64,000 nucleotides of DNA, from positions 62,001 through 126,000 of the forward strand of contig JAJPHC010000037.1 of NCBI GenBank assembly GCA_021325515.1, given 5' to 3'. The notes beneath the pieces are model-generated. The model did not search any database. It had not been told where the DNA came from and saw only the letters and a program-made list of their open reading frames with translations. The stretch is from Acidobacteriota bacterium (GTDB lineage Bacteria; Acidobacteriota; Thermoanaerobaculia; Gp7-AA8). Of the stretch, positions 1 to 64,000 are shown in pieces (the stretch's first letter is position 1; every line of letters starts with the position of its first letter). A program made the translations under genes and the position numbers.

Positions 1-672
1 GCATACACCGGCGTCATGATCGACGACCTCATCACCCTCGGTACCGAAGAGCCGTATCGGATGTTCACGAGTCGCGCCGAACACCGCCTTCTCCTTGGAT
101 GCGACTCCGTCTATGAGCGCCTGACTCCGATCGCCGAGCGTCTTCGGATCCTCGATCGTGAACGGCTGCGCCGTGTCGAGGCGCGGATTTCCCGAATCGC
201 GAGAGCGCGGGAAGTCACCGCAACCCCTCTCACGCCAGACAAGACGACCCTCGAGTGGCTCCGCGAGGCGGGGCTTTCCCTGTCGGAGAAGAGCTCCGTC
301 GAGAGGCTGATGCAGCGCCATGACTTCGATCTCGACGCCTTCCTGATGCGGGCCGGGACCGCACTGCCGAAGGTGGTGTCTGCACTCCGCGAACTGACGG
401 AAGAGGAGCGCGAAAGCGTCGTCAGTGCCGCGCGGTACTCGGGCTACATCGAGCGCCAGAGGCGCGAAGCGGACAAAGTGTCCGCGGATGAGGAGTTGAG
501 GATTCCGGCCACGATGACCTATGGGCTTCCAGGTTTGTCGCGCGAGATGACGGAGAAGTTGTCGTCGATCCGGCCTGCGTCGCTGGGACAGGCGAGCCGG
601 ATACCCGGTGTTACCCCGGCCGCAATCGCAATTCTGCGCATGCACCTGCGCCGGTCCGTAGATGTCCGATGA
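1..672 (+). CDS. mnmG: tRNA uridine-5-carboxymethylaminomethyl modification enzyme MnmG (GidA), C-terminal part
   Basis: MnmG works with MnmE to place the carboxymethylaminomethyl group on wobble uridine of certain tRNAs, using FAD. Only the last 223 codons lie in the window. The frame is open from base 1, so the ORF-track ATG at 16 is an internal methionine. The stretch IDDLITLGTEEPYRMFTSRA at the start is the hallmark MnmG segment, and the rest matches the helical C-terminal domain that contacts MnmE. The stop overlaps the rsmG start by four bases (ATGA), which implies translational coupling. The mnmG-rsmG-parA-parB order is a conserved origin-proximal cluster in many bacteria. Confidence 0.95.
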   Translation, partial: AYTGVMIDDLITLGTEEPYRMFTSRAEHRLLLGCDSVYERLTPIAERLRILDRERLRRVEARISRIARAREVTATPLTPDKTTLEWLREAGLSLSEKSSVERLMQRHDFDLDAFLMRAGTALPKVVSALRELTEEERESVVSAARYSGYIERQRREADKVSADEELRIPATMTYGLPGLSREMTEKLSSIRPASLGQASRIPGVTPAAIAILRMHLRRSVDVR

Positions 673-1250
673 ATCCGTTGATTAACGTTTATCGACAGCT
701 CCTGCTCGCCTGGAACGAGAAGATCAACCTGATCGGGCCGGAAGCGCGGGAGCATCTCGACGAGCACATCGCCGAGGCGGTCGCGGCGGCTGGCATTCTG
801 AATCCTGTGGGAGAGGTGCTCGACTTCGGTTCCGGAGGGGGGCTGCCGGCAATTCCGATGGCGCTCACGTCGCCGCAGGCGCGCTTTCATCTGGTCGAAG
901 CGGATCAGAAGAAATGGGCGTTTCTGAAGCATGTGGTGCGGGAAACCGGATTGAACGCCCGCGTGTACGGTGATAGATTGTCGCGCGCTCTGGAGCGGTT
1001 CCCGCCTGATCTGAAATTCTCTCTCGTCACCTCCCGTGCCGTAGGAAGTCCTGAAGAGTGGGTGCCGTCACTGGAGCCGCATCTGGCGGAGGGAGCCCGT
1101 GTGGCACTGTTCCAGGGGTCGTCCGCCGTACCCGAAATCAGAGGTTTCGAGCGAGGAGAAACGTTCCGTCTGCCGCGTGGCGACGCGAATTACCTCGTCA
1201 TCTTGAACGTTCCACGTGGAACACGCGAATGCGGAAAATCATCTCTCTAG
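669..1250 (+). CDS. rsmG: 16S rRNA (guanine-N7) methyltransferase RsmG (GidB)
   Basis: RsmG methylates N7 of a guanine in the 530 loop of 16S rRNA using S-adenosylmethionine. The 193-residue protein has the Rossmann motif I LDFGSGGGLPAIPMAL at about residues 46-61, followed by the acidic motif VEAD, as expected for the family; the length is slightly short but complete. Translation starts at the ATG overlapping the mnmG stop. The 3' end overlaps the parA start by 22 bases and carries a parS-like palindrome, so the last codons serve both as coding sequence and as a probable ParB site. Confidence 0.94.
   Translation: MNPLINVYRQLLLAWNEKINLIGPEAREHLDEHIAEAVAAAGILNPVGEVLDFGSGGGLPAIPMALTSPQARFHLVEADQKKWAFLKHVVRETGLNARVYGDRLSRALERFPPDLKFSLVTSRAVGSPEEWVPSLEPHLAEGARVALFQGSSAVPEIRGFERGETFRLPRGDANYLVILNVPRGTRECGKSSL
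1209..1222. promoter_or_regulatory. parS: parS-like centromere site (perfect 14-bp palindrome)
   Basis: The sequence GTTCCACGTGGAAC is a perfect palindrome and differs from the classical parS core GTTTCACGTGAAAC only at one symmetric position pair. It lies inside the 3' end of rsmG and ends six bases before the parA ATG. Location next to parAB is typical for chromosomal parS sites. ParB binding is inferred from sequence and context only. Confidence 0.82.
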
Positions 1251-1999
1251 CGAATCAGAAGGGTGGCGTCGGAAAGACGACGACGGCGATCAATCTCGGC
1301 GCCTCGCTCGCCGCCTGTGAACGCCGCGTCCTCCTGATCGACCTCGACCCTCAGGCGAACGCCACCTCCGGCGTCGGAATCGGTAAGAACGAAGAGAAGA
1401 CGATGTACAACGTTCTGACCGAGGGAATGAAGCTGAAGGAAGTCATCCGGGAGACCGAGCTTCCAACGTTCTACATCGCCCCCTCCGGCGTTGATCTCGT
1501 CGGTGCGGAGCTCGAGCTGAGCGATGCGATCGGCCGCGAATTTCACCTTCGCCGCGCCCTTCAGGACGTCAACGGCGACTTCGACTACATCCTCATCGAC
1601 TCCCCTCCCTCGCTTGGTCTTCTCACGATCAACGGTCTGACGGCGGCAAACTCCGTCGTCGTTCCGATGCAGTGCGAATATTTCGCGCTCGAGGGGATCT
1701 CGCAACTCGTGAACACCATCGATCGCGTTCGGGATCTTCTGAATCCCGGGCTCGACATCGAAGGCATCGTCCTGACGATGTATGACGACCGGATGAACCT
1801 CTCCAGGCAGGTCGCCGAGGAAGTGCGCAGCCACTTCGGCCCCAAAGTCTACGAGACCATCATCCCGCGCAACGTTCGCCTTGGCGAAGCGCCCTCCTTC
1901 GGCAAACCCATTATTCTTTACGACATCCGTTCCCGCGGCAGCGAGGCCTACATCAGCCTCGCGAAGGAAATCATCCAGCGCGCGGAGACAGTCATCTGA
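1229..1999 (+). CDS. parA: Chromosome partitioning ATPase ParA (Soj family)
   Basis: ParA is a deviant-Walker ATPase that forms a nucleoid-bound gradient along which ParB-parS complexes move. The 256-residue protein starts MRKIISLANQKGGVGKTTTA, which contains the deviant Walker A box with its signature lysine, and later has IDSPPSLGLLTINGL (Walker B region). The ORF track begins at 1058, but the family N terminus fixes the start at the ATG at 1229, overlapping rsmG by 22 bases. It is followed by parB after a short gap and is probably co-transcribed with rsmG and mnmG. Confidence 0.96.
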   Translation: MRKIISLANQKGGVGKTTTAINLGASLAACERRVLLIDLDPQANATSGVGIGKNEEKTMYNVLTEGMKLKEVIRETELPTFYIAPSGVDLVGAELELSDAIGREFHLRRALQDVNGDFDYILIDSPPSLGLLTINGLTAANSVVVPMQCEYFALEGISQLVNTIDRVRDLLNPGLDIEGIVLTMYDDRMNLSRQVAEEVRSHFGPKVYETIIPRNVRLGEAPSFGKPIILYDIRSRGSEAYISLAKEIIQRAETVI

Positions 2000-2009
2000 G
2001 GTGGATGCG

Positions 2010-2888
2010 TTGAACCAGAAAAAAGTCCTCGGCCGTGGTCTGGGCGCTCTGATTCCGCAGCGTCCCTCCGAAGCGCCGGCGTCGCCGCCCCCTGCGTCGA
2101 GCACCGGGTTGTTGATGGTGCCGGTTGAGCAGATCGCACCCAATCCCTTTCAGCCACGGAAGACCTTCAACGAATCCTCAATCGAGGAGCTCGCCCGCTC
2201 CGTCGCTCAGCACGGAATCGTGCAGCCCCTCGTCGTTACCCGCGCGGGTGAAAACCGCTACAAACTGATCGCCGGCGAGCGCCGCTATCGCGCCGCGCAG
2301 AAAGCCGGGCTGACCACCGTTCCCGTCGTCGTCAAGGAGATGATGGGTGAAGGGGACGCCCTCCAAATTGCGCTGATTGAGAACATTCAGCGCGAGGATC
2401 TCAACCCGATTGAAGAAGCGCTCGCTTACCATCAGCTCCACGACGAGTTCGCGCTGACGCAGGAAGAGATCTCAAAGCGGGTCGGCAAGGAGCGCTCGAC
2501 AGTAGCTAACTTCTTGAGATTATTGAAGTTGCCGGATTCTGTCAAGAAGCTGCTCGCGTCCGGGCAGCTCTCGATGGGACATGCGCGCGCGCTGCTCGCG
2601 GTGGAATCGCCGAAGAAGCAGGAGCAGCTTGCCGAGCGCGTGGTGAAGAAGAACCTGAATGTGCGGCAGACGGAGCTGCTCGCATCGGAGAGCTCGCCGA
2701 AGACGACCGAAAAGAAGGAAAAAGAGAAGGACGTCTTCACGCGCGATGCGGAAGAAAAACTACAAAGAACTTTACGAACCAAAGTAGAAATCGATCGCAA
2801 GCGGAGAGGCGGCGTCATTCACATTCGCTTCTCGAGCGAGGAAGACCTCATTCGCGTGGTCGATGATCTGATGGGGAGACGGCGATGA
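2010..2888 (+). CDS. parB: Chromosome partitioning protein ParB
   Basis: ParB is the CTP-dependent clamp that loads at parS and spreads on the origin region. About 292 residues: an N-terminal ParA-interacting segment (KKVLGRGLGALIP), the ParB/Srx nuclease-like domain with QPLVVT, the GERRYRAAQKAG box and ENIQREDLNPIEEA, then a helix-turn-helix (TQEEISKRVGKERSTVANFLR) and a C-terminal dimerisation region. The ORF-track start at 1881 lies inside parA. Two starts are plausible: GTG at 2001 and TTG at 2010. I chose TTG because GAGGTG lies about six bases upstream and the resulting N terminus looks typical. Confidence 0.93.
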   Translation: MNQKKVLGRGLGALIPQRPSEAPASPPPASSTGLLMVPVEQIAPNPFQPRKTFNESSIEELARSVAQHGIVQPLVVTRAGENRYKLIAGERRYRAAQKAGLTTVPVVVKEMMGEGDALQIALIENIQREDLNPIEEALAYHQLHDEFALTQEEISKRVGKERSTVANFLRLLKLPDSVKKLLASGQLSMGHARALLAVESPKKQEQLAERVVKKNLNVRQTELLASESSPKTTEKKEKEKDVFTRDAEEKLQRTLRTKVEIDRKRRGGVIHIRFSSEEDLIRVVDDLMGRRR

Positions 2889-3265
2889 ACAACAAACCCA
2901 AAGGTGGAGAGCTGAACGGATTCCTCGATCGGGGATCCTCGTTCAAAGGTGAACTGGAGTTCGAAGACACGATGCGCATCGACGGCCGGTTCAACGGCCG
3001 CATCACGTCGAAGAATGAGTTGATCGTCGGCGAGAGCGCGCACGTCGAGGGCGATATCCATGTCGGCCGCGTCGCGATCAGCGGCACCGTCGTCGGCAAG
3101 ATCGTCGCCGGACAGCGCGTCGAGATTCACCGCAACGGAAAGGTCTACAGCGACATCGATACGCCGGCCCTCATCATCGAAGAGGGTGCGATCTTCCAGG
3201 GCAACTGCGTGATGGGCGAGAAGTCGAAAGGCGCCACGGTCTCCAACATCAAGGCGTCATCGTAG
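2885..3265 (+). CDS. Bactofilin (polymer-forming cytoskeletal protein)
   Basis: Bactofilins form nucleotide-independent filaments built from a beta-helical core and organise cell-shape enzymes or the chromosome-segregation machinery. The 126-residue protein has a short disordered N terminus and then regular beta-strand repeats (GELEFEDTMRIDGRFNGRI, LIVGESAHVEGDI, VAISGTVVGKIVAGQ), the DUF583 signature. Its start overlaps the parB stop by four bases, so it is translationally coupled to parAB. In Myxococcus, bactofilins and ParAB act together at the cell pole; the same link here is inference from the gene order. The 3' end overlaps the convergent YkgJ-like gene by nine bases. Confidence 0.92.
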   Translation: MNNKPKGGELNGFLDRGSSFKGELEFEDTMRIDGRFNGRITSKNELIVGESAHVEGDIHVGRVAISGTVVGKIVAGQRVEIHRNGKVYSDIDTPALIIEEGAIFQGNCVMGEKSKGATVSNIKASS

Positions 3266-3823
3266 CCATCCGCGCATCCGGGCAGCGAGCACGATCGCTT
3301 CGGGAATCGTGAACTCGTCTTCCGGCCCGAGCTCGTCTTCCCACTGGAGGTCCCAGGCCGCAGATTCGCGCTCGTGTTGCGATGCCGCGGTGAAGTTCAA
3401 TTCGCAGACGTCGCCGATGTAGCGCGCGCCGTCGCGGAGCGGCAGCCCAAACGTCCGGCAGACCAGGGGGCGGTCTTCGTAGATCATGCAATGGCCGCCT
3501 TCGCCGAGGTTTGGGCAGGGCGTCGAGGCGGTGCGATCGAAGAACTCCTCCTTCTCGATCGGCGAGCATTCGCGGAGATTCGGATGGCGGCTCTCGGCGA
3601 CGATCCGTACCGCGCGGCGGATGATCATCGAACGCCTGGCGTGATGCAGTTTCGCAAGACCATCGGCGATGACCGCTACGTCGGCCCCTCCGATCTCGAA
3701 GAGGCCATGACAGCAGAGCGAGCATCCCCGTCCGCACTGCAGGTTTCCGGGCTGAGAGCGAGCGACATCCTTGAAGAAGGCGTCGGCCCTCGAAAGGATG
3801 CCGCGGTAGGTGTCTTCCGCCAT
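3257..3823 (-). CDS. YkgJ-family cysteine cluster protein (Fe-S / zinc site, function unknown)
   Basis: 188 residues with the family's cysteine cluster near the N terminus (CGRGCSLCC, cysteines at about 30, 34, 37 and 38) and a second set in CPNLGEGGHCMIYEDRPLVC. This pattern defines the YkgJ/CxxCxxCC family, members of which probably bind a metal or an iron-sulfur cluster; no substrate is known. The gene is convergent with the bactofilin and divergent from the ATP synthase operon, with which it shares a 128-base upstream region. The start ATG at 3823 gives an N terminus without signal peptide, so the protein is cytoplasmic. Confidence 0.85.
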   Translation of the reverse strand: MAEDTYRGILSRADAFFKDVARSQPGNLQCGRGCSLCCHGLFEIGGADVAVIADGLAKLHHARRSMIIRRAVRIVAESRHPNLRECSPIEKEEFFDRTASTPCPNLGEGGHCMIYEDRPLVCRTFGLPLRDGARYIGDVCELNFTAASQHERESAAWDLQWEDELGPEDEFTIPEAIVLAARMRGWLR

Positions 3824-3844
3824 GCATCTCCATCAACCGCCGGG

Positions 3845-3874
3845 GTGACATCCTTGTTTCCCTTGTGGTATATA
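3845..3874 (+). promoter_or_regulatory. Candidate sigma-70 promoter of the atp operon
   Basis: GTGACA (3845-3850) and TATATA (3869-3874) are separated by 18 bases in the intergenic region between the divergent YkgJ-like gene and the first ATP synthase gene. The predicted transcription start lies about 70 bases before the first ATG. The -10 box matches well and the -35 box moderately. TATATA is palindromic, so the same box could also serve the divergent gene. Confidence 0.45.
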
Positions 3875-3951
3875 GCCGCAGCTTTGGGGCAGCGCGCACC
3901 GTCATCCGAGCCCGCCGCACGCCTTCAAAGTTCGTCTGATCCCTCTGAGCT

Positions 3952-4386
3952 ATGCAAATCAATCTAGCGCCCGATCTGTCTCTGCCCGCGATCATGGTGA
4001 TCTTCTTTTTGAATTACCTGATCGTGAGGCGCTTCTTTCTGAAGCCGATCAATGAAGTGTTGGAGGCTCGCGAAACCGAGTCGAAGACCGCCGAGAAGCT
4101 GCACGACGAGGCCCTCGCCCGTTTCAACGAAGCGACCTCGCAGATCGAGGCGCGGCTGCACGCGGCGAAACGCGAGGCCGCCCAGCTTCGAGAGCGTTAT
4201 CGCGGCGACGCGGCGGCACACCGTCAGGCCATGATCGACAAAACCAACAACGACGCGAAAGCGATCGTGTTCGAAGCCGACGAACATCTGGCAAAGGACG
4301 TAAACGCGGCGCGCGAAACAATCACGCGCGAATCGGAGTCGCTCGCACGCGAAGCCGCTTCTCGCATTCTGGGACGGGCGGTGTGA
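3952..4386 (+). CDS. atpF: ATP synthase F0 subunit b (first b-type subunit, b/b')
   Basis: Subunit b forms the peripheral stalk linking the membrane part of ATP synthase to F1. The 144-residue protein has one N-terminal membrane segment (LPAIMVIFFLNYLIVRRFFL) followed by LKPINEVLEARE, the usual b-subunit hinge, and a long charged helix rich in Ala, Glu and Arg that should form the right-handed coiled coil with the second b subunit. It is the first gene of the operon. The start ATG has no strong Shine-Dalgarno sequence. Its stop overlaps the next gene by four bases. Confidence 0.88.
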   Translation: MQINLAPDLSLPAIMVIFFLNYLIVRRFFLKPINEVLEARETESKTAEKLHDEALARFNEATSQIEARLHAAKREAAQLRERYRGDAAAHRQAMIDKTNNDAKAIVFEADEHLAKDVNAARETITRESESLAREAASRILGRAV

Positions 4387-5039
4387 TGAAGAAGCTTCTC
4401 TTCCTCATTCTGGCGATGCTGATCGTCACTCCCCTGCTCGCACAGTCGCACACCGACGATGCGAACAACGTCGCGCACGGCAGCGAGAAAGCCGCGCATG
4501 AAGTCGCGCATCCCGGCGAGGAACATGGCGAAGGTCACGAGGCTCCGAAGGCGTACTTCGGAATTCCGGGCTGGATCCTGAAGCTCGTCAACATGCTCCT
4601 CTTTCTCGGCGTCCTCGGCTATCTCGTCGGAGGACCGGTGAAGCAGGCCTTCGCAGCGCGCACCGCGGCCATTCAGAACGCGGCGAAGGAAGCGCGTGAG
4701 CGGCGCGAAAAGGCAGACCGGATGGCGTCGGAGATCCAGAACCGCCTGACGCAGATCGAAGATGAGTTGAAGGCGATCCGCGAACGCGCGGAAGCCGAGG
4801 GAGAGCGCCAGAAGCGCGAGTTGATCGCGGCCGCCGAAACGGAAGCGCAGAAGATTCTCAACGCTGCGCGCACCGAAGTCGACAACAAGCTGAAGCGCGC
4901 CCGTCATGAGCTGACGGAGTACGCGGGGCAACTCGCCAGCGAGCGCGCGGAGAGCCTGCTTCGTCAGCAGATCACCGACGCCGATCGCCACAAGATCTTC
5001 GAGGAGAGCGTGAAGGAGCTCGAGGGGGTGCGCTCATGA
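4383..5039 (+). CDS. atpF: ATP synthase F0 subunit b with N-terminal signal peptide and His-rich segment
   Basis: A second b-type stalk subunit, 218 residues, longer than usual. It opens with a classical cleavable signal peptide (KKLLFLILAMLIVTPLLAQ), then about 40 residues rich in His and Glu, then the usual membrane segment (WILKLVNMLLFLGVLGYLVG) and a long coiled-coil stalk. Cleavage would leave an outside N terminus, which agrees with b-subunit topology. Two different b genes in tandem suggest a heterodimeric b/b' stalk. Start and stop both overlap the neighbouring genes by four bases. The role of the His-rich extracytoplasmic stretch is unknown. Confidence 0.88.
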   Translation: MMKKLLFLILAMLIVTPLLAQSHTDDANNVAHGSEKAAHEVAHPGEEHGEGHEAPKAYFGIPGWILKLVNMLLFLGVLGYLVGGPVKQAFAARTAAIQNAAKEARERREKADRMASEIQNRLTQIEDELKAIRERAEAEGERQKRELIAAAETEAQKILNAARTEVDNKLKRARHELTEYAGQLASERAESLLRQQITDADRHKIFEESVKELEGVRS

Positions 5040-5569
5040 TTCGCCGTTTCGCACGCCCCTATGCACGCGCGATCGTCGACGTGGCCGGTTCGCCGGCGAA
5101 AGCGAACGAGATTCTCCGGGAGCTGGAGAGCTTCGAGGCGCTGCGCCGCAAGGCGGCCGATCTGCAGGAGCTCTACGCGAATCCCGGAATCGAAAACGAC
5201 GCAAAGCTCAAAGTCACACAGCAGATCGCCGGCCGCCTGGGCCTTCAGGGCCTGTCCGTGAAGGTTCTCGGCATTCTCATCGAGAATCACCGCATCAACG
5301 GTCTGGGAGCGATCTGTGACGCACTCGCGCAGTACGTCAATGAAGCTCTGCAGATTGCGGTGGCGGACGTCCGCAGCGCGCATGCACTCGACCAGAACGA
5401 GCAGAACGAGCTGCGCGCGACGCTGGAGAAGAAGCTCGGCAAGAAGGTCGAGCTGCGTGTGACGACGGATCCGACGCTCCTCGGCGGCTTCGTGGCGCAG
5501 GTGGGAAGCGAGATCTGGGACGCGTCGGTATCAGGAAAGATCAACAAGTTTCGCGCTTCTTTAGCGTAA
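5036..5569 (+). CDS. atpH: ATP synthase F1 subunit delta
   Basis: Delta (OSCP) sits on top of the alpha3beta3 hexamer and binds the b stalk. The 177-residue length is typical. The N-terminal helical domain begins [16 protein letters not shown], the family motif, and the C-terminal part contains [22 protein letters not shown], the conserved delta signature (here LLGGF and the D-S ending). It overlaps the b gene by four bases and is followed after 31 bases by atpA. Confidence 0.95.
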
Positions 5570-5600
5570 ACAATATTCAGTCGCCAATAACGGAGACCAT

Positions 5601-7139
<1,539 letters not shown>

Positions 7140-7144
7140 CGAAT

Positions 7145-8005
7145 ATGCCCAGCACAATTGATATCCGGCGCCGCATCCGCAGCGTCAAGAACACGCAGCA
7201 GATCACCAAGGCCATGAAGATGGTGGCCGCGGCGAAGCTGCGCCGCGCGCAGGAACGGATGTTCGCGGCGCGGCCTTACGCCGCCGCGTTGCGCGAGGTG
7301 CTCTCCTCCATTGCGACGCGTGTCGATGTGACCGCTCATCCGCTGCTCAAAGCGCACGACGTCGAGCGGAACGTGCTGGTCATTCCAGTGACGGCCGATC
7401 GAGGTCTTTGTGGCGCGTTCAACTCGAACATCATTCGCGCGACGGTGAACTTCATTCGCGAAAAGAATTTCGAGTCGGTGCAGCTTCTCCCCATCGGACG
7501 CAAGGCGAACGATTTCTTCAAGCGCCGCGAGATTCCGATCCGCCGTCAGGCGACGCATGTCTTCCAGGCGTTGTCGCTGAAAACGGCGCAGGAGATCGGG
7601 AAGGACTTCATCGAAGACTTCGTCAGCGGCGAGATCGATGCCGTCTACATCATCTACAACGAATTCAAGTCGCTGATCGCGCAGCAGGTGCGCATCATGC
7701 GCATGCTTCCGCTGGAGCGTCCCTGGGACGAGTTGCAGAATCCTGTCGATTACCTTTATGAGCCGGGGCCGGAGGCGATTCTCGAAGATCTCCTGCCGAA
7801 GCACATCGAGTTCCAGCTCTATCGCATCCTTCTCGAGTCCGCGGCCGCCGAACAGGGCGCGCGCATGACCGCGATGGAAGCGGCAACGAAGAACGCGTCG
7901 GAGATGATCAGTCATCTGACGCTCACCTACAACCGAATTCGTCAGGCCTCGATCACGAAGGAGATCATCGAGATCGTGTCGGGCGCCGCGGCAGCACAGA
8001 GTTAG
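7145..8005 (+). CDS. atpG: ATP synthase F1 subunit gamma
   Basis: Gamma is the central rotor shaft. 286 residues with the N-terminal helix IRRRIRSVKNTQQITKAMKMVA, almost the consensus of the family, the central Rossmann-like domain (VIPVTADRGLCGAFNSNI), and the C-terminal helix ending LTYNRIRQASITKEIIEIVSGA, the classical gamma signature. Only five bases separate it from atpA and 18 bases from atpD. Confidence 0.97.
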   Translation: MPSTIDIRRRIRSVKNTQQITKAMKMVAAAKLRRAQERMFAARPYAAALREVLSSIATRVDVTAHPLLKAHDVERNVLVIPVTADRGLCGAFNSNIIRATVNFIREKNFESVQLLPIGRKANDFFKRREIPIRRQATHVFQALSLKTAQEIGKDFIEDFVSGEIDAVYIIYNEFKSLIAQQVRIMRMLPLERPWDELQNPVDYLYEPGPEAILEDLLPKHIEFQLYRILLESAAAEQGARMTAMEAATKNASEMISHLTLTYNRIRQASITKEIIEIVSGAAAAQS

Positions 8006-9472
<1,467 letters not shown>

Positions 9473-9481
9473 GGAAAGCCC

Positions 9482-9898
9482 ATGGCCGATCTCCCGACCA
9501 AGATCAACCTCACGGTGGTCACGCGCGAGCGAAAGATCATCGACACCGAAGCAGACGAAGTAGTGCTTCCGGCAGCCGACGGCGAGATCGGCGTGCTGCC
9601 GGGGCACACTCCGTTGCTGACGACTCTTCGCATCGGTGAGATGCGCTATCGCAACGGGGCGAAAGTCGAGCGGATGGTCCTGTCGTGGGGATTTGCCGAA
9701 GTCCTTCCCGATCGCGTGATCGTGCTCGCGGAGCGCGGCGTGCTGCCGTCGGAGATCGACATCGCTGCGGCACAGCGCGAGCAGCAGGAAGCCGAGAAGG
9801 AGCTCGCCTACCTCTCGTCGCACGATCCGGAGTTTGCGATCGTCGAAGGGCGGCTCGAGGAATCGGTCGCGATGATCAACGTTCATCGCGGCGTTTGA
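9482..9898 (+). CDS. atpC: ATP synthase F1 subunit epsilon
   Basis: Epsilon couples gamma to the c-ring and can inhibit ATP hydrolysis. 138 residues: the N-terminal beta sandwich (TVVTRERKIIDTEADEVVLP, then DGEIGVLPGHTPLLTTLRIG) is diagnostic and the C-terminal helix pair is present but short. It is the last ATP synthase gene here; genes for subunits a, c and the AtpI/Z accessory proteins are not in this operon. A histidine-kinase-like gene begins 60 bases downstream with no clear terminator between. Confidence 0.95.
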   Translation: MADLPTKINLTVVTRERKIIDTEADEVVLPAADGEIGVLPGHTPLLTTLRIGEMRYRNGAKVERMVLSWGFAEVLPDRVIVLAERGVLPSEIDIAAAQREQQEAEKELAYLSSHDPEFAIVEGRLEESVAMINVHRGV

Positions 9899-9958
9899 TC
9901 AACGGCCTCTACCTTGCATTAAGCTGGCCGGTACCGATCCCGGATCACCGGAACAGCG

Positions 9959-10612
9959 ATGGAGCCCTGGCTCGATAACTTTGCGCGCGCCAATTTCCGG
10001 CGCAGCAGCGACACGGCGCATGATCTGAAGACGCCGCTGAATGTCGCCGTGTTGAATCTCGAGTTGCTGCGGATGCGCATCCGCAAGCTCCTCGACGGCG
10101 ACGACGAGAAGATCCTCGGCTACGCGTCGTGCATCGAGGTCGAGCTCCGAAGAATGGCGCGCATCTTCGACGCATTCTTTCTGCTCTCCACGCCTCCGAA
10201 AGGAGGAGAGGAGCCGGCGGCCGTCGACCTCGCCGCACTGTGTGCGGACTTCGATCCACCGCTTCAGCTCGCTGGCACGGCGTTTGTTACCGCCCACGAG
10301 TCGAGAATCCGTCAGGCTTTGAAACTGTTCATCGAAGGTGCGTGCAGATTGCTGGCGTCGGACGGGCGGACGATTGCGGCCGTGTCTGAGCAGGGAGAGT
10401 TCCGCCTCATCTGCGCCGGCCGGCCGGCGTCCGCCGAAGATTTCGAGCTGACCAGGATCTTCAAGTTCTATTACACGGATCCGTCGGGCAACCCGGACCT
10501 TTCGCTGGCGACGGCGAGGCTGATCGCCGAAACGTACGGCGGTGAGCTGAACGCAACGCAGGAAAGTGATAAGGTCACACTTCGGCTGTCTTTTCCACTG
10601 GGAGAACGATGA
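9959..10612 (+). CDS. Histidine-kinase-like protein with eroded ATP-binding domain
   Basis: 217 residues. The segment AHDLKTPLNVAVLNLELLR at about residues 20-38 is a clear H-box of a DHp domain, with the phosphorylatable histidine retained. The C-terminal part has the length and pattern of a HATPase domain, but the N box lacks its asparagines (QALKLFIEGACRL), the G1 DxGxG motif is missing and the GLGL box is replaced by NPDLSLATARLI. No membrane segment or sensor domain is seen. It may be a phosphotransfer protein of the ChpT/Spo0B kind rather than a kinase; this is inference. It overlaps the NtrC-type regulator by four bases and is therefore coupled to it. Confidence 0.75.
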   Translation: MEPWLDNFARANFRRSSDTAHDLKTPLNVAVLNLELLRMRIRKLLDGDDEKILGYASCIEVELRRMARIFDAFFLLSTPPKGGEEPAAVDLAALCADFDPPLQLAGTAFVTAHESRIRQALKLFIEGACRLLASDGRTIAAVSEQGEFRLICAGRPASAEDFELTRIFKFYYTDPSGNPDLSLATARLIAETYGGELNATQESDKVTLRLSFPLGER

Positions 10613-11982
10613 AAAGGGTCTTGATCGTTGATGATGATCGCGCGACGAGCGCGGGGATGGCCGACGTCGTCGAAGAGTGGGGCTACGAGCCTGAGCTCGC
10701 CGATTCCGTGAAGGCTGGATGGGCTGCGATTTCCAGGCTGGTGCCGGACGTCGCGATCGTAGACCTCAAGCTGCCGGATGGCTCCGGTCTCGATCTGCTG
10801 CATCGCATCAAAGAGCAGTACTCCGACATCTCCGTGATCATCCTGACGGGACATGCGACGGTCGATTCCGCCGTCAAAGCCCTGAAGGTCGGCGCAGAGG
10901 ATTACGTCACGAAGCCTGTCGATCTTCCCCGCCTGCAGGTGATCCTGAAGTCGATCGAAGACAAGCAGATGATGAAGCAGGAGATTCTCGAGCTTCGTCG
11001 TCAGTTGCAGAAGATGGGAGCGCTCGGCCATCTCGTCGGCAAATCGCCGCGGATGCAGAAGCTGTTCGAAGAGATCGAGATGGTCGCGAACACCGACGCG
11101 AACGTCTTCATCGTCGGCGAGTCGGGCTCCGGCAAGGAAGTCGTGGCGAACACGATTCACTCGCTGTCGCGCCGGCGCAACAAGCCATTCATCGCGTTCA
11201 ACTGCGGCGCGATCTCACCGACGCTCATCGAGTCCGAGATTTTCGGACATGAAAAGGGCGCGTTCACGAACGCGATCAAGCGCCGCGAGGGATACTTCGA
11301 GACCGCGAAAGGCGGCACGGTATTTCTCGATGAAATCACCGAGATGCCGATCGAGCTGCAGGTCAAGCTCCTGCGCGTTCTCGAAGAGGGAAAGTTCCGC
11401 CGCGTGGGCGGCAACGACGAGATCAACATCGATGCGCGCATCATCGCCGCATCGAACCGCGATCCGCAGAAGGCCATCCAGGACGGCCGTATGCGCGAGG
11501 ATCTCTACTATCGCCTCAACGTCTTCCCGATCGAGGTCCCGCCGCTGCGCGAGCGCCTGGAGGACATTCCGCTCTTCGCGCACTTCTTCCTGCAGAAGTT
11601 GAACGAGACGGAAGACAAGAAGGTCGAGAACATCGACAGCGACTTCATCGAAGCGCTGCAGGCCTACGAGTGGCAGGGCAATGTGCGCGAGCTCCGCAAC
11701 GTGATCAACCGCGCGTTCATCATGGCGCGCAGCGACACACTCACGGTTGAATGTCTTCCTGAAAAACTTCTCGGCGCGCGCAAGCGCCGCTCGAAGAACG
11801 CGGTGCAGATTCCGCTGGGCCAGCCGATGGAAGAAGTCGAGCGCATCGTCATCGAAGAGACGCTCAACATGACCGACGGCGACCGTCGCAAGACCGCGGA
11901 AATCCTCGGCATCTCGTACAAGACGCTGTACAACAAGACGAAGAAGTACAAGGCCGCGGGAGCCGAGGAAGACGAGGAGTAG
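10609..11982 (+). CDS. NtrC-family sigma-54-dependent response regulator
   Basis: 457 residues in three domains. Receiver (1-120): acidic pocket DDD at 8-10, phosphoacceptor Asp52 in VDLKLPDGSG, and Lys in the TKP motif. AAA+ domain (about 140-370): Walker A GESGSGKE and Walker B GTVFLDEI; the sigma-54 contact loop reads GAFTNA instead of GAFTGA. C-terminal Fis-type helix-turn-helix (RRKTAEILGISYKTLYNKTKKY). It should activate sigma-54 promoters after phosphorylation, presumably through the overlapping upstream histidine-kinase-like protein. The cyclase gene follows after five bases, so the three form one unit. Confidence 0.95.
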   Translation: MKRVLIVDDDRATSAGMADVVEEWGYEPELADSVKAGWAAISRLVPDVAIVDLKLPDGSGLDLLHRIKEQYSDISVIILTGHATVDSAVKALKVGAEDYVTKPVDLPRLQVILKSIEDKQMMKQEILELRRQLQKMGALGHLVGKSPRMQKLFEEIEMVANTDANVFIVGESGSGKEVVANTIHSLSRRRNKPFIAFNCGAISPTLIESEIFGHEKGAFTNAIKRREGYFETAKGGTVFLDEITEMPIELQVKLLRVLEEGKFRRVGGNDEINIDARIIAASNRDPQKAIQDGRMREDLYYRLNVFPIEVPPLRERLEDIPLFAHFFLQKLNETEDKKVENIDSDFIEALQAYEWQGNVRELRNVINRAFIMARSDTLTVECLPEKLLGARKRRSKNAVQIPLGQPMEEVERIVIEETLNMTDGDRRKTAEILGISYKTLYNKTKKYKAAGAEEDEE

Positions 11983-11987
11983 CGGGC

Positions 11988-12617
11988 TTGTCGTTTCGCG
12001 GCCGCGTCGTTCACAGCGCATCCGAGGAACGGCTCGAGAAGCTGATCGCGGCGCGGCTCGAGTCGGCGGCCGATCGTGAATCGATCGATCAGCGCATCTG
12101 GGATCTCTTCGGCGAAGAGTGGTGCATCATGTTCACCGACCTCGCCGGCTTCTCGCGCAACGTCGCCGAGTTCGGCATCATCCATTTTCTCCAGACGATC
12201 TACGAGTCGGAGAGAATTCTGATTCCGGTGATCGAGAAGCATGACGGCGTTCTTCTGAAGGTCGAAGGCGACAGCTTCCTCGTCATCTTCCGCAACGTGC
12301 CGAAAGCGATTCGCGCGGCGCTGGAGATGCAGGAGACGACCGAGCACTACAACGACGTGCACATTCCGGAAGAGCACATCCTGCTGTGCGTGGGGCTGGG
12401 CTTCGGACGGGTGCTGCGCATTGGTGATACGGACGTCTTCGGCCCCGAGGTGAACGCAGCCTCGAAGCTCGGAGAGGACATCGCCAGGGCGCATCAGATC
12501 CTCGTGACGGACTCTGTTCGCGACGCCGCTTCCGCCGTGGAAAACATCGACTTCGAAGAGATCGATGAGGTGCCGCCTGGTGCTCGGGCCGCTTACCGGA
12601 TCGTCTACAAACGGTAG
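11988..12617 (+). CDS. Class III adenylate/guanylate cyclase domain protein
   Basis: 209 residues, nearly only the cyclase catalytic domain. First metal-binding Asp in FTDLAGFSRN (about residue 51), second in KVEGDSFLVIF, and the glycine-rich FGPEVNAASKLGED segment. The usual transition-state arginine in VNxAxR is a lysine here, so the catalytic rate or substrate may differ. No membrane or HAMP region is present. Translation starts at TTG (11988), five bases after the regulator stop, which suggests co-transcription with the two-component genes. Product cAMP is likely but not proven. Confidence 0.85.
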   Translation: MSFRGRVVHSASEERLEKLIAARLESAADRESIDQRIWDLFGEEWCIMFTDLAGFSRNVAEFGIIHFLQTIYESERILIPVIEKHDGVLLKVEGDSFLVIFRNVPKAIRAALEMQETTEHYNDVHIPEEHILLCVGLGFGRVLRIGDTDVFGPEVNAASKLGEDIARAHQILVTDSVRDAASAVENIDFEEIDEVPPGARAAYRIVYKR

Positions 12618-12657
12618 GTTTTTGCGCCTGCCGGGCCCCTCTGATATGGTCTGACGC

Positions 12658-12688
12658 CCTCGCGCATGATGCGCGCGCGAGGAATTTT
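12658..12688 (+). terminator. Candidate intrinsic terminator after the cyclase gene
   Basis: CCTCGCGC (12658-12665) pairs with GCGCGAGG (12675-12682) and is followed by AATTTT. The U-run is short, so this is a moderate candidate. It lies between the cyclase and topA and would sit in the topA leader if topA has an upstream promoter. Confidence 0.4.
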
Positions 12689-12719
12689 GAGCATGCGCCG
12701 TGCCGTTCGGCGTTCCGCA

Positions 12720-15149
12720 ATGGCCAGGAATCTTGTCATCGTCGAGTCTCCCGCGAAAGCGAAGACCATCAACAAGTTCATCGGCAAGGACTACATCGTC
12801 AAGGCTTCGGTCGGACATGTACGCGATCTGCCGAAGAGCGAGCTCGGTGTCGACGAAGACTCGTTCGAGCCGAAGTACGAAGTGCTCGAAGGAAAAGAGA
12901 AGGTCGTCAGCGAGCTGAAAGCCGCCGCGAAGAAGGCCGAGACCATCTACATCGCCTCGGACCCTGATCGCGAAGGAGAGGCGATCGGCTGGCACGTCAT
13001 GAGTCTGTTGGGGAAGGACGCGGTGAAGGTGCGCCGTGTGCTTTTCCACGAGATCACGAAGAACGCCGTTCGCAAGGCCATCGACAACCCGGGCGAGATC
13101 GACATGAACAAGGTGAACGCGCAGCAGGCGCGCCGCGTTCTCGATCGTCTCGTCGGCTACAAGATCTCGCCGCTGCTGTGGGACAAGGTGCGCCGCGGAC
13201 TTTCCGCAGGGCGCGTGCAGTCGGTTGCGCTGAAGATGATCGTCGACCGCGAGGAAGAGATCAAAGCGTTCGTCCCGCAGGAGTACTGGACGTTCGCCGC
13301 GAAGCTGGCCGCAAAGAATCCGCCGCCGTTCATCGCGAAGCTGAACAAGGTCGACGGAAAAAAGGCGGAGGTTGCGAACGAAACCCAGGCGCGCGCCATC
13401 GAGAGCGCGGTCAAGAGCGGGAAGTTCGTCGTCGAGACGATTGCGCGGAAAGAGAAGAAGCAATCCGCCGCGCCCCCCTTCATCACGTCGACGCTGCAGC
13501 GCGCGGCGTACAACCGTTTCAAGTACCCGGTGAAGCGGACGATGTCGATCGCGCAGAAGCTGTACGAAGGCAAGGAGCTGGGCCCGCACGGCCTCGTCGG
13601 TCTCATCACCTACATGCGTACCGACTCGGTCCGCATCTCGGACGAGGCCCTCACCGAAGTTAGACAATATATCGGCACGAAATACGGAGCCGATATTCTT
13701 CCCGAAAAGCCAAACGTTTATCGTGTCAAAAAAGCTGCACAGGCGCAGGAGGCCCACGAGGCCATCCGCCCGACGTCCACGGAGTTCGATCCGGAGAAGA
13801 TCAAGGACTACCTGACGAAAGAGGAGTACAACCTCTACAAGATGATCTGGGACCGCTTCGTTGCCTCCCAGATGAAGCCTGCGCTCTTCGATGTCACCGA
13901 CGTCGACATCAAGAACGGCGTGCACAACTTCCGCGCGTCAGGCGAAGTGCTCAAGTTTGCGGGCTACCTCGCGGTGTTCCAGGAAGCGGGCGACGAGGAC
14001 GACGAGGAGAAGCCGGAGAACGATAAGGCGCTGCCGGCGATGAATGAAGGCGACGTGCTCGACCTTCTCAATCTCGACACGAAGCAGAACTTCACCCAGC
14101 CTCCTCCGCGCTACACGGAAGCGACGCTGGTGAAGGCGCTGGAAGAGAACGGCATCGGACGTCCTTCGACGTACGGCCAGATTCTCACCACGATTCAGAC
14201 TCGCGATTACACCTACAAGCACGACGGAAAGTTCTTTCCGACACAGCTCGGCGTTCTGATTTCACGGCTGCTCAAGCAGTCGTTCGGCGACATCATCGAC
14301 GAGACCTACACCGCGCGCCTCGAACAGGAGCTCGACGAGATCGAAGAAGGAAAGCTCGAGTGGACCGACGCGATGCGCGAGTTCGCCGGCAAGTTCAACA
14401 AGGATCTCGAGCGCGCGGCGACCGAGATGGTCGAAGTGAAGCGCACCGGCGTCGAGACCGAAGAGAAATGCGAGACGTGCGGCGCGCCGATGGTGATCAA
14501 GTTCGGCCGCTTCGGCGAGTTCCTCGCCTGCTCCAACTATCCGGAGTGCAAGACGACGAAGGAAATGGCGAAGGGGCATGCGGCGGATGTCGCCGAGGGC
14601 GAAGAGCAGATCGTCTGCGACAAGTGCGGCAAGCCGATGCAGCTCAAGCGCTCGCGCTTCGGACAGTTCTATGCCTGCACCGGTTACCCGGAGTGCAAGA
14701 ACACGAAAGACCCGCGCCTGATGAAGGCGAACATTCCGAATGAGCCGCAGCCGCCGTGTGAGAACTGCGGCAAGGAAATGGTGCTCAAGAGCGGGCGGTA
14801 CGGTCCGTTCTACTCCTGTTCCGGCTATCCGGACTGCAAGACGATCCGCAAGATCGGCGGCGGCAAGTCGACACCGCCGAAGCCGACCGGAGTGAAGTGT
14901 CCCTCCTGCGGCGAAGGAGAGCTCGTCGAGCGCCGCTCACGCCGCGGCATCTTCTACTCCTGTTCTCGCTATCCGAAGTGCGATTTCGCGCTGAACAACA
15001 AGCCGATCGCCAAGGAGTGCCCGAAGTGCCACGCGCCCTATCTTCTCGAGAAGACGACCAAGCGCGACGGCCACATCGAGTACTGCAACAACCCGGAGTG
15101 CGACTACAAAGCGCCCGCGACTTCCTCGCCGGAAACTGCTGCCAGCTGA
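12720..15149 (+). CDS. topA: DNA topoisomerase I (type IA)
   Basis: TopA relaxes negative supercoils through a covalent 5'-phosphotyrosine. 809 residues: Toprim domain starting NLVIVESPAKAKTINKFIG with DPDREGEAIGWH, catalytic core with the active-site tyrosine in LITYMRTDSVR, and five C-terminal four-cysteine zinc ribbons of the type CETCGAPM...CSNYPEC. The ORF track starts at 12666; in-frame ATGs at 12666 and 12693 would add short basic extensions, and GAGG upstream of 12693 makes that start possible. I chose 12720 from the family N terminus. Convergent with metX, eight bases apart. Confidence 0.96.
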   Translation: MARNLVIVESPAKAKTINKFIGKDYIVKASVGHVRDLPKSELGVDEDSFEPKYEVLEGKEKVVSELKAAAKKAETIYIASDPDREGEAIGWHVMSLLGKDAVKVRRVLFHEITKNAVRKAIDNPGEIDMNKVNAQQARRVLDRLVGYKISPLLWDKVRRGLSAGRVQSVALKMIVDREEEIKAFVPQEYWTFAAKLAAKNPPPFIAKLNKVDGKKAEVANETQARAIESAVKSGKFVVETIARKEKKQSAAPPFITSTLQRAAYNRFKYPVKRTMSIAQKLYEGKELGPHGLVGLITYMRTDSVRISDEALTEVRQYIGTKYGADILPEKPNVYRVKKAAQAQEAHEAIRPTSTEFDPEKIKDYLTKEEYNLYKMIWDRFVASQMKPALFDVTDVDIKNGVHNFRASGEVLKFAGYLAVFQEAGDEDDEEKPENDKALPAMNEGDVLDLLNLDTKQNFTQPPPRYTEATLVKALEENGIGRPSTYGQILTTIQTRDYTYKHDGKFFPTQLGVLISRLLKQSFGDIIDETYTARLEQELDEIEEGKLEWTDAMREFAGKFNKDLERAATEMVEVKRTGVETEEKCETCGAPMVIKFGRFGEFLACSNYPECKTTKEMAKGHAADVAEGEEQIVCDKCGKPMQLKRSRFGQFYACTGYPECKNTKDPRLMKANIPNEPQPPCENCGKEMVLKSGRYGPFYSCSGYPDCKTIRKIGGGKSTPPKPTGVKCPSCGEGELVERRSRRGIFYSCSRYPKCDFALNNKPIAKECPKCHAPYLLEKTTKRDGHIEYCNNPECDYKAPATSSPETAAS

Positions 15150-15157
15150 TCGCGCGG

Positions 15158-16258
15158 TCAGCTCAGGAAGTGCCGAACGGGCGGCGTGATGAGGTCGTAG
15201 TCGATCAGAAACGAGTCGTGTCCGTTCGGCGACGTCATCCGCTCGTGCAGGACATCGACTCCGAGAGACCGCATCGCCGAGGCCACGCGCTCCGACTCCG
15301 ATTGTGGAAAGAGCCAGTCGGTGTCGAAGGAAATGATGAGCGTACGGCCGCGCCATTTTGCAAACGCGGCCTGCAGTGAGCCGAACTGCTCCTCGAGATC
15401 CATCTCGTCCATCGCGGCCTGCACACGGATGTAGGAGTTCGCGTCGTACTGCGATGCGAACTTCTTTCCCTGATACTCGAAATACGAATCGATCTCGAAC
15501 TGCCGCGTGTTGCCGCGGCGCCGGCGGCCGAACTTCGTCTGCAGCGACTGCGCGGAGAGATACGTCATGTGCCCCACCATCCTCGCGACCTCCAGGCCGC
15601 GCAGCGGGTCGGGCTTGTCGTAGTAGTCGCCGCTGTGAAAACGGGTGTCGCTCTCGATGATCTTGCGCCCGATGATGTGCCACGCGATGCCGAGCACGGG
15701 GACCGCGGAGCCGGTACACATCGCGATGATCGAATCCGTGAGCTCCGGATAGAGCGCCGCCCACATCAGCACCTGCATGCCGCCCAGCGATCCACCGGCG
15801 ACCGAATGAAGATGCGTGATGCCGAGACGATCGAGCAGGATCTTCTGCGAATGAACCATGTCCTCGATCGTCGGCCATGGATAACGCGAGCCATAAGGCT
15901 TGCCGCTCATCGGATCGATCGACTTCGGCGCGGTGGTGCCGTAGCAGGAGCCCGGCAGGTTCGCGCAGATCACGAAGTACTTGTTGAGATCGATCCCCTT
16001 CCCGTAGCCGATCAGACCATCCCACCAGCCGGGGCGCTCGTCCTCGGAATCGCTGTACTTTCCCGCGGCATGTGCGCTCGCCGACAGCGCGTGACAAACG
16101 AGGATCGCATTCGATTTGTCGGCGTTCAGTTCGCCGAACGTCTCGTAGGCGATCGTGAACGGCGCAATCGTCTGGCCGTGCGAGAAGCGGAAGCCCTCGC
16201 CGAGCACGAGCTCCTTCCTGGGCGCTGCGATGAACGAGTTGTGGGCGAGTTGCGGCAT
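15158..16258 (-). CDS. metX: Homoserine O-acetyltransferase MetX (alpha/beta hydrolase fold)
   Basis: MetX acylates homoserine with an acyl-CoA in the first committed step of methionine synthesis. 366 residues with nucleophile Ser157 in GGSLGGMQ, acid Asp in FDTDWLFPQSE and His in NGHDSFL, plus the oxyanion/substrate loop NLPGSCYGTT. Members of this family can also use succinyl-CoA or act on serine; the acetyl preference is inferred from overall likeness. It follows the DNA ligase gene by 19 bases on the same strand, so both may be co-transcribed. Confidence 0.9.
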   Translation of the reverse strand: MPQLAHNSFIAAPRKELVLGEGFRFSHGQTIAPFTIAYETFGELNADKSNAILVCHALSASAHAAGKYSDSEDERPGWWDGLIGYGKGIDLNKYFVICANLPGSCYGTTAPKSIDPMSGKPYGSRYPWPTIEDMVHSQKILLDRLGITHLHSVAGGSLGGMQVLMWAALYPELTDSIIAMCTGSAVPVLGIAWHIIGRKIIESDTRFHSGDYYDKPDPLRGLEVARMVGHMTYLSAQSLQTKFGRRRRGNTRQFEIDSYFEYQGKKFASQYDANSYIRVQAAMDEMDLEEQFGSLQAAFAKWRGRTLIISFDTDWLFPQSESERVASAMRSLGVDVLHERMTSPNGHDSFLIDYDLITPPVRHFLS

Positions 16259-16277
16259 TCGTGGACCGCGAAGGATG

Positions 16278-18884
<2,607 letters not shown>

Positions 18885-18895
18885 GGCTGAACGGT

Positions 18896-18922
18896 GGAGC
18901 GCGGGCATCTCGTCCGCGCTCC
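18896..18922 (+). terminator. GC-rich hairpin after mdh, possible terminator
   Basis: GGAGCGCGG and CCGCGCTCC form a perfect nine-base-pair stem with a nine-base loop, 11 bases after the mdh stop. No clear U-run follows, so termination would have to be assisted; the hairpin may instead stabilise the mdh 3' end. Confidence 0.4.
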
Positions 18923-18987
18923 GCTGACAATCGCACTTCTGGCGGAATGCGGCGCGGCCTCGCGCTGTAAACTACTTTGAACCCGCC

Positions 18988-19941
18988 ATGAAAAAGCTCG
19001 TCATCGACATCGAGACGGTCGGCATCCCGTGGGAAGAGCTCGATCCTTACGTCCGTGAGTATCTGATCAAAGGCCTCAGCGAAGGGGATGCGGAAGAGAC
19101 GCGCCGCGCAGGTGGCCTCTCGCCTTTTCGCGGAAAGATCGTCGCGATCGGTGTGATCCGGCTGGACGACGGCCGGTCCTGTGCTCTCTACGAATCGCCG
19201 GGCCAGAAAGAGCTGCGGACCGAAAAGATCGGCAACCGTACATACATCTCCGGAAACGAGAAACAGATTCTCGAGAAGTTCTGGCAGTTCTTCGACGACG
19301 ATTCGCGATTCATCTCCTTCAACGGACGGCAGTTCGATGGTCCGTTCTTGATGATCCGCTCCGCGATCCACAACGTGATCCCGAAGCGCGATCTCGTCGG
19401 CTATCGCTACGGGTTTCATCCCAACTGCGATCTGCGCGAGGCGCTGAATTTCTTCGGCACGACGAACAATCGGCAGTTCAAGTTCAACCTCGATCTGGCT
19501 TGCAAGACGTTCGGCGTCGAGACATCGAAGAGCGAAGGCGTCGATGGCCGCTCCGTCGAGACGTGGTATCGCGCCGGACGGCATCGCGACATCGCTGACT
19601 ACTGTCTCGAAGATGTCCGCGCCACCGCGGAGCTCTACGAGAAACTCGTTCCGACGCTGCTGATGTTCAATCGCGAGTTCCGCGATGCGGAAGAACGCGG
19701 AACGAGGCGCGCGCCCATCGAACAGCCGGAGTTGCCCATGATCATGCCGCGCTCCGAGCAGAGCTTCATGGATGCCGTGGAGCAGAGCTCGATCGAGCTG
19801 ACGGCGTCACTCGAGCGCGTCGAGATCACCGACAGCAAAGGTCCGGAGAAAGTCGTGACCGCTCGCCATCAGGCGATCGTGCTCGACAAGCTCGTTCAGG
19901 ATGATCGTCCGGAAGAAGACATCATTCCGAACGGACTCTGA
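18988..19941 (+). CDS. DEDD-type 3'-5' exonuclease, PolB exonuclease-like
   Basis: 317 residues. Exonuclease motifs are visible: DIET at residues 7-10 (Exo I), FNGRQFDGPFL at about 110-120 (Exo II), and YCLEDVRATAELY (Exo III, with the Asp). This places it in the predicted 3'-5' exonuclease family related to DNA polymerase B proofreading domains, usually a stand-alone protein in bacteria. The last 80 residues are not recognisable. Its cellular role is probably nucleic-acid repair or processing but is not known. It is convergent with the anti-sigma-like gene. Confidence 0.85.
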   Translation: MKKLVIDIETVGIPWEELDPYVREYLIKGLSEGDAEETRRAGGLSPFRGKIVAIGVIRLDDGRSCALYESPGQKELRTEKIGNRTYISGNEKQILEKFWQFFDDDSRFISFNGRQFDGPFLMIRSAIHNVIPKRDLVGYRYGFHPNCDLREALNFFGTTNNRQFKFNLDLACKTFGVETSKSEGVDGRSVETWYRAGRHRDIADYCLEDVRATAELYEKLVPTLLMFNREFRDAEERGTRRAPIEQPELPMIMPRSEQSFMDAVEQSSIELTASLERVEITDSKGPEKVVTARHQAIVLDKLVQDDRPEEDIIPNGL

Positions 19942-19971
19942 TCTGCTGCGGAAAACGCTGCGCGTTCCCGA

Positions 19972-20298
19972 TCACCGGATGAGCGGCACGAGCGCGATGA
20001 GCAGAGCGGCAGTGACGGCAGCGATCGCGAAGAAGACCCACTTCTGATTGCGCCGCCCGCGTGCCGCGTACGTCTCGAGATTGCGCACCTCGCGGCCGCA
20101 CGTCGCGCACTCTGCGATATGAGACTCGACGAGCCAGCGGTCGATCGGATCCGATTTTCGATCCGCATAGTTTTCGATCAACTCGTAGTCGAGATGCAGC
20201 GTCTCGGTGGTGACGAGCTCCGCAACCAGGGCGCGAACGAGCGCCGCCCTCTCGTCGGTGGTCATCGCAAACGCGGTGTTTTTCCAGATTGAGGCCAA
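19972..20298 (-). CDS. Single-pass membrane protein with anti-sigma-type zinc finger
   Basis: 108 residues. The motif HIAECATCGREV with an upstream acidic helical region resembles the HxxxCxxC zinc finger of ECF anti-sigma factors, and a single membrane segment (WVFFAIAAVTAALLIALVPL) closes the protein, leaving almost no extracytoplasmic part. Start may be the ATG at 20298 or the internal ATG at 20265 (MTTDERAAL). No sigma factor gene is adjacent, so it is an orphan. Function as an anti-sigma factor is inference. Confidence 0.65.
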   Translation of the reverse strand: MASIWKNTAFAMTTDERAALVRALVAELVTTETLHLDYELIENYADRKSDPIDRWLVESHIAECATCGREVRNLETYAARGRRNQKWVFFAIAAVTAALLIALVPLIR

Positions 20299-20331
20299 CT
20301 CCGGCAGCGGGCGGAGGCCGTCTTACAATGC

Positions 20332-21618
20332 GTGACTGTGAAACTCTTCCGTTCCCGGATCTTTACGCCGGTCAGCGATCCGTTTGCTGCCGATATCGCA
20401 ACCTCGTATCGGATCTTCGACGACGGATTTCTCGCCGTAGAAGATGGACGGATTGCCGGAGTTGGCGACTGGAACGACCGGCCGGCAGTTGGAGAGGTCA
20501 TCGACCTCGGCCGCCACAAGCTGATCTCGCCCGGCTTCTTCGACACGCATCTGCACGCGCCACAACTGGAGATGATCGGCTCATACGGCGGCGATCTCCT
20601 GCAGTGGCTCAATCGCTACACATTTCCGACCGAAGCGAAGTTCGCTGAGCGCGGTCATGCGGAGATGGTCGCGCGGGTGTTCTTCGATGAGCTGCTGCGC
20701 AACGGTACGCTTTGCGCGCTGATCTTCTCCACGATTCACTTCGAGGCGACCGATGTCTTTTTCGCCGAGGCGGAGCGGCGCGGATTCCGCGGAATCATCG
20801 GCAAGAACATGATGGACCGGAACGCGCCCGAGTTTCTGCTCGAGGATCCGCGCACATCGTATGAGCAGAGCCGCGAGCTGCTGCGCAAGTGGCATAACCG
20901 CGGCCTGTTGCGCTACGCGATCACACCGCGTTTCGCGCCGACGTCCACACCGGAGCTGCTCCGGTTCGCCGGCGATCTGAAGCGGGAGTTTCCCGACGCC
21001 TACGTGCATACGCACATCTCCGAGAATCGCAACGAGGTTCTCTGGGTGCAGCAGCTCTTCCCCGAGGCGGAGTACGCCGACGTGTACGACGACTACGGAT
21101 TGCTCGACGAGAAGAGCGTGCTGGCGCACGGCGTCTATCTCAGCAGCGAAGAGCTCGATCTGCTGAGCCAGCGGAAGTCGCGCATCGCGCACTGCCCGAA
21201 CTCGAATCTGTTTCTGGGAAGCGGCCTCTTCCCACTCTTCCGCACGTTGAAGGCGGGAGTGATCGTCGGACTCGGAAGCGACATCGGCGCAGGGACGACC
21301 CCCTCGATGCTCAACGCGATGGCCGACGCGTACAAAGTGCAGCAGGTGCAGGGCGTGTCGCTGAGTCCGTTCCAGCTCTGGTATCTCGCAACGCTCGGCG
21401 GCGCCCGCGCGCTGTCTCTCGATCACGAGACAGGCAGCATCGAAGCCGGCAAGTCAGCCGACTTCCTCGTCCTCGATCTGCATGCGACTCCATTGATCTC
21501 GATGCGCAGTGATCGCGCGTCGTCGCTCGAAGATCTGCTCGCGGGTCTGATCTTCATGGGCGATGACCGCGTCGTCAGTGAGGCGTGGATCGCCGGCCGC
21601 CAGGTTTCGAAGAGATAG
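20332..21618 (+). CDS. guaD: Guanine deaminase
   Basis: Hydrolyses guanine to xanthine and ammonia in purine salvage or degradation. 428 residues of the amidohydrolase superfamily: PGFFDTHLHAPQ carries the first metal-binding His pair and the guanine-deaminase Gln, then THISEN, AHGVYLS and HCPNSN with the further ligands, and GLGSDIGAG with the catalytic Asp. The start is GTG at 20332; a second GTG at 20338 is equally close and would remove two residues. No riboswitch-like structure was seen upstream. Confidence 0.9.
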   Translation: MTVKLFRSRIFTPVSDPFAADIATSYRIFDDGFLAVEDGRIAGVGDWNDRPAVGEVIDLGRHKLISPGFFDTHLHAPQLEMIGSYGGDLLQWLNRYTFPTEAKFAERGHAEMVARVFFDELLRNGTLCALIFSTIHFEATDVFFAEAERRGFRGIIGKNMMDRNAPEFLLEDPRTSYEQSRELLRKWHNRGLLRYAITPRFAPTSTPELLRFAGDLKREFPDAYVHTHISENRNEVLWVQQLFPEAEYADVYDDYGLLDEKSVLAHGVYLSSEELDLLSQRKSRIAHCPNSNLFLGSGLFPLFRTLKAGVIVGLGSDIGAGTTPSMLNAMADAYKVQQVQGVSLSPFQLWYLATLGGARALSLDHETGSIEAGKSADFLVLDLHATPLISMRSDRASSLEDLLAGLIFMGDDRVVSEAWIAGRQVSKR

Positions 21619-21658
21619 GCCTGCGATCTGCTACGGGAGTTCTGCTCAGTGAAAGCAC

Positions 21659-21664
21659 AGGAGG
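21659..21664 (+). promoter_or_regulatory. Strong ribosome binding site of the DUF5666 gene
   Basis: AGGAGG stands at near-ideal spacing before the ATG at 21670 and fixes the start there. Most genes in this window have weaker sites, so this gene may be translated efficiently. Confidence 0.75.
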
Positions 21665-21669
21665 TACCT

Positions 21670-22932
21670 ATGAGGCGATTGCTCGTAATTTGCCTGCTCG
21701 CCGTGTCCTCATTTGGACAAAACAGTCCTCAATGGCGGTCAGCCGCGGATGTAGCGGAAGGCGCGCGCGGATCGATTGCAGGAACGGTCGTCGATATCGA
21801 CGAAGGCGCAAGCCGTCTGCAGATCACGACCGATGAGGATCGATTCAGCCGCATCACCGTCCTCACCGACTCGGTGACGACGCAGTACAACGGGTTCGGC
21901 GGTGTGATCAACGGCCAGCCGGAGATCTTCATCGGCTCGAAAGGCTTCTCGAATGTACGCCTCGGTGACCGTGTCGAAGTGCGCGGCATCGGCCGCGGTA
22001 ATCACGCCCTCGGCGCCGACATCATCACGCTCCTCGGCCGCTCCGTGCCGGCGAGTCAGACAGGTGTCGGCGAGACACGCTCTCCGAGCAGCATTTCCAC
22101 GCCGACGAACGCTCCTCCATCGAGCGACGTCACCGTGTATGGGCGCGTGGAAGGTGTCGTGCGCCAGGTCAATGCGGATGAAGGGCGCGTGACGATCGAG
22201 ACAGACCGGCGCGAGATGATCACGGTTCGCGCAACGCGCAATACACCGGTGTACTACCGCGGGCAGACGTATCAGATCAGCAATCTCGAGGCCGGCGACC
22301 GCGTGCGCATCGAGCCGCAATCGACGTCGACGACTGGCGGAGAGGTCAGCGCGCGATCGATGGAGGTGATCCGCAGCGTGCAGGAGGGGAGCGGCGCGCC
22401 GCGCAGCGTGACGCAGTTGAGCGGGCGCGTGACGCGAGTCGACAGCGCGAGCACGACCATAACGATCGATACCGGACGCGGCGCGGTGCGCGTCGATCTG
22501 ACGAACGCCTACGACGAAACCGGCGCACGCGTGCGGCCGCGGGATCTGCAGACCGGCGATCGCGTGACGGTGATCGGATCGTTCGGCTCGAGCACCGACC
22601 TCTTCCTGGCGACGACCGTCCGGTTCGCCGACACGACGGGTGGCGGCGGCGCGCCTGTCCCGCCGCAGCCGGCGCCGGCACCATCGACGCTCGGCGTCGT
22701 GAGCGTGTGGGGAACGGTCGCCGAGTCGTTGAAGAACGGGCCGATGCTCGTGGTGCGCGAGTCGAAGACGGGCGCTGAATATCGAGTGAACGTCACGGAC
22801 GACTTCGTAGTGAAGACGAAGGCGGGCGCGTACACGACGGCCGACCGGTTGAAGGAAGGCGACGCCGTTGCGGTGAAGGCGTATCGAGACACGGATGGGA
22901 ACTACATCGCGCAAACCATTCGCATACGGTAA
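21670..22932 (+). CDS. Secreted protein with repeated DUF5666-like beta domains
   Basis: 420 residues. Starts with a signal peptide (MRRLLVICLLAVSSFGQ). The rest holds about four OB-like beta repeats of 60-80 residues, each with the pattern GxVxxVD...ITI...V...T and ending in LxxGDRVxVxG (for example QTGDRVTVIG and KEGDAVAVKA); two Pro/Ser-rich linkers lie between. This matches DUF5666, whose function is unknown. AGGAGG six bases before the ATG at 21670 decides the start against the ORF-track start at 21649. Probably periplasmic or exported. Confidence 0.8.
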   Translation: MRRLLVICLLAVSSFGQNSPQWRSAADVAEGARGSIAGTVVDIDEGASRLQITTDEDRFSRITVLTDSVTTQYNGFGGVINGQPEIFIGSKGFSNVRLGDRVEVRGIGRGNHALGADIITLLGRSVPASQTGVGETRSPSSISTPTNAPPSSDVTVYGRVEGVVRQVNADEGRVTIETDRREMITVRATRNTPVYYRGQTYQISNLEAGDRVRIEPQSTSTTGGEVSARSMEVIRSVQEGSGAPRSVTQLSGRVTRVDSASTTITIDTGRGAVRVDLTNAYDETGARVRPRDLQTGDRVTVIGSFGSSTDLFLATTVRFADTTGGGGAPVPPQPAPAPSTLGVVSVWGTVAESLKNGPMLVVRESKTGAEYRVNVTDDFVVKTKAGAYTTADRLKEGDAVAVKAYRDTDGNYIAQTIRIR

Positions 22933-22983
22933 GCTCAACAGTTATTTGGAATAACTCGCATCGCCTTCTTGTCCGGGAAGGCG

Positions 22984-23322
22984 ATGCCTCACTCCGATCT
23001 ACTCCCCGGCGTGACGGAGCGCTTCTGTGCACCGCGCGTTGCCTGCGATCCGAGGCCGGCGATCCAGCGCGCGCGGCGCCGCGCGTTGCTCGTTGATCTC
23101 GCGCAGCTGATGCTGGTCGCGCTCGTCGATGCGATGCTGGTCCGCTGGCCGTCCGCGCACGTGCCATTTCTCACGCGGCACGAATCGATCGTGCTGGTCA
23201 TCGCGATCAACGGATTGATGATCGCATTCGTCTGGCTGACGCGCGCGTTTCCGAAATGGTCCGCGCAGCGCATCGCGTCGACGTGGTGTGCAGCGGAGCG
23301 AAACCGCCTACGTTCGCGGTGA
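22984..23322 (+). CDS. Small two-helix membrane protein, function unknown
   Basis: 112 residues from the ATG at 22984 (a TTG at 22969 would add five residues; GGGAAG before the ATG is a possible ribosome binding site). Two membrane segments are predicted by eye: DLAQLMLVALVDAMLVRW and SIVLVIAINGLMIAFVWL. The short N-terminal part contains two cysteines. I do not recognise the family. It overlaps the 3' end of the convergent DUF3999 gene by 15 bases. Codon use and position make it likely real, but the evidence is limited. Confidence 0.55.
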   Translation: MPHSDLLPGVTERFCAPRVACDPRPAIQRARRRALLVDLAQLMLVALVDAMLVRWPSAHVPFLTRHESIVLVIAINGLMIAFVWLTRAFPKWSAQRIASTWCAAERNRLRSR

Positions 23323-25197
23323 TCGCACGAGACGCGCGAGGGTCGTCAGAAGAATCAGCGCGGTGACGGCGAGCGCGATCCAGAAAATTTTCGCGTCGAG
23401 GTTTCCGCGATCGCCGGAAGAAGCGGCGAGCGGCCCCAGCGCGAGCTCGGCCGCCGGCTCACTCATGACTCGAGGAGCGAGCAGCGCGAGATCGTATTGC
23501 GGCGGCGCCACGTTCGCATTTCCATAGAGAAGCGTCAACGGAGTGCCGGGGTGATAGAAGCGAAGTGCGATCGAGGGAATCTCGACCGTGGCGCTGACAA
23601 GAGGCAGCGGCGCGTTGTCCCGCTCGTCGACGATCAGATCGACGCGCTTCGCCCGCGGCAGCGCGAACACCAGCGGCGGCGGATCGGAATCAGGCACGCT
23701 GCTCTTCCATTCCGCAGATTCGAGCAGCCACGCGTCGCGTCCATGCCGGTCATCCGCTGCGCGCTCGAACGCAACTGTGCGATCGAACACGTGCGCGGAC
23801 GTCGTAATCACGATCCGTGATCCATCGGGGAGCGTGTCGTACGGCAGCGTGAAGCCATAACGCGATTTCGTCTGCTCGGCGACGCGCGACGGCATCGTCA
23901 GCTTCAGCGAAAGCGGAGCCGCGCAATTCTCGACGATGTACGGAATCTGCTCGCCGCGCTCATTGACGAGGCGTACGTCCGCAGCGTTGCGCGCGCGGGC
24001 GAGAACGTCGGCGTCGAGCTGAAGTCGCGTGACGCCGGGCGCAGAGGACGGAACGCTGCGCGCGAAGCGGTACTCCTTCCGATCAACGACCGCACCTCGC
24101 AGCGATGCGATCGTCGTCGTCTCCGCTTGCGGCGCGGAGACCGGCGACGCCGGACTGGCGAAGTGTGCGAGCGGCGCCGGCGTTCGCGCCAGCGTCGCCC
24201 GCGACGCTTCGAGATCGTAATGAGGAGCCTCGAGCTGTGAGTCGCCGCTGCGAACCGTCACCGCCTGGCCATCCGCGCTGACGAAAACGATCCAGGGCAA
24301 CGGCCGCAGTTTCGCCGAGATGTCGGTGATCGCGAGCGGCGGATTGTTCGCATCGTCGACGACGATCTCGAGCTCGCGCGATTCCGGCTGCGTCACCGGC
24401 ACCGCCATCTCCTCGGCCACTCCTCCAAAACGCTCCGCGCGTTTCAGCGTCGCTCTTCCCAGCGACTCCGGAACGATCTGTGCGTTCTCCAGCTTCGGCT
24501 CGAACACGGAGGCAGTGCGGAAGACTTCGCCGTTCGTCACCGCGAGTTGAAGCGCGGCCAGAGGAAAGTGTGCCGCAGGCAGCGCGACGCGATAGCGGCT
24601 GCGATGCGGTTCGCTCGATGCCTTCTTGAACGGCAGCGCAACGAGCATCTGTTCGGGCGGAGTATCGGAATCGTGTACGCGCGCGCTCACGCGGCCGACA
24701 GTGGCGACGACGGCACTGTTGCGATCGTCCCAGGTGATGCGCAGGTAACGGTACGACCCGGGCGCGAATCGAATCTCCAGATTCTTCAGCTTCTCATCCG
24801 GCAGATCGAAGAGGGTCGTCTGCTCCGCGAGCAGCGTCCAGTGCTCGCGATCGCCGCCGCCTTCGAGACGTGCGCGTTTCAGAAACGGAGTGCTGATGCC
24901 CTCGACGCGAACACCGTCGATCGAGTGAAGCGCGCCGAGGTCGATCTCGATGCCGCTCGTCTTTTTCGACGATGCGACGGGCAGCAATGCCCCCGCGATC
25001 CAACTCGCCTCGCGCGATGCCGGCGGGATCAACAGATAGGGAACCTCATGCCCAGCGGCGTCGAAGATCCGCACATCGGAGAGATCGGGCTTTGAGTGGA
25101 CGAGCAGCTCGACATCGGGATCGATTCGATTCGGCCCGCGCTGCGCCGGCGTCAGAGAGCGCTCGAACAGCACTGCCAGAAGCAGCGTTGCGATCAT
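23308..25197 (-). CDS. DUF3999-type envelope protein
   Basis: 629 residues: N-terminal signal sequence (MIATLLLAVLFERSL), a long beta-rich extracytoplasmic region and one C-terminal membrane helix (IFWIALAVTALILLTTLARL) with a short basic tail. This topology and the segment PGSYRYLRITWDD fit DUF3999, a family that nearly always neighbours DUF2339 proteins, as here. The start overlaps the DUF2339 stop by four bases, so both are translated together. Function is unknown; a role in the envelope is inferred from topology. Confidence 0.75.
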   Translation of the reverse strand: MIATLLLAVLFERSLTPAQRGPNRIDPDVELLVHSKPDLSDVRIFDAAGHEVPYLLIPPASREASWIAGALLPVASSKKTSGIEIDLGALHSIDGVRVEGISTPFLKRARLEGGGDREHWTLLAEQTTLFDLPDEKLKNLEIRFAPGSYRYLRITWDDRNSAVVATVGRVSARVHDSDTPPEQMLVALPFKKASSEPHRSRYRVALPAAHFPLAALQLAVTNGEVFRTASVFEPKLENAQIVPESLGRATLKRAERFGGVAEEMAVPVTQPESRELEIVVDDANNPPLAITDISAKLRPLPWIVFVSADGQAVTVRSGDSQLEAPHYDLEASRATLARTPAPLAHFASPASPVSAPQAETTTIASLRGAVVDRKEYRFARSVPSSAPGVTRLQLDADVLARARNAADVRLVNERGEQIPYIVENCAAPLSLKLTMPSRVAEQTKSRYGFTLPYDTLPDGSRIVITTSAHVFDRTVAFERAADDRHGRDAWLLESAEWKSSVPDSDPPPLVFALPRAKRVDLIVDERDNAPLPLVSATVEIPSIALRFYHPGTPLTLLYGNANVAPPQYDLALLAPRVMSEPAAELALGPLAASSGDRGNLDAKIFWIALAVTALILLTTLARLVRSPRT

Positions 25198-28100
25198 GCG
25201 GGACTGGCCTCCGACTTACGGATGACGAACTTCTGCAGGAGCAGGCCGACGAGCACCAGAGAGACCGCGAGACCGACGAGTGAACCGATGCGATACAGCC
25301 CTCCGAGGTGCGAGAGGTCGAGCAGGAAGCACTTCAGAATCGTAACGGAGAGGAGGAGGATCGCGGAGACGCGCACGATGCGCTCGTTCGCGATGATGCC
25401 GGCAATCAGCATTGCAACGGCGAACACCGCCCAGCCGAGCGTGTACGACAGCATCTGCGGCAGCGGAGCGGAAAAGAAGTTGAACGTCACCGACGGACCC
25501 GTCGCGTAGTAGTCCGCGATCTCGATGTTGAGCAGCAGGAACAGAAGCACCGTGCCGGCCGTGCAGAGCGCGCCGATCGCGGCCCGAACGCGAGGCGCAA
25601 GCCACGCGGCGAGGAACATCGCCGCAGCGCAGACGATGTAGGTGTAGAGATACCAGTTCAGAATCCGCGTCGAACTGCGTGCGTGGTAAGTGAACACCGC
25701 CGGATTGAACACGAGGCGAATGAAGACGATCGCCATCAGCGCGCGGCTCCAGAGCAGCAGGCCGCGATGCGGAATGCGGCGGAAGAGCCAGACCAGCGCA
25801 GCACCCTCCAACGCCCACCCGATCGTGATCCACTCCTTGTCCAGTTGCAGGGGAATGGCGATGGTGATGAAGGCGAGTGCGCTGCCGGCGACGAGCGCGA
25901 GCCGCGACAGCATCCGTTCGAGATCGCGTTCGAGCTGCAGCAGCCGCACGAGCAGAACGAGCAACAGGGCCGCCTGGAAAAGCGGAAGCGCACCGATGTA
26001 CGGTTTGAAGCCCGCCTGGACGAGCGACTCGCGTGCACAGGCGAAGAACATGGCGCTCGCGAGGACCGGCGCGAGATATGGATAAAGCGAAGCCTTCGCG
26101 CGTTGCCCGAGCAGCAGCGGATATGCGAGGAACAGCGCATAGACGATTCCTGCGAAGGTCAGATCCTGCGCCGGGACATCCGTTCTCGCCGCGACGACAC
26201 AAACCGCTGTCGTGATCGATGCGAGGGCGACGGCGCCATGACGCTCCGTGATCCACGCCGTGGCAAAGAGCATCAGCAGCACGATGACGTGCGCCGCCAG
26301 CAGAGTAGCGACGAGGTGTGGATTCGCATTCGAACCTGCGGCGATGCACACCGCCTGTGCGAGGAATCCTGCCACGAGCGCTGTGATTGCGAATCGGCGA
26401 TCGAGCCGAAACCAGATCATCGCCGTCAAGACGACGGCGACCGCGGCGGCCAATGCGACATTCGGCCAGAGCGACGCGCTCGTGTTGACTGCCCAGACGA
26501 AGAGCACCGCCTGTGAGGCTGCGATCGCGGCAGTCATCAGCGACGCGCGCTTCAGATAGATCGCGGCGACTCCGATCGCGAGATCGAGAAGCGCCAGAAT
26601 CGCGAAGAGCGGCCACGGCGGAAACGCGAGCGACCGCTGCGAAGCGACGAACAGCAGAAAGAGGTGCCCGGCGAGCGCAAGGAATGTGCTGCCATCGAAC
26701 GCCGCTGCGGCCGGCGAATTGCGCGCCGCGAACAGATTGCCGGCGATGACGAGCACGCCGAACAATCCGACCACCATCAGCGCGGGAACGAGCGACAGCG
26801 AGACCGTCGCTGCTCCCCACCAGACGCCGATGACGATCCACGAGAGGATCACGGCGACGATCGACAGCAGCGGCGTGCCGATCACGCGCGCTTCCATGAT
26901 CGCGCCGGCATTCAGCACGGCGAGCATGAGCGCCAGTCCCCACAGCGATGCGTCAGCGACCTTTCCACCGTCGAGGAAGAAGAGAATGGCGATGCTCAGA
27001 ATCACGAGGATCGCCAGAGCACGCTGCGGCCGTAGCTGCCGTCCCATACGGCGCGCGAGCACAGGAACGCCGAGGAAAAACAGCGCAAATACTCCGTAGA
27101 GGGCAAGCGCGGAAAGCAGCCTCTCCTGCGAGAGAAAGCGCGCTGACCAGATCGCTTCGGTGGCAACCACCGCGAATGCGGATACGAAGTAGAGCGGTCC
27201 CGTTTCGAAGATGACCGCGTACGCAGCCGCCGCCGCGGCGAGCACGAAGAGGATGCTGAAGATCAGGCCTGGCGACGCGGCAAAGTCATTCGACGCGACG
27301 AACGTCGGGAAGAGGAACAGAAGCAACGAAGCGGCATAAACCGCCGGCGTGCGGAACCGGATTGCCACTCCGAGGTAGAGAGCGAAGAATGCGGCGATCC
27401 AGCCAAGCACCGCGGGCCACGCGGCGGGCGTGAATGACGCCGCGCGCCATACGGCAAAGACGAGAAGCGTCGTGACGCCGCCGAGCATGTGCAGCCATGG
27501 CAGTGCGCGCGCGATCGAGATGGCCGCTAGACCTGCAGCAGCCAGCAGAAGAAATCCAAACAGCACGTGATAGTGGCTGCCGTATCTGGGAACGGCGGCG
27601 GTGAAGAGTGCGAAGACGAGCGGCAGCGCCGCAGCAGCGAGTGCGAGCCGATCGAACGACGATTGCCGGTCGTCGTCCTGACGTCCGAGCCAGAGCGACA
27701 CCGCGCCGGCGATTCCGAACACGAGGAAGATTCCGGCGGCGAGCGGCAGTTGCCGTTCCGTCAGAAATTTGCCGACCCACGCCCATTGATAGACGACCGT
27801 GAAGAGCAGGCTGACGAAGCTGAGGATTCTCCAGCGCCTCTTCATCGCGACCCATGCGAGGCCGATGTTGAGCAGGAGCAGATAGGTGAAGAGTCCGATC
27901 GGACGGTTCTCACCGGTCGAGATCAGCGCAGGAGTGGCGAAGCCGCCGAGGAGTCCGAGCAGCGCGATGAATACCGAGGAGCGGCGAATGGAGAGCCAGA
28001 CGGCGACCGCCGTCACGAGCACCATCATCGGGAACACAACGCTCGCTGCAACGAGGTGCCACCGGACATACATCGCGAAAAACGTCGCGTAGAGGATGGC

Positions 28101-28772
28101 GATGCCGGCGCCATGCATCGCGTTCGCGGTGTACTTGTAGGGGCGCGCGATGCGGAGCTCGCACACCCAGATCAGCACGGAGCCGGTGATGATGCCGATG
28201 GCGGCGCGCACAGCGGGACGCAGCCAGCCCTGTTCGACGGAGTAGCGGATCAGGAAAATCGCGGCGAGCACCAGGGCCACGCCGGCAATCCCGGCGAAGA
28301 GCTTCACGCCGATCAGGCTCTCCCAGTCGAAAGGAGGTTTGGGAGGTCTGGGAGGTGTGACAGGCGGAGGGGGCGCAGGCTCAGGCGGCGGAGGTGGTGC
28401 AGCGGCTGGTTGGGGTGGCTCCGCGGTCTCACGGGCTGCGATCGGCTCGACGGCCGGTGGTGCTTCCGGCGGCGGAGCAACGGGTGGAGGCGCAACCTGC
28501 GGAGGCAGTGCGGCAACCGGCACGACTGCCGGCTCCGCATGTGGTTCCGGCGGGCGAGGCGGCTCTGGTGCAGCGGATGGTTGGGGAGCAGCCTCCGGCG
28601 CCGGAACCACGATCTTTCGCAACTCCGCGACGCGCCTGCCGAGATTCTCCAGCGCGATGCGGAGCTGCCGGCTCTCTTCCTCGGCGCGTGCCGCCTTCTT
28701 CTGCGCGCTGTTCGCGAGCACGAACGCAATGAAGGCGAACACCGCGACGAAGAGCCAGCCGACGAATGCCAT
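25194..28772 (-). CDS. DUF2339 polytopic membrane protein
   Basis: About 1192 residues. One membrane helix at the N terminus (FVGWLFVAVFAFIAFVLA), a charged coiled-coil stretch, a linker of about 110 residues made mostly of Pro, Ala and Glu, and then FDWESLIGVKLFAGIAGVALV, the DUF2339 signature, followed by some 25 or more membrane helices. The ORF-track start (TTG at 28805) is replaced by the ATG at 28772 which begins the hydrophobic helix. DUF2339 proteins are large envelope proteins of unknown function. It forms an operon with the downstream DUF3999 gene; a terminator separates it from the OPT transporter gene. Confidence 0.82.
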   Translation of the reverse strand: MAFVGWLFVAVFAFIAFVLANSAQKKAARAEEESRQLRIALENLGRRVAELRKIVVPAPEAAPQPSAAPEPPRPPEPHAEPAVVPVAALPPQVAPPPVAPPPEAPPAVEPIAARETAEPPQPAAAPPPPPEPAPPPPVTPPRPPKPPFDWESLIGVKLFAGIAGVALVLAAIFLIRYSVEQGWLRPAVRAAIGIITGSVLIWVCELRIARPYKYTANAMHGAGIAILYATFFAMYVRWHLVAASVVFPMMVLVTAVAVWLSIRRSSVFIALLGLLGGFATPALISTGENRPIGLFTYLLLLNIGLAWVAMKRRWRILSFVSLLFTVVYQWAWVGKFLTERQLPLAAGIFLVFGIAGAVSLWLGRQDDDRQSSFDRLALAAAALPLVFALFTAAVPRYGSHYHVLFGFLLLAAAGLAAISIARALPWLHMLGGVTTLLVFAVWRAASFTPAAWPAVLGWIAAFFALYLGVAIRFRTPAVYAASLLLFLFPTFVASNDFAASPGLIFSILFVLAAAAAAYAVIFETGPLYFVSAFAVVATEAIWSARFLSQERLLSALALYGVFALFFLGVPVLARRMGRQLRPQRALAILVILSIAILFFLDGGKVADASLWGLALMLAVLNAGAIMEARVIGTPLLSIVAVILSWIVIGVWWGAATVSLSLVPALMVVGLFGVLVIAGNLFAARNSPAAAAFDGSTFLALAGHLFLLFVASQRSLAFPPWPLFAILALLDLAIGVAAIYLKRASLMTAAIAASQAVLFVWAVNTSASLWPNVALAAAVAVVLTAMIWFRLDRRFAITALVAGFLAQAVCIAAGSNANPHLVATLLAAHVIVLLMLFATAWITERHGAVALASITTAVCVVAARTDVPAQDLTFAGIVYALFLAYPLLLGQRAKASLYPYLAPVLASAMFFACARESLVQAGFKPYIGALPLFQAALLLVLLVRLLQLERDLERMLSRLALVAGSALAFITIAIPLQLDKEWITIGWALEGAALVWLFRRIPHRGLLLWSRALMAIVFIRLVFNPAVFTYHARSSTRILNWYLYTYIVCAAAMFLAAWLAPRVRAAIGALCTAGTVLLFLLLNIEIADYYATGPSVTFNFFSAPLPQMLSYTLGWAVFAVAMLIAGIIANERIVRVSAILLLSVTILKCFLLDLSHLGGLYRIGSLVGLAVSLVLVGLLLQKFVIRKSEASPA

Positions 28773-28805
28773 ACGGATTTGGAGTGCCGTCGAGCATACC
28801 TCCAA

Positions 28806-28834
28806 ACAAAACGGCCCGCCAAAAGGCGGGCCGT
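28806..28834 (-). terminator. Intrinsic terminator of the OPT transporter gene
   Basis: ACGGCCCGCC and GGCGGGCCGT form a perfect ten-base-pair stem with a four-base loop. Read on the minus strand it is followed by TTTGTTTGG. It lies 22 bases after the transporter stop and 34 bases before the DUF2339 start. Confidence 0.85.
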
Positions 28835-28856
28835 CGGCAAGATCGCGAGAAATCGA

Positions 28857-31244
28857 CTACTGCTTGGCAGGCTTCGGCGCGAGGATCATCTCGCGGCCAA
28901 CCATGTACAGCAGCAGCATCAGCAGCAGGAACGGCAGACACGAGAGGACGTCGGCGTTGGCGCCCGACACCAGCGGGTTCGAATCGGCGAACTTGTCGAG
29001 CTTCTCGTTGAAGCTCGCCATGAAGGGCGCACCCTGAATGAAGGCGATGAGGATGCCGGCGATTGCCCCGCCGGCGATGTAGCCCGAGGCCATCAGCACG
29101 CCCGAGCTCTTGTCGCCTTCCGCCGTCAGCTGCTCCTCGGTGAGATTGAGGCCGCGGTACTTCTTGCGGACATACAGATCGGTCAGCCAGCGGATCATGC
29201 CGCCGATGAAGATCGGGCTCGAGCTCGAAAGCGGCAGATAAACACCGACCGCAAACGCGAGCGAAGGAATGCCGGACATCTCGAGTGTCAGCGCGATCAT
29301 CACGCCGAGCAACACGAGTCCCCATGGCAGACGGTGGCTGAGGATGCCCTTGATGATGTACGACATCAGCGTGGCTTTCGGCGCATCGAACTTCTTCATC
29401 GCCGGTTTGCCGTTCGCCTGGAACTTGTGCGTGCCGTTGATGCCCGGATCGACGAGGTAGTGCGGCGTGCCGGCCGAGTCGATCAGGAACTCCTGAGCTG
29501 CCGCGCCGCCAACCGGCGTGTAGTGCCACACGAGGTAATCCGTTCCCTCGTAGTTCTTGTGCGTCGAGATCTTCGAGATCGTCTCCGCATCCGCCTTCAA
29601 ATCAGCGGGCCAGTTCTCGACCTGCTTGAGCGGGCTCCCCTCTTCGCCGGTCGACGGTTCGGAGCTGACGCGCGGCAGGACGACGCCGGCGGTGTCATTG
29701 AGCTTGAGAAGGATCGGTCCGAGGATGATGGCCGATGCGAGCGCGCCGATGAGAATCGCAATCTGCTGATTGCGAGGCGTCGCGCCGACGAGGAATCCGG
29801 TCTTCAGATCCTGCGAGGTCGTGCCGCCGTTCGATGATGCGATGCAGACGATTGCGCCGATCGAGAGCGCCGTCACGTAGTAGGACGAGCCCGTCCATCC
29901 GATCACCAGAAACACGAGACATGTGATCAGCAGCGTGGCGACCGTCATGCCGGAGATCGGGTTCGACGAAGAGCCGATCTCACCAGTGAGCCGCGACGAC
30001 ACCGTCACGAAGAGAAATCCGAGAATGACGATGAGAATCGCGCCCATGATTCGCGCGGTGAAACCCGTGCCGCCGACGTACAGCGGATTGGCGAGCGCGA
30101 TGATCGCGACGAGCGCGAAGCTGCCCATGAGCACGAGCTTCATCGAGAGATCACGATCGGTGCGCGCCATCCCTTCGCGGGCTGCGGCTCCGCCGCGGAA
30201 ATCCTTCAGACCTTCACGCAGTCCGTGCCAGATCGTCGGCAGCGAACGGAGGAGCGACACGATGCCGCCGGCAGCAACGGCACCGGCGCCGATGTAGAGA
30301 ATGTAGGCGTTGCGGATCGCACCCGGCGACATGTCCTTGATCAGGCGCGTGGTCTCCGGCGCGAGCGGAGCGGCGAGTCCCGTGCCGAAGAACTTGATCG
30401 CGGGAATGAGCACGAGGTACGCGAGGACGCCGCCGGCGCACATGATCGAGGCGATGCGCAGTCCGATGATGTAGCCGACACCGAGCAGCTCGGGGGAGAT
30501 TTCCGCAGAAATGGATCCGGCGGCGAAAGGCGGGCCGAAGACTTTCTCCGGAGTGTCCTTCCAGCCGCGGAACGCGACGTTCAGAGCCTTGTAGACGAGA
30601 CCGATTCCGAAGCCGGCGAAGATCGTCTTCGCGCTCGTGGCCTGGCCGCCGAGCTTCTCCATCTCAGCTTTTGCCGTCTCGGACGCACTCGCGATCGACT
30701 CGTCGGATGCGCCTGCCTTCAGCACTTCGGCGCACGCCGTTCCTTCCGGATACTTCAGCGTGCCGTGCTGCTGCACGATGAGCGCGCGCCGCAGCGGAAT
30801 CATCATGAGAATGCCGAGCAGTCCGCCGAGGACCGCGACGAGCATCACGCGCGTGATCTCGAGATCGAAGCCGAGGATGAGAATCGCAGGCATCGTGACG
30901 CCGACGCCGAACGCGATCGACTCACCTGCGGAGCCCGCGGTCTGCACGATGTTGTTCTCGAGAATCGTCGCATCCTTGCCGCCCATCTTTGACAGCAGGC
31001 GGAAGAACGTGATCGAGATGACGGCCACCGGAATCGATGCGCTGACCGTGAGGCCGACTTTCAGCACGAGGTACAGCGACGACGCGCCGAAGATCATGCC
31101 GAGGATCGTTCCCAGCACGATCGGTCCGAACGTCAGTTCGGGCAGCACGCGATTGGCCGGAATGTACGGCTCGAACTCGGCGGATGCCGGGACGTCCGGC
31201 GCGGCGCCGATCACGTCTGGATACTCTTTTTCCGTAACGCTCAT
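28857..31244 (-). CDS. OPT-family oligopeptide / metal-chelate transporter
   Basis: 795 residues, a polytopic transporter with about 15 membrane helices. The start region [21 protein letters not shown] and [18 protein letters not shown] are the conserved OPT segments, and an extracytoplasmic or cytoplasmic loop of about 130 residues lies near residues 515-650. OPT proteins move small peptides or metal chelates by proton symport; bacterial members are poorly characterised, so the substrate is unknown. AGGAG precedes the ATG at 31244. It appears monocistronic, closed by the strong terminator. Confidence 0.9.
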
Positions 31245-31328
31245 TTAGTTCTCCTGACACTGCTGGTGGGGCGCGCCATTTTAGCACCGCAAAATGTGCA
31301 CCTTCCGCTGCTTGCGCACGAACGGTGA

Positions 31329-31829
31329 TCAGGAGGAACGAGCGGTCGAATGGATGGACCGGAGGTCGTCGCACAGCGAGGCCAGCTCGGCCTGTACGGC
31401 ATCGTCCGAAACCGTCCGTCCGGCGAGAACGATCGTGGCCACGCGCGCGACCCGCGCCGACATGACCGAGAGCGTCTCGGAGAGTTGTGCCGCGACGAAC
31501 GTCGAAGCGGCCGAAGCGTTGAGCAGTACGACGGTCTTGCCGATCAGCTCACCGCTGCCGACGACCCCGTGTGCGTTCTTGAGCACACCCGGCACGCCAT
31601 GCGCGTATTCCGGCGAGGAAATGAGCACGACGTCCGCGGCGCGAAGCGCTTCCCGGTATCGGAGCACGGACTGCGGCGCGCCGGCGTCATCCACGTCAGG
31701 ATTGAAGTGCGGAAGCTCGCCGATGCCTTCAGAAATCTCGATCGAAGGCTCGAGCTCGGCCAGTGCTCGCAGCAGCGAAGAATTCTTCGAGGCCGCGCGA
31801 AGGCTGCCGGAGATCGCGAGAATCTTCAC
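31329..31829 (-). CDS. NADPH-dependent FMN reductase family protein
   Basis: 166 residues with a flavodoxin-like fold. The FMN phosphate loop ISGSLRAASKNSSLLRAL lies at residues 6-23 and the second flavin-contact motif SSPEYAHGVPGVLKNA at about 71-86, both diagnostic of NADPH-dependent FMN reductases (quinone or azo reductase-like). The physiological acceptor is unknown. Its start overlaps the uvrA stop by four bases, so it is translated with uvrA on the same mRNA. Confidence 0.88.
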   Translation of the reverse strand: MKILAISGSLRAASKNSSLLRALAELEPSIEISEGIGELPHFNPDVDDAGAPQSVLRYREALRAADVVLISSPEYAHGVPGVLKNAHGVVGSGELIGKTVVLLNASAASTFVAAQLSETLSVMSARVARVATIVLAGRTVSDDAVQAELASLCDDLRSIHSTARSS

Positions 31830-34573
31830 GCCGGCACTGCAGCTCCCGCCCGCAGGTAGCGGCCGGTGATCGAGCGTTCATTCGCGGCGATCTCGCTCGG
31901 CGTCCCCGTTGCGACCAGCTCTCCCCCGCCGCTTCCCCCCTCCGGTCCGAGGTCGATGACGTGATCGGCGGCTTCGATGAGCTGGAGGTTGTGCTCGATC
32001 ACGAGCACGGAGTTGCCCCGCTCGATGAGATCGCGGAATGTGCGGATGAGCTGCGCGACGTCGCTCCAGTGCAGGCCGGTGGTCGGCTCATCGAAGAGGA
32101 AAAGACGTCCGCCGTTTTCGTTCTTTGCGTTCGATTCGGCGAGAAACGACGCGAGCTTCAGCCGTTGTGCCTCGCCGCCCGAAAGCGAGTCGGTCGACTG
32201 GCCGAGGCGGAGATACCCGAGACCGACGGCGCGAAGCGCGGAGAGCTTCTTCAGCACCGCACGCTTGTCGACGAAGAACTTCATCGCCTCGTCGACGGTG
32301 AGCTTCAGGATCTGGTCGACGTCTTTTCCCTTGTAGCGGACCTTCATCACCTGCTCGCCGAAACGGCGGCCATTGCACTTCTCGCAGATTACCTCGACGT
32401 CGGCGAGGAACTGCATGTCGATGGTGACGGTTCCCGCGCCTTCACAGGCTTCGCAGCGGCCGCCCGCGGTGTTGAACGAGAACATGCCGGCCGTGACGCC
32501 GTTGAGCTTCGCGCCCGTCGTCTCGGAGAGCAGCTTGCGGATGTCATCCCACGCTTTCGTGTACGTCGCGGGATTGGAGCGCGAGGATCGGCCGATGGGC
32601 GACTGGTCGACGAACTCCATGTCGTAGATCAGGCCTGTCCCTTCGAGCGCGTCGACCTTTCCGGTTTCGAGACCGTTGTCCCCGCGGACGTCGCGGCGAT
32701 AACGATTGAAAAGGCAGTTGCGAATGAGAGTCGACTTTCCGGATCCGGAGACGCCGGTGATCGCGACAAGCTTTCCGAGCGGGATCGAGACGTCAATGCC
32801 TTTGAGGTTGTGCTCGCGTGCGTTGCGGATGTGCAGGGCGGGCGCCCCCGCCGGCCCGCTCTCTTCGACGGATTTGAGGACAGGCGAGGGCGCCTGTCCT
32901 GCACGGGGCTTTCCGGCGTATTGGATCGTCCCGCCCAACTCGCCCGCTCCCGGTCCGATCTCGATGTTGTGGTCGGCGCCGGCGATGATCGTCGGATCGT
33001 GCTCGACGACGATGACGGTGTTGCCGGCGTTGTGGAGGCGGCGCAGGACGGCGAGCAGCCGCTCGCTGTCGCGTGCGTGGAGTCCGACGGTCGGCTCGTC
33101 GATCACGTACATCGTTTCCGTCAATGAAGAGCCGAGAGCCGCGGCGAGATTGATCCGCTGCGATTCGCCGCCGGACAAGGTGCGCGTCTGCCGGTCGAGC
33201 GTGAGATAGGACAGGCCGACTTCATCGAGGTAAGTCAACCTGTTGACGATCTCGCGCCGCAGATGCCCGGCCATCGCCTCTTCCTGGCGGTCCATCGGCA
33301 GATACTCCCAGAAGCGGCGGGCCGTCCTGACGTCCATCGCGAAGAGGTCGGCGATCGAGAGATCGCGAAACTTCACGTTGTTCGCGGCGTTCTTGAGGCG
33401 CGAGCCGTGACATTCGGGACAGGGCTCGTAGCTGCGGTACTTCGCCAGTTTCACCCGGACGTGGATCTTGTACTTCTTCGTCTCCAGCCATTCGAAGAAC
33501 CCTTTGATGCCGTACCACTTTCCGCGGCCGTTGTAGACGAGGTCCCATTCCGCAGGCGTGAGCTGATCGATGGGGACGTCGAGGCGCAGGCCGTACTTCG
33601 TTGCGGCGCGCGAGAGGTCTTCGTAGCAGTCTTCATAGCCTGGCGAGTTCCACGGCGCAACCGGCATTTCATCGAGGCGCAGCGAACGGTTAGGAATGAC
33701 CTTCTCCATGTCGATACCGATGATGCGTCCGTAGCCCTGGCACTTCGTGCAGGCGCCGAGCGGCGAGTTGAAGGAGAAGAGATGCGGCGTCGGCTCGATG
33801 AATTCCGTGCCGCAGCGATTGCACGCGAATCGCGATGTGAATCGATGCGAGATCCAGCCATCGTCCGACTCCTCGAGGACATTCACCGTTCCCTTCGAGA
33901 TCTCGAAGGCCTGCTCGATCGCCTCGGTGATCTGCGTGCGCCGCTCTTCTTCGATGCGAAGCCGGTTGATGACGATCTCGAGCGACGTGAACCCTTCGGT
34001 GCCGATTTCCTTCAAATCGGCGACCGCTCCGTCGATCCATGCGCGGAAGTACCCGGCTTTGATGAGCTGCACGAGCACTTCGCTGCGGTTTGCCGCATCG
34101 AAGAAGATCGGCGCGAGCACCACCGCGCGTTTGCCCGCGATGGAGCCGAGGATCTCGCGCGTGATCGAATCAGGAGACTCCTTGCGCACTTTCGTCTGGC
34201 ATTCCGCGCACCACGTCTCGCCGCAATACGTCATGAAAAGACGGATGTGGTCGGCGAGCTCGGTAGCGGTCGCAACCGTCGAGCGCGCGTTCTTGACCGA
34301 GTTCTTCTGTTCGATCGCGATCGCCGGAAGAATGCCGTCGATCTCATCGACATCAGGCCGGTCGATGCGCTCGAGAAACTGCCGCACGTAGGTCGACATC
34401 GATTCGACGAAGCGGCGCTGTCCCTCTGCGTAAAGAGTGTTGAACGCGAGCGATGACTTGCCGGAGCCCGAGGGGCCGGTGATCACCGTCAGCTGGCGCT
34501 GCGGGATATCGACATCGACGTTCTTGAGGTTGTGCGTCCGTGCGCCACGAATCGCGATTGTGCGAGAAGGCAT
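31826..34573 (-). CDS. uvrA: Excinuclease ABC subunit A
   Basis: UvrA recognises DNA damage and loads UvrB in nucleotide excision repair. 915 residues with two ABC ATPase modules: Walker [13 protein letters not shown] near the N terminus and [13 protein letters not shown] in the second half, signature [12 protein letters not shown] and [12 protein letters not shown], and zinc fingers including [11 protein letters not shown] and [10 protein letters not shown]. The ORF-track start at 34612 is moved to the ATG at 34573 ([19 protein letters not shown]), the family N terminus. The leader contains a long hairpin (34615-34679). The downstream partner is the FMN reductase gene. Confidence 0.97.
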
Positions 34574-34614
34574 GAGATGGTGAGAACGTTTGCGGGGCGC
34601 CGCGCAATCCAAAA

Positions 34615-34679
34615 ATCACGCCTCCACAGTTGGCTGGGGAAGGGTGGGGTAGGCAGTAGCCAACTGTGGAGGCCGTGAT
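34615..34679. repeat. 21-bp inverted repeat (hairpin) upstream of uvrA
   Basis: ATCACGCCTCCACAGTTGGC (34615 on) is the reverse complement, with one inserted base, of the arm at 34658-34679; the loop is 22 bases. Read on the minus strand the hairpin is followed by TTTTT, and on the plus strand by CAGCTTTTT. It could be a terminator, an attenuator in the uvrA leader, or a mobile palindrome. No LexA-like box was identified in it. Confidence 0.7.
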
Positions 34680-34759
34680 CAGCTTTTTCCGCTACGTGAT
34701 GCGCTGAGGCGCTCAAGTCTACCGCAAGTGGAATGCCGGGGGGTACTGGATGAGGCCTG

Positions 34760-34788
34760 TTGCCTGTTGCAGGGAACCCGACTACAAT
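34760..34788 (+). promoter_or_regulatory. Candidate sigma-70 promoter of the tRNA-Arg/tadA/tRNA-Ser cluster
   Basis: TTGCCT (34760-34765) and TACAAT (34783-34788) with a 17-base spacer. The predicted start is about 54 bases before the tRNA-Arg gene. Spacing and both boxes are good for a stable-RNA promoter. Confidence 0.6.
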
Positions 34789-34848
34789 CCGCGGCCCGGC
34801 CTGCTGGTGGAATGTACGTTTTATCCGGCAGGTTACGCAGCAATGCTC

Positions 34849-34925
34849 GCACCCATAGCTTAATTGGATAGAGCATCTGACTACGGATCAGAAGGTTCGA
34901 GGTTCGAGTCCTCGTGGGTGCACCA
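34849..34925 (+). tRNA. tRNA-Arg, anticodon ACG
   Basis: Seven-base-pair acceptor stem GCACCCA/TGGGTGC, D arm, anticodon stem TCTGA/TCAGA around loop CTACGGA with anticodon ACG, T loop TTCGAGT, discriminator A and an encoded CCA. Adenosine 34 of this tRNA is the normal substrate of TadA, which converts it to inosine so that CGU, CGC and CGA can be read; the tadA gene begins 55 bases downstream. Confidence 0.96.
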
Positions 34926-34979
34926 AACGAATCCAGGCTGACGGCGGGCAAAGACGCCCGCCGTTGTACTCTTTGAGAA

Positions 34980-35486
34980 ATGAATCAGGCGCAGTGGCCC
35001 TCGGAAGTCATCGCCAACGCGATGAATGAGGCTTTTGCGCTTGCCGAGGAGGCGGCGGCCGACGGGGAGATCCCGATCGGTGCGGTCGTCATCGATCGTG
35101 ATGGGCGGATCATCGGCCGCGGACGCAATCGCCGCGAAGCGGGTGATCCCCTGGGACACGCCGAGATCTACGCGATCCGCGAAGCAGCGGAAGCGATCGG
35201 CGACTGGCGGCTCGAAGGAACGGCGATGTGCGTGACCCTGGAGCCTTGCGCGATGTGCGCAGGCGCTCTCGTGAATGCGCGCGTCGAGCGATTGATCTTC
35301 GCCGCTCATGATCCAAAGGCGGGCTTCTGTGGCTCGCTCGGAAACCTCGTGCAGGACGCGCGTCTCAATCACCGGTTGGAGATGGAGACAGGACTCATGG
35401 AGGAGCGCTCGAAAGAGCTGCTCCAGAATTTTTTTCGACGGCTGCGCGAGCGAAATCGTGGAACGGAGAGGTGGCAGAGTGGTTGA
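34980..35486 (+). CDS. tadA: tRNA adenosine(34) deaminase TadA
   Basis: Deaminates the wobble adenosine of tRNA-Arg(ACG) to inosine, an essential step. 168 residues, the usual length, with the cytidine-deaminase-type zinc site: HAE in LGHAEIYA supplies the ligand His and the catalytic Glu, and LEPCAMCAGAL the two cysteines. The substrate tRNA gene lies 55 bases upstream and a good promoter precedes it, so both are probably on one transcript. The last codons (RWQSG and stop) are read from the 5' part of tRNA-Ser(CGA), a 22-base overlap. Confidence 0.95.
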   Translation: MNQAQWPSEVIANAMNEAFALAEEAAADGEIPIGAVVIDRDGRIIGRGRNRREAGDPLGHAEIYAIREAAEAIGDWRLEGTAMCVTLEPCAMCAGALVNARVERLIFAAHDPKAGFCGSLGNLVQDARLNHRLEMETGLMEERSKELLQNFFRRLRERNRGTERWQSG

Positions 35487-35554
35487 ACGCGGCGGTCTCG
35501 AAAACCGTTATACCTTCACGGGTATCGGGGGTTCGAATCCCCCCCTCTCCGCCA
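35465..35554 (+). tRNA. tRNA-Ser, anticodon CGA
   Basis: Acceptor stem GGAGAGG/CCTCTCC, anticodon loop CTCGAAA with anticodon CGA (reads UCG), long variable arm typical of class II tRNA, T loop TTCGAAT, discriminator G and an encoded CCA; 90 bases. Its first 22 bases also encode the C terminus and stop codon of TadA. Confidence 0.95.
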
Positions 35555-35599
35555 GTTTTCGCATCACGCCTGATCTTCTTCCCCCGCGTTTGCGCAATC

Positions 35600-35690
35600 G
35601 GAGAGATGGCCGAGTGGCTTAAGGCGCACGCTTGGAAAGCGTGTGTACGTTAATCGCGTACCGTGGGTTCGAATCCCACTCTCTCCGCCA
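35600..35690 (+). tRNA. tRNA-Ser, anticodon GGA
   Basis: Acceptor stem GGAGAGA/TCTCTCC, anticodon stem CACGC/GCGTG with loop TTGGAAA and anticodon GGA (reads UCC and UCU), long variable arm, T loop TTCGAAT, encoded CCA; 91 bases. It lies 45 bases after tRNA-Ser(CGA) and 36 bases before the end of the convergent giant gene. The three tRNAs and tadA run in one direction and may form one transcription unit. Confidence 0.95.
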
Positions 35691-35726
35691 GCGCTGACGC
35701 GCGATCCCACCTCCATTTCCTCTTCC

Positions 35727-37130
35727 TTACTGCTGCGCCGGGACGTATGTCGCATCGAGTGTGTTTCGATCGACCACCGATCCGTACGCCGTGACTTTTC
35801 CATCTCCATCGATGACGCGCACGCTGATGCGCGCGTTGTAGACGTTGCCCACGCCGAGGTTTCCGAGGACGGGAAGCTGAACGAACTCGAACGCGCCGAG
35901 CGGGACATCGACGACAGGGACGACCTTCGAATCCGGCAGAACGACCGACAGCTCGACTGTGGCCGGCTTCCCGGTGACTTCCGCGATTCCGATGTTCGTG
36001 CGATAGCGCGGCGATTCCTCGAGCTGCAGGATCTGCAGCGGCTTTGCGCTCGCCGTTCCCACCGAATCGGCGGGAGTGACTGCGGGGATGAATTGCCCGA
36101 CGCTCCCCTTCTCGGTCTGATTGTAGGTTCGGGCGCTGACGACGAGCGGCGCATCGGCCGGCGTCGTCACGTGCAGCACACCACCGACGTTGTCGAGACC
36201 GAACGCGGAGTGGAGCACGTTGTCGAACGCCTTCGTCTCGCCGGGATTGATCGTGATCCGCTGCGAATCGCCATGTCCAGCGCTCGATGCCGGATAGAAC
36301 GTGAGCGTCGCCGGCTGCGGCGCATTGCCGCTGTTGAGCACACGCACATCGCTGCGCCACGACGCGCTACCGGAATTGAGATCCGCGATCCCCGCGAGCA
36401 CGAATCGCGACGAGCCTCCGCCGGAAGGAACTCCGGCGATGAAGAATGGATCCTGCGTCTTGTTGTCGACGACCGAGGCGTATGCGGTGACGCGCCCGTC
36501 TCCGCCCGTTACCTGCACTTCAATGTGTCCGTTCGTCAGAGAAACATTGTTCTGCGCGAGAAACGAGTTGAGCTGCTTCTGCTCGCCGGCGCGCAGCGAC
36601 AGCGGAACGTCGAGAACCTTCGAGCCGCCTCCGTCGAATACGCTCAACACGACGTTCGCCGTCTTGTTCGCGGCTTCGACGAGTCCGAGATTCGTGCGGA
36701 AAAGCTCGGATTGGGCGATCTGTTGAAGTGTAAGCAGCGAGCCGCTCTTGCCGATGAAACTCGAGAATGGTGTTGCCGGGATGAACTGCCCGAGCGTGGA
36801 GTTGCCGAGCGCGTTGAACGTCTTGCTCGAGACGATGGTCGAGATGTTGTTGAGGAGCGGCTTGCCATTCGCGTCGAGTGCCTGAATCGAAAGCGAACCG
36901 CTCGCCGAATCGCCTAGCGGTCCGACGCCGAACCATGCGCGGACGAAGTCATCGAGTGCGGTCGTCGCTCCTGCGTCGATCGTGATGAGAGTCTGCTTCA
37001 CCGACGACGATCCGCTGTTGAACGAGAGTTGATATTTCTGAGGCTGCGAAGCGAGGTTCGCGATCCGAATGTCGCTGCGCCACGAGGAATTGCCGCTCGC
37101 CAGGAATCCGAGCGACGGAATCAGCAGCGC
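35727..37130 (-). repeat. Duplicated C-terminal domain of the giant protein (two copies)
   Basis: Copy one covers about 36409-37130 and copy two 35727-36408. Both share the order SWRSD(I/V)R, an RT-N-G motif, GQFIPA and DG(D/R)..VTAY(A/G)SVVD(N/R). Divergence at DNA level shows the duplication is old. A domain of this kind is placed C-terminally, where a sorting or attachment role would be expected, but that is inference. Confidence 0.75.
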
Positions 37131-40100
37131 GCTCTGCGATGCGGAGTTGAGCGAGGACGGCGTCACCGGCGTTACGACATTGACGGAGACGGGAACGGAA
37201 GTCGTCGATGATCCGTCGCTGCCGTATCGCCCGGAGACTCCGCTCGTTCCGTACACGACGAGCACCGTTCCGGTCCAGGTTCCGTTCGCGAGATGGCTGG
37301 CATCGAGCGAGATCGTGATCGTGGTTCCCTCCGGTCCGACGAGACCGCTCACGGGCGTCAGCGAGATCCATGGCTTGTCGGCGGTCGCGATGAACGAGGT
37401 CGTGATGCCGGGGAGCCCCGGAATGAAGATGGTGAACGTCACCGGCTGCGTGCTGCCCAGCGGTACGTTCACGCTCGGCGACGGTGTGTCAGGCGCAGGC
37501 ACAGGAACCACGACGATGGCGATCGGCGTGGAGAACGGACCGAGCGCACCGCACGCCGTCACCGCACGAACGCGATAGAAGAACCGCGTCGGAACCGTCA
37601 CCTGCTTCACGAACGTCTTCTTCAATGCACCCGTCGTTGACGTGGTGAACCCGACGAAGTTCGAAGTCGACGCCTCCTGCACTTCGTACGTCACGGCATC
37701 CGCAACAGAGGTCCACTCGAGTGTGAAGTTCTGCCCCGTCGTCATCTGACCCGGGATGCCTGCGATGGGCGCCACGGTGGGTGCCGTACAGACGGAGAAG
37801 CTTCCCGAAGACGATGTCTGCCCGCTGCATCCGGCGTCGCCGATCGCTTCGACCAGCCAGGTGTAGTTGCCGTTCGGCAGGCTCACTTCGGCGGTCGTGT
37901 CGGAGGTGCTGATGGTGACGGGCAGTCCGCTGCCACTGATGATCACGTTGTAGCTGATCGCGTTGGGCACGCTGGTCCACGCGAGCGAGACCGGCGATGT
38001 CACGGTGGCTCCCGCAGCCGGCGTCACCAACTGCGGGCCCTGCGGCGGGCACTGCACCGGCGGAGCAATGGTGACCGTCGCCGATCCCGTGTTGTTCGCC
38101 GGTTGAGGATCGGTCGCGCCGCTGCTCACCGTCGCCGAGTTCGTGATCGATCCACCCTGTGCCTGGACGAAGTAGGTCGACTGAATCGTGACGGTCTGAC
38201 GCCCGGCGAGCGAAGCAATCGTGCAGGGGAACGCCGTCACACAGGCGCCTGCATTCCCGATGAACACGAGTCCGGACGGTGTCGGATCCGTGACGACGAC
38301 ATTGCTCGCGGTGAACGGACTGTTGTTCGTGATGAAGATCTGGAACGTGATCGTGTCCGACGCGTTCGCATTCGCCGGACCGTTCTTGACCGCGATGAGG
38401 TCGATCGTCGAGGAGGTTGCGAGCGGCGTGGTAACCGTCGAGGAGTTGTTCGTCGTGTTGCCGTCGTTCGTCGAGCTGCTGACTGACGCGGTGTTGGCGA
38501 TCGTGCTGCCGCTGTAGTTCGAAGGAATGCTGAACGTCGACGTGATGGTGGAGCTCTGGCTCGCGGCGAGCGTGCCGAGGCTGCAGGGGAACGGTGTCGT
38601 GCACGCGCCGCTGTTCGACACGAACGTGAGTCCGGCTGGAGCCGGATCGGAGACGAAGACGTTCGCCGCACTCAGCGGTCCGTTGTTCGTCACCGTGATC
38701 GTGTAGCTGATGTTCTGTCCGGGGACGAATGACGCCGGACCGCTCTTGACGATCTGAACATCTGCGCTCGCGGTCACGGGAGTTGTGACGGAGGCCGAGT
38801 CGTTCGACGAATTCGGATCGATTGCGGCCGACGTCACCGAGGCGGTGTTGGTGATCGACGGCGAAGCGAAGTTCGACGGGATGCTGTACGTCGCGTTGAT
38901 CGTCGCACTCTGTCCGGCGGCGAGCGCGCCGACGTTGCAGGGGAAGTTGCTCGTGCAGGCACCGCTGTTGGCGACGAAGGTGAGACCAGCCGGTGGTGTG
39001 TCGTTCACCGTGACGCTTCCCGCGGTCGACGGGCCGAGGTTCGTGACCGTCACGACATAGGTCACGACTTGTCCGGGCGACGCAGAAGGAGGACCGCTCT
39101 TCGTGATCGAGAGATCAGCCTGCTGGACGATGTTCGTCGTCGCGGCCGACGAGTTGTCGGCGTTGTTCGGATCATTCACGGAAGAAGCAACGGACGCGGT
39201 GTTCGTAATCGACGCGCCGGTGAAGTTCGAAGCAACGGTGTACGTCGATGTGATCGTCGCGATCTGTCCCGCGGCGAGCGTGCCGAGGGAGCATGGATAG
39301 GCGCTCGTGCAGGCGCCGCTGTTCGAGACGAACGCGAGGCCTGCCGGCGTGACATCGCTGACGACGGTGCTGGTCGCCGGCGACGGGCCGTTGTTCTTCA
39401 CGGTGAGCGTGTACGTCACGTTCTGTCCGGGGCTCGCGCTCGCCGTGCCCGTCTTGGTGATGGTGAGGTCGGACTGTGCGCCGACGTTCGTCGTAGCGCT
39501 GGACGTGTCGTTCGTGTTGTTCGGGTCCGTTCCGAAGGCATCGGCGACGGAGGCGGTATTCGTGACGTTGCCGGCGAAGTTCGCAGACGTGCTGTACGTC
39601 GACGTGATCACCTTCACCTGTCCCGCAGTCATCGAGCCGAGTGAGCAGGGGTAGGCCGTCGTGCAGGCTCCGGAGTTGGAGACGAAAGTCAGATTCGCAG
39701 GAGTCGGGTCGGTGACGACGACACCGTTCGAGGTCGACGGACCGTTGTTCGTGACGGTGACGGTGTAGACGATGTTCTGTCCCGCGACCACACCACCCGG
39801 GCCGCTCTTCACGATCTGGAGATCGGCCACGGCGTTCACGGTTGTCGTGCTGCTGGCGGTGTTGTTGGAGCTGTTGCCGTCGTAAGGCGACGAGACGGTG
39901 GCGCTGTTCGTGATGCTGCCGCTGGCGGCCGGCGCATTCATCGTGAACGTCAGCGCCGGATAGGACGACGTGCTCGCGATTGCATCCGTCGACGTGCAGG
40001 TGATCGTTCCACCGGATGGTGCGCCGCAGCTCCAGCCGGTGCCGGAACCGCTTGCTCCCGTCACTCCTGCGGGCAGTGTATCGACCACTGTCGTCGTCCC

Positions 40101-42680
40101 CGCGGTGGTGTTCGGCCCGTTGTTCTGAATCGTGGCTGTATAGCTGAGCGGTGCAGCGGCGTTGACGGAGGCCGGGCCGCTCATCGACGCCGCGAGATCC
40201 GTCTGCGGAGCGACGACGGTGAGGTTGAGAGCCGTCGGCGTGTAGCCCGACGCAATCAGGGCCGGCAGGTTATACGTGGCGAAATCGCCTGTTCTTGATG
40301 CAAACGTGAAGACTGGGAAGACCGTGCCGGTGGAAGGCGAGTAATTGAGATTCGCCTTGAAGGTGCCGTCGAGTGTCGCGGCGCCGCTCACCGTGAATGT
40401 GTCGAAGGAGCCCGCCCCGTCGAGATCGATCGTCATCTTGCCGGTCGAGCCCTGAGTGTAATTGCCGGTTAGATTGATCGTTCCCGCCGACGAGCCGCCG
40501 GGCTGGACCTCCGCGTTGTTGTTCTGCAGATCTCCGGTGATGGTTCCGGCTCCATCGAGAACACCGCCGTTCAGAAGCATGGGATTGGTGACTTTGATGT
40601 TCCCCGCTCCGAGCGTCGTCGTTCCGGACGACTGCGTGTAGGTGCCGGTGAAATGGAGAGTCCCGATCTGAGCCTTCACGGTGCCGGCATTGGTGAAGTC
40701 GGGGTCGATCACCGTTGTGCCGGTGCCCGCGGACTTCTGGAACGTCCCGTTGTTCGTGATCGAGCTCGAGCCGAGGATGAGGGCGTCCGTCCGGGGCCGT
40801 TTCGTGCGCGCACTGCCGACGAAGAAATTGATGATCGGCTGGTCGGTCTGGATGTCGAACAAGCCGTTGTTCGTGATGGTGGCCGCGCTCGTCGTCATGC
40901 TGTTCGGAGCGGCGGCGCTGTAGATGATCGTGCCGTCGTTCTGCAGATTGAGCCCGCCCAGCGTCATGCTGCCGTTGGCGCAATCAATGGTTAGAGTCGC
41001 TCCGTTCGCGACGTCGAACGTGGAGTTGCCGTTCAGCGATCCGGAGGAGATCGTCCCCGTGCCCGTCACCGTGAAGGTGTTCTGCACGGTAAGGCTGCCG
41101 CTCGCCAGGAGTAGGTCGGTCGTCGACGCGGATCCCGATGTCGTGAGCGAACCGCCGCTGATGGAGGTCGTCTGTGCGCTGTAGCTGCTCGCGATGCTCG
41201 TGCTCCCGGCCGGAAACGCGATCGTGCCATCCGACTGGACGTAACCGGAGGAGGTGATCGTGGTCGATCCCGCGGAGAACGCGAGCGTCGATCCCGTGCT
41301 GACGAAGAACGATCCGCTGCTCGTTCCCGATCCGGCGATGTCGAGTGTTCCGGATGACACATTCAAGGTCGCGCCGTTCGCGAACGGAGGATTGATCGTG
41401 GAGGTTCCTGTCCCGCCGTACTTGCTCAGATAGCCGTTGGGATAGAGGTTGAATCCACCGGCCGACCCGCCGTCGTTGATGGAGCCATCATTCGTGAAAT
41501 AGAAGTTTCCGTAGACCGAGAACGTCCCGCCGTTCGACAGGACGAGAGCGGTCGCAGCCGACGGGGCGTAATTGATCGTGCCGTAGTCGTTGAAACTGCG
41601 GCCGTCGAGAATCATGTTTCCGGCCGCTCCGTCCAGCGTGCCGGTTCCTCCGCCGTTCAGTTGCGTTCCGCCGCTGCCGGTCATCGTGCCACCGCTCCAG
41701 GTGAGGGTGTTCATCGTGAGAAATCCGGAGCCCTGCAGCGTGCCTGCAGTCATCGTGAACCCTGCAGGCGATGTGACGCCGCCGATGGACAAGGTGCCGC
41801 CGGTCACACTGAGCGTGCCGCCGCCCGAAACGACGCCGTTCGCCGTCAGTGTGTAGGTGCCCGACGGAAAGTCGGCGGTAGTTCCCGCGGAGATCGTGAG
41901 AGGACCGTCCCCGGTTCCGCCGCCCGACAGATGGAGATTGCCGAGCAGCACAGAAACGTTCCCCGACGACGTCGTGTTGAGCGCGCAGGAGATCGTGGAG
42001 TCGCCGCCTCCCTGCGAGAGCGTGCCATTGTTCGTGGTCGTGTTCGTGCCGTTGACCGTGGCACTGGCGAGCGACAGAGTCCCGCTGCTCTGAACCGTCA
42101 GGCTATTGTTCACGGTCATCGTGCCGCCGTTCACGCCGAGCGTGCCGCCGTTCGAGATCGTGCTGGCGCCGTCGATATTGAGAGCCGCACCCGTCTGCAC
42201 ATCGACATAGCCGCCGTTCACGGAGAGGGACGATCCGTTGTTGAACGTCAGAGATCCGCCATTGGCGATGGTGAGCGTGCCGCCTGGCTCGACGATGAGC
42301 GTGGTTGCACTCGCCATCGATCCTGCGCCTGCGAGCGTGAGCGATCCGCCGGACTGAATGTCGATCGTGCAGCCGGCACAGCTCATGTTGAGCCCGACGA
42401 TCGGGTTTGGAATCGACGAGTTGACGATGAGAGTGGTGGGTGATGCGTTGGTGTTCGTTGCGGAATCGCCGGGCGCACATCCGGGAAATCCGCCGGCCGG
42501 CGACCAGACCGCGCCGGTCGTATCCGTCCAGTTCGCGACAGGTGGCGGCGCACTTCCGGTGACGAAATAGCTGCTCGGGATGCACACCGCGAGAGCTACC
42601 GAGCCGATCGCCGAGACGATCACCAGAAAGGAGAGGAGAGTTGCCAGAACGACGGTCGGACGGCGTGATGCGTTGCGCAT
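35727..42680 (-). CDS. Giant secreted repeat protein: beta-helix, six DUF11 domains, duplicated C-terminal domain
   Basis: 2317 residues. Signal peptide with a hydrophobic core (LATLLSFLVIVSAIGSVALA). Residues about 90-820: short Gly/Ser/Thr/Asn-rich repeats (NGGTLTVN type) expected to form a beta-helix. Residues about 827-1539: six DUF11 repeats of about 119 residues starting ADLQIVKSG or similar; five carry the Cys pair SGAC..xPC. Residues about 1545-1840: fibronectin-type and BACON-like domains (ADKPWISLTPVSG). Residues about 1851-2317: two copies of a domain with SWRSD, GQFIPA, RTN(L/I)G and GKVTAYGSVVD. No LPXTG, PEP-CTERM or beta-barrel anchor is visible. Probably an extracellular surface or matrix protein; function unknown. 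Confidence 0.9.
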   Translation of the reverse strand: MRNASRRPTVVLATLLSFLVIVSAIGSVALAVCIPSSYFVTGSAPPPVANWTDTTGAVWSPAGGFPGCAPGDSATNTNASPTTLIVNSSIPNPIVGLNMSCAGCTIDIQSGGSLTLAGAGSMASATTLIVEPGGTLTIANGGSLTFNNGSSLSVNGGYVDVQTGAALNIDGASTISNGGTLGVNGGTMTVNNSLTVQSSGTLSLASATVNGTNTTTNNGTLSQGGGDSTISCALNTTSSGNVSVLLGNLHLSGGGTGDGPLTISAGTTADFPSGTYTLTANGVVSGGGTLSVTGGTLSIGGVTSPAGFTMTAGTLQGSGFLTMNTLTWSGGTMTGSGGTQLNGGGTGTLDGAAGNMILDGRSFNDYGTINYAPSAATALVLSNGGTFSVYGNFYFTNDGSINDGGSAGGFNLYPNGYLSKYGGTGTSTINPPFANGATLNVSSGTLDIAGSGTSSGSFFVSTGSTLAFSAGSTTITSSGYVQSDGTIAFPAGSTSIASSYSAQTTSISGGSLTTSGSASTTDLLLASGSLTVQNTFTVTGTGTISSGSLNGNSTFDVANGATLTIDCANGSMTLGGLNLQNDGTIIYSAAAPNSMTTSAATITNNGLFDIQTDQPIINFFVGSARTKRPRTDALILGSSSITNNGTFQKSAGTGTTVIDPDFTNAGTVKAQIGTLHFTGTYTQSSGTTTLGAGNIKVTNPMLLNGGVLDGAGTITGDLQNNNAEVQPGGSSAGTINLTGNYTQGSTGKMTIDLDGAGSFDTFTVSGAATLDGTFKANLNYSPSTGTVFPVFTFASRTGDFATYNLPALIASGYTPTALNLTVVAPQTDLAASMSGPASVNAAAPLSYTATIQNNGPNTTAGTTTVVDTLPAGVTGASGSGTGWSCGAPSGGTITCTSTDAIASTSSYPALTFTMNAPAASGSITNSATVSSPYDGNSSNNTASSTTTVNAVADLQIVKSGPGGVVAGQNIVYTVTVTNNGPSTSNGVVVTDPTPANLTFVSNSGACTTAYPCSLGSMTAGQVKVITSTYSTSANFAGNVTNTASVADAFGTDPNNTNDTSSATTNVGAQSDLTITKTGTASASPGQNVTYTLTVKNNGPSPATSTVVSDVTPAGLAFVSNSGACTSAYPCSLGTLAAGQIATITSTYTVASNFTGASITNTASVASSVNDPNNADNSSAATTNIVQQADLSITKSGPPSASPGQVVTYVVTVTNLGPSTAGSVTVNDTPPAGLTFVANSGACTSNFPCNVGALAAGQSATINATYSIPSNFASPSITNTASVTSAAIDPNSSNDSASVTTPVTASADVQIVKSGPASFVPGQNISYTITVTNNGPLSAANVFVSDPAPAGLTFVSNSGACTTPFPCSLGTLAASQSSTITSTFSIPSNYSGSTIANTASVSSSTNDGNTTNNSSTVTTPLATSSTIDLIAVKNGPANANASDTITFQIFITNNSPFTASNVVVTDPTPSGLVFIGNAGACVTAFPCTIASLAGRQTVTIQSTYFVQAQGGSITNSATVSSGATDPQPANNTGSATVTIAPPVQCPPQGPQLVTPAAGATVTSPVSLAWTSVPNAISYNVIISGSGLPVTISTSDTTAEVSLPNGNYTWLVEAIGDAGCSGQTSSSGSFSVCTAPTVAPIAGIPGQMTTGQNFTLEWTSVADAVTYEVQEASTSNFVGFTTSTTGALKKTFVKQVTVPTRFFYRVRAVTACGALGPFSTPIAIVVVPVPAPDTPSPSVNVPLGSTQPVTFTIFIPGLPGITTSFIATADKPWISLTPVSGLVGPEGTTITISLDASHLANGTWTGTVLVVYGTSGVSGRYGSDGSSTTSVPVSVNVVTPVTPSSLNSASQSALLIPSLGFLASGNSSWRSDIRIANLASQPQKYQLSFNSGSSSVKQTLITIDAGATTALDDFVRAWFGVGPLGDSASGSLSIQALDANGKPLLNNISTIVSSKTFNALGNSTLGQFIPATPFSSFIGKSGSLLTLQQIAQSELFRTNLGLVEAANKTANVVLSVFDGGGSKVLDVPLSLRAGEQKQLNSFLAQNNVSLTNGHIEVQVTGGDGRVTAYASVVDNKTQDPFFIAGVPSGGGSSRFVLAGIADLNSGSASWRSDVRVLNSGNAPQPATLTFYPASSAGHGDSQRITINPGETKAFDNVLHSAFGLDNVGGVLHVTTPADAPLVVSARTYNQTEKGSVGQFIPAVTPADSVGTASAKPLQILQLEESPRYRTNIGIAEVTGKPATVELSVVLPDSKVVPVVDVPLGAFEFVQLPVLGNLGVGNVYNARISVRVIDGDGKVTAYGSVVDRNTLDATYVPAQQ
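38066..40202 (-). repeat. Six tandem DUF11-coding repeats
   Basis: Within the giant gene, six units of about 355 bases encode consecutive DUF11 domains that begin near TDLAASMSG, ADLQIVKSG, SDLTITKTG, ADLSITKSG, ADVQIVKSG and IDLIAVKNG. The inner copies are most alike, as expected from unequal crossing-over. Read counts across this region could vary in assemblies. Confidence 0.85.
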
Positions 42681-42794
42681 GCGGTCTCCGGACGGCTAGG
42701 TTAAAAAGAACCCAAAAAAGGGGAAATCAGCGTACCACTGAAAACAGAAATACGTTCTCTCTCCAAACCGTTACGCCATTGCCGACAAGCCCGC

Positions 42795-42906
42795 TGGGGT
42801 GAGCTCGGGTCCTGTGCAGCAGGAGCATCGAACCTCGTCAGGTCCGGAAGGAAGCAGCGATAAGGTGCCAAACCTGCGTGACACAGATCGGCCTGGGCTC
42901 TTCCGA
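42795..42906 (+). ncRNA. ffs: Signal recognition particle RNA (4.5S, small bacterial type)
   Basis: The core GGTCCGGAAGGAAGCAGC (42841-42858) is the strongly conserved apical loop region bound by Ffh. The flanks pair to a long hairpin (GAGC at 42801 with GCTC at 42897; an outer GCCCGCT/AGCGGGC stem could extend it to 42789-42912), without the Alu domain of long SRP RNAs. Position upstream of dnaX-ybaB-recR is the classical one. Exact ends are estimates. Confidence 0.92.
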
Positions 42907-42925
42907 GCGGGCATTGTCGCTTTCA

Positions 42926-43011
42926 GCGAAATTGAAAATCGACAACTGAAAATTCGCGGTCGGTCGCGAGTTTTTCCTTTTCAATTTTCAGTTTTCAATT
43001 TTCAATTTCGC
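42926..43011. repeat. AT-rich 29-bp inverted repeat between SRP RNA and dnaX
   Basis: Arm one, 42926-42954, and arm two, 42983-43011, are reverse complements at 27 of 29 positions; the loop is 28 bases. The arms are built of GAAAATT-type AT-rich units, in strong contrast to the GC-rich surroundings. Arm two ends five bases before the dnaX ATG, so the folded RNA would occlude the translation start. A separate hairpin with a U-run is nested in the loop. Confidence 0.85.
42954..42981 (+). terminator. Candidate terminator of the SRP RNA, nested in the inverted repeat
   Basis: TCGCG and CGCGA pair around GTCGGT, followed by GTTTTTCCTTTT. The stem is short but GC-rich and the U-run is strong. It lies about 48 bases after the predicted SRP RNA 3' end. 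Confidence 0.45.
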
Positions 43012-43016
43012 CTCAC

Positions 43017-44573
43017 ATGAGTTACCAGGCGCTCGCACGCAAGTATCGCCCGCAGTCGTTCCGCGACATCGTCGGTCAGGAGACGACCGTTCGAACTCTG
43101 CAGAACGCGATCGAATCGAAGCGGATCCATCACGCCTATCTCTTCTCCGGTGTGCGCGGGGTCGGCAAAACGACGTCGGCGCGCATCCTGGCGAAAGCGC
43201 TGAACTGCGTGCAGGGACCTGCTGCGGAGCCGTGCAACGAATGCACGATCTGCCGGGAGATCACCGAGGGCATCGATCTCGATGTCCGCGAGATCGACGC
43301 GGCGACGTATACCGGCGTCGACAACGTGCGCGAGCTGCGCGATGTCACGCAGTACGAGCCTGCGCGCGACCGCTATCGCGTCTTCATCATCGATGAAGCG
43401 CACATGCTGTCGATGCAGTCGTGGAATGCACTGCTGAAGCTGATCGAAGAGCCGCCCGATCATGTGATCTTCATGTTCGCGACGACGGAGATGAACAAGG
43501 TCCCGCAGACGATCATGTCGCGGGTTCAGAAACTCATCCTCCGCAAGATTTCGCTCGATGAGCTGATCGCGCGTCTCGACCAGATCTGCAGGGCGGAAGG
43601 CATCGAGGCGACGCGTGACGCGCTGGAGATCGTTGCGCGGCGCGGAGAGGGAAGCGTCCGCGATGCGCTCTCGCTGCTCGATCAGATCATCGCCTTCGCC
43701 GGCCGCTCGATTTCCGCCGCCGACGTCGCAACGGTCCTCGGTCTCTCCGACACGAATTTCTTCGCGCGCATCGTGACGTCGATCGGCGAAGGCGACCATG
43801 CCGCCATTCTCGAGACGCTCGCCGAGGCGGCGGAAGGCGGGCGCGATTTCAAGATCCTCTATCGCGATCTGCTGAATTTCGTTCGCAATCTGCTGCTGCT
43901 CAGCGGCGGTGCCGGCGAGTCGATGCTCGCGGTCTCGCCCGAAGATCTGAAGACGATTCAGAGCGTCGCGGGGCGCTTCTCGTACCACGACCTGCTGCGC
44001 ATCGCGAATCTGCTGCTGCGCGACGACGAAACGGTCAATCGCGCCGAGCATCAGCGGCTGGCCGTCGAGATCGCGCTGCTGAAAGCAGCAACCTTCCCCA
44101 AACTGAAATCGGTGGAAGAGGTCCTCTCGTCGAAGGGCGGCGTGTCCGTCCCGCCGGCATCCTCACCATCGCCCCCGCCCTCGCAACGTACACAGCGGAG
44201 AGACGAGCCTGCAGTGAGCGGTAAGGCCTCCGGCGACCTCTCTGCGCTGATCGAAAAACTTCAGAAGTCCCGCCCGCTCATCGCCGGCTACGTCGATCAC
44301 GCGATTTCAGGAAGCAGGGATGGGAACCGCATCACCTGGACGTTCAACGACTCGACGTTCGCGGATTACGTCAGCGAAGCGAAGAGCACGATCGAGCAGC
44401 TTGCGTCCGAGGTGTACGGCGAGAAGGTCGTCGTGGAGACGAAGCTTGCGGGAGCAGAACCGCGGGATCGCCGCACCGAGGACAAGGCGCCGGCAGTGCG
44501 CGAAGATCCGGTGCTCAAGGCATTCCAGAAGCATCTCGGCGGCGAGATCGTCGAGAGCAGGAGAACGAAATGA
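43017..44573 (+). CDS. dnaX: DNA polymerase III subunit gamma/tau
   Basis: DnaX is the clamp-loader ATPase of the replisome. 518 residues: [20 protein letters not shown] at the N terminus, Walker [21 protein letters not shown], the zinc-binding CNECTIC region, Walker [12 protein letters not shown] and sensor segments, then a variable tail ending in a basic-rich C terminus. No A-rich slippery heptamer for a programmed gamma/tau frameshift was noticed. The ATG has no clear Shine-Dalgarno sequence and is directly preceded by the inverted repeat. The stop overlaps ybaB by four bases. Confidence 0.96.
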
Positions 44574-44869
44574 ACCCGAAGCAGTTGATGAAGCAGGTGC
44601 AGCAGATGCAGGCCCAGATGCAGAAGCAGATGGCCGAGCTGCGCGTGGAAGGCTCCGCCGGCGGCGGCATGGTGAAGGCTACGATGAGCGGCTCGAAAGA
44701 GCTCATCGCCGTCACGATCGACAAGGAAGCGGTCGATCCGAACGATGTCGAGATGCTGCAGGACCTCGTCGTCGCCGCAGTCAACGAAGCGGCGCGCAAA
44801 GTGGACGAGGAGCTCCAGAGCTCGATCGGCGCGATGACGGGCGGAATGAAGATTCCGGGGATGTTCTAA
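44570..44869 (+). CDS. ybaB: YbaB/EbfC family nucleoid-associated protein
   Basis: 99 residues. The start [24 protein letters not shown] is the long helix of YbaB/EbfC dimers, followed by the beta-sheet part with [21 protein letters not shown]. Such proteins bind DNA as tweezer-shaped dimers and are encoded between dnaX and recR in most bacteria, as here. It is coupled to dnaX by a four-base overlap. Confidence 0.95.
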
Positions 44870-44891
44870 CCAGAGGTCGCGCGGTTTCGCA

Positions 44892-44952
44892 GGTTCGCGG
44901 GTTTGCGGTTCCAGCCAACCCCCGAGCCCGCGAGCCGCAAGCCCGCGCAACC
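44892..44952. repeat. GC-rich inverted repeat in the recR leader
   Basis: GGTTCGCGGGTTTGCGGTTC (44892-44911) pairs, with one bulge and a few G-U pairs, with 44932-44952; the loop is 20 bases. The second arm ends two bases before the recR ATG, so the structure covers the ribosome binding site. No U-run follows, so it is not a classical terminator. Confidence 0.65.
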
Positions 44953-44954
44953 AG

Positions 44955-45548
44955 ATGACCGCTCCCCCACTCGCGAATCTGATCAACGAGCTGACGAAGC
45001 TGCCTGGCGTCGGAGGCAAATCTGCGTCGCGGCTCGCGTACCACATCCTCAAGCGCCCCATGATCGAAGCGGAGGCGCTCGCGCAGGCGATTCTGGATGT
45101 GAAGACGAAAGTGTTCCGCTGCTCGATCTGCAACAACATGACGGATGTCGAGCCGTGTGCGATCTGCAGTGATCCGCGCCGCGATGCATCGACGATCTGC
45201 GTGGTGGAAGAGGCGTTCAACATCTCGACCATCGAGCAGACGCGCGATTTCAAAGGTGTGTTTCACGTGCTCCTCGGCGCGCTCTCGCCGTTGAAGGGGA
45301 TCGGCCCGCAGGACATCGACGTCAATGGATTACTGAAGCGCATTCGGGACGGAGCGATCCGCGAAGTCATCATCGCCACGAATCCGAATGTGGAAGGCGA
45401 AGCGACGGCGCTGTACATCGCACAGCAGCTCCGTTCGACCGGCGTGAAAACCACCCGGCTCGCGTTCGGGCTGCCGGTGGGTGGCGACCTCGAATACGCG
45501 GATCAGGTCACGATGTCGAAGGCCCTCGAAGGACGGCGGGAAATCTAA
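44955..45548 (+). CDS. recR: Recombination mediator protein RecR
   Basis: RecR forms a ring with RecO or RecF that loads RecA at gaps. 197 residues: N-terminal helix-hairpin-helix LTKLPGVGGKSASRLAYH, a four-cysteine zinc finger CSICNNMTDVEPCAICSD, and a Toprim domain with CVVEEAFNIS and ATNPNVEGEATALYI. All family elements are present. An 85-base gap to ybaB holds a strong hairpin that ends directly before the ATG. Confidence 0.96.
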   Translation: MTAPPLANLINELTKLPGVGGKSASRLAYHILKRPMIEAEALAQAILDVKTKVFRCSICNNMTDVEPCAICSDPRRDASTICVVEEAFNISTIEQTRDFKGVFHVLLGALSPLKGIGPQDIDVNGLLKRIRDGAIREVIIATNPNVEGEATALYIAQQLRSTGVKTTRLAFGLPVGGDLEYADQVTMSKALEGRREI

Positions 45549-45562
45549 CGAGCCCGAGCCTG

Positions 45563-45606
45563 AGCCCGGCTTCGTCGTCAAACCCTGTCCGACGAATCCT
45601 CGGGCT
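45563..45606 (+). terminator. Hairpin after recR, possible terminator
   Basis: AGCCCG...TTCGTCG pairs with CGACGAA...CGGGCT, with small bulges on both sides and a 12-base loop. It starts 15 bases after the recR stop. No U-run follows, so it is a weak terminator candidate. Confidence 0.35.
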
Positions 45607-45642
45607 TCCGCACCAAGAATCTAGGAAGGGCAATGCTTACTG

Positions 45643-45651
45643 TGCTATACA
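45643..45651 (+). promoter_or_regulatory. Candidate extended -10 promoter of the mglB/mglA genes
   Basis: TGCTATACA is an extended -10 element (TGn plus TATACA); no good -35 box is found 17 bases upstream. The start would lie about 30 bases before the mglB ATG. Confidence 0.4.
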
Positions 45652-45688
45652 CTTTCGTCCGTCCCAACTTTCGGGCACCTGGTGAACA

Positions 45689-46189
45689 ATGGCCGCTCCT
45701 GATCTCGTCATGTACGAGGAGGAGTACCAGCAGATCAAGGACATCCTCCATCGTCTGCAGGTAGACTCCAACTCGAAAATCGTCTTTCTGGTCGACAAAA
45801 ACGGCCAGCAGATCGCCTCGCAGGGTGACATGCGCGGGGTCGATGCCACATCTCTCGCCTCACTCACGGCCGGCAACGTCGCAGCAACGGACGGACTGGC
45901 GAAGCTGATCGGCGAGAAGGAATTCTCGATCCTCTTCCACGAAGGGGAGCGGGACAACATCCACATTTCGCTCGTAGCCCAGCGGGTGATCCTCGTCGTG
46001 ATCTTCGACGAGAAGTCATCGCTTGGCCTCGTTCGATTGAGAGTCAAGAAAGCCTCCGGCGAGCTCGAGAAGACCTTCGAGCAGTTGCTGAAGAAGGCGG
46101 AGGCGGACCGGGGGAATCAGGCGAACCGCTTCGACTCGCCGTTCGCTGAGATTACCGACGAGGATATCGACAGTCTGTTCAGCGAATAG
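45689..46189 (+). CDS. mglB: Roadblock/LC7 domain protein, MglB-like GTPase-activating protein
   Basis: 166 residues. The roadblock fold is visible in [19 protein letters not shown], followed by [21 protein letters not shown] and [14 protein letters not shown], and the protein ends with an acidic tail. MglB is the GAP of the small GTPase MglA and marks one cell pole in Myxococcus. The next gene is an MglA homologue after two bases, so the assignment as MglB rests on both sequence and context. The C-terminal acidic extension of about 30 residues is not assigned. Confidence 0.88.
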
Positions 46190-46191
46190 CA

Positions 46192-46776
46192 ATGACGTTC
46201 ATCAACTACGCGGCGCGCGAGATCAACTGCAAGATCGTGTACTACGGTCCCGGTCTGTGCGGTAAGACGACCAACCTGCAGTGGATCTACGACAAGACGA
46301 ATCCGCAGGCGAAGGGAAAGCTGATCTCTCTCGCGACGGAAACGGACCGCACGCTCTTCTTCGATTTCCTCCCGCTCGATCTCGGTACGGTGCGCGGATT
46401 CAAGACGCGCTTCCACCTCTACACCGTTCCGGGCCAGGTCTTCTATGACGCCTCGCGCAAGCTGATCCTGAAAGGCGTCGACGGAGTGATCTTCGTCGCC
46501 GACTCGCAGGAACCGCGCATGGAAGCGAATATCGAGTCGCTCCAGAATCTCGAGAAGAACCTGAAAGAGCAGGGATACGACCTCAAGACCATCCCCTACG
46601 CCCTGCAATTCAACAAACGCGATCTGCCGACGGCGCTGCCCGCCGATGACATGTACCGGCAGCTCAACTTCAAGGGCGAACCGACGTTCGAAGCGGTGGC
46701 GATGAACGGCACCGGAGTCTTCGACACGCTCAAAGCCGTTGCGAAGCTGGTTCTGACCGAACTGAAGAAGAAGTAG
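46192..46776 (+). CDS. mglA: MglA-like small Ras-family GTPase
   Basis: 194 residues. G1 motif [14 protein letters not shown]3 region in [15 protein letters not shown] (the family has TVPGQ instead of DTAGQ), and G4 NKRDL at about 143. These are hallmarks of MglA, which sets front-rear polarity together with MglB. Only two bases separate it from mglB. In this genome it could control motility or pole identity; effector genes (frz, gld, romR) are not in the window. Confidence 0.94.
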
Positions 46777-46802
46777 CAAACCCGCAGACGGTCGCGAAGG
46801 AC

Positions 46803-47846
46803 ATGAAGCAAGGGCTCGACATCGTCGCGATCGGCGGCGGCACCGGATTGTCCACACTCCTGCGCGGACTGAAAACGTACGTCGGCGATCCGGGCAAGTG
46901 GTCGATCAGCAGCCTCAGCGCAATCGTCACCGTGACCGATGAAGGAGGGAGCTCGGGAGAGCTTCGCCGCGACTTCGGCATGCTGCCGCCGGGCGACATC
47001 CGCAACTGCATCGTTGCGTTAGCCGAAGAAGAGCAGTTGCTCTCTCAGGTTTTCAACTACAGGTTCGAAGCAGAGGGTCCGCTCAAGGGACATTCGCTCG
47101 GCAACCTGCTGCTCACGGCGATGACCGACATCACCGGAAGCTTCGACAACGCGATTCTCGCCGCCTCGAACATTCTGGCGATCCGCGGCGCGATCTTCCC
47201 CTCGACTCTCTCCGATGTCCGCCTCCATGCAACGCTCGAGGATGGTGCGGAGCTCGTTGGGGAAGTTGCCATCAGCGGGTCGTATCTCGGCGACCGGCGC
47301 CGTACACCGCGCGATCACGCGCGGATCGTTCACCTCAGCATCGACCCGCCCGATGCGCCGCCGGTGTCCGGCGCGATCGATGCAATCGCAGCCGCGGACA
47401 TGATTCTCGTCGGGCCGGGCTCGCTCTACACGTCGGTGCTGCCGAACCTCCTCATCAAGGGTCTGGCGGACGCGCTGCGCGCTTCGAAGGCTCTGCGCGT
47501 TTATGTCTGCAACGTGATGACCCAGCCGGGCGAGACGGGCGGCTATTCGGCCGAACAGCATCTCGCGGCGATCATCGAGCACGCAGGTCTCGTCGTCGAC
47601 GTCATGATCATGAACGGCCGCCGCCCCTCGGAACACATTCTCGCGAATTACGCGAAGGAGCAGGCGTATCCCGTACCGTTCGACGTCAACGCAGTGCGCG
47701 AGCTCGGCGTGACGCCGTTCTTCGGCGACATCATCGCGGAAGGCGATTACGTGCGGCACGATTCGCGCGCGCTGGCGGATACGATTTTCCGGTTGTATGA
47801 CCGCTACGGCAGGACGCGCGAGCGGATGCGGAGAAACGAAGGATGA
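46803..47846 (+). CDS. yvcK: YvcK/CofD-like protein (gluconeogenesis factor)
   Basis: 347 residues with the nucleotide-sugar-binding start VAIGGGTGLSTLLRGLK and the segments VTDEGGSSGELRRDFGMLPPGD and HSLGNLLLTAM, typical of YvcK. In Bacillus and Mycobacterium, YvcK (CuvA) binds UDP-GlcNAc and is needed for cell-wall growth on gluconeogenic carbon. The overlapping glmU gene produces UDP-GlcNAc, which fits this role. An ATGA overlap couples the two genes. Confidence 0.93.
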   Translation: MKQGLDIVAIGGGTGLSTLLRGLKTYVGDPGKWSISSLSAIVTVTDEGGSSGELRRDFGMLPPGDIRNCIVALAEEEQLLSQVFNYRFEAEGPLKGHSLGNLLLTAMTDITGSFDNAILAASNILAIRGAIFPSTLSDVRLHATLEDGAELVGEVAISGSYLGDRRRTPRDHARIVHLSIDPPDAPPVSGAIDAIAAADMILVGPGSLYTSVLPNLLIKGLADALRASKALRVYVCNVMTQPGETGGYSAEQHLAAIIEHAGLVVDVMIMNGRRPSEHILANYAKEQAYPVPFDVNAVRELGVTPFFGDIIAEGDYVRHDSRALADTIFRLYDRYGRTRERMRRNEG

Positions 47847-49222
47847 CGGAAAACGTCGAAGTGATCATTCTTGCGGCCGGACTCGGCACTCGGATGAAGT
47901 CGGCCACGATCAAGATTCTGCATCGCGCCGCCGGCCGTCCGATCGTCGACTACGTGCTCGATCTCGCATCGGATTTCGCGAGCCAGCCGCCGGTCATGGT
48001 GATCGGGCATCAGCGCGAAGCGGTGCAGTCGTGGGTTGGGGAGCGCGCGCGCTATGCGGTGCAGGAGAAACAGCTCGGCACCGGCCATGCGGTCATGCAG
48101 GCGGTTTCGCTCCTCGGCCGCGAAGGGATCGCCGGCAAGCGCGTGCTCATTCTCTCCGGCGATGTTCCGCTGACGCGGCCCGAAACGCTGCGCGCGCTGC
48201 TCGACGAGCATGAGCGGAGCGGGAACGCGATGACGCTGCTGACGATGCAGCTCGACGATCCCGCGATGTACGGAAGGATCGTGCGCGACGGCGCCGGATC
48301 CGTGCAGAGAATCGTCGAAGCGAAGGACGCGAGCGACGACGAAAAGAAAATCGGCGAGGTCAACGCCGGCATCTACGTCTTCGATGGCGAGCGCCTGTTC
48401 GAGAATCTCAGCAGCCTTTCCGCCGACAACGCGCAGGGCGAGTACTACCTCACGGATCTGCTGCGGCTGCTGCGCACCGCAGGCCACCGGGTCGGCGCCG
48501 TGATCGCGCGCGACCCCATCGAGGCGCTCGGCGTCAACTCGCGCGCGGAGCTCTCCGTGGTCGAAGCAGAGATCCAGAAGCGCGTCGTGATGAAGCTGAT
48601 GAGCGAAGGTGTCACCTTCCGCAATCCGAACACCGTCGTGATCGATTCAACCGTCGCGATCGGACAGGATACGGTTGTCTATCCTTTCGTCACGCTCGAA
48701 GGAATGACGAAGATCGGCGAGGGATGCGTCATCGAGCCGGGCGTGCATCTCCTCAACGTGACGGTCGGTGACGACGTGCACCTCAAGACCGGCACCGTCG
48801 CCGAAGATGCGATCATCGAGGACGAGGCGGCAGTCGGCCCCTATGCGCATCTCCGCCCCGGAACGAAGCTCGGCCGAAGCGTGAAGGTCGGCAACTTCGT
48901 CGAAACGAAGAAGGCCGTCTTCGGCGCCGGCGCGAAGGCGTCGCACCTCTCCTACATCGGCGATGCAGAAATCGGAGCCGACGTGAACATCGGCGCGGGC
49001 ACGATCACCTGCAACTACGACGGCGTCAACAAGCACAGGACCGTGCTGGAGGATGGAGTGTTCATCGGCTCGGACACGCAGCTCGTCGCACCGGTGCGCG
49101 TCGGCAAGGGAGCCTACGTCGGCGCAGGCTCCACGATTACGAAAGACGTCCCGCCCGAGGCGCTCGCGCTCAGCCGCACGCCGCAGAAGATCATCGAAGG
49201 TTGGGCCCGGCGGAAGAAGTAA
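47843..49222 (+). CDS. glmU: Bifunctional UDP-N-acetylglucosamine pyrophosphorylase / glucosamine-1-phosphate acetyltransferase
   Basis: Makes UDP-GlcNAc for peptidoglycan and lipopolysaccharide. 459 residues: N-terminal uridylyltransferase domain with LAAGLGTRMKS and a QLGTGHAV motif; C-terminal left-handed beta-helix with hexapeptide repeats (IGADVNIGAGTITCNYDGVNKH, then IGSDTQLVAPV) that carries the acetyltransferase site. Both activities are expected. Its start overlaps yvcK by four bases. A large inverted repeat followed by a U-run lies directly after the stop. Confidence 0.97.
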   Translation: MTENVEVIILAAGLGTRMKSATIKILHRAAGRPIVDYVLDLASDFASQPPVMVIGHQREAVQSWVGERARYAVQEKQLGTGHAVMQAVSLLGREGIAGKRVLILSGDVPLTRPETLRALLDEHERSGNAMTLLTMQLDDPAMYGRIVRDGAGSVQRIVEAKDASDDEKKIGEVNAGIYVFDGERLFENLSSLSADNAQGEYYLTDLLRLLRTAGHRVGAVIARDPIEALGVNSRAELSVVEAEIQKRVVMKLMSEGVTFRNPNTVVIDSTVAIGQDTVVYPFVTLEGMTKIGEGCVIEPGVHLLNVTVGDDVHLKTGTVAEDAIIEDEAAVGPYAHLRPGTKLGRSVKVGNFVETKKAVFGAGAKASHLSYIGDAEIGADVNIGAGTITCNYDGVNKHRTVLEDGVFIGSDTQLVAPVRVGKGAYVGAGSTITKDVPPEALALSRTPQKIIEGWARRKK

Positions 49223-49226
49223 TCCA

Positions 49227-49369
49227 TCCCGACCGAGCGAAGCGAGCGGAGGGATCAACGATGCCACCGCGCAGCGGGTTGTTTCGGCGTGGATGGGAAG
49301 CTTCTCAGGATGGCTTTGTTTGGTGCGGTGGAATCCTTGATCCCTTCCGCTCGCTGCGCTCGGTCGGGA
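49227..49369. repeat. Long inverted repeat (44/45-bp arms) between glmU and a convergent gene, REP/MITE-like
   Basis: Arm one, 49227-49270, and arm two, 49325-49369, are reverse complements apart from one gap and three or four mismatches, with a 54-base loop. Inside the arms the short palindrome GAGCGAAGCGAGCGG recurs. On the plus strand arm two is followed by CTTTTTG, so it can end glmU transcripts. The size is larger than an ordinary terminator and suggests a mobile palindromic element. Confidence 0.8.
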
Positions 49370-49379
49370 CTTTTTGAGC

Positions 49380-50684
49380 TTAGCCCTTGATGAGATCGAC
49401 CCGCATCCGGCCGAAATCGATCACGAGCTTGAAGTTCATCAGGAAGTTCTCGCCGACGATTCCCACTGCGTGCGCGCGGTCATCCGACTCGTACATCGGC
49501 AGCGTCTTGAACGTGCCGGCCCATTTGTCCACACCGATTTCGATGTTCTCGATTTTCTCGCCGTGCTTCTTTGCACCGCCCAGTCCTTGCAGAAGAGCGC
49601 CGTGCATCTTTGGCGCGTAGAACTGCACGGGCAACTGCGCGAGCTGCGACGCATTGAGGAATGTGACCTCGGAACCGGTGTCGAGAATGAAGAGGAACCA
49701 GCCTTTCCGGTTCACGGTGCCGCGCACCATCGGCCGGAAGCCGTCGATGAAGAGGTTCTGTGCCGGGTCGGGATCGTGGTCGGCTGCCGTGAGCCGCGTG
49801 AACATCGCGCTTCCCCGCTTGAAGTCGAGCTCCATCCGGAATTCTTTCAACAGGTTTGCGCCGAGCAGCAGTTCCATCGCGAACGGTTCGTTCGACGAGA
49901 TGAGGAATCGCATCTTGTCGTTCGGCATGATCGCCACCGGCACGTTCTCGAGGCGGATGCTGCCGATCTCCAGCGATTCGAGCAGCCCGAAACGAACCTG
50001 AATCGGTTCATCCAGCAGGCCGTAGAACGTCCCCTCGAAAGTGCCGAGCCGCCGCACGTGCAGCGAATCGGCGAGCGTATCGGAGATGATGGAGAGCACC
50101 GCGCCGGAGTCGACGATCGCAAACGTGTTGCGCGATCCATTGATCCGCACGTCGACACGCGGCACGCTCGGTTTCGTGAGCTGCATCGCGACGCGGTCGC
50201 TCTGTGAGCCGGTGGAGCGATACACCTCGACGTTCGCGAGTGCCTGCAGATAGTCGAGGTGCCAGGTCCTGATGTTGAGGCCGTTCTTCTGAGCGAGCTG
50301 CGCCCACTCGAGACTCGTCTCGTAGTTGTTGCACATGTACTCGACCTGCGAGAGATCCCAGGCGATGTCGGAGAAGGTCTTGTGAAACGGGTCGAGGTCG
50401 ATGGCGGCGCGCAGATGCTGCCTCGCGGCGTCGTATCGCCCGGAGGCCAGCTCCGCTTCGCCCAGCGCCATCAATTCGCTGACGTTCTTCCGCTGCCGGC
50501 CCTCCACAGTCGAGGTGTACTCGATCGCGCGGAGATAGTCGTACTTCCGCACCATCGACGGCAGATCCGAGCCTCGATCGATGCCCGAGGGCGAGACGGT
50601 TAGCGGAGCGATGGATACGTCGGAGTACAACGTACATCCAGCGGTGATCACCGCGAGGGCAACCGGGATGAAGAAGCGTTTCAC
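49380..50684 (-). CDS. Lipoprotein with two retropepsin-like aspartyl protease motifs
   Basis: 434 residues. Signal peptide with lipobox (VALAVITAGC). Residues about 65-165 form helical TPR-like repeats (GEAELASGRYDAARQHLRAA). Then come two protease-like halves: IVDSGAVLSIIS at about 190 and ILDTGSEVTFLN at about 333, each a catalytic aspartate loop. Together they give a tandem, pepsin-like pair in one chain, while most bacterial retropepsins have one half and dimerise. The start is a GTG at 50684. Likely located in the outer membrane or periplasm; substrate unknown. Confidence 0.8.
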   Translation of the reverse strand: MKRFFIPVALAVITAGCTLYSDVSIAPLTVSPSGIDRGSDLPSMVRKYDYLRAIEYTSTVEGRQRKNVSELMALGEAELASGRYDAARQHLRAAIDLDPFHKTFSDIAWDLSQVEYMCNNYETSLEWAQLAQKNGLNIRTWHLDYLQALANVEVYRSTGSQSDRVAMQLTKPSVPRVDVRINGSRNTFAIVDSGAVLSIISDTLADSLHVRRLGTFEGTFYGLLDEPIQVRFGLLESLEIGSIRLENVPVAIMPNDKMRFLISSNEPFAMELLLGANLLKEFRMELDFKRGSAMFTRLTAADHDPDPAQNLFIDGFRPMVRGTVNRKGWFLFILDTGSEVTFLNASQLAQLPVQFYAPKMHGALLQGLGGAKKHGEKIENIEIGVDKWAGTFKTLPMYESDDRAHAVGIVGENFLMNFKLVIDFGRMRVDLIKG

Positions 50685-50783
50685 GATGGATCGATTCTAC
50701 GCGCGCGCACGAGGAGCGGCGTGCAGCGAACCGGTTTTGGTACACGGCTGTGATCGGTCGTTGACAGGCAGCGGTGCGCGTGC

Positions 50784-53700
50784 CTACCGGCGCACCATGA
50801 TGCCCAGCTCCCGAATCTGATACGCCAGCGCCTGCCGCGACATCCCGAGCAGCGTGGCGGCGCGGTTCTGGTTGCCATCCGCGGAGGCCAGCGAGCGCTC
50901 GATCAGCTCACGGCGAAACCGCGCGACCGCCTCCTGATAGGAACCGGCGGGCGTGCGGCGGATCGTAACGTTCCGCAGTCGTTCGGGCAGATGATCCACG
51001 TCGATCGCTCGGGCCTCACCGGCAAACGCATGCGCTCCCCGAATCGTGTTCTGCAGTTCGCGCACGTTGCCCGGCCAGTGATAGGAGCTGAGAATCGACT
51101 CCGCTTCCGGCGTGAACGCCGTGGCGCCTTCGCCATGCTTCTCGTACTCCCGCTCGAGAAAATACTTCGCAAGCAGCATCACGTCGGTGCCGCGATCCCG
51201 CAGCGGTGGGAGAAGAATCTCCACGACGCGAATGCGGTAGTAGAGATCTTCGCGGAAGCGGCCCTGCTCGACCGAGTGATCGAGGCGGTGATTCGTGGCG
51301 CTCACGACGCGCACATCGGCGTGGCGGTTCGTGACGTCGCCAACGCGGCGGAACTCCCCTTCCTGCAGAAACCGCAGCAGCTTCGCCTGTGCAGAGAGCG
51401 GCATCTCGCCGATCTCGTCGAGAAAGAGCGTGCCGCCGTCCGTCGTCTCGATCAGGCCGGCGCGGTCGCGATCCGCGCCCGTGAACGCGCCGCGCACATG
51501 ACCGAACAGCTCGCTCTCGATCAGCGTGTCTGGCAACGCTGCGCAATTGAGGGCGGTGAATTGCTTTTGTCTTCGCAGCGAATGTTTGTGCACCGCGCGT
51601 GCGACCAGTTCTTTTCCCGTTCCTGATTCGCCGAGGATGCAGACGGGGACGTCGCGGCGGGCCACGCGGAGGATCGTGTCGTACACAGGCGCCATCGCGG
51701 GAGATGCGCCGACGATCTCGGCGATGACTCCGCCGGCGTGCGCGGCGGGTTCGGTGGCGGCGAGTAGACGGTGCAGCCGATGATGTTCGGCGCGCAGGCG
51801 GAAAAGCGCTCCCAATGCATCGCGTGATTCGCCTGGCCATGCTGCGCAGCCCTCGACGAACAGCAGTTCGCGCTCGCTGCACACGATCCAGTCAGCGGGC
51901 GGCGAGAGGAGGATGCCGTCCAGCGATTCGTTCTCGAGAGGAGGGGCGGAGCCGCTCACGGTCCAGTGCCCGAGGCGATTTCGCGACGCGAATCGCCAGC
52001 GGATGGTTCCGAGATCGTGTGCGCCGAACGGAAAGTCGCGCGTTGCGACGGCGCGAAGAAGCGCGACGTCGGACGCGAGCGGCGCACGTGTTTCCATCGT
52101 CACGCCGAGTTGCGTCGCGATGCACGCCGCCTCCTCGAGATTGCGTTTGCGCAGCGCGGTGCGGAAGCGCTCGAACGGCGTGGCGTCAGGCTCTTCTCCC
52201 AGCAGTCGTCGATGCCGGCGCGCGAGCTCGAGATTCGGAGTGCGCCCAGTGGACCGGAGCGGCTCGTCGCGGCCTTCGATCATCGCGATTTCATCGAGGA
52301 TCAGTGCTGCCGCTTCCTTCATCTGGCCCGACACTCCTGCGTCGATTGCGGAGAGCGCTTCGATCGCCGCAAACTCGAAGCGCCCGCGGGAGAAATCGAG
52401 ATGCGCGCGCAATAGATCGAGCTCGCGAAGGCGCTGATCGTCGCCGGCCTGTGTGTAGAAGCGCTGCAGCCGCTCGATCTGATGCGCCGCGTGAGCCCAT
52501 TGGCCATCATCAGCCGCGAGAAATGCGAGCGTGAAGAGGATGCCGCCCGCCGCGCGATCGCCCTCCGTCTCTTCGATCAGCGACAGCGCATTCATCGCTT
52601 CGGCGCGAGTCTCTTTCCATCGGCCGGCTGTGAAGAGCACGAAGACGCGGTCCATGTAGACGTCGATGCGCTGCGGCACGCTCTTCGCGAGCTGAAGCGA
52701 GATCGAAGCCGACGCGAGTGCCGCGTCGACATCCCGGTGGCGGATTGCGCGATACGTCTCATGACGCGCGAGCCAGTAGGGATCCTCGATCCGGCCGGCG
52801 AAGGAGATCCCTGCTTCGTTCGCGAGCACCGCACGCTGATACGAGAGCTGCGCGCGCTCGCCGTCGTCGCGCGGCTCGCATTCGCGGAGAGCAGCCAGCG
52901 CTTCGTCGTACCGGCCTTCCACGAAGAGCAGGTCGCTTCGAAGCAGCGCGGCCTCGAAGCCATGGCAGCCTGCGCGCTCCAGACGATCGAGAGCCTGCTG
53001 ATAATCGCCCATCCTTCGTTCGCACTTCGCGAGCAGCAGGTCGTTCGTCGTGACGCGCTTCGCCTCGAGATAGCGGCCGCCGTCGATCAGCGCGGATGCG
53101 AGGGTATCGGCGAGAAGCGGTGTCCGTGCGTGCGGAGGAAAACGCTGCAGGAGTTGAATCGCTTCGGCGGGCGAGCGCCAGGTGATGCCGGCCGCGAGCT
53201 CCGTCGCGCCGGAGTAATCGCCAGCCTGCAGCAGCAGCGAGACGGCGCGGCTGCGATCCGTCGTGACGCCTGCGGCGACCCGGCACAACGCGGCCCGCGA
53301 CGCATCGGGAATCAAGTGCGAGAGATCGAGTGCGAGAACGAAGTCTCCGTTCTCCATCGACGTGATGCCTTCCACAACGAGCTCTTCGAGTGAGCCGGTG
53401 AAGAGAAACTCCTCGAGAAACTTCCGCGCGGTGGCGGCCGGAATGCGCTGGCCGAGCAGAGAGAGCGCGCCGAGATACGAGCGGCGGGGCTCTCCCAGCG
53501 CAATCGTCGGAAGATCATCCGGCGGAAGCTCGCCTCGATCGAGGAACGCCGCGAACGCCGGCGACGATACGAGACTCTCGATCCACGGCAGCGGTTTCGA
53601 CTCGACAGCCCGTTGCGCCGCGACCCTGCTGCTGACGAGAAGGTGGCGTGTGTCGGGCAGCGGTGATCCTGCGCCGGCGTTGATCCACTTGGCTTCATCG

Positions 53701-54512
53701 AAGGTCATGAGCAGATCGACGACGCGCGCCGACGCTGCATCGAACGTCTCGAGCGAGGTCACGAGAAACAGGTAGTGTGCGTTTGCGAGTTGCGCGATGA
53801 CGCGCTCCGCGATTTCCGTTTCGCTTCCGTCGAGCGCGCCGGCCAGCGGTGCGAGCGACTCGATCGCCGAGTAACGGCGAAGCGGCGATGCGCCGCTGAG
53901 GCGAATCAGCGTGATCGATTCGGAGAGCTTCGCCATCGACTCGATCGCCGTGGTGTCCGGACACAGGAAACGGCCGCCGCGCTCCGACCAGAGAGCCTCG
54001 ATCGCTTCGCGGCCGGGCGCGAGAATCGATCCCGCAGCGGCGCTCTCCATCCAACGCGAGTCCGCCGCAACGTCCTCACGCAGTCTTCGATGAACCTCGG
54101 CATAAACCGCCTCGGCGCGACCCGACGACTGCCGCAGCACCTCGAGCTCCGGAGCCCGGATCAAATCGGAAAACTGCTGCACGAGTGTGAGCAGGGATAA
54201 AGGCTCCTCCCCGAACGCTCGTGATGCGACGCGCACGAGACGGCAGTCGCTGCCCCGCTTGCGCACGACACGCCACTCGCTCTCGCGGACCTCGCCGTCT
54301 GCGATTCCCGCGAATTGCAGGAACGCCTGATGAGCCGCGAACTGCGCGAGGAGCGAGAGCTGCTCGCGCTCGCGTGTGATGTCCGCAATCGACGCGAGCT
54401 CGAGCTCGCAGCCGAACGGAAGCGTGGAATGCCGGAGGCAGGCGATCAGCGATCGCTCCCACGCGAAATCGCGTGGCGAGATGCAGGTCGTCTCTCGGGA
54501 CCGGCGGGCCAT
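50784..54512 (-). CDS. Large sigma-54-dependent activator with TPR region and degenerate ATPase-like N terminus
   Basis: 1242 residues. Residues about 1-340: unknown N-terminal region, including a stretch [21 protein letters not shown] that resembles the Walker B region of STAND ATPases, without a Walker A box. About 360-860: helical TPR-like repeats. About 925-1160: sigma-54 AAA+ domain with P-loop GESGTGKE, intact contact loop GAFTGA and [15 protein letters not shown] terminus: Fis-type helix-turn-helix ([20 protein letters not shown]). There is no receiver domain. Its gene starts one base after the kinase stop, so the kinase is the probable signal source. Confidence 0.9.
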
Positions 54513-54513
54513 G

Positions 54514-56898
54514 TCATACCCCGACGCGTTTGACGAGTTCCTTGAACTGCGGTTCCCCGCGGAGTGATTCGAACGACGGATCCATCTTCAGCCACACCAC
54601 CGACTCGGACCGATCGGTGTAGGCCTGCTCGAGTGCGCTCATCGCCTCTTCCGTGCGGCCGAGGCAGGCGTCGACGCGCGCGACGAACAGCGGAAGCGTA
54701 TACGCCGGTCTCCGTTTCAGCTCTTCGATTGCCGCCAGCGCATCTTCCTTCTTTCCCGCTCGTGCGGAGACCGAGCCCCACATCGACACGAGCAGCGGCG
54801 TGCGTCCGGCGATCGACATCGCTTTCTGCAGCAGTGCGAGTGCGTCGTCCGTCGTTCCTTCGCGCTCGGAGATCTGCGCGAGCAGCAGATAGCCATGCGC
54901 GAAGTGATCGTCGAGCTCGAGCGCTTTCTTCGCCTGCGCGCGCGCTTCCGGGTAGCGGCCCGCATAGAACAGCACGCGGCCGACGTCCCAGCAGGCGGGT
55001 GCAGAAAGCGGATCGAGCTGCTCGGCGAGCTTCATCTCGGCGAGCGCGCGGCTCAACTGGCCCGACGCAATGAGAAAGTTGCCATACAGCCGATGCGCTT
55101 CGGAATCGTTCGGGTTGAGCGAGATCGCCCGGCGGAACTCGCGCTCGCCCGACGTGAAGTCCCAGTCATACCAGACCTGCACGAGCGCGAGCGACGTGTG
55201 TGCCTGCGCGAGCGAGTCGTCGATCGCGAGCGCGCGCTGCGCGGCCTCGCGCGCCCGCGGCATGGCCTCGCGCGGAGGCGCATAGAGATTCGAAAGGCCG
55301 TAATACGCATCGGCAAGTCCGGCATAGGCGAGTGCGTACGTCGGATCGCGCTCGAGAGCCTGATTGAAATAGGTGACCGCCTTGTGGATGGACTCCTCGC
55401 TGTACTTGTGCCGGTAATAGCGGCCCTTCAGGTACAACTGGAAGGCCTCATTGCTCGTGGAGGTGCGCTTCTGGAGCAGGCGGACTTCTTCGCCGGACAG
55501 ACGTGACCGCAGCTTGTTCGAGATCTCCTGCGCCATCTCTTTCTGCACTGCGAGGACATCGGAGAGGCGCCGGTCATACTGTTCGCCCCAGATCTGCGTT
55601 CCTTTGCGCACATCGGTGAGCGCGGCGCGCACGACGAGCGTATCGCCGCGAAGGAACACATGCCCGGTCACGATGCCGCGCACGCGCAGCTCTCTTCCCG
55701 CTGCGAGCGGATCGATATTTCTGCCGCGATAGTGAAACGCGCGGCTGCGCGCCACGACCTGCAGTTGAGGCAGTTGCGAAAGCGAGTCGGTGATGCTGTC
55801 CGCGAGACCGTCGCTGAGGTAATCGGCGCTCGGATCGCCGGTCGCGTTGACGAAGGGCAGAACCGCGACGCTTCCGATCGGTGCTCCTTCATCCAGAAGA
55901 CCGCGCGACAGCACATAGATGACGATCGCCAGCAGGATCACACCGGCTGCGATCGCAAGCGCGGGAAGGAAGGGGTGGCGGCGGATGATCGACGTGCGCG
56001 ACAGAGGCAGCGTCGCCTGATGTGCGAGCATCGAACCGGAGGTTTGTACGCTCGGATAGGTTCCGAGAGTGCCTTCGAGCTCGAGCTCGCGCCGCAGGAC
56101 GCGCAGGTCTCCCAGGAGCTCGCGCGCAGTCTGATAGCGCTTGTCGGGACTCTTCTCCAGAGCCTTGAGAACGATGCGGTCGAGATCGGGCGGAATTCCT
56201 TCGGCGAATCGCGAGGGCGGATCGGGATGCACCGTGGTGACCGCGATCGCCAGATCGACGAAGGAGTCGCCGACGATCGGCGGACGGCGCGTGAGGAGCT
56301 CGTACAGCACGACGCCGAGTGAATAGATGTCACTGCGCGCATCCGGCGATCCGCCTCTCGCCTGTTCAGGCGCCAGGTACTGCAGGGTTCCGAGGATCGC
56401 GCCGCTGTTGGAGTCATTCGTTCCGAGCAGCTTGGCCAGGCCGAAGTCGAGCACTTTCACGTAGCCGTCGGGGCGGACCATGATGTTCTCGGGTTTCACG
56501 TCGCGATGAAGGATGCCGGCTTCGTGAGCCGCCGCGAGCGCGCTGGCCACGCCGATCGCGATGTCGAGCACTTCGGCGATCGTCATCGGGTCGCGCTCGC
56601 GATTGATGCGGTTGCGGAGCGTTTCGCCCTCGATGAACTCCGTGGCGATGTAGTGCCGGTTTTCCGACTGCCCGATCTCGTAGACGGTGAGGATGTTCGG
56701 ATGATTGAGCGCCGAGGCTGCGCGCGCCTCCCGCACGAAGCGGCGGACGCGCTCTTCGTCGGTCGAGAAGCGTTCGGGCAGAAGCTTGAGCGCGACCTTC
56801 CGGTGGAGCGTGGCGTCTTCCGCGAGATAGACCTCGCCCATTCCTCCCGCTCCGAGGAGACGATCCACGCGAAAGTGCGAGATCTGTTCGAATTCCAT
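54514..56898 (-). CDS. Membrane Ser/Thr protein kinase with extracytoplasmic TPR domain
   Basis: 794 residues. Cytoplasmic Hanks-type kinase (residues 9-270): Gly loop GAGGMGEVY, Lys38 in VALKLLP, HRDVKPENI, DFGLAKLL and APEQ; all catalytic residues are present. One membrane helix at about 310-335 (FLPALAIAAGVILLAIVIYVLS). Extracytoplasmic part: a beta domain starting SVAVLPFVNATGDPSADYLSDG, then about eight TPR repeats to the C terminus. The ORF-track start at 56973 is replaced by the ATG at 56898 which starts the kinase. It is transcribed with the sigma-54 activator downstream and is divergent from the inositol monophosphatase gene. Confidence 0.94.
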   Translation of the reverse strand: MEFEQISHFRVDRLLGAGGMGEVYLAEDATLHRKVALKLLPERFSTDEERVRRFVREARAASALNHPNILTVYEIGQSENRHYIATEFIEGETLRNRINRERDPMTIAEVLDIAIGVASALAAAHEAGILHRDVKPENIMVRPDGYVKVLDFGLAKLLGTNDSNSGAILGTLQYLAPEQARGGSPDARSDIYSLGVVLYELLTRRPPIVGDSFVDLAIAVTTVHPDPPSRFAEGIPPDLDRIVLKALEKSPDKRYQTARELLGDLRVLRRELELEGTLGTYPSVQTSGSMLAHQATLPLSRTSIIRRHPFLPALAIAAGVILLAIVIYVLSRGLLDEGAPIGSVAVLPFVNATGDPSADYLSDGLADSITDSLSQLPQLQVVARSRAFHYRGRNIDPLAAGRELRVRGIVTGHVFLRGDTLVVRAALTDVRKGTQIWGEQYDRRLSDVLAVQKEMAQEISNKLRSRLSGEEVRLLQKRTSTSNEAFQLYLKGRYYRHKYSEESIHKAVTYFNQALERDPTYALAYAGLADAYYGLSNLYAPPREAMPRAREAAQRALAIDDSLAQAHTSLALVQVWYDWDFTSGEREFRRAISLNPNDSEAHRLYGNFLIASGQLSRALAEMKLAEQLDPLSAPACWDVGRVLFYAGRYPEARAQAKKALELDDHFAHGYLLLAQISEREGTTDDALALLQKAMSIAGRTPLLVSMWGSVSARAGKKEDALAAIEELKRRPAYTLPLFVARVDACLGRTEEAMSALEQAYTDRSESVVWLKMDPSFESLRGEPQFKELVKRVGV

Positions 56899-56925
56899 CT
56901 GCAGGCTTGCTGCGAGGATAGCTGA

Positions 56926-56954
56926 TTCAGACAGCAGACAGCAGGAGTTAGAAT
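56926..56954 (+). promoter_or_regulatory. Candidate promoter of the inositol monophosphatase operon
   Basis: TTCAGA (56926-56931) and TAGAAT (56949-56954) with a 17-base spacer, between the divergent kinase and phosphatase genes. The predicted start falls at about 56961, only about two bases before the TTG start codon, which would make the message nearly leaderless. Confidence 0.35.
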
Positions 56955-56962
56955 CCGCTCGC

Positions 56963-57793
56963 TTGAACGACATCGAGGTTGCAATCGAAGCCGCGCGGCG
57001 CGGCGCAGCAGTTCTGCTCGGTTACTGGGAACGCATCGGCAAAGAACAGGCCGACATCAAGGCCCGCAATGACTGGGTGTCTGCCGCGGATCGCGAGAGC
57101 GAGGCCGCCATCAAGAGTTTTTTGCGCGAGCAGCGTCCGGGGGACGCGACGCTGGGCGAAGAGACGGGCAGCAGCGGCGCATCGTCCAACGGACGGACGT
57201 GGATCATCGATCCACTGGACGGCACGTCTAACTATTTACAGCACCTGCCGGTCTGGTCGGTCTCGATCGGTCTGAAGTCGGGCGACGAGATCGTCGCCGG
57301 CGTCGTCTACGAGCCGCTGCGCGACATCGTCTTTTCGGCCGAGCGCGGAGCGGGTGCGTGGCGAGACGGCGCGAGGATGTCGGTGTCGGCCCAACGTACG
57401 GTGGAGGGCTCGTTCCTGACGACCGGCTTCCCGTTCCGTGCGCAGCAGTACGTCAACGTCTACTGCAGCATCTTTCGCGACGTCATCATGGTGGCCAAGG
57501 GCGTTCGCCGTCCCGGTTCTGCGGCGCTCGACCTCGCCTACACGGCGGCCGGAATCTTCGACGGATTCTTCGAAATGCATCTCGCGGCGTGGGACGTTGC
57601 GGCGGGATCGCTGCTGGTGAGAGAAGCCGGAGGGCTCATCACCGATTTTTCGGGCGGCGATCGCTGGCTGGAGCGCGGGAACATCATCGGCGCAGCGCCG
57701 TCGGTTCATGCGGATCTGCTGCGCATCATCAATCGATATGTCCACGAAGAGGAGCTCGATCACCGCAACGGGCGCGCGCCGCAGTCGATCTGA
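56963..57793 (+). CDS. Inositol monophosphatase family protein
   Basis: 276 residues. Motifs: GEETG (metal ligand), IDPLDGTSNYLQHLP, and AAWDVAAGSLLVREAGG at the C-terminal side, all typical of the Mg2+-dependent phosphatase family (SuhB-like). Substrate could be myo-inositol-1-phosphate or another sugar phosphate. Start is a TTG at 56963. The downstream AAG glycosylase begins one base after its stop; the three genes IMPase, glycosylase and yigZ form an operon. Confidence 0.9.
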   Translation: MNDIEVAIEAARRGAAVLLGYWERIGKEQADIKARNDWVSAADRESEAAIKSFLREQRPGDATLGEETGSSGASSNGRTWIIDPLDGTSNYLQHLPVWSVSIGLKSGDEIVAGVVYEPLRDIVFSAERGAGAWRDGARMSVSAQRTVEGSFLTTGFPFRAQQYVNVYCSIFRDVIMVAKGVRRPGSAALDLAYTAAGIFDGFFEMHLAAWDVAAGSLLVREAGGLITDFSGGDRWLERGNIIGAAPSVHADLLRIINRYVHEEELDHRNGRAPQSI

Positions 57794-57794
57794 C

Positions 57795-58406
57795 ATGCCC
57801 GAGAAGCTCCCGCGCGCCTTCTATCTTCAGGACACGGTGACGGTGGCGAGGGCACTGCTCGGCTGCGTGCTGTGGCGGCGTACCGGACGAGAACTGCTCG
57901 CAGCCCGCATCGTCGAGACCGAGGCTTACCTCGGCGCCAACGATGCGGCGAGTCACGCGCGGCGCGGCCTGCGATCGGACCGCAATCAGTCGATGTATCT
58001 CGAAGGCGGGCATGCGTACGTCTATCTCAGCTACGGCATGCACTGGTGCATGAACGTCGTCTGTCAGGAAGCGGACATCGCAGAAGCCGTGCTTTTGCGC
58101 GCGGCGATTCCGGTGCAGGGAATCGAGGCCATGCGCGAACGCCGCCCGAAAGCGAAGAATGATTACGAGCTCATGAACGGGCCAGGAAAAGTGTGTGCGG
58201 CGCTCGGCATCGACAAGTCCTGCGATGGCGAGCCGCTCGACGGCGACTCGCTCTTTCTGACCGGGCGCGACATCGAAGTGCGCGAACAAGAGATCGCGGT
58301 GAGCAAGAGAATCGGCGTGGAAAACTCCGGCGATGCTGCCCACTGGCCGCTCCGCTTCTTCCTCCTCGGCAACCGTTACGTATCGGCGTATCGCCATGTC
58401 CGCTGA
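57795..58406 (+). CDS. 3-methyladenine DNA glycosylase (AAG/MPG family)
   Basis: Removes alkylated purines such as 3-methyladenine from DNA. 203 residues from the ATG at 57795; the ORF track begins earlier, inside the upstream gene. The family core is seen in RIVETEAYLGANDAASHARRG (with the catalytic Glu) and AYVYLSYGMHWCMNVV. The protein has the usual bacterial AAG length and ends with the expected RFFLLGN element. Co-transcribed with IMPase (one-base gap) and with yigZ (11-base overlap). Confidence 0.93.
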   Translation: MPEKLPRAFYLQDTVTVARALLGCVLWRRTGRELLAARIVETEAYLGANDAASHARRGLRSDRNQSMYLEGGHAYVYLSYGMHWCMNVVCQEADIAEAVLLRAAIPVQGIEAMRERRPKAKNDYELMNGPGKVCAALGIDKSCDGEPLDGDSLFLTGRDIEVREQEIAVSKRIGVENSGDAAHWPLRFFLLGNRYVSAYRHVR

Positions 58407-58989
58407 TCATTACCGCGCGCCGTCGTCATCCGCGGAAGCACGGGTGAAGATCGAGCGCTCCGAGTTTCTCGGCATCGCGTTTCCGATCGCGAGTGAAGAA
58501 TCGTTCTTCGAACGGCTGCTGAAGATCGAGAAGCAGTACTTCGACGCGACGCATCATTGCTGGGCATTCCGCGCGTGGGGCGGGCGAAGCCGAAGCGCGG
58601 ATGCCGGTGAGCCTTCCGGCAGCGCCGGCAAGCCGATCCTCTCCGCGATCGAAGGCGCCGATGTCTACGATTGCGGTGTCGTCGTCGTGCGCTGGTACGG
58701 AGGGATCAAGCTCGGAACCGGAGGCCTTTCGCGCGCCTATCGCGATGCAGCAGCCGCCGCGCTGCGTGAATTGCCATTGGAGGACCGGTATCTCTACAGG
58801 CGATTCGAGCTCGAGGTTCCGTTCGACGCCCTCAATACCGTTTACCGGCTCGTGTCGCCCCCCGATGTCGTCCTCGTCGAAGAGATTTTCGCGGAGAAGA
58901 ACACGTTCCGCTTCGATGTGAGGGAATCGCTTGCGTCGAGATTTGGCAGCACGCTGACAGAGAAGAGGATCGCGTTCCGCGAGCGATGA
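58396..58989 (+). CDS. YigZ / IMPACT family protein
   Basis: 197 residues. Start at the ATG 58396 (MSADHYRAP), inside the end of the glycosylase gene. The IMPACT-family motif is clear: FDATHHCWAFR and DAGEPSGSAGKPIL, then VVVRWYGGIKLGTGGLSRAY. YigZ proteins have been linked to translation control, but the bacterial function is uncertain. The gene ends 13 bases before the convergent RDD gene. Confidence 0.92.
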   Translation: MSADHYRAPSSSAEARVKIERSEFLGIAFPIASEESFFERLLKIEKQYFDATHHCWAFRAWGGRSRSADAGEPSGSAGKPILSAIEGADVYDCGVVVVRWYGGIKLGTGGLSRAYRDAAAAALRELPLEDRYLYRRFELEVPFDALNTVYRLVSPPDVVLVEEIFAEKNTFRFDVRESLASRFGSTLTEKRIAFRER

Positions 58990-59002
58990 CGGGCGATCGA
59001 GC

Positions 59003-59413
59003 CTACTCCTCGCTGACCGTCGTCTTCGCGATGAGGTCGCCGAGCCGCGGCTTGCCGGCGATCACGAGAAAAATCTCGATGAGCGTGAGCGGAAATACCA
59101 CCACGGGCGCGTTGCGGAGCGCAGACCTTCCCCAGGAGCAGTCCTTGCCGCCTGCGGTGTTGAGGCGAAGGCCGAGCATCTGCTTCCCGATGGAACGCCC
59201 GCGATATCCGTCGCGGATCAGCAATGCAGTCAGTAAGATGCCGAGGGCGATCCACCAGACGATCTGGATCGCCTTGACGGATCCGCCGATCCACGCCATC
59301 CCGTAGCTGATGGCCGAGGCGGGAAGGATGAGCAGGATGGCGATGGTGAGACCGTCCACCAGGAATGCGGCGATGCGCAGAAGCGTCGTCTGAGACGTAT
59401 CGATCAGTGTCAC
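59003..59413 (-). CDS. RDD-family membrane protein
   Basis: 136 residues. Three membrane segments are seen (AAFLVDGLTIAILLILPASAI, IQIVWWIALGILLTALLI and VVFPLTLIEIFLVIAG), and the RDD signature elements RDGYRGRSIGKQMLGLRL lie after the second. The first segment contains RIAAFLVD, the usual R-x-x-A-x-x-x-D. The function of RDD proteins is mostly unknown; some are cation or proton antiporters. Divergent from the DUF4097 lipoprotein with 52 bases between the starts. Confidence 0.85.
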   Translation of the reverse strand: MTLIDTSQTTLLRIAAFLVDGLTIAILLILPASAISYGMAWIGGSVKAIQIVWWIALGILLTALLIRDGYRGRSIGKQMLGLRLNTAGGKDCSWGRSALRNAPVVVFPLTLIEIFLVIAGKPRLGDLIAKTTVSEE

Positions 59414-59465
59414 AGTGAAACTCTCTCGAGTGATTTTCGTACCACACCCTAAGCAGGTGACTCGA

Positions 59466-60341
59466 ATGAACAGCCGACTCCGCCGTCTTTATTTACTCTT
59501 GCCTCTGATTTTTGCCGCCTGCGTCGCGCGAGAGCGGCACGTGGCGACGATCGAGCGCACCTGGCCGGCCACCGACATTCATCGCGTGTACGTCAGCGAA
59601 GTGAATGGCAGCGTGAACGTCGAGGCGGGAAAGCCGGACGAGATCTCGCTGGTCGCGCACGTCCGCGCGTACAGCAAGCCGGAACCGCAGTCGGACAATC
59701 AGGGCTACTTCAAGACGGAAGTCAGCGGCGACACGCTGAGCATCGGCAGCAGGAATCAGCATCGCGTGCGCATCTTCGGTTTGAATTTCGGCGACGACAC
59801 GACGATCGACTACTCGCTCAAGGTGCCTCCCGCACTCGAGCTCGAACTGAAGACGGTCAACGGCCGCATCGCGACCAAAGGCGTCGATGGCGCCACACAG
59901 GCGAAGAGCGTGAATGGCGAGATCAATCTCGAATGCGCGGGAATCTCGGAAGTGGATGCGCACACGGTGAATGGCCGTGTGATGGCGACGTTCCTGCGCG
60001 ATTTTCAGGGAGCGAAGCTGAAGACCGTGAACGGCCGCGTCGTGGCCGTGCTGCCGGCGAATGCGTCGTTTGCGTGCGATCTCTCGCAGGTGAACGGCGA
60101 CTTCGAAGCGTCGTTCCCGCTGAGCATCCACTCGCATCCCGGCAGCCGCCGCGTTTCGGGTGAAGTGAACGGCGGCCGTCACGAACTCCGCATCTCGACG
60201 GTGAATGGCGACATTCATCTCGAGAACAAGGTGCCTCCTGTTCCGCCGGTGCCGCCGGTGCCTCCCGTGATGCCGTCACCGTCTGCGACACCGGTTCCGC
60301 CTGCGCCGCCCGCGCCCCCGCTGCCGCCGGCGTCGTCGTGA
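59466..60341 (+). CDS. DUF4097-type lipoprotein with VNG repeats and proline-rich tail
   Basis: 291 residues. Lipobox LIFAAC after a basic signal sequence. The body is a chain of short beta-strands with VNG at regular spacing (EVNGSVNVEAG, TVNGRI, SVNGEI, TVNGRVMATF, TVNGRVVAVL, QVNGDFEAS, TVNGDIHLE), which suggests a stacked beta-helix. The last 35 residues are almost all Pro and Val/Ala (PPVPPVPPV type) and look like a flexible tail. Start at the ATG 59466, not the ORF-track 59415, because the lipoprotein signal begins there. Confidence 0.8.
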   Translation: MNSRLRRLYLLLPLIFAACVARERHVATIERTWPATDIHRVYVSEVNGSVNVEAGKPDEISLVAHVRAYSKPEPQSDNQGYFKTEVSGDTLSIGSRNQHRVRIFGLNFGDDTTIDYSLKVPPALELELKTVNGRIATKGVDGATQAKSVNGEINLECAGISEVDAHTVNGRVMATFLRDFQGAKLKTVNGRVVAVLPANASFACDLSQVNGDFEASFPLSIHSHPGSRRVSGEVNGGRHELRISTVNGDIHLENKVPPVPPVPPVPPVMPSPSATPVPPAPPAPPLPPASS

Positions 60342-60383
60342 GCGGATGCGACTGAGTGGTCCTGACCACCTATACTTCGCGCG

Positions 60384-61781
60384 ATGAGTGACGCGCGGCA
60401 GCCACCTCGAATCGTGGCTGCCGCGTTTTTCATTCTCGCGTTCGTCGCGGCGACTGTGCCGCTGCACAGTTACGACCTCTTCTGGCATCTGGCGACCGGC
60501 CGCTGGATCCTCGAACATCGCGGGCTGCCGGCGGCCGATCCGTTCGCGATCGCGAGCGATCGCGCTCCGTGGGTGAATGGCGAGTGGCTGTTCGATGGTG
60601 CCGTCGAGCTGCTGCAGCGAATGGTTGGGCTCAGCGGACTCTCGATTCTTCGCGCGCTGATGGCCGCAGGGTTGTTTGCGCTGATCTTCGTTCTGGCCAG
60701 CCGCTCCGCCGGCGCGCCGCTCGCCGCGCTCGCCTCGGCGATTGCATTCGCCGGCGCGAATCCATTGCTCGATGTCCGGCCGGCGTCGCTTGCGCCACTC
60801 TTTCTCGTGGCTGCGATCGTCACCGCCCGCCGCTCGGCGACGGCGTTCGTCATCATCACGATTCTCTGGATGAATGTTCATCCATCGGCTCTCCTCGCGC
60901 CTCTCGTCATGCTGGCGATGACGTTCTCCGCTTCGAGGACGCTCGCCGCCGCGGCGGCGTTGCTCGTGAACCCGTATGGCTGGCGCGGGATCGCTGCACC
61001 GCTGGCGCTGAATCAGCTCGTGACGAGCGGTGCGTTCACGAATGCGGAATGGCAGCGCAGCTCGCCATTCGTATTTCCCCTGCTCTACGCCGCGATCATC
61101 GCCGCGGCCGTGCTGTTCATCCGTTCGAAAGAGCGACAGGCATCGCACGCGATTCTGTTCGTTGTGCTGGCGCTTCTCGCGGTGCTCCATGTGCGTCATC
61201 AGCCGCTGTTCTTTGCTGCGCTGCCGCTTCTGCTGCCGCCGGCCGTCGTCGCGCCGCGTGCTGCCTACGGCACGGCGTTCTCGATCCTCGGCATCTCGTT
61301 GCTGCTCGCGCCGCATGGCGTCGGACTCTCGCCGCATCGCTGGCCGGTTGCCGCGGTCGCGCGGCTGAAAGCGAGCGGGTTGCGCGGAAACATCTACAAC
61401 CCCGATCAGTTCGGAGGCTTTCTCATCTGGTCGTTCTATCCGGAGCGCCGCGTGCTCACCGATGGCCGCAACGAGCTCTATCGAACGTTCATCGGAGAGT
61501 ACGCAAGAGCGCGCGGCGACCAGCACGCGTGGGAAGCACTGCTGAAGAAATACCGCATCGATCTCGCGGTCGATGAGTACCGCCGCAGCGAGGTGCAGGT
61601 CGTCGATGCTGTCACCGGCAAGCGGACGCTGATGCCGGCATCACTCGTCTACTGGCCGCGCAGCCGCTGGGCGCTGATCGCGTATGACGAGAGCGGAATG
61701 GTCTTCGCGCGGCGTGAGGTGTTTGCGCCTGAGGTGCTGCAGCGGTGGGAGCTTCGAGGAGTGGTGCCGGACGCGCGCTAG
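60384..61781 (+). CDS. Polytopic membrane protein with GT-C glycosyltransferase-like N terminus
   Basis: 465 residues, about 10 membrane helices. The N-terminal motif DLFWHLATGRWILEHRGLP followed by ADPF is the extracytoplasmic loop pattern seen in GT-C polyprenyl-phosphate-dependent glycosyltransferases and related proteins. The C-terminal 110 residues are soluble and carry NPDQFGGFLIW and a YRIDLAVDEY stretch. Whether it transfers a sugar is inference; it could be one of several unrelated polytopic families. The stop overlaps the next, convergent gene by four bases. Confidence 0.65.
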   Translation: MSDARQPPRIVAAAFFILAFVAATVPLHSYDLFWHLATGRWILEHRGLPAADPFAIASDRAPWVNGEWLFDGAVELLQRMVGLSGLSILRALMAAGLFALIFVLASRSAGAPLAALASAIAFAGANPLLDVRPASLAPLFLVAAIVTARRSATAFVIITILWMNVHPSALLAPLVMLAMTFSASRTLAAAAALLVNPYGWRGIAAPLALNQLVTSGAFTNAEWQRSSPFVFPLLYAAIIAAAVLFIRSKERQASHAILFVVLALLAVLHVRHQPLFFAALPLLLPPAVVAPRAAYGTAFSILGISLLLAPHGVGLSPHRWPVAAVARLKASGLRGNIYNPDQFGGFLIWSFYPERRVLTDGRNELYRTFIGEYARARGDQHAWEALLKKYRIDLAVDEYRRSEVQVVDAVTGKRTLMPASLVYWPRSRWALIAYDESGMVFARREVFAPEVLQRWELRGVVPDAR

Positions 61782-62080
61782 TTGACGAGCTCACAGGGTG
61801 ACGGCCGCAGTAACTCTGCATGTGGCCAGCGCTGCGCGAGGATGCGCTCGAAGTGCGGCCGCACGATGCGCTCGTAACGGTCTGCGAACGACGGGTGCAG
61901 ATCGAGGATCGCTTTTCGCGCGCATTCGATCAGGCAGCAGGCTTCGCGGTAGGTGACCGTTTCATCGCCGCCGACGAGATTCATCGTCAGCTCGACGATC
62001 ATCCGAATGCGGCGGAGGCGTCTCCGCTCGAAGAATGCGGAGCGGACCTCCGTCATCGATTCCATCTCAAATTTCGGCAT
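61778..62080 (-). CDS. Small helical protein of unknown function
   Basis: 100 residues, predicted mostly helical, with FFERRRLRRIRMIVELTMNLV near the N terminus and two cysteines (ACCLIECARKAILDLHPSFADRY). No membrane segment, signal peptide or recognised domain. It is the last gene of a minus-strand run with the EcsC-like gene 54 bases upstream. Function unknown. Confidence 0.6.
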   Translation of the reverse strand: MPKFEMESMTEVRSAFFERRRLRRIRMIVELTMNLVGGDETVTYREACCLIECARKAILDLHPSFADRYERIVRPHFERILAQRWPHAELLRPSPCELVN

Positions 62081-62134
62081 CGTCGGTTCAGGCCAGCTAA
62101 CGCGGGTCCGCGAAGATGCATTCCTCGCTCGCCG

Positions 62135-62791
62135 CTACGCGTGCTCGCGATCGCCGTCCGACCAGATTTCATCGGCATCGCTCTCGGCGACACTGCGGTC
62201 GATCTGCGATTCGTAGTAACGAATTGCGGAACGTGCCACAGCGTGCACGGCCGCGTAATTCAACACGCCGCCGGAGATGGCGCCGACGAACGGGATGACC
62301 TTCGCGATGCGCTCGCGCGCGAAGCGTGCGCCGATCTTTTCGGCGACGACTCCACCTTCGATGCTCGCGGACTCGAGCATCGTCGCGATGCCCTGCTTGC
62401 CGAGGCCTGCACCGGAGGAGTACGCCACACAGGAGAGCGCTTCGCTGAACCGTTCGCGATTCGTCGGCTCATGACCATAGATCGCCGCGATGCCGACCAC
62501 GAGACGAAACTGCTGAAAGACGAGATAGGCGAGATCGGCGCTGAGAGTGCCGATCGCCAGCAGGCCTGACGGCAGGCCGGTCATCGCACCGGCGGCAGCA
62601 CAGCGGATCGCCGTGCGCCGCGCGAGGTGCCGCGCGTGTCCCGCGGCATCGAACTCGGGATGACGCTCGCGAAGACCTTCGACCTCTTTCCGGATCTTCT
62701 CCGTGTCGATCTCTTCGAAGAGCGAGCGAAAGACTTCCTCCAGCACCGAGTCGGCGCGTCGCTTGATGTCTTTCGCGGTGGCCATCTTCAT
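62135..62791 (-). CDS. EcsC-like protein
   Basis: 218 residues. The region from about residue 60 on alternates small hydrophobic segments and short loops (GAMTGLPSGLLAIGTLSADLAYLV; AKVIPFVGAISGGVLNY), as in the EcsC family, whose function is unclear (related to exported-protein or protease regulation). The start may be ATG at 62791 or ATG two codons on at 62785. The gene touches the FmdB-like gene (TGA directly followed by ATG), so translation is coupled. Confidence 0.75.
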   Translation of the reverse strand: MKMATAKDIKRRADSVLEEVFRSLFEEIDTEKIRKEVEGLRERHPEFDAAGHARHLARRTAIRCAAAGAMTGLPSGLLAIGTLSADLAYLVFQQFRLVVGIAAIYGHEPTNRERFSEALSCVAYSSGAGLGKQGIATMLESASIEGGVVAEKIGARFARERIAKVIPFVGAISGGVLNYAAVHAVARSAIRYYESQIDRSVAESDADEIWSDGDREHA

Positions 62792-63049
62792 TCAGTCGGA
62801 TGACTTCGTGTAGGACTTGGTTTCGCTCTTCGACTCGCTCTTCGTGGAGCTCGAGCTCGCACTGGAGCTGCCGGATGCGTAGTCGGTCTTGTAGAAACCC
62901 GAGCCCTTGAACTGAATCGCGGGAGCGGAGAGGAGCTTCTTCATCTCGCCTGCGCATTTCGGGCAATGACTGTACGGAGGGTCGCTCAGCTTCTGAATGA
63001 CCTCGACACGTTCTCCGCATTGCGAACACTGATACTCGTAGATCGGCAT
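62792..63049 (-). CDS. FmdB-type zinc ribbon protein
   Basis: 85 residues. The four-cysteine zinc ribbon YEYQCSQCGERVEVI...HCPKCAGEM is the FmdB family signature. A flexible tail of about 30 residues follows, rich in Ser, Lys and Thr. FmdB-like proteins are small regulators or zinc-binding proteins with little functional evidence. It lies between a lipoprotein gene (15 bases) and the EcsC-like gene (adjacent), in the same direction. Confidence 0.9.
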   Translation of the reverse strand: MPIYEYQCSQCGERVEVIQKLSDPPYSHCPKCAGEMKKLLSAPAIQFKGSGFYKTDYASGSSSASSSSTKSESKSETKSYTKSSD

Positions 63050-63064
63050 TGGCTGGTTCCTATC

Positions 63065-63673
63065 TCAATGTGCAGTGCCGGCGAGCGGAGTCAGTCGCGC
63101 CTGCGAGTCTGCTTCCGCTGCGAAAAGTTCGCCATCGTGGAAGTAGACGCCGGCGACGTGACCATCACTCGTCCGGTAGTACCACGACTCGATGGCCGAG
63201 TCGCGTCTGTCACTATGAACGATCCAGCCCGGCACAGGCTTCCCGAGAATCCTCGCGACGTCCTTCTGGGACATCCCCTTCTCGAGCGACGCGATCTTCT
63301 CGCGCGAGACGGCGAGGTGCTCGAGCGCTTCATTCAGGCCGCGCAGCGCCTCGGCGTTCTGCGGGTCGCGGCCGAGGACGGTGCGGTAGAAGTGGATCGC
63401 ATCCTGATACCGGCCGATCGCCGCGAGGTCGCGCGCAAAGTCGATCTGAATGCGCTCGTAGACCGTCTTCGCGCGGCTGTGCGTCGGATGCTTCTGCACG
63501 AACGCGGCGAGCGAATCGGCGTAGAGCTGCTTCTCCTGCGGTGTCGCATTCGGTGCGGCGGCCGCCTTCTTCGAGCTGAGCACGCGCAACCATTCCGCGT
63601 GGTCGCCCGTATCAGATGCACCGCAGCCGAGGCAGAGAACTACTCCGAACGCAACGAGAGAACGCCGAGTCAT
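63065..63673 (-). CDS. Lipoprotein with TPR-like helices and a C-terminal SmpA/OmlA-like segment
   Basis: 202 residues from the ATG at 63673; the ORF-track start at 63736 lies upstream of the signal peptide. Lipobox VVLCLGC. Residues about 50-130 form helices (KTVYERIQIDFARDLAAIGRYQDAIHFYRTVLG), TPR-like. The end EKGMSQKDVARILGKPVPG and WYYRTSDGH resembles the outer-membrane SmpA/OmlA (BamE) fold by pattern only. Likely in the outer membrane, first gene of the four-gene minus-strand operon. Confidence 0.75.
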   Translation of the reverse strand: MTRRSLVAFGVVLCLGCGASDTGDHAEWLRVLSSKKAAAAPNATPQEKQLYADSLAAFVQKHPTHSRAKTVYERIQIDFARDLAAIGRYQDAIHFYRTVLGRDPQNAEALRGLNEALEHLAVSREKIASLEKGMSQKDVARILGKPVPGWIVHSDRRDSAIESWYYRTSDGHVAGVYFHDGELFAAEADSQARLTPLAGTAH

Positions 63674-63710
63674 TTCGGGAAAACTTAACACAGTCGGGCG
63701 CCGCGCTTCC

Positions 63711-63740
63711 TTGACAGCGCGTAAAACCGGGGTCAATAAT
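63711..63740 (+). promoter_or_regulatory. Sigma-70 promoter of the coiled-coil gene at the window end
   Basis: TTGACA (perfect -35, 63711-63716), 18-base spacer, AATAAT (63735-63740). The transcription start would be near 63747, about 42 bases before the ATG at 63789. Confidence 0.65.
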
Positions 63741-63788
63741 CGCTGCGCCCTGGGTGGCTTGGTTCAAGCTACGGCATCTGGAGGATTT

Positions 63789-64000
63789 ATGGCCGTGAGG
63801 GGAGAGGAAGTCGCGACTTCGATCGAGGCGCATGTCAAGGAGTCCATCGACCGGATGGTCTCCGAGATCAGGTCCTCGATTGAAGATGTACGCGAAGCCG
63901 TAGACTCACAACTGAAAGCGGCCCTCCAGAGCGTGCAGGCGGACGTCAACGCCATCACCTTTCTGCCGCACATTCAGAAGCAGATCAGCGAGCTCGAAGA
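63789..64000 (+). CDS. Coiled-coil protein, N-terminal part (cut by the window end)
   Basis: The frame is open from the ATG at 63789 to the end of the window (70 codons), so it was missing from the ORF track. GGAGG stands five bases before the ATG. The sequence EAHVKESIDRMVSEIRSSIEDVREAVDSQL is a helical, heptad-like stretch typical of a coiled coil; no domain can be named from this part. A good sigma-70 promoter lies upstream. Confidence 0.75.
   Translation, partial: MAVRGEEVATSIEAHVKESIDRMVSEIRSSIEDVREAVDSQLKAALQSVQADVNAITFLPHIQKQISELE

Follow-up and report, generated by a model that had tools for sequence, protein, structure and literature searches.

Gene order and its conservation

Why should the gene for a tRNA stand directly in front of the gene for the enzyme that is predicted to edit it? 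The question is raised by the window analyzed here (64,000 nucleotides of an Acidobacteriota bacterium, contig JAJPHC010000037.1, positions 62,001 to 126,000 of the forward strand), in which tRNA-Arg(ACG) is followed by tadA. A sequence-only reading of this DNA proposed that the two genes are co-transcribed from a promoter ahead of the tRNA, that enzyme supply is thereby tied to substrate supply, and that unprocessed tRNA may feed back on tadA. The features of the locus (window coordinates) are the following:

34760-34788, + strand: sigma-70-like promoter TTGCCT-17-TACAAT upstream of tRNA-Arg, from a consensus scan
34809-34835, + strand: another promoter-like element (ECF/SigR-like), GGAAT-N18-GTTA, with 13 nt between its end and tRNA-Arg
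34849-34925, + strand: tRNA-Arg(ACG); ARAGORN and Rfam agree
34939-34966, + strand: GC-rich hairpin with the core CGGCGGGC...GCCCGCCG, about -21 kcal/mol, boxB-like or weak-terminator-like
34970-34985, + strand: boxA-like element TCTTTGAGAAATGAAT, overlapping the tadA start codon
34980-35486, + strand: open reading frame of tadA, predicted tRNA adenosine-34 deaminase of 168 aa, with the ATG at 34980 and the stop ending at 35486
35465-35486, + strand: overlap of tadA and tRNA-Ser(CGA), in which the last 22 nt of tadA are the tRNA 5' end
35465-35554, + strand: tRNA-Ser(CGA); ARAGORN and Rfam
35600-35690, + strand: tRNA-Ser(GGA); ARAGORN and Rfam
42803-42901, + strand: small SRP RNA (ffs); Rfam
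43017-44573, + strand: dnaX, continuing the ancestral tadA–ffs–dnaX–recR block
44955-45548, + strand: recR

ARAGORN, Rfam and the open reading frame coordinates agree on the placement that the sequence-only reading gave, with 54 nt (34926-34979) between tRNA-Arg(ACG) and the tadA ATG on the same strand. The open reading frame at 34980-35486 is a TadA-type deaminase by sequence and the predicted A34 editor of tRNA-Arg(ACG). The HAE and PCxxC zinc motifs are present in it (the latter as PCAMC), in the PDB it matches tRNA adenosine deaminases best (7cph, 2b3j, 2nx8, 1z3a), and its top NCBIfam family is TadA PRK10860, at 135 bits, below the curated cut-off of 150. The codons CGU, CGC and CGA are read by tRNA-Arg(ACG) and its A34-to-I editing. 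The window's own genome has 46 tRNA genes by the tRNA scan, with 44 distinct ones typed; one gene with the ACG anticodon was found among them and the other tRNA-Arg genes are CCG, CCT and TCT, so that the three codons rely on tRNA-Arg(ACG) and its editing.

The next question is "do the relatives keep this arrangement?" Our survey covers 81 genomes, and a tadA of the same taxonomic order is found in 17 of them, 16 of family f1 and one of f2; two f1 draft genomes gave no convincing tadA match. tRNA-Arg(ACG) lies immediately 5' of tadA on the same strand in all 17, and so does the complete order tRNA-Arg(ACG)–tadA–tRNA-Ser(CGA)–tRNA-Ser(GGA) lie on one strand in all 17, where the family genomes are of common ancestry, so that these counts are not independent, and every comparison is made with draft genome sequences. 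The chance of finding a random tRNA gene 200 nt or less upstream on the same strand, as estimated from genome size, is about 1 in 40,000 genomes. The adjacency is far beyond chance, and what had been noticed in one stretch of DNA is kept in every relative of the order with a tadA.

Downstream of the tRNA-Ser genes, a gene of 2317 codons with many DUF11 repeats (35727-42680, minus strand) parts tRNA-Ser(GGA) from ffs, dnaX and recR. SRP-RNA-like sequence lies directly 3' of tRNA-Ser(GGA) in several relatives, and the DUF11 gene is probably an insertion into an ancient block. This older block is tRNA-Arg–tadA–tRNA-Ser(CGA)–tRNA-Ser(GGA)–ffs–dnaX–recR, and the unit is a tRNA-bearing version of the ancient tadA–ffs–dnaX–recR order.

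Outside the order but within the class, the adjacency is sporadic (L173, L187, L203) and most other genomes are without it. We also consider 80 broader loci, which were picked by similarity to the query and whose proportions are no estimates of frequency. Nine of them have the adjacency, including five Myxococcota (L031, L034, L035, L061, L102), the Acidobacteria locus L033 (which seems to lie on the contig of L173), Nitrospirae L053 and Planctomycetota L089; in Elusimicrobia L088, tRNA-Arg(ACG) lies 400 nt from tadA. The five Myxococcota loci have a fuller cluster, tRNA-Ser(TGA)–tRNA-Ser(GCT)–tRNA-Arg(ACG)–tadA–tRNA-Ser(CGA)–tRNA-Ser(GGA).

These comparisons bear directly on the proposal that co-transcription ties the supply of TadA to that of tRNA-Arg(ACG), with feedback through unprocessed tRNA. 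The sole ACG tRNA found here adjoins tadA in every member of the order with a tadA, and the recurrence of the adjacency in other phyla would fit the proposal as well. Five Bacillota loci (L036, L038, L045, L057, L068), however, have tRNA-Arg(CCT) upstream of tadA (at 36-44 nt in four and 544 nt in one), a tRNA that is no TadA substrate; the adjacency is absent from most other genomes of the class, and in the window a stable hairpin stands between the tRNA and the start codon. Because tRNA-Arg(CCT) occupies the same slot in the Bacillota, enzyme–substrate logic is not needed for the order. Enzyme–substrate pairing by itself is no explanation of the gene order, and we consider the proposal very unlikely.

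Transcription of the unit

The consensus scan, which is of limited sensitivity, gives 34760-34788 as its sole promoter-like site and finds none in the gap between tRNA-Arg and tadA or before the tRNA-Ser genes. A good promoter ahead of tRNA-Arg was part of the sequence-only reading, and it is found not only here: a -10 element (TAGAAT or TACAAT) lies 56-95 nt before tRNA-Arg in 16 of the 16 family genomes examined. Co-transcription of the tRNA and tadA, as first proposed, has good support in the sequence, namely the lack of a promoter-like site in the gap, the presence of the arrangement in every relative of the order that has tadA, and a gap of 11-12 nt from the tRNA end to the ATG in two of these relatives (L011 and L013, of genus g7).

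A scripted motif search places GGAAT-N18-GTTA 40 nt before tRNA-Arg in the window and at 38-40 nt in 13 of the 16 f1 genomes. We take this element to resemble the promoters of ECF sigma factors of the SigR/SigH type. With a spacer of 17 or 18 nt, it precedes five of the 44 tRNA genes of the window's own genome (shuffle mean 0.01), the others being tRNA-Ala(GGC), tRNA-Ala(CGC), tRNA-Pro(GGG) and tRNA-Glu(CTC); across this genome there are 15 copies versus 5 for the control. The pattern suggests that an alternative sigma factor acts on tRNA genes.

The gap between tRNA-Arg and tadA

We turn to the gap itself, whose hairpin and boxA-like motif are absent from the sequence-only reading. In 14 of the 16 f1 genomes it holds an invariant stem (CGGCGGGC/GCCCGCCG) whose loop varies and, after this, TC[T/A]TTGA, which leads up to the start of tadA. 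The hairpin is absent in L011 and L013, where TCTTTGA comes directly after the tRNA CCA. The heptamer TC[T/A]TTGA is found in the gap of all 17 genomes (shuffle mean 0.17, maximum 2), mostly 3 nt before the ATG, and the motif of the f2 genome (L017) is TCATTGAAAGCTGAAC. The consensus of the tadA start region reads TCTTTGAcAgATGAATCAGG.

What is this element? The stretch TCTTTGAnAnATGAAT that follows the hairpin and overlaps the tadA start codon matches the boxA of the rrn leaders of the same genomes. Between the element of the window and the rrn-leader boxA of its own genome, TCTTTGACAACTGAAT, 14 of 16 positions are identical. The own-genome assembly has no 16S match; its rrn leader, with the boxA and the 16S start sequence, lies at a contig end (L251). 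The 16S leader of another genome (G009) reads GGTTCTTTGACAACTGAATAGG, which is the expected rrn boxA.

The pattern TCTTTGANARNTGAAT has 14 matches in the 17 genomes (about 84 Mb), five at tadA, nine in rrn-type leaders and none in other places, and its reversed control has 0; in most of the nine rrn-type leaders, the 16S start follows within about 210 nt downstream. When two or fewer mismatches to the rrn boxA are allowed in ten genomes, 20 sites result, of which nine are rrn-type, six are at tadA and five are elsewhere, with 2 for the control. A matrix derived from nothing but rrn boxA sequences was run over 111,818 positions around the locus, and its eight highest scores all fall on the tadA site. 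The boxA-like start region is retained in at least 11 genera; beyond TCTTTGA the conservation is loose in L007, L011-L013, L015 and L016, and ATGAATCAG, which is part of the conserved stretch, encodes the TadA N-terminus. Among the 44 tRNA leaders of the own genome there are 2 boxA-like motifs, which is not above chance, so that boxA is no general feature of tRNA leaders here.

Two further occurrences are recorded. A second TC[T/A]TTGA stands shortly before tRNA-Ser(GGA) in six of the 17 genomes (L003, L005, L006, L007, L009, L017; shuffle mean 0.6), and the Ser–Ser gap of the window itself is without TCTTTGA. A boxA-like sequence, TCTTTGACATTGTGAA, stands in the leader of the tRNA-Thr(TGT) tRNA cluster in the own genome (L267; G000:C42:7554-7569, minus strand); a search for this variant across the family gave an exact match in the own genome only.

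In E. coli, boxA is enough for recruitment of the rrn antitermination factors, and the signals occur a second time before 23S (PMC10250234). A boxA near the start of suhB represses suhB translation via Nus factors, not by simple occlusion of the Shine-Dalgarno sequence (PMC5725501). From the match to the rrn boxA and this published work, we infer a loading site for Nus factors in the boxA of tadA. If the gap is regulatory at all, the evidence points to a putative boxA (Nus-factor) element instead of to unprocessed tRNA, which the sequence-only reading had entertained.

Alternatively, the hairpin might serve tRNA-Arg as an intrinsic terminator or attenuator whose T tail is poor; a read-through fraction would give a little tadA mRNA, and TCTTTGA could be the remnant of the T tract. 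This would explain how little enzyme is made from a strong tRNA promoter; the hairpin with its T-containing tail satisfies a terminator scan, and several single tRNA genes of the own genome end in similar hairpins, that of tRNA-Ala with an equally poor T tail. The tail of the gap hairpin, however, scores 0.6-1.5 versus 3.4-4.7 for six of the seven other own-genome tRNA terminators scored, so that the hairpin, if a terminator, is probably leaky. The notion of TCTTTGA as a mere T tract is further weakened by its persistence where the hairpin is lost and by the match to the rrn boxA, which continues after the T tract with A-R-n-TGAAT and is almost without other copies genome-wide. We regard termination as a rather unlikely account of the gap. 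A separate candidate, that the hairpin is a genome-wide repeat, is rejected, the stem being found at only six places in 5.4 Mb.

The 3' end of tadA

At its other end, which the sequence-only reading did not remark on, tadA has no stop codon before tRNA-Ser(CGA). The protein ends in …ERWQSG-TGA, with the stop supplied by the D-loop of the tRNA. The 22-nt overlap is present in 10 of the 16 f1 genomes, and in the remaining ones tadA stops 3-37 nt before the tRNA. When the trait is placed on the TadA tree, six changes are counted, with repeated gain and loss; the overlap is therefore recurrent but not fixed, and it may be tolerated rather than selected. With the stop inside tRNA-Ser(CGA), RNase P cleavage at 35465 would strip the stop from the tadA mRNA and leave a nonstop message. 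The tadA 3' end should be the one place where tRNA processing directly affects tadA.

A separate overlap of 10 nt, with the tadA stop inside tRNA-Ser(GGA), occurs in family f8 and in L098 (titled Thermoanaerobaculia). The loci with this overlap are L024, L026, L028-L030, L098, L172 and L175-L178.

It is also conceivable that nothing at either end of tadA is regulatory, that is, that the unit is an ordinary ancient gene order with default co-transcription, TCTTTGA a translation-start context and the tRNA-Ser overlap a harmless by-product of packing. The link of tadA to tRNA-Ser(CGA) is far commoner than that of tRNA-Arg to tadA and is widespread among phyla at different spacings, the overlap has come and gone several times, and a different tRNA-Arg fills the slot in the Bacillota, all of which agree with such an account. 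It has to face a tadA start that is nearly identical to the rrn boxA and is retained across those 11 or more genera, and we find it unlikely.

A proposed mechanism

The reading that we prefer, to which we give about an even chance, is a mixed operon of tRNA and mRNA in which tadA carries a Nus-factor boxA. The operon would comprise tRNA-Arg(ACG)–tadA–tRNA-Ser(CGA)–tRNA-Ser(GGA), ancestrally together with ffs–dnaX–recR, with transcription from the promoters ahead of tRNA-Arg. In the gap before tadA it would carry an rrn-type signal, hairpin then boxA, of which the boxA overlaps the translation start. NusB–S10 and other Nus factors would most likely bind this boxA on the nascent RNA; transcription would then continue across tadA and reach the tRNA-Ser genes, in front of which no promoter is visible. 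The boxA also overlaps the region where the ribosome binds, and for this reason its occupancy probably limits translation of tadA as well, as for suhB in E. coli, so that only a small amount of this low-abundance enzyme would be made from a strong tRNA transcript. Between antitermination and translational repression as the main effect of the boxA, the sequence favours neither. At the 3' end, translation of tadA and RNase P maturation of tRNA-Ser(CGA) would be mutually exclusive on each transcript. What is seen directly is the gene order, its conservation, the boxA match and the overlap; co-transcription, the binding of Nus factors with its effect, and the conflict with RNase P are inferred. 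The stronger statement, that tadA in this family is a target of the Nus complex via its start-codon boxA and that maturation of tRNA-Ser(CGA) destroys the tadA message, is put forward tentatively, and we think it doubtful as a whole.

Comparison with known systems

In Bacillus subtilis and others, the order is tadA–scr(ffs)–dnaX–recR. The window has the same neighbourhood of tadA, SRP RNA, dnaX and recR; it differs in the addition of tRNA-Arg(ACG), tRNA-Ser(CGA) and tRNA-Ser(GGA), and in the large reverse gene that splits the block.

The gap in front of tadA is like the boxB–boxA–boxC leader of E. coli rrn (PMC10250234), having a hairpin and then a boxA within a few nt, and like the rrn spacer copy before 23S (PMC10250234), where the signal likewise comes after a tRNA gene and ahead of another gene. 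The putative tadA boxA matches the rrn boxA of the same genomes. Unlike the rrn signal, it precedes a protein gene and overlaps the start codon, with no equivalent of boxC identified.

Like the tadA element, the suhB boxA of E. coli (PMC5725501) lies only a few nt from the start region of a protein gene with a role in translation, and it is conserved in a family. The tadA case differs in that it concerns another gene in a distant clade, inside a tRNA operon, and in that most tadA family members have no recognizable Shine-Dalgarno sequence. In the parts consulted of the gammaproteobacterial Nus survey, suhB, prsA, rpsJ, parE-like toxins and ribH are named, and tadA is not (PMC5725501). Our search of the open-access literature found no report of a boxA at tadA or of the tadA/tRNA-Ser overlap.

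How bacterial A-to-I editing is regulated is unclear according to a 2026 study of E. coli (PMC13170351). If true, the tadA start with its conserved rrn-type boxA would be a concrete control point joining tRNA editing to ribosome synthesis, at which tadA and the tRNA-Ser genes behind it are set by the same signal as rRNA synthesis. Nus regulation of protein genes has been surveyed in the Gammaproteobacteria, and tadA would be one more Nus target, from outside that group.

The overlap has its counterpart in selB and selC, where the tRNA-Sec gene lies inside or overlaps the selB reading frame and the same nonstop conflict has been proposed (PMC8124441). As in that system, the tadA reading frame extends into the tRNA gene behind it, tRNA processing would leave the mRNA without a stop, and the overlap is gained and lost among relatives. 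Unlike selB–selC, the overlap is only 22 nt and tRNA-Ser(CGA) is not a substrate of TadA. The tadA/tRNA-Ser overlap adds to selB/selC another bacterial example of a transcript that should give either the tRNA or the protein.
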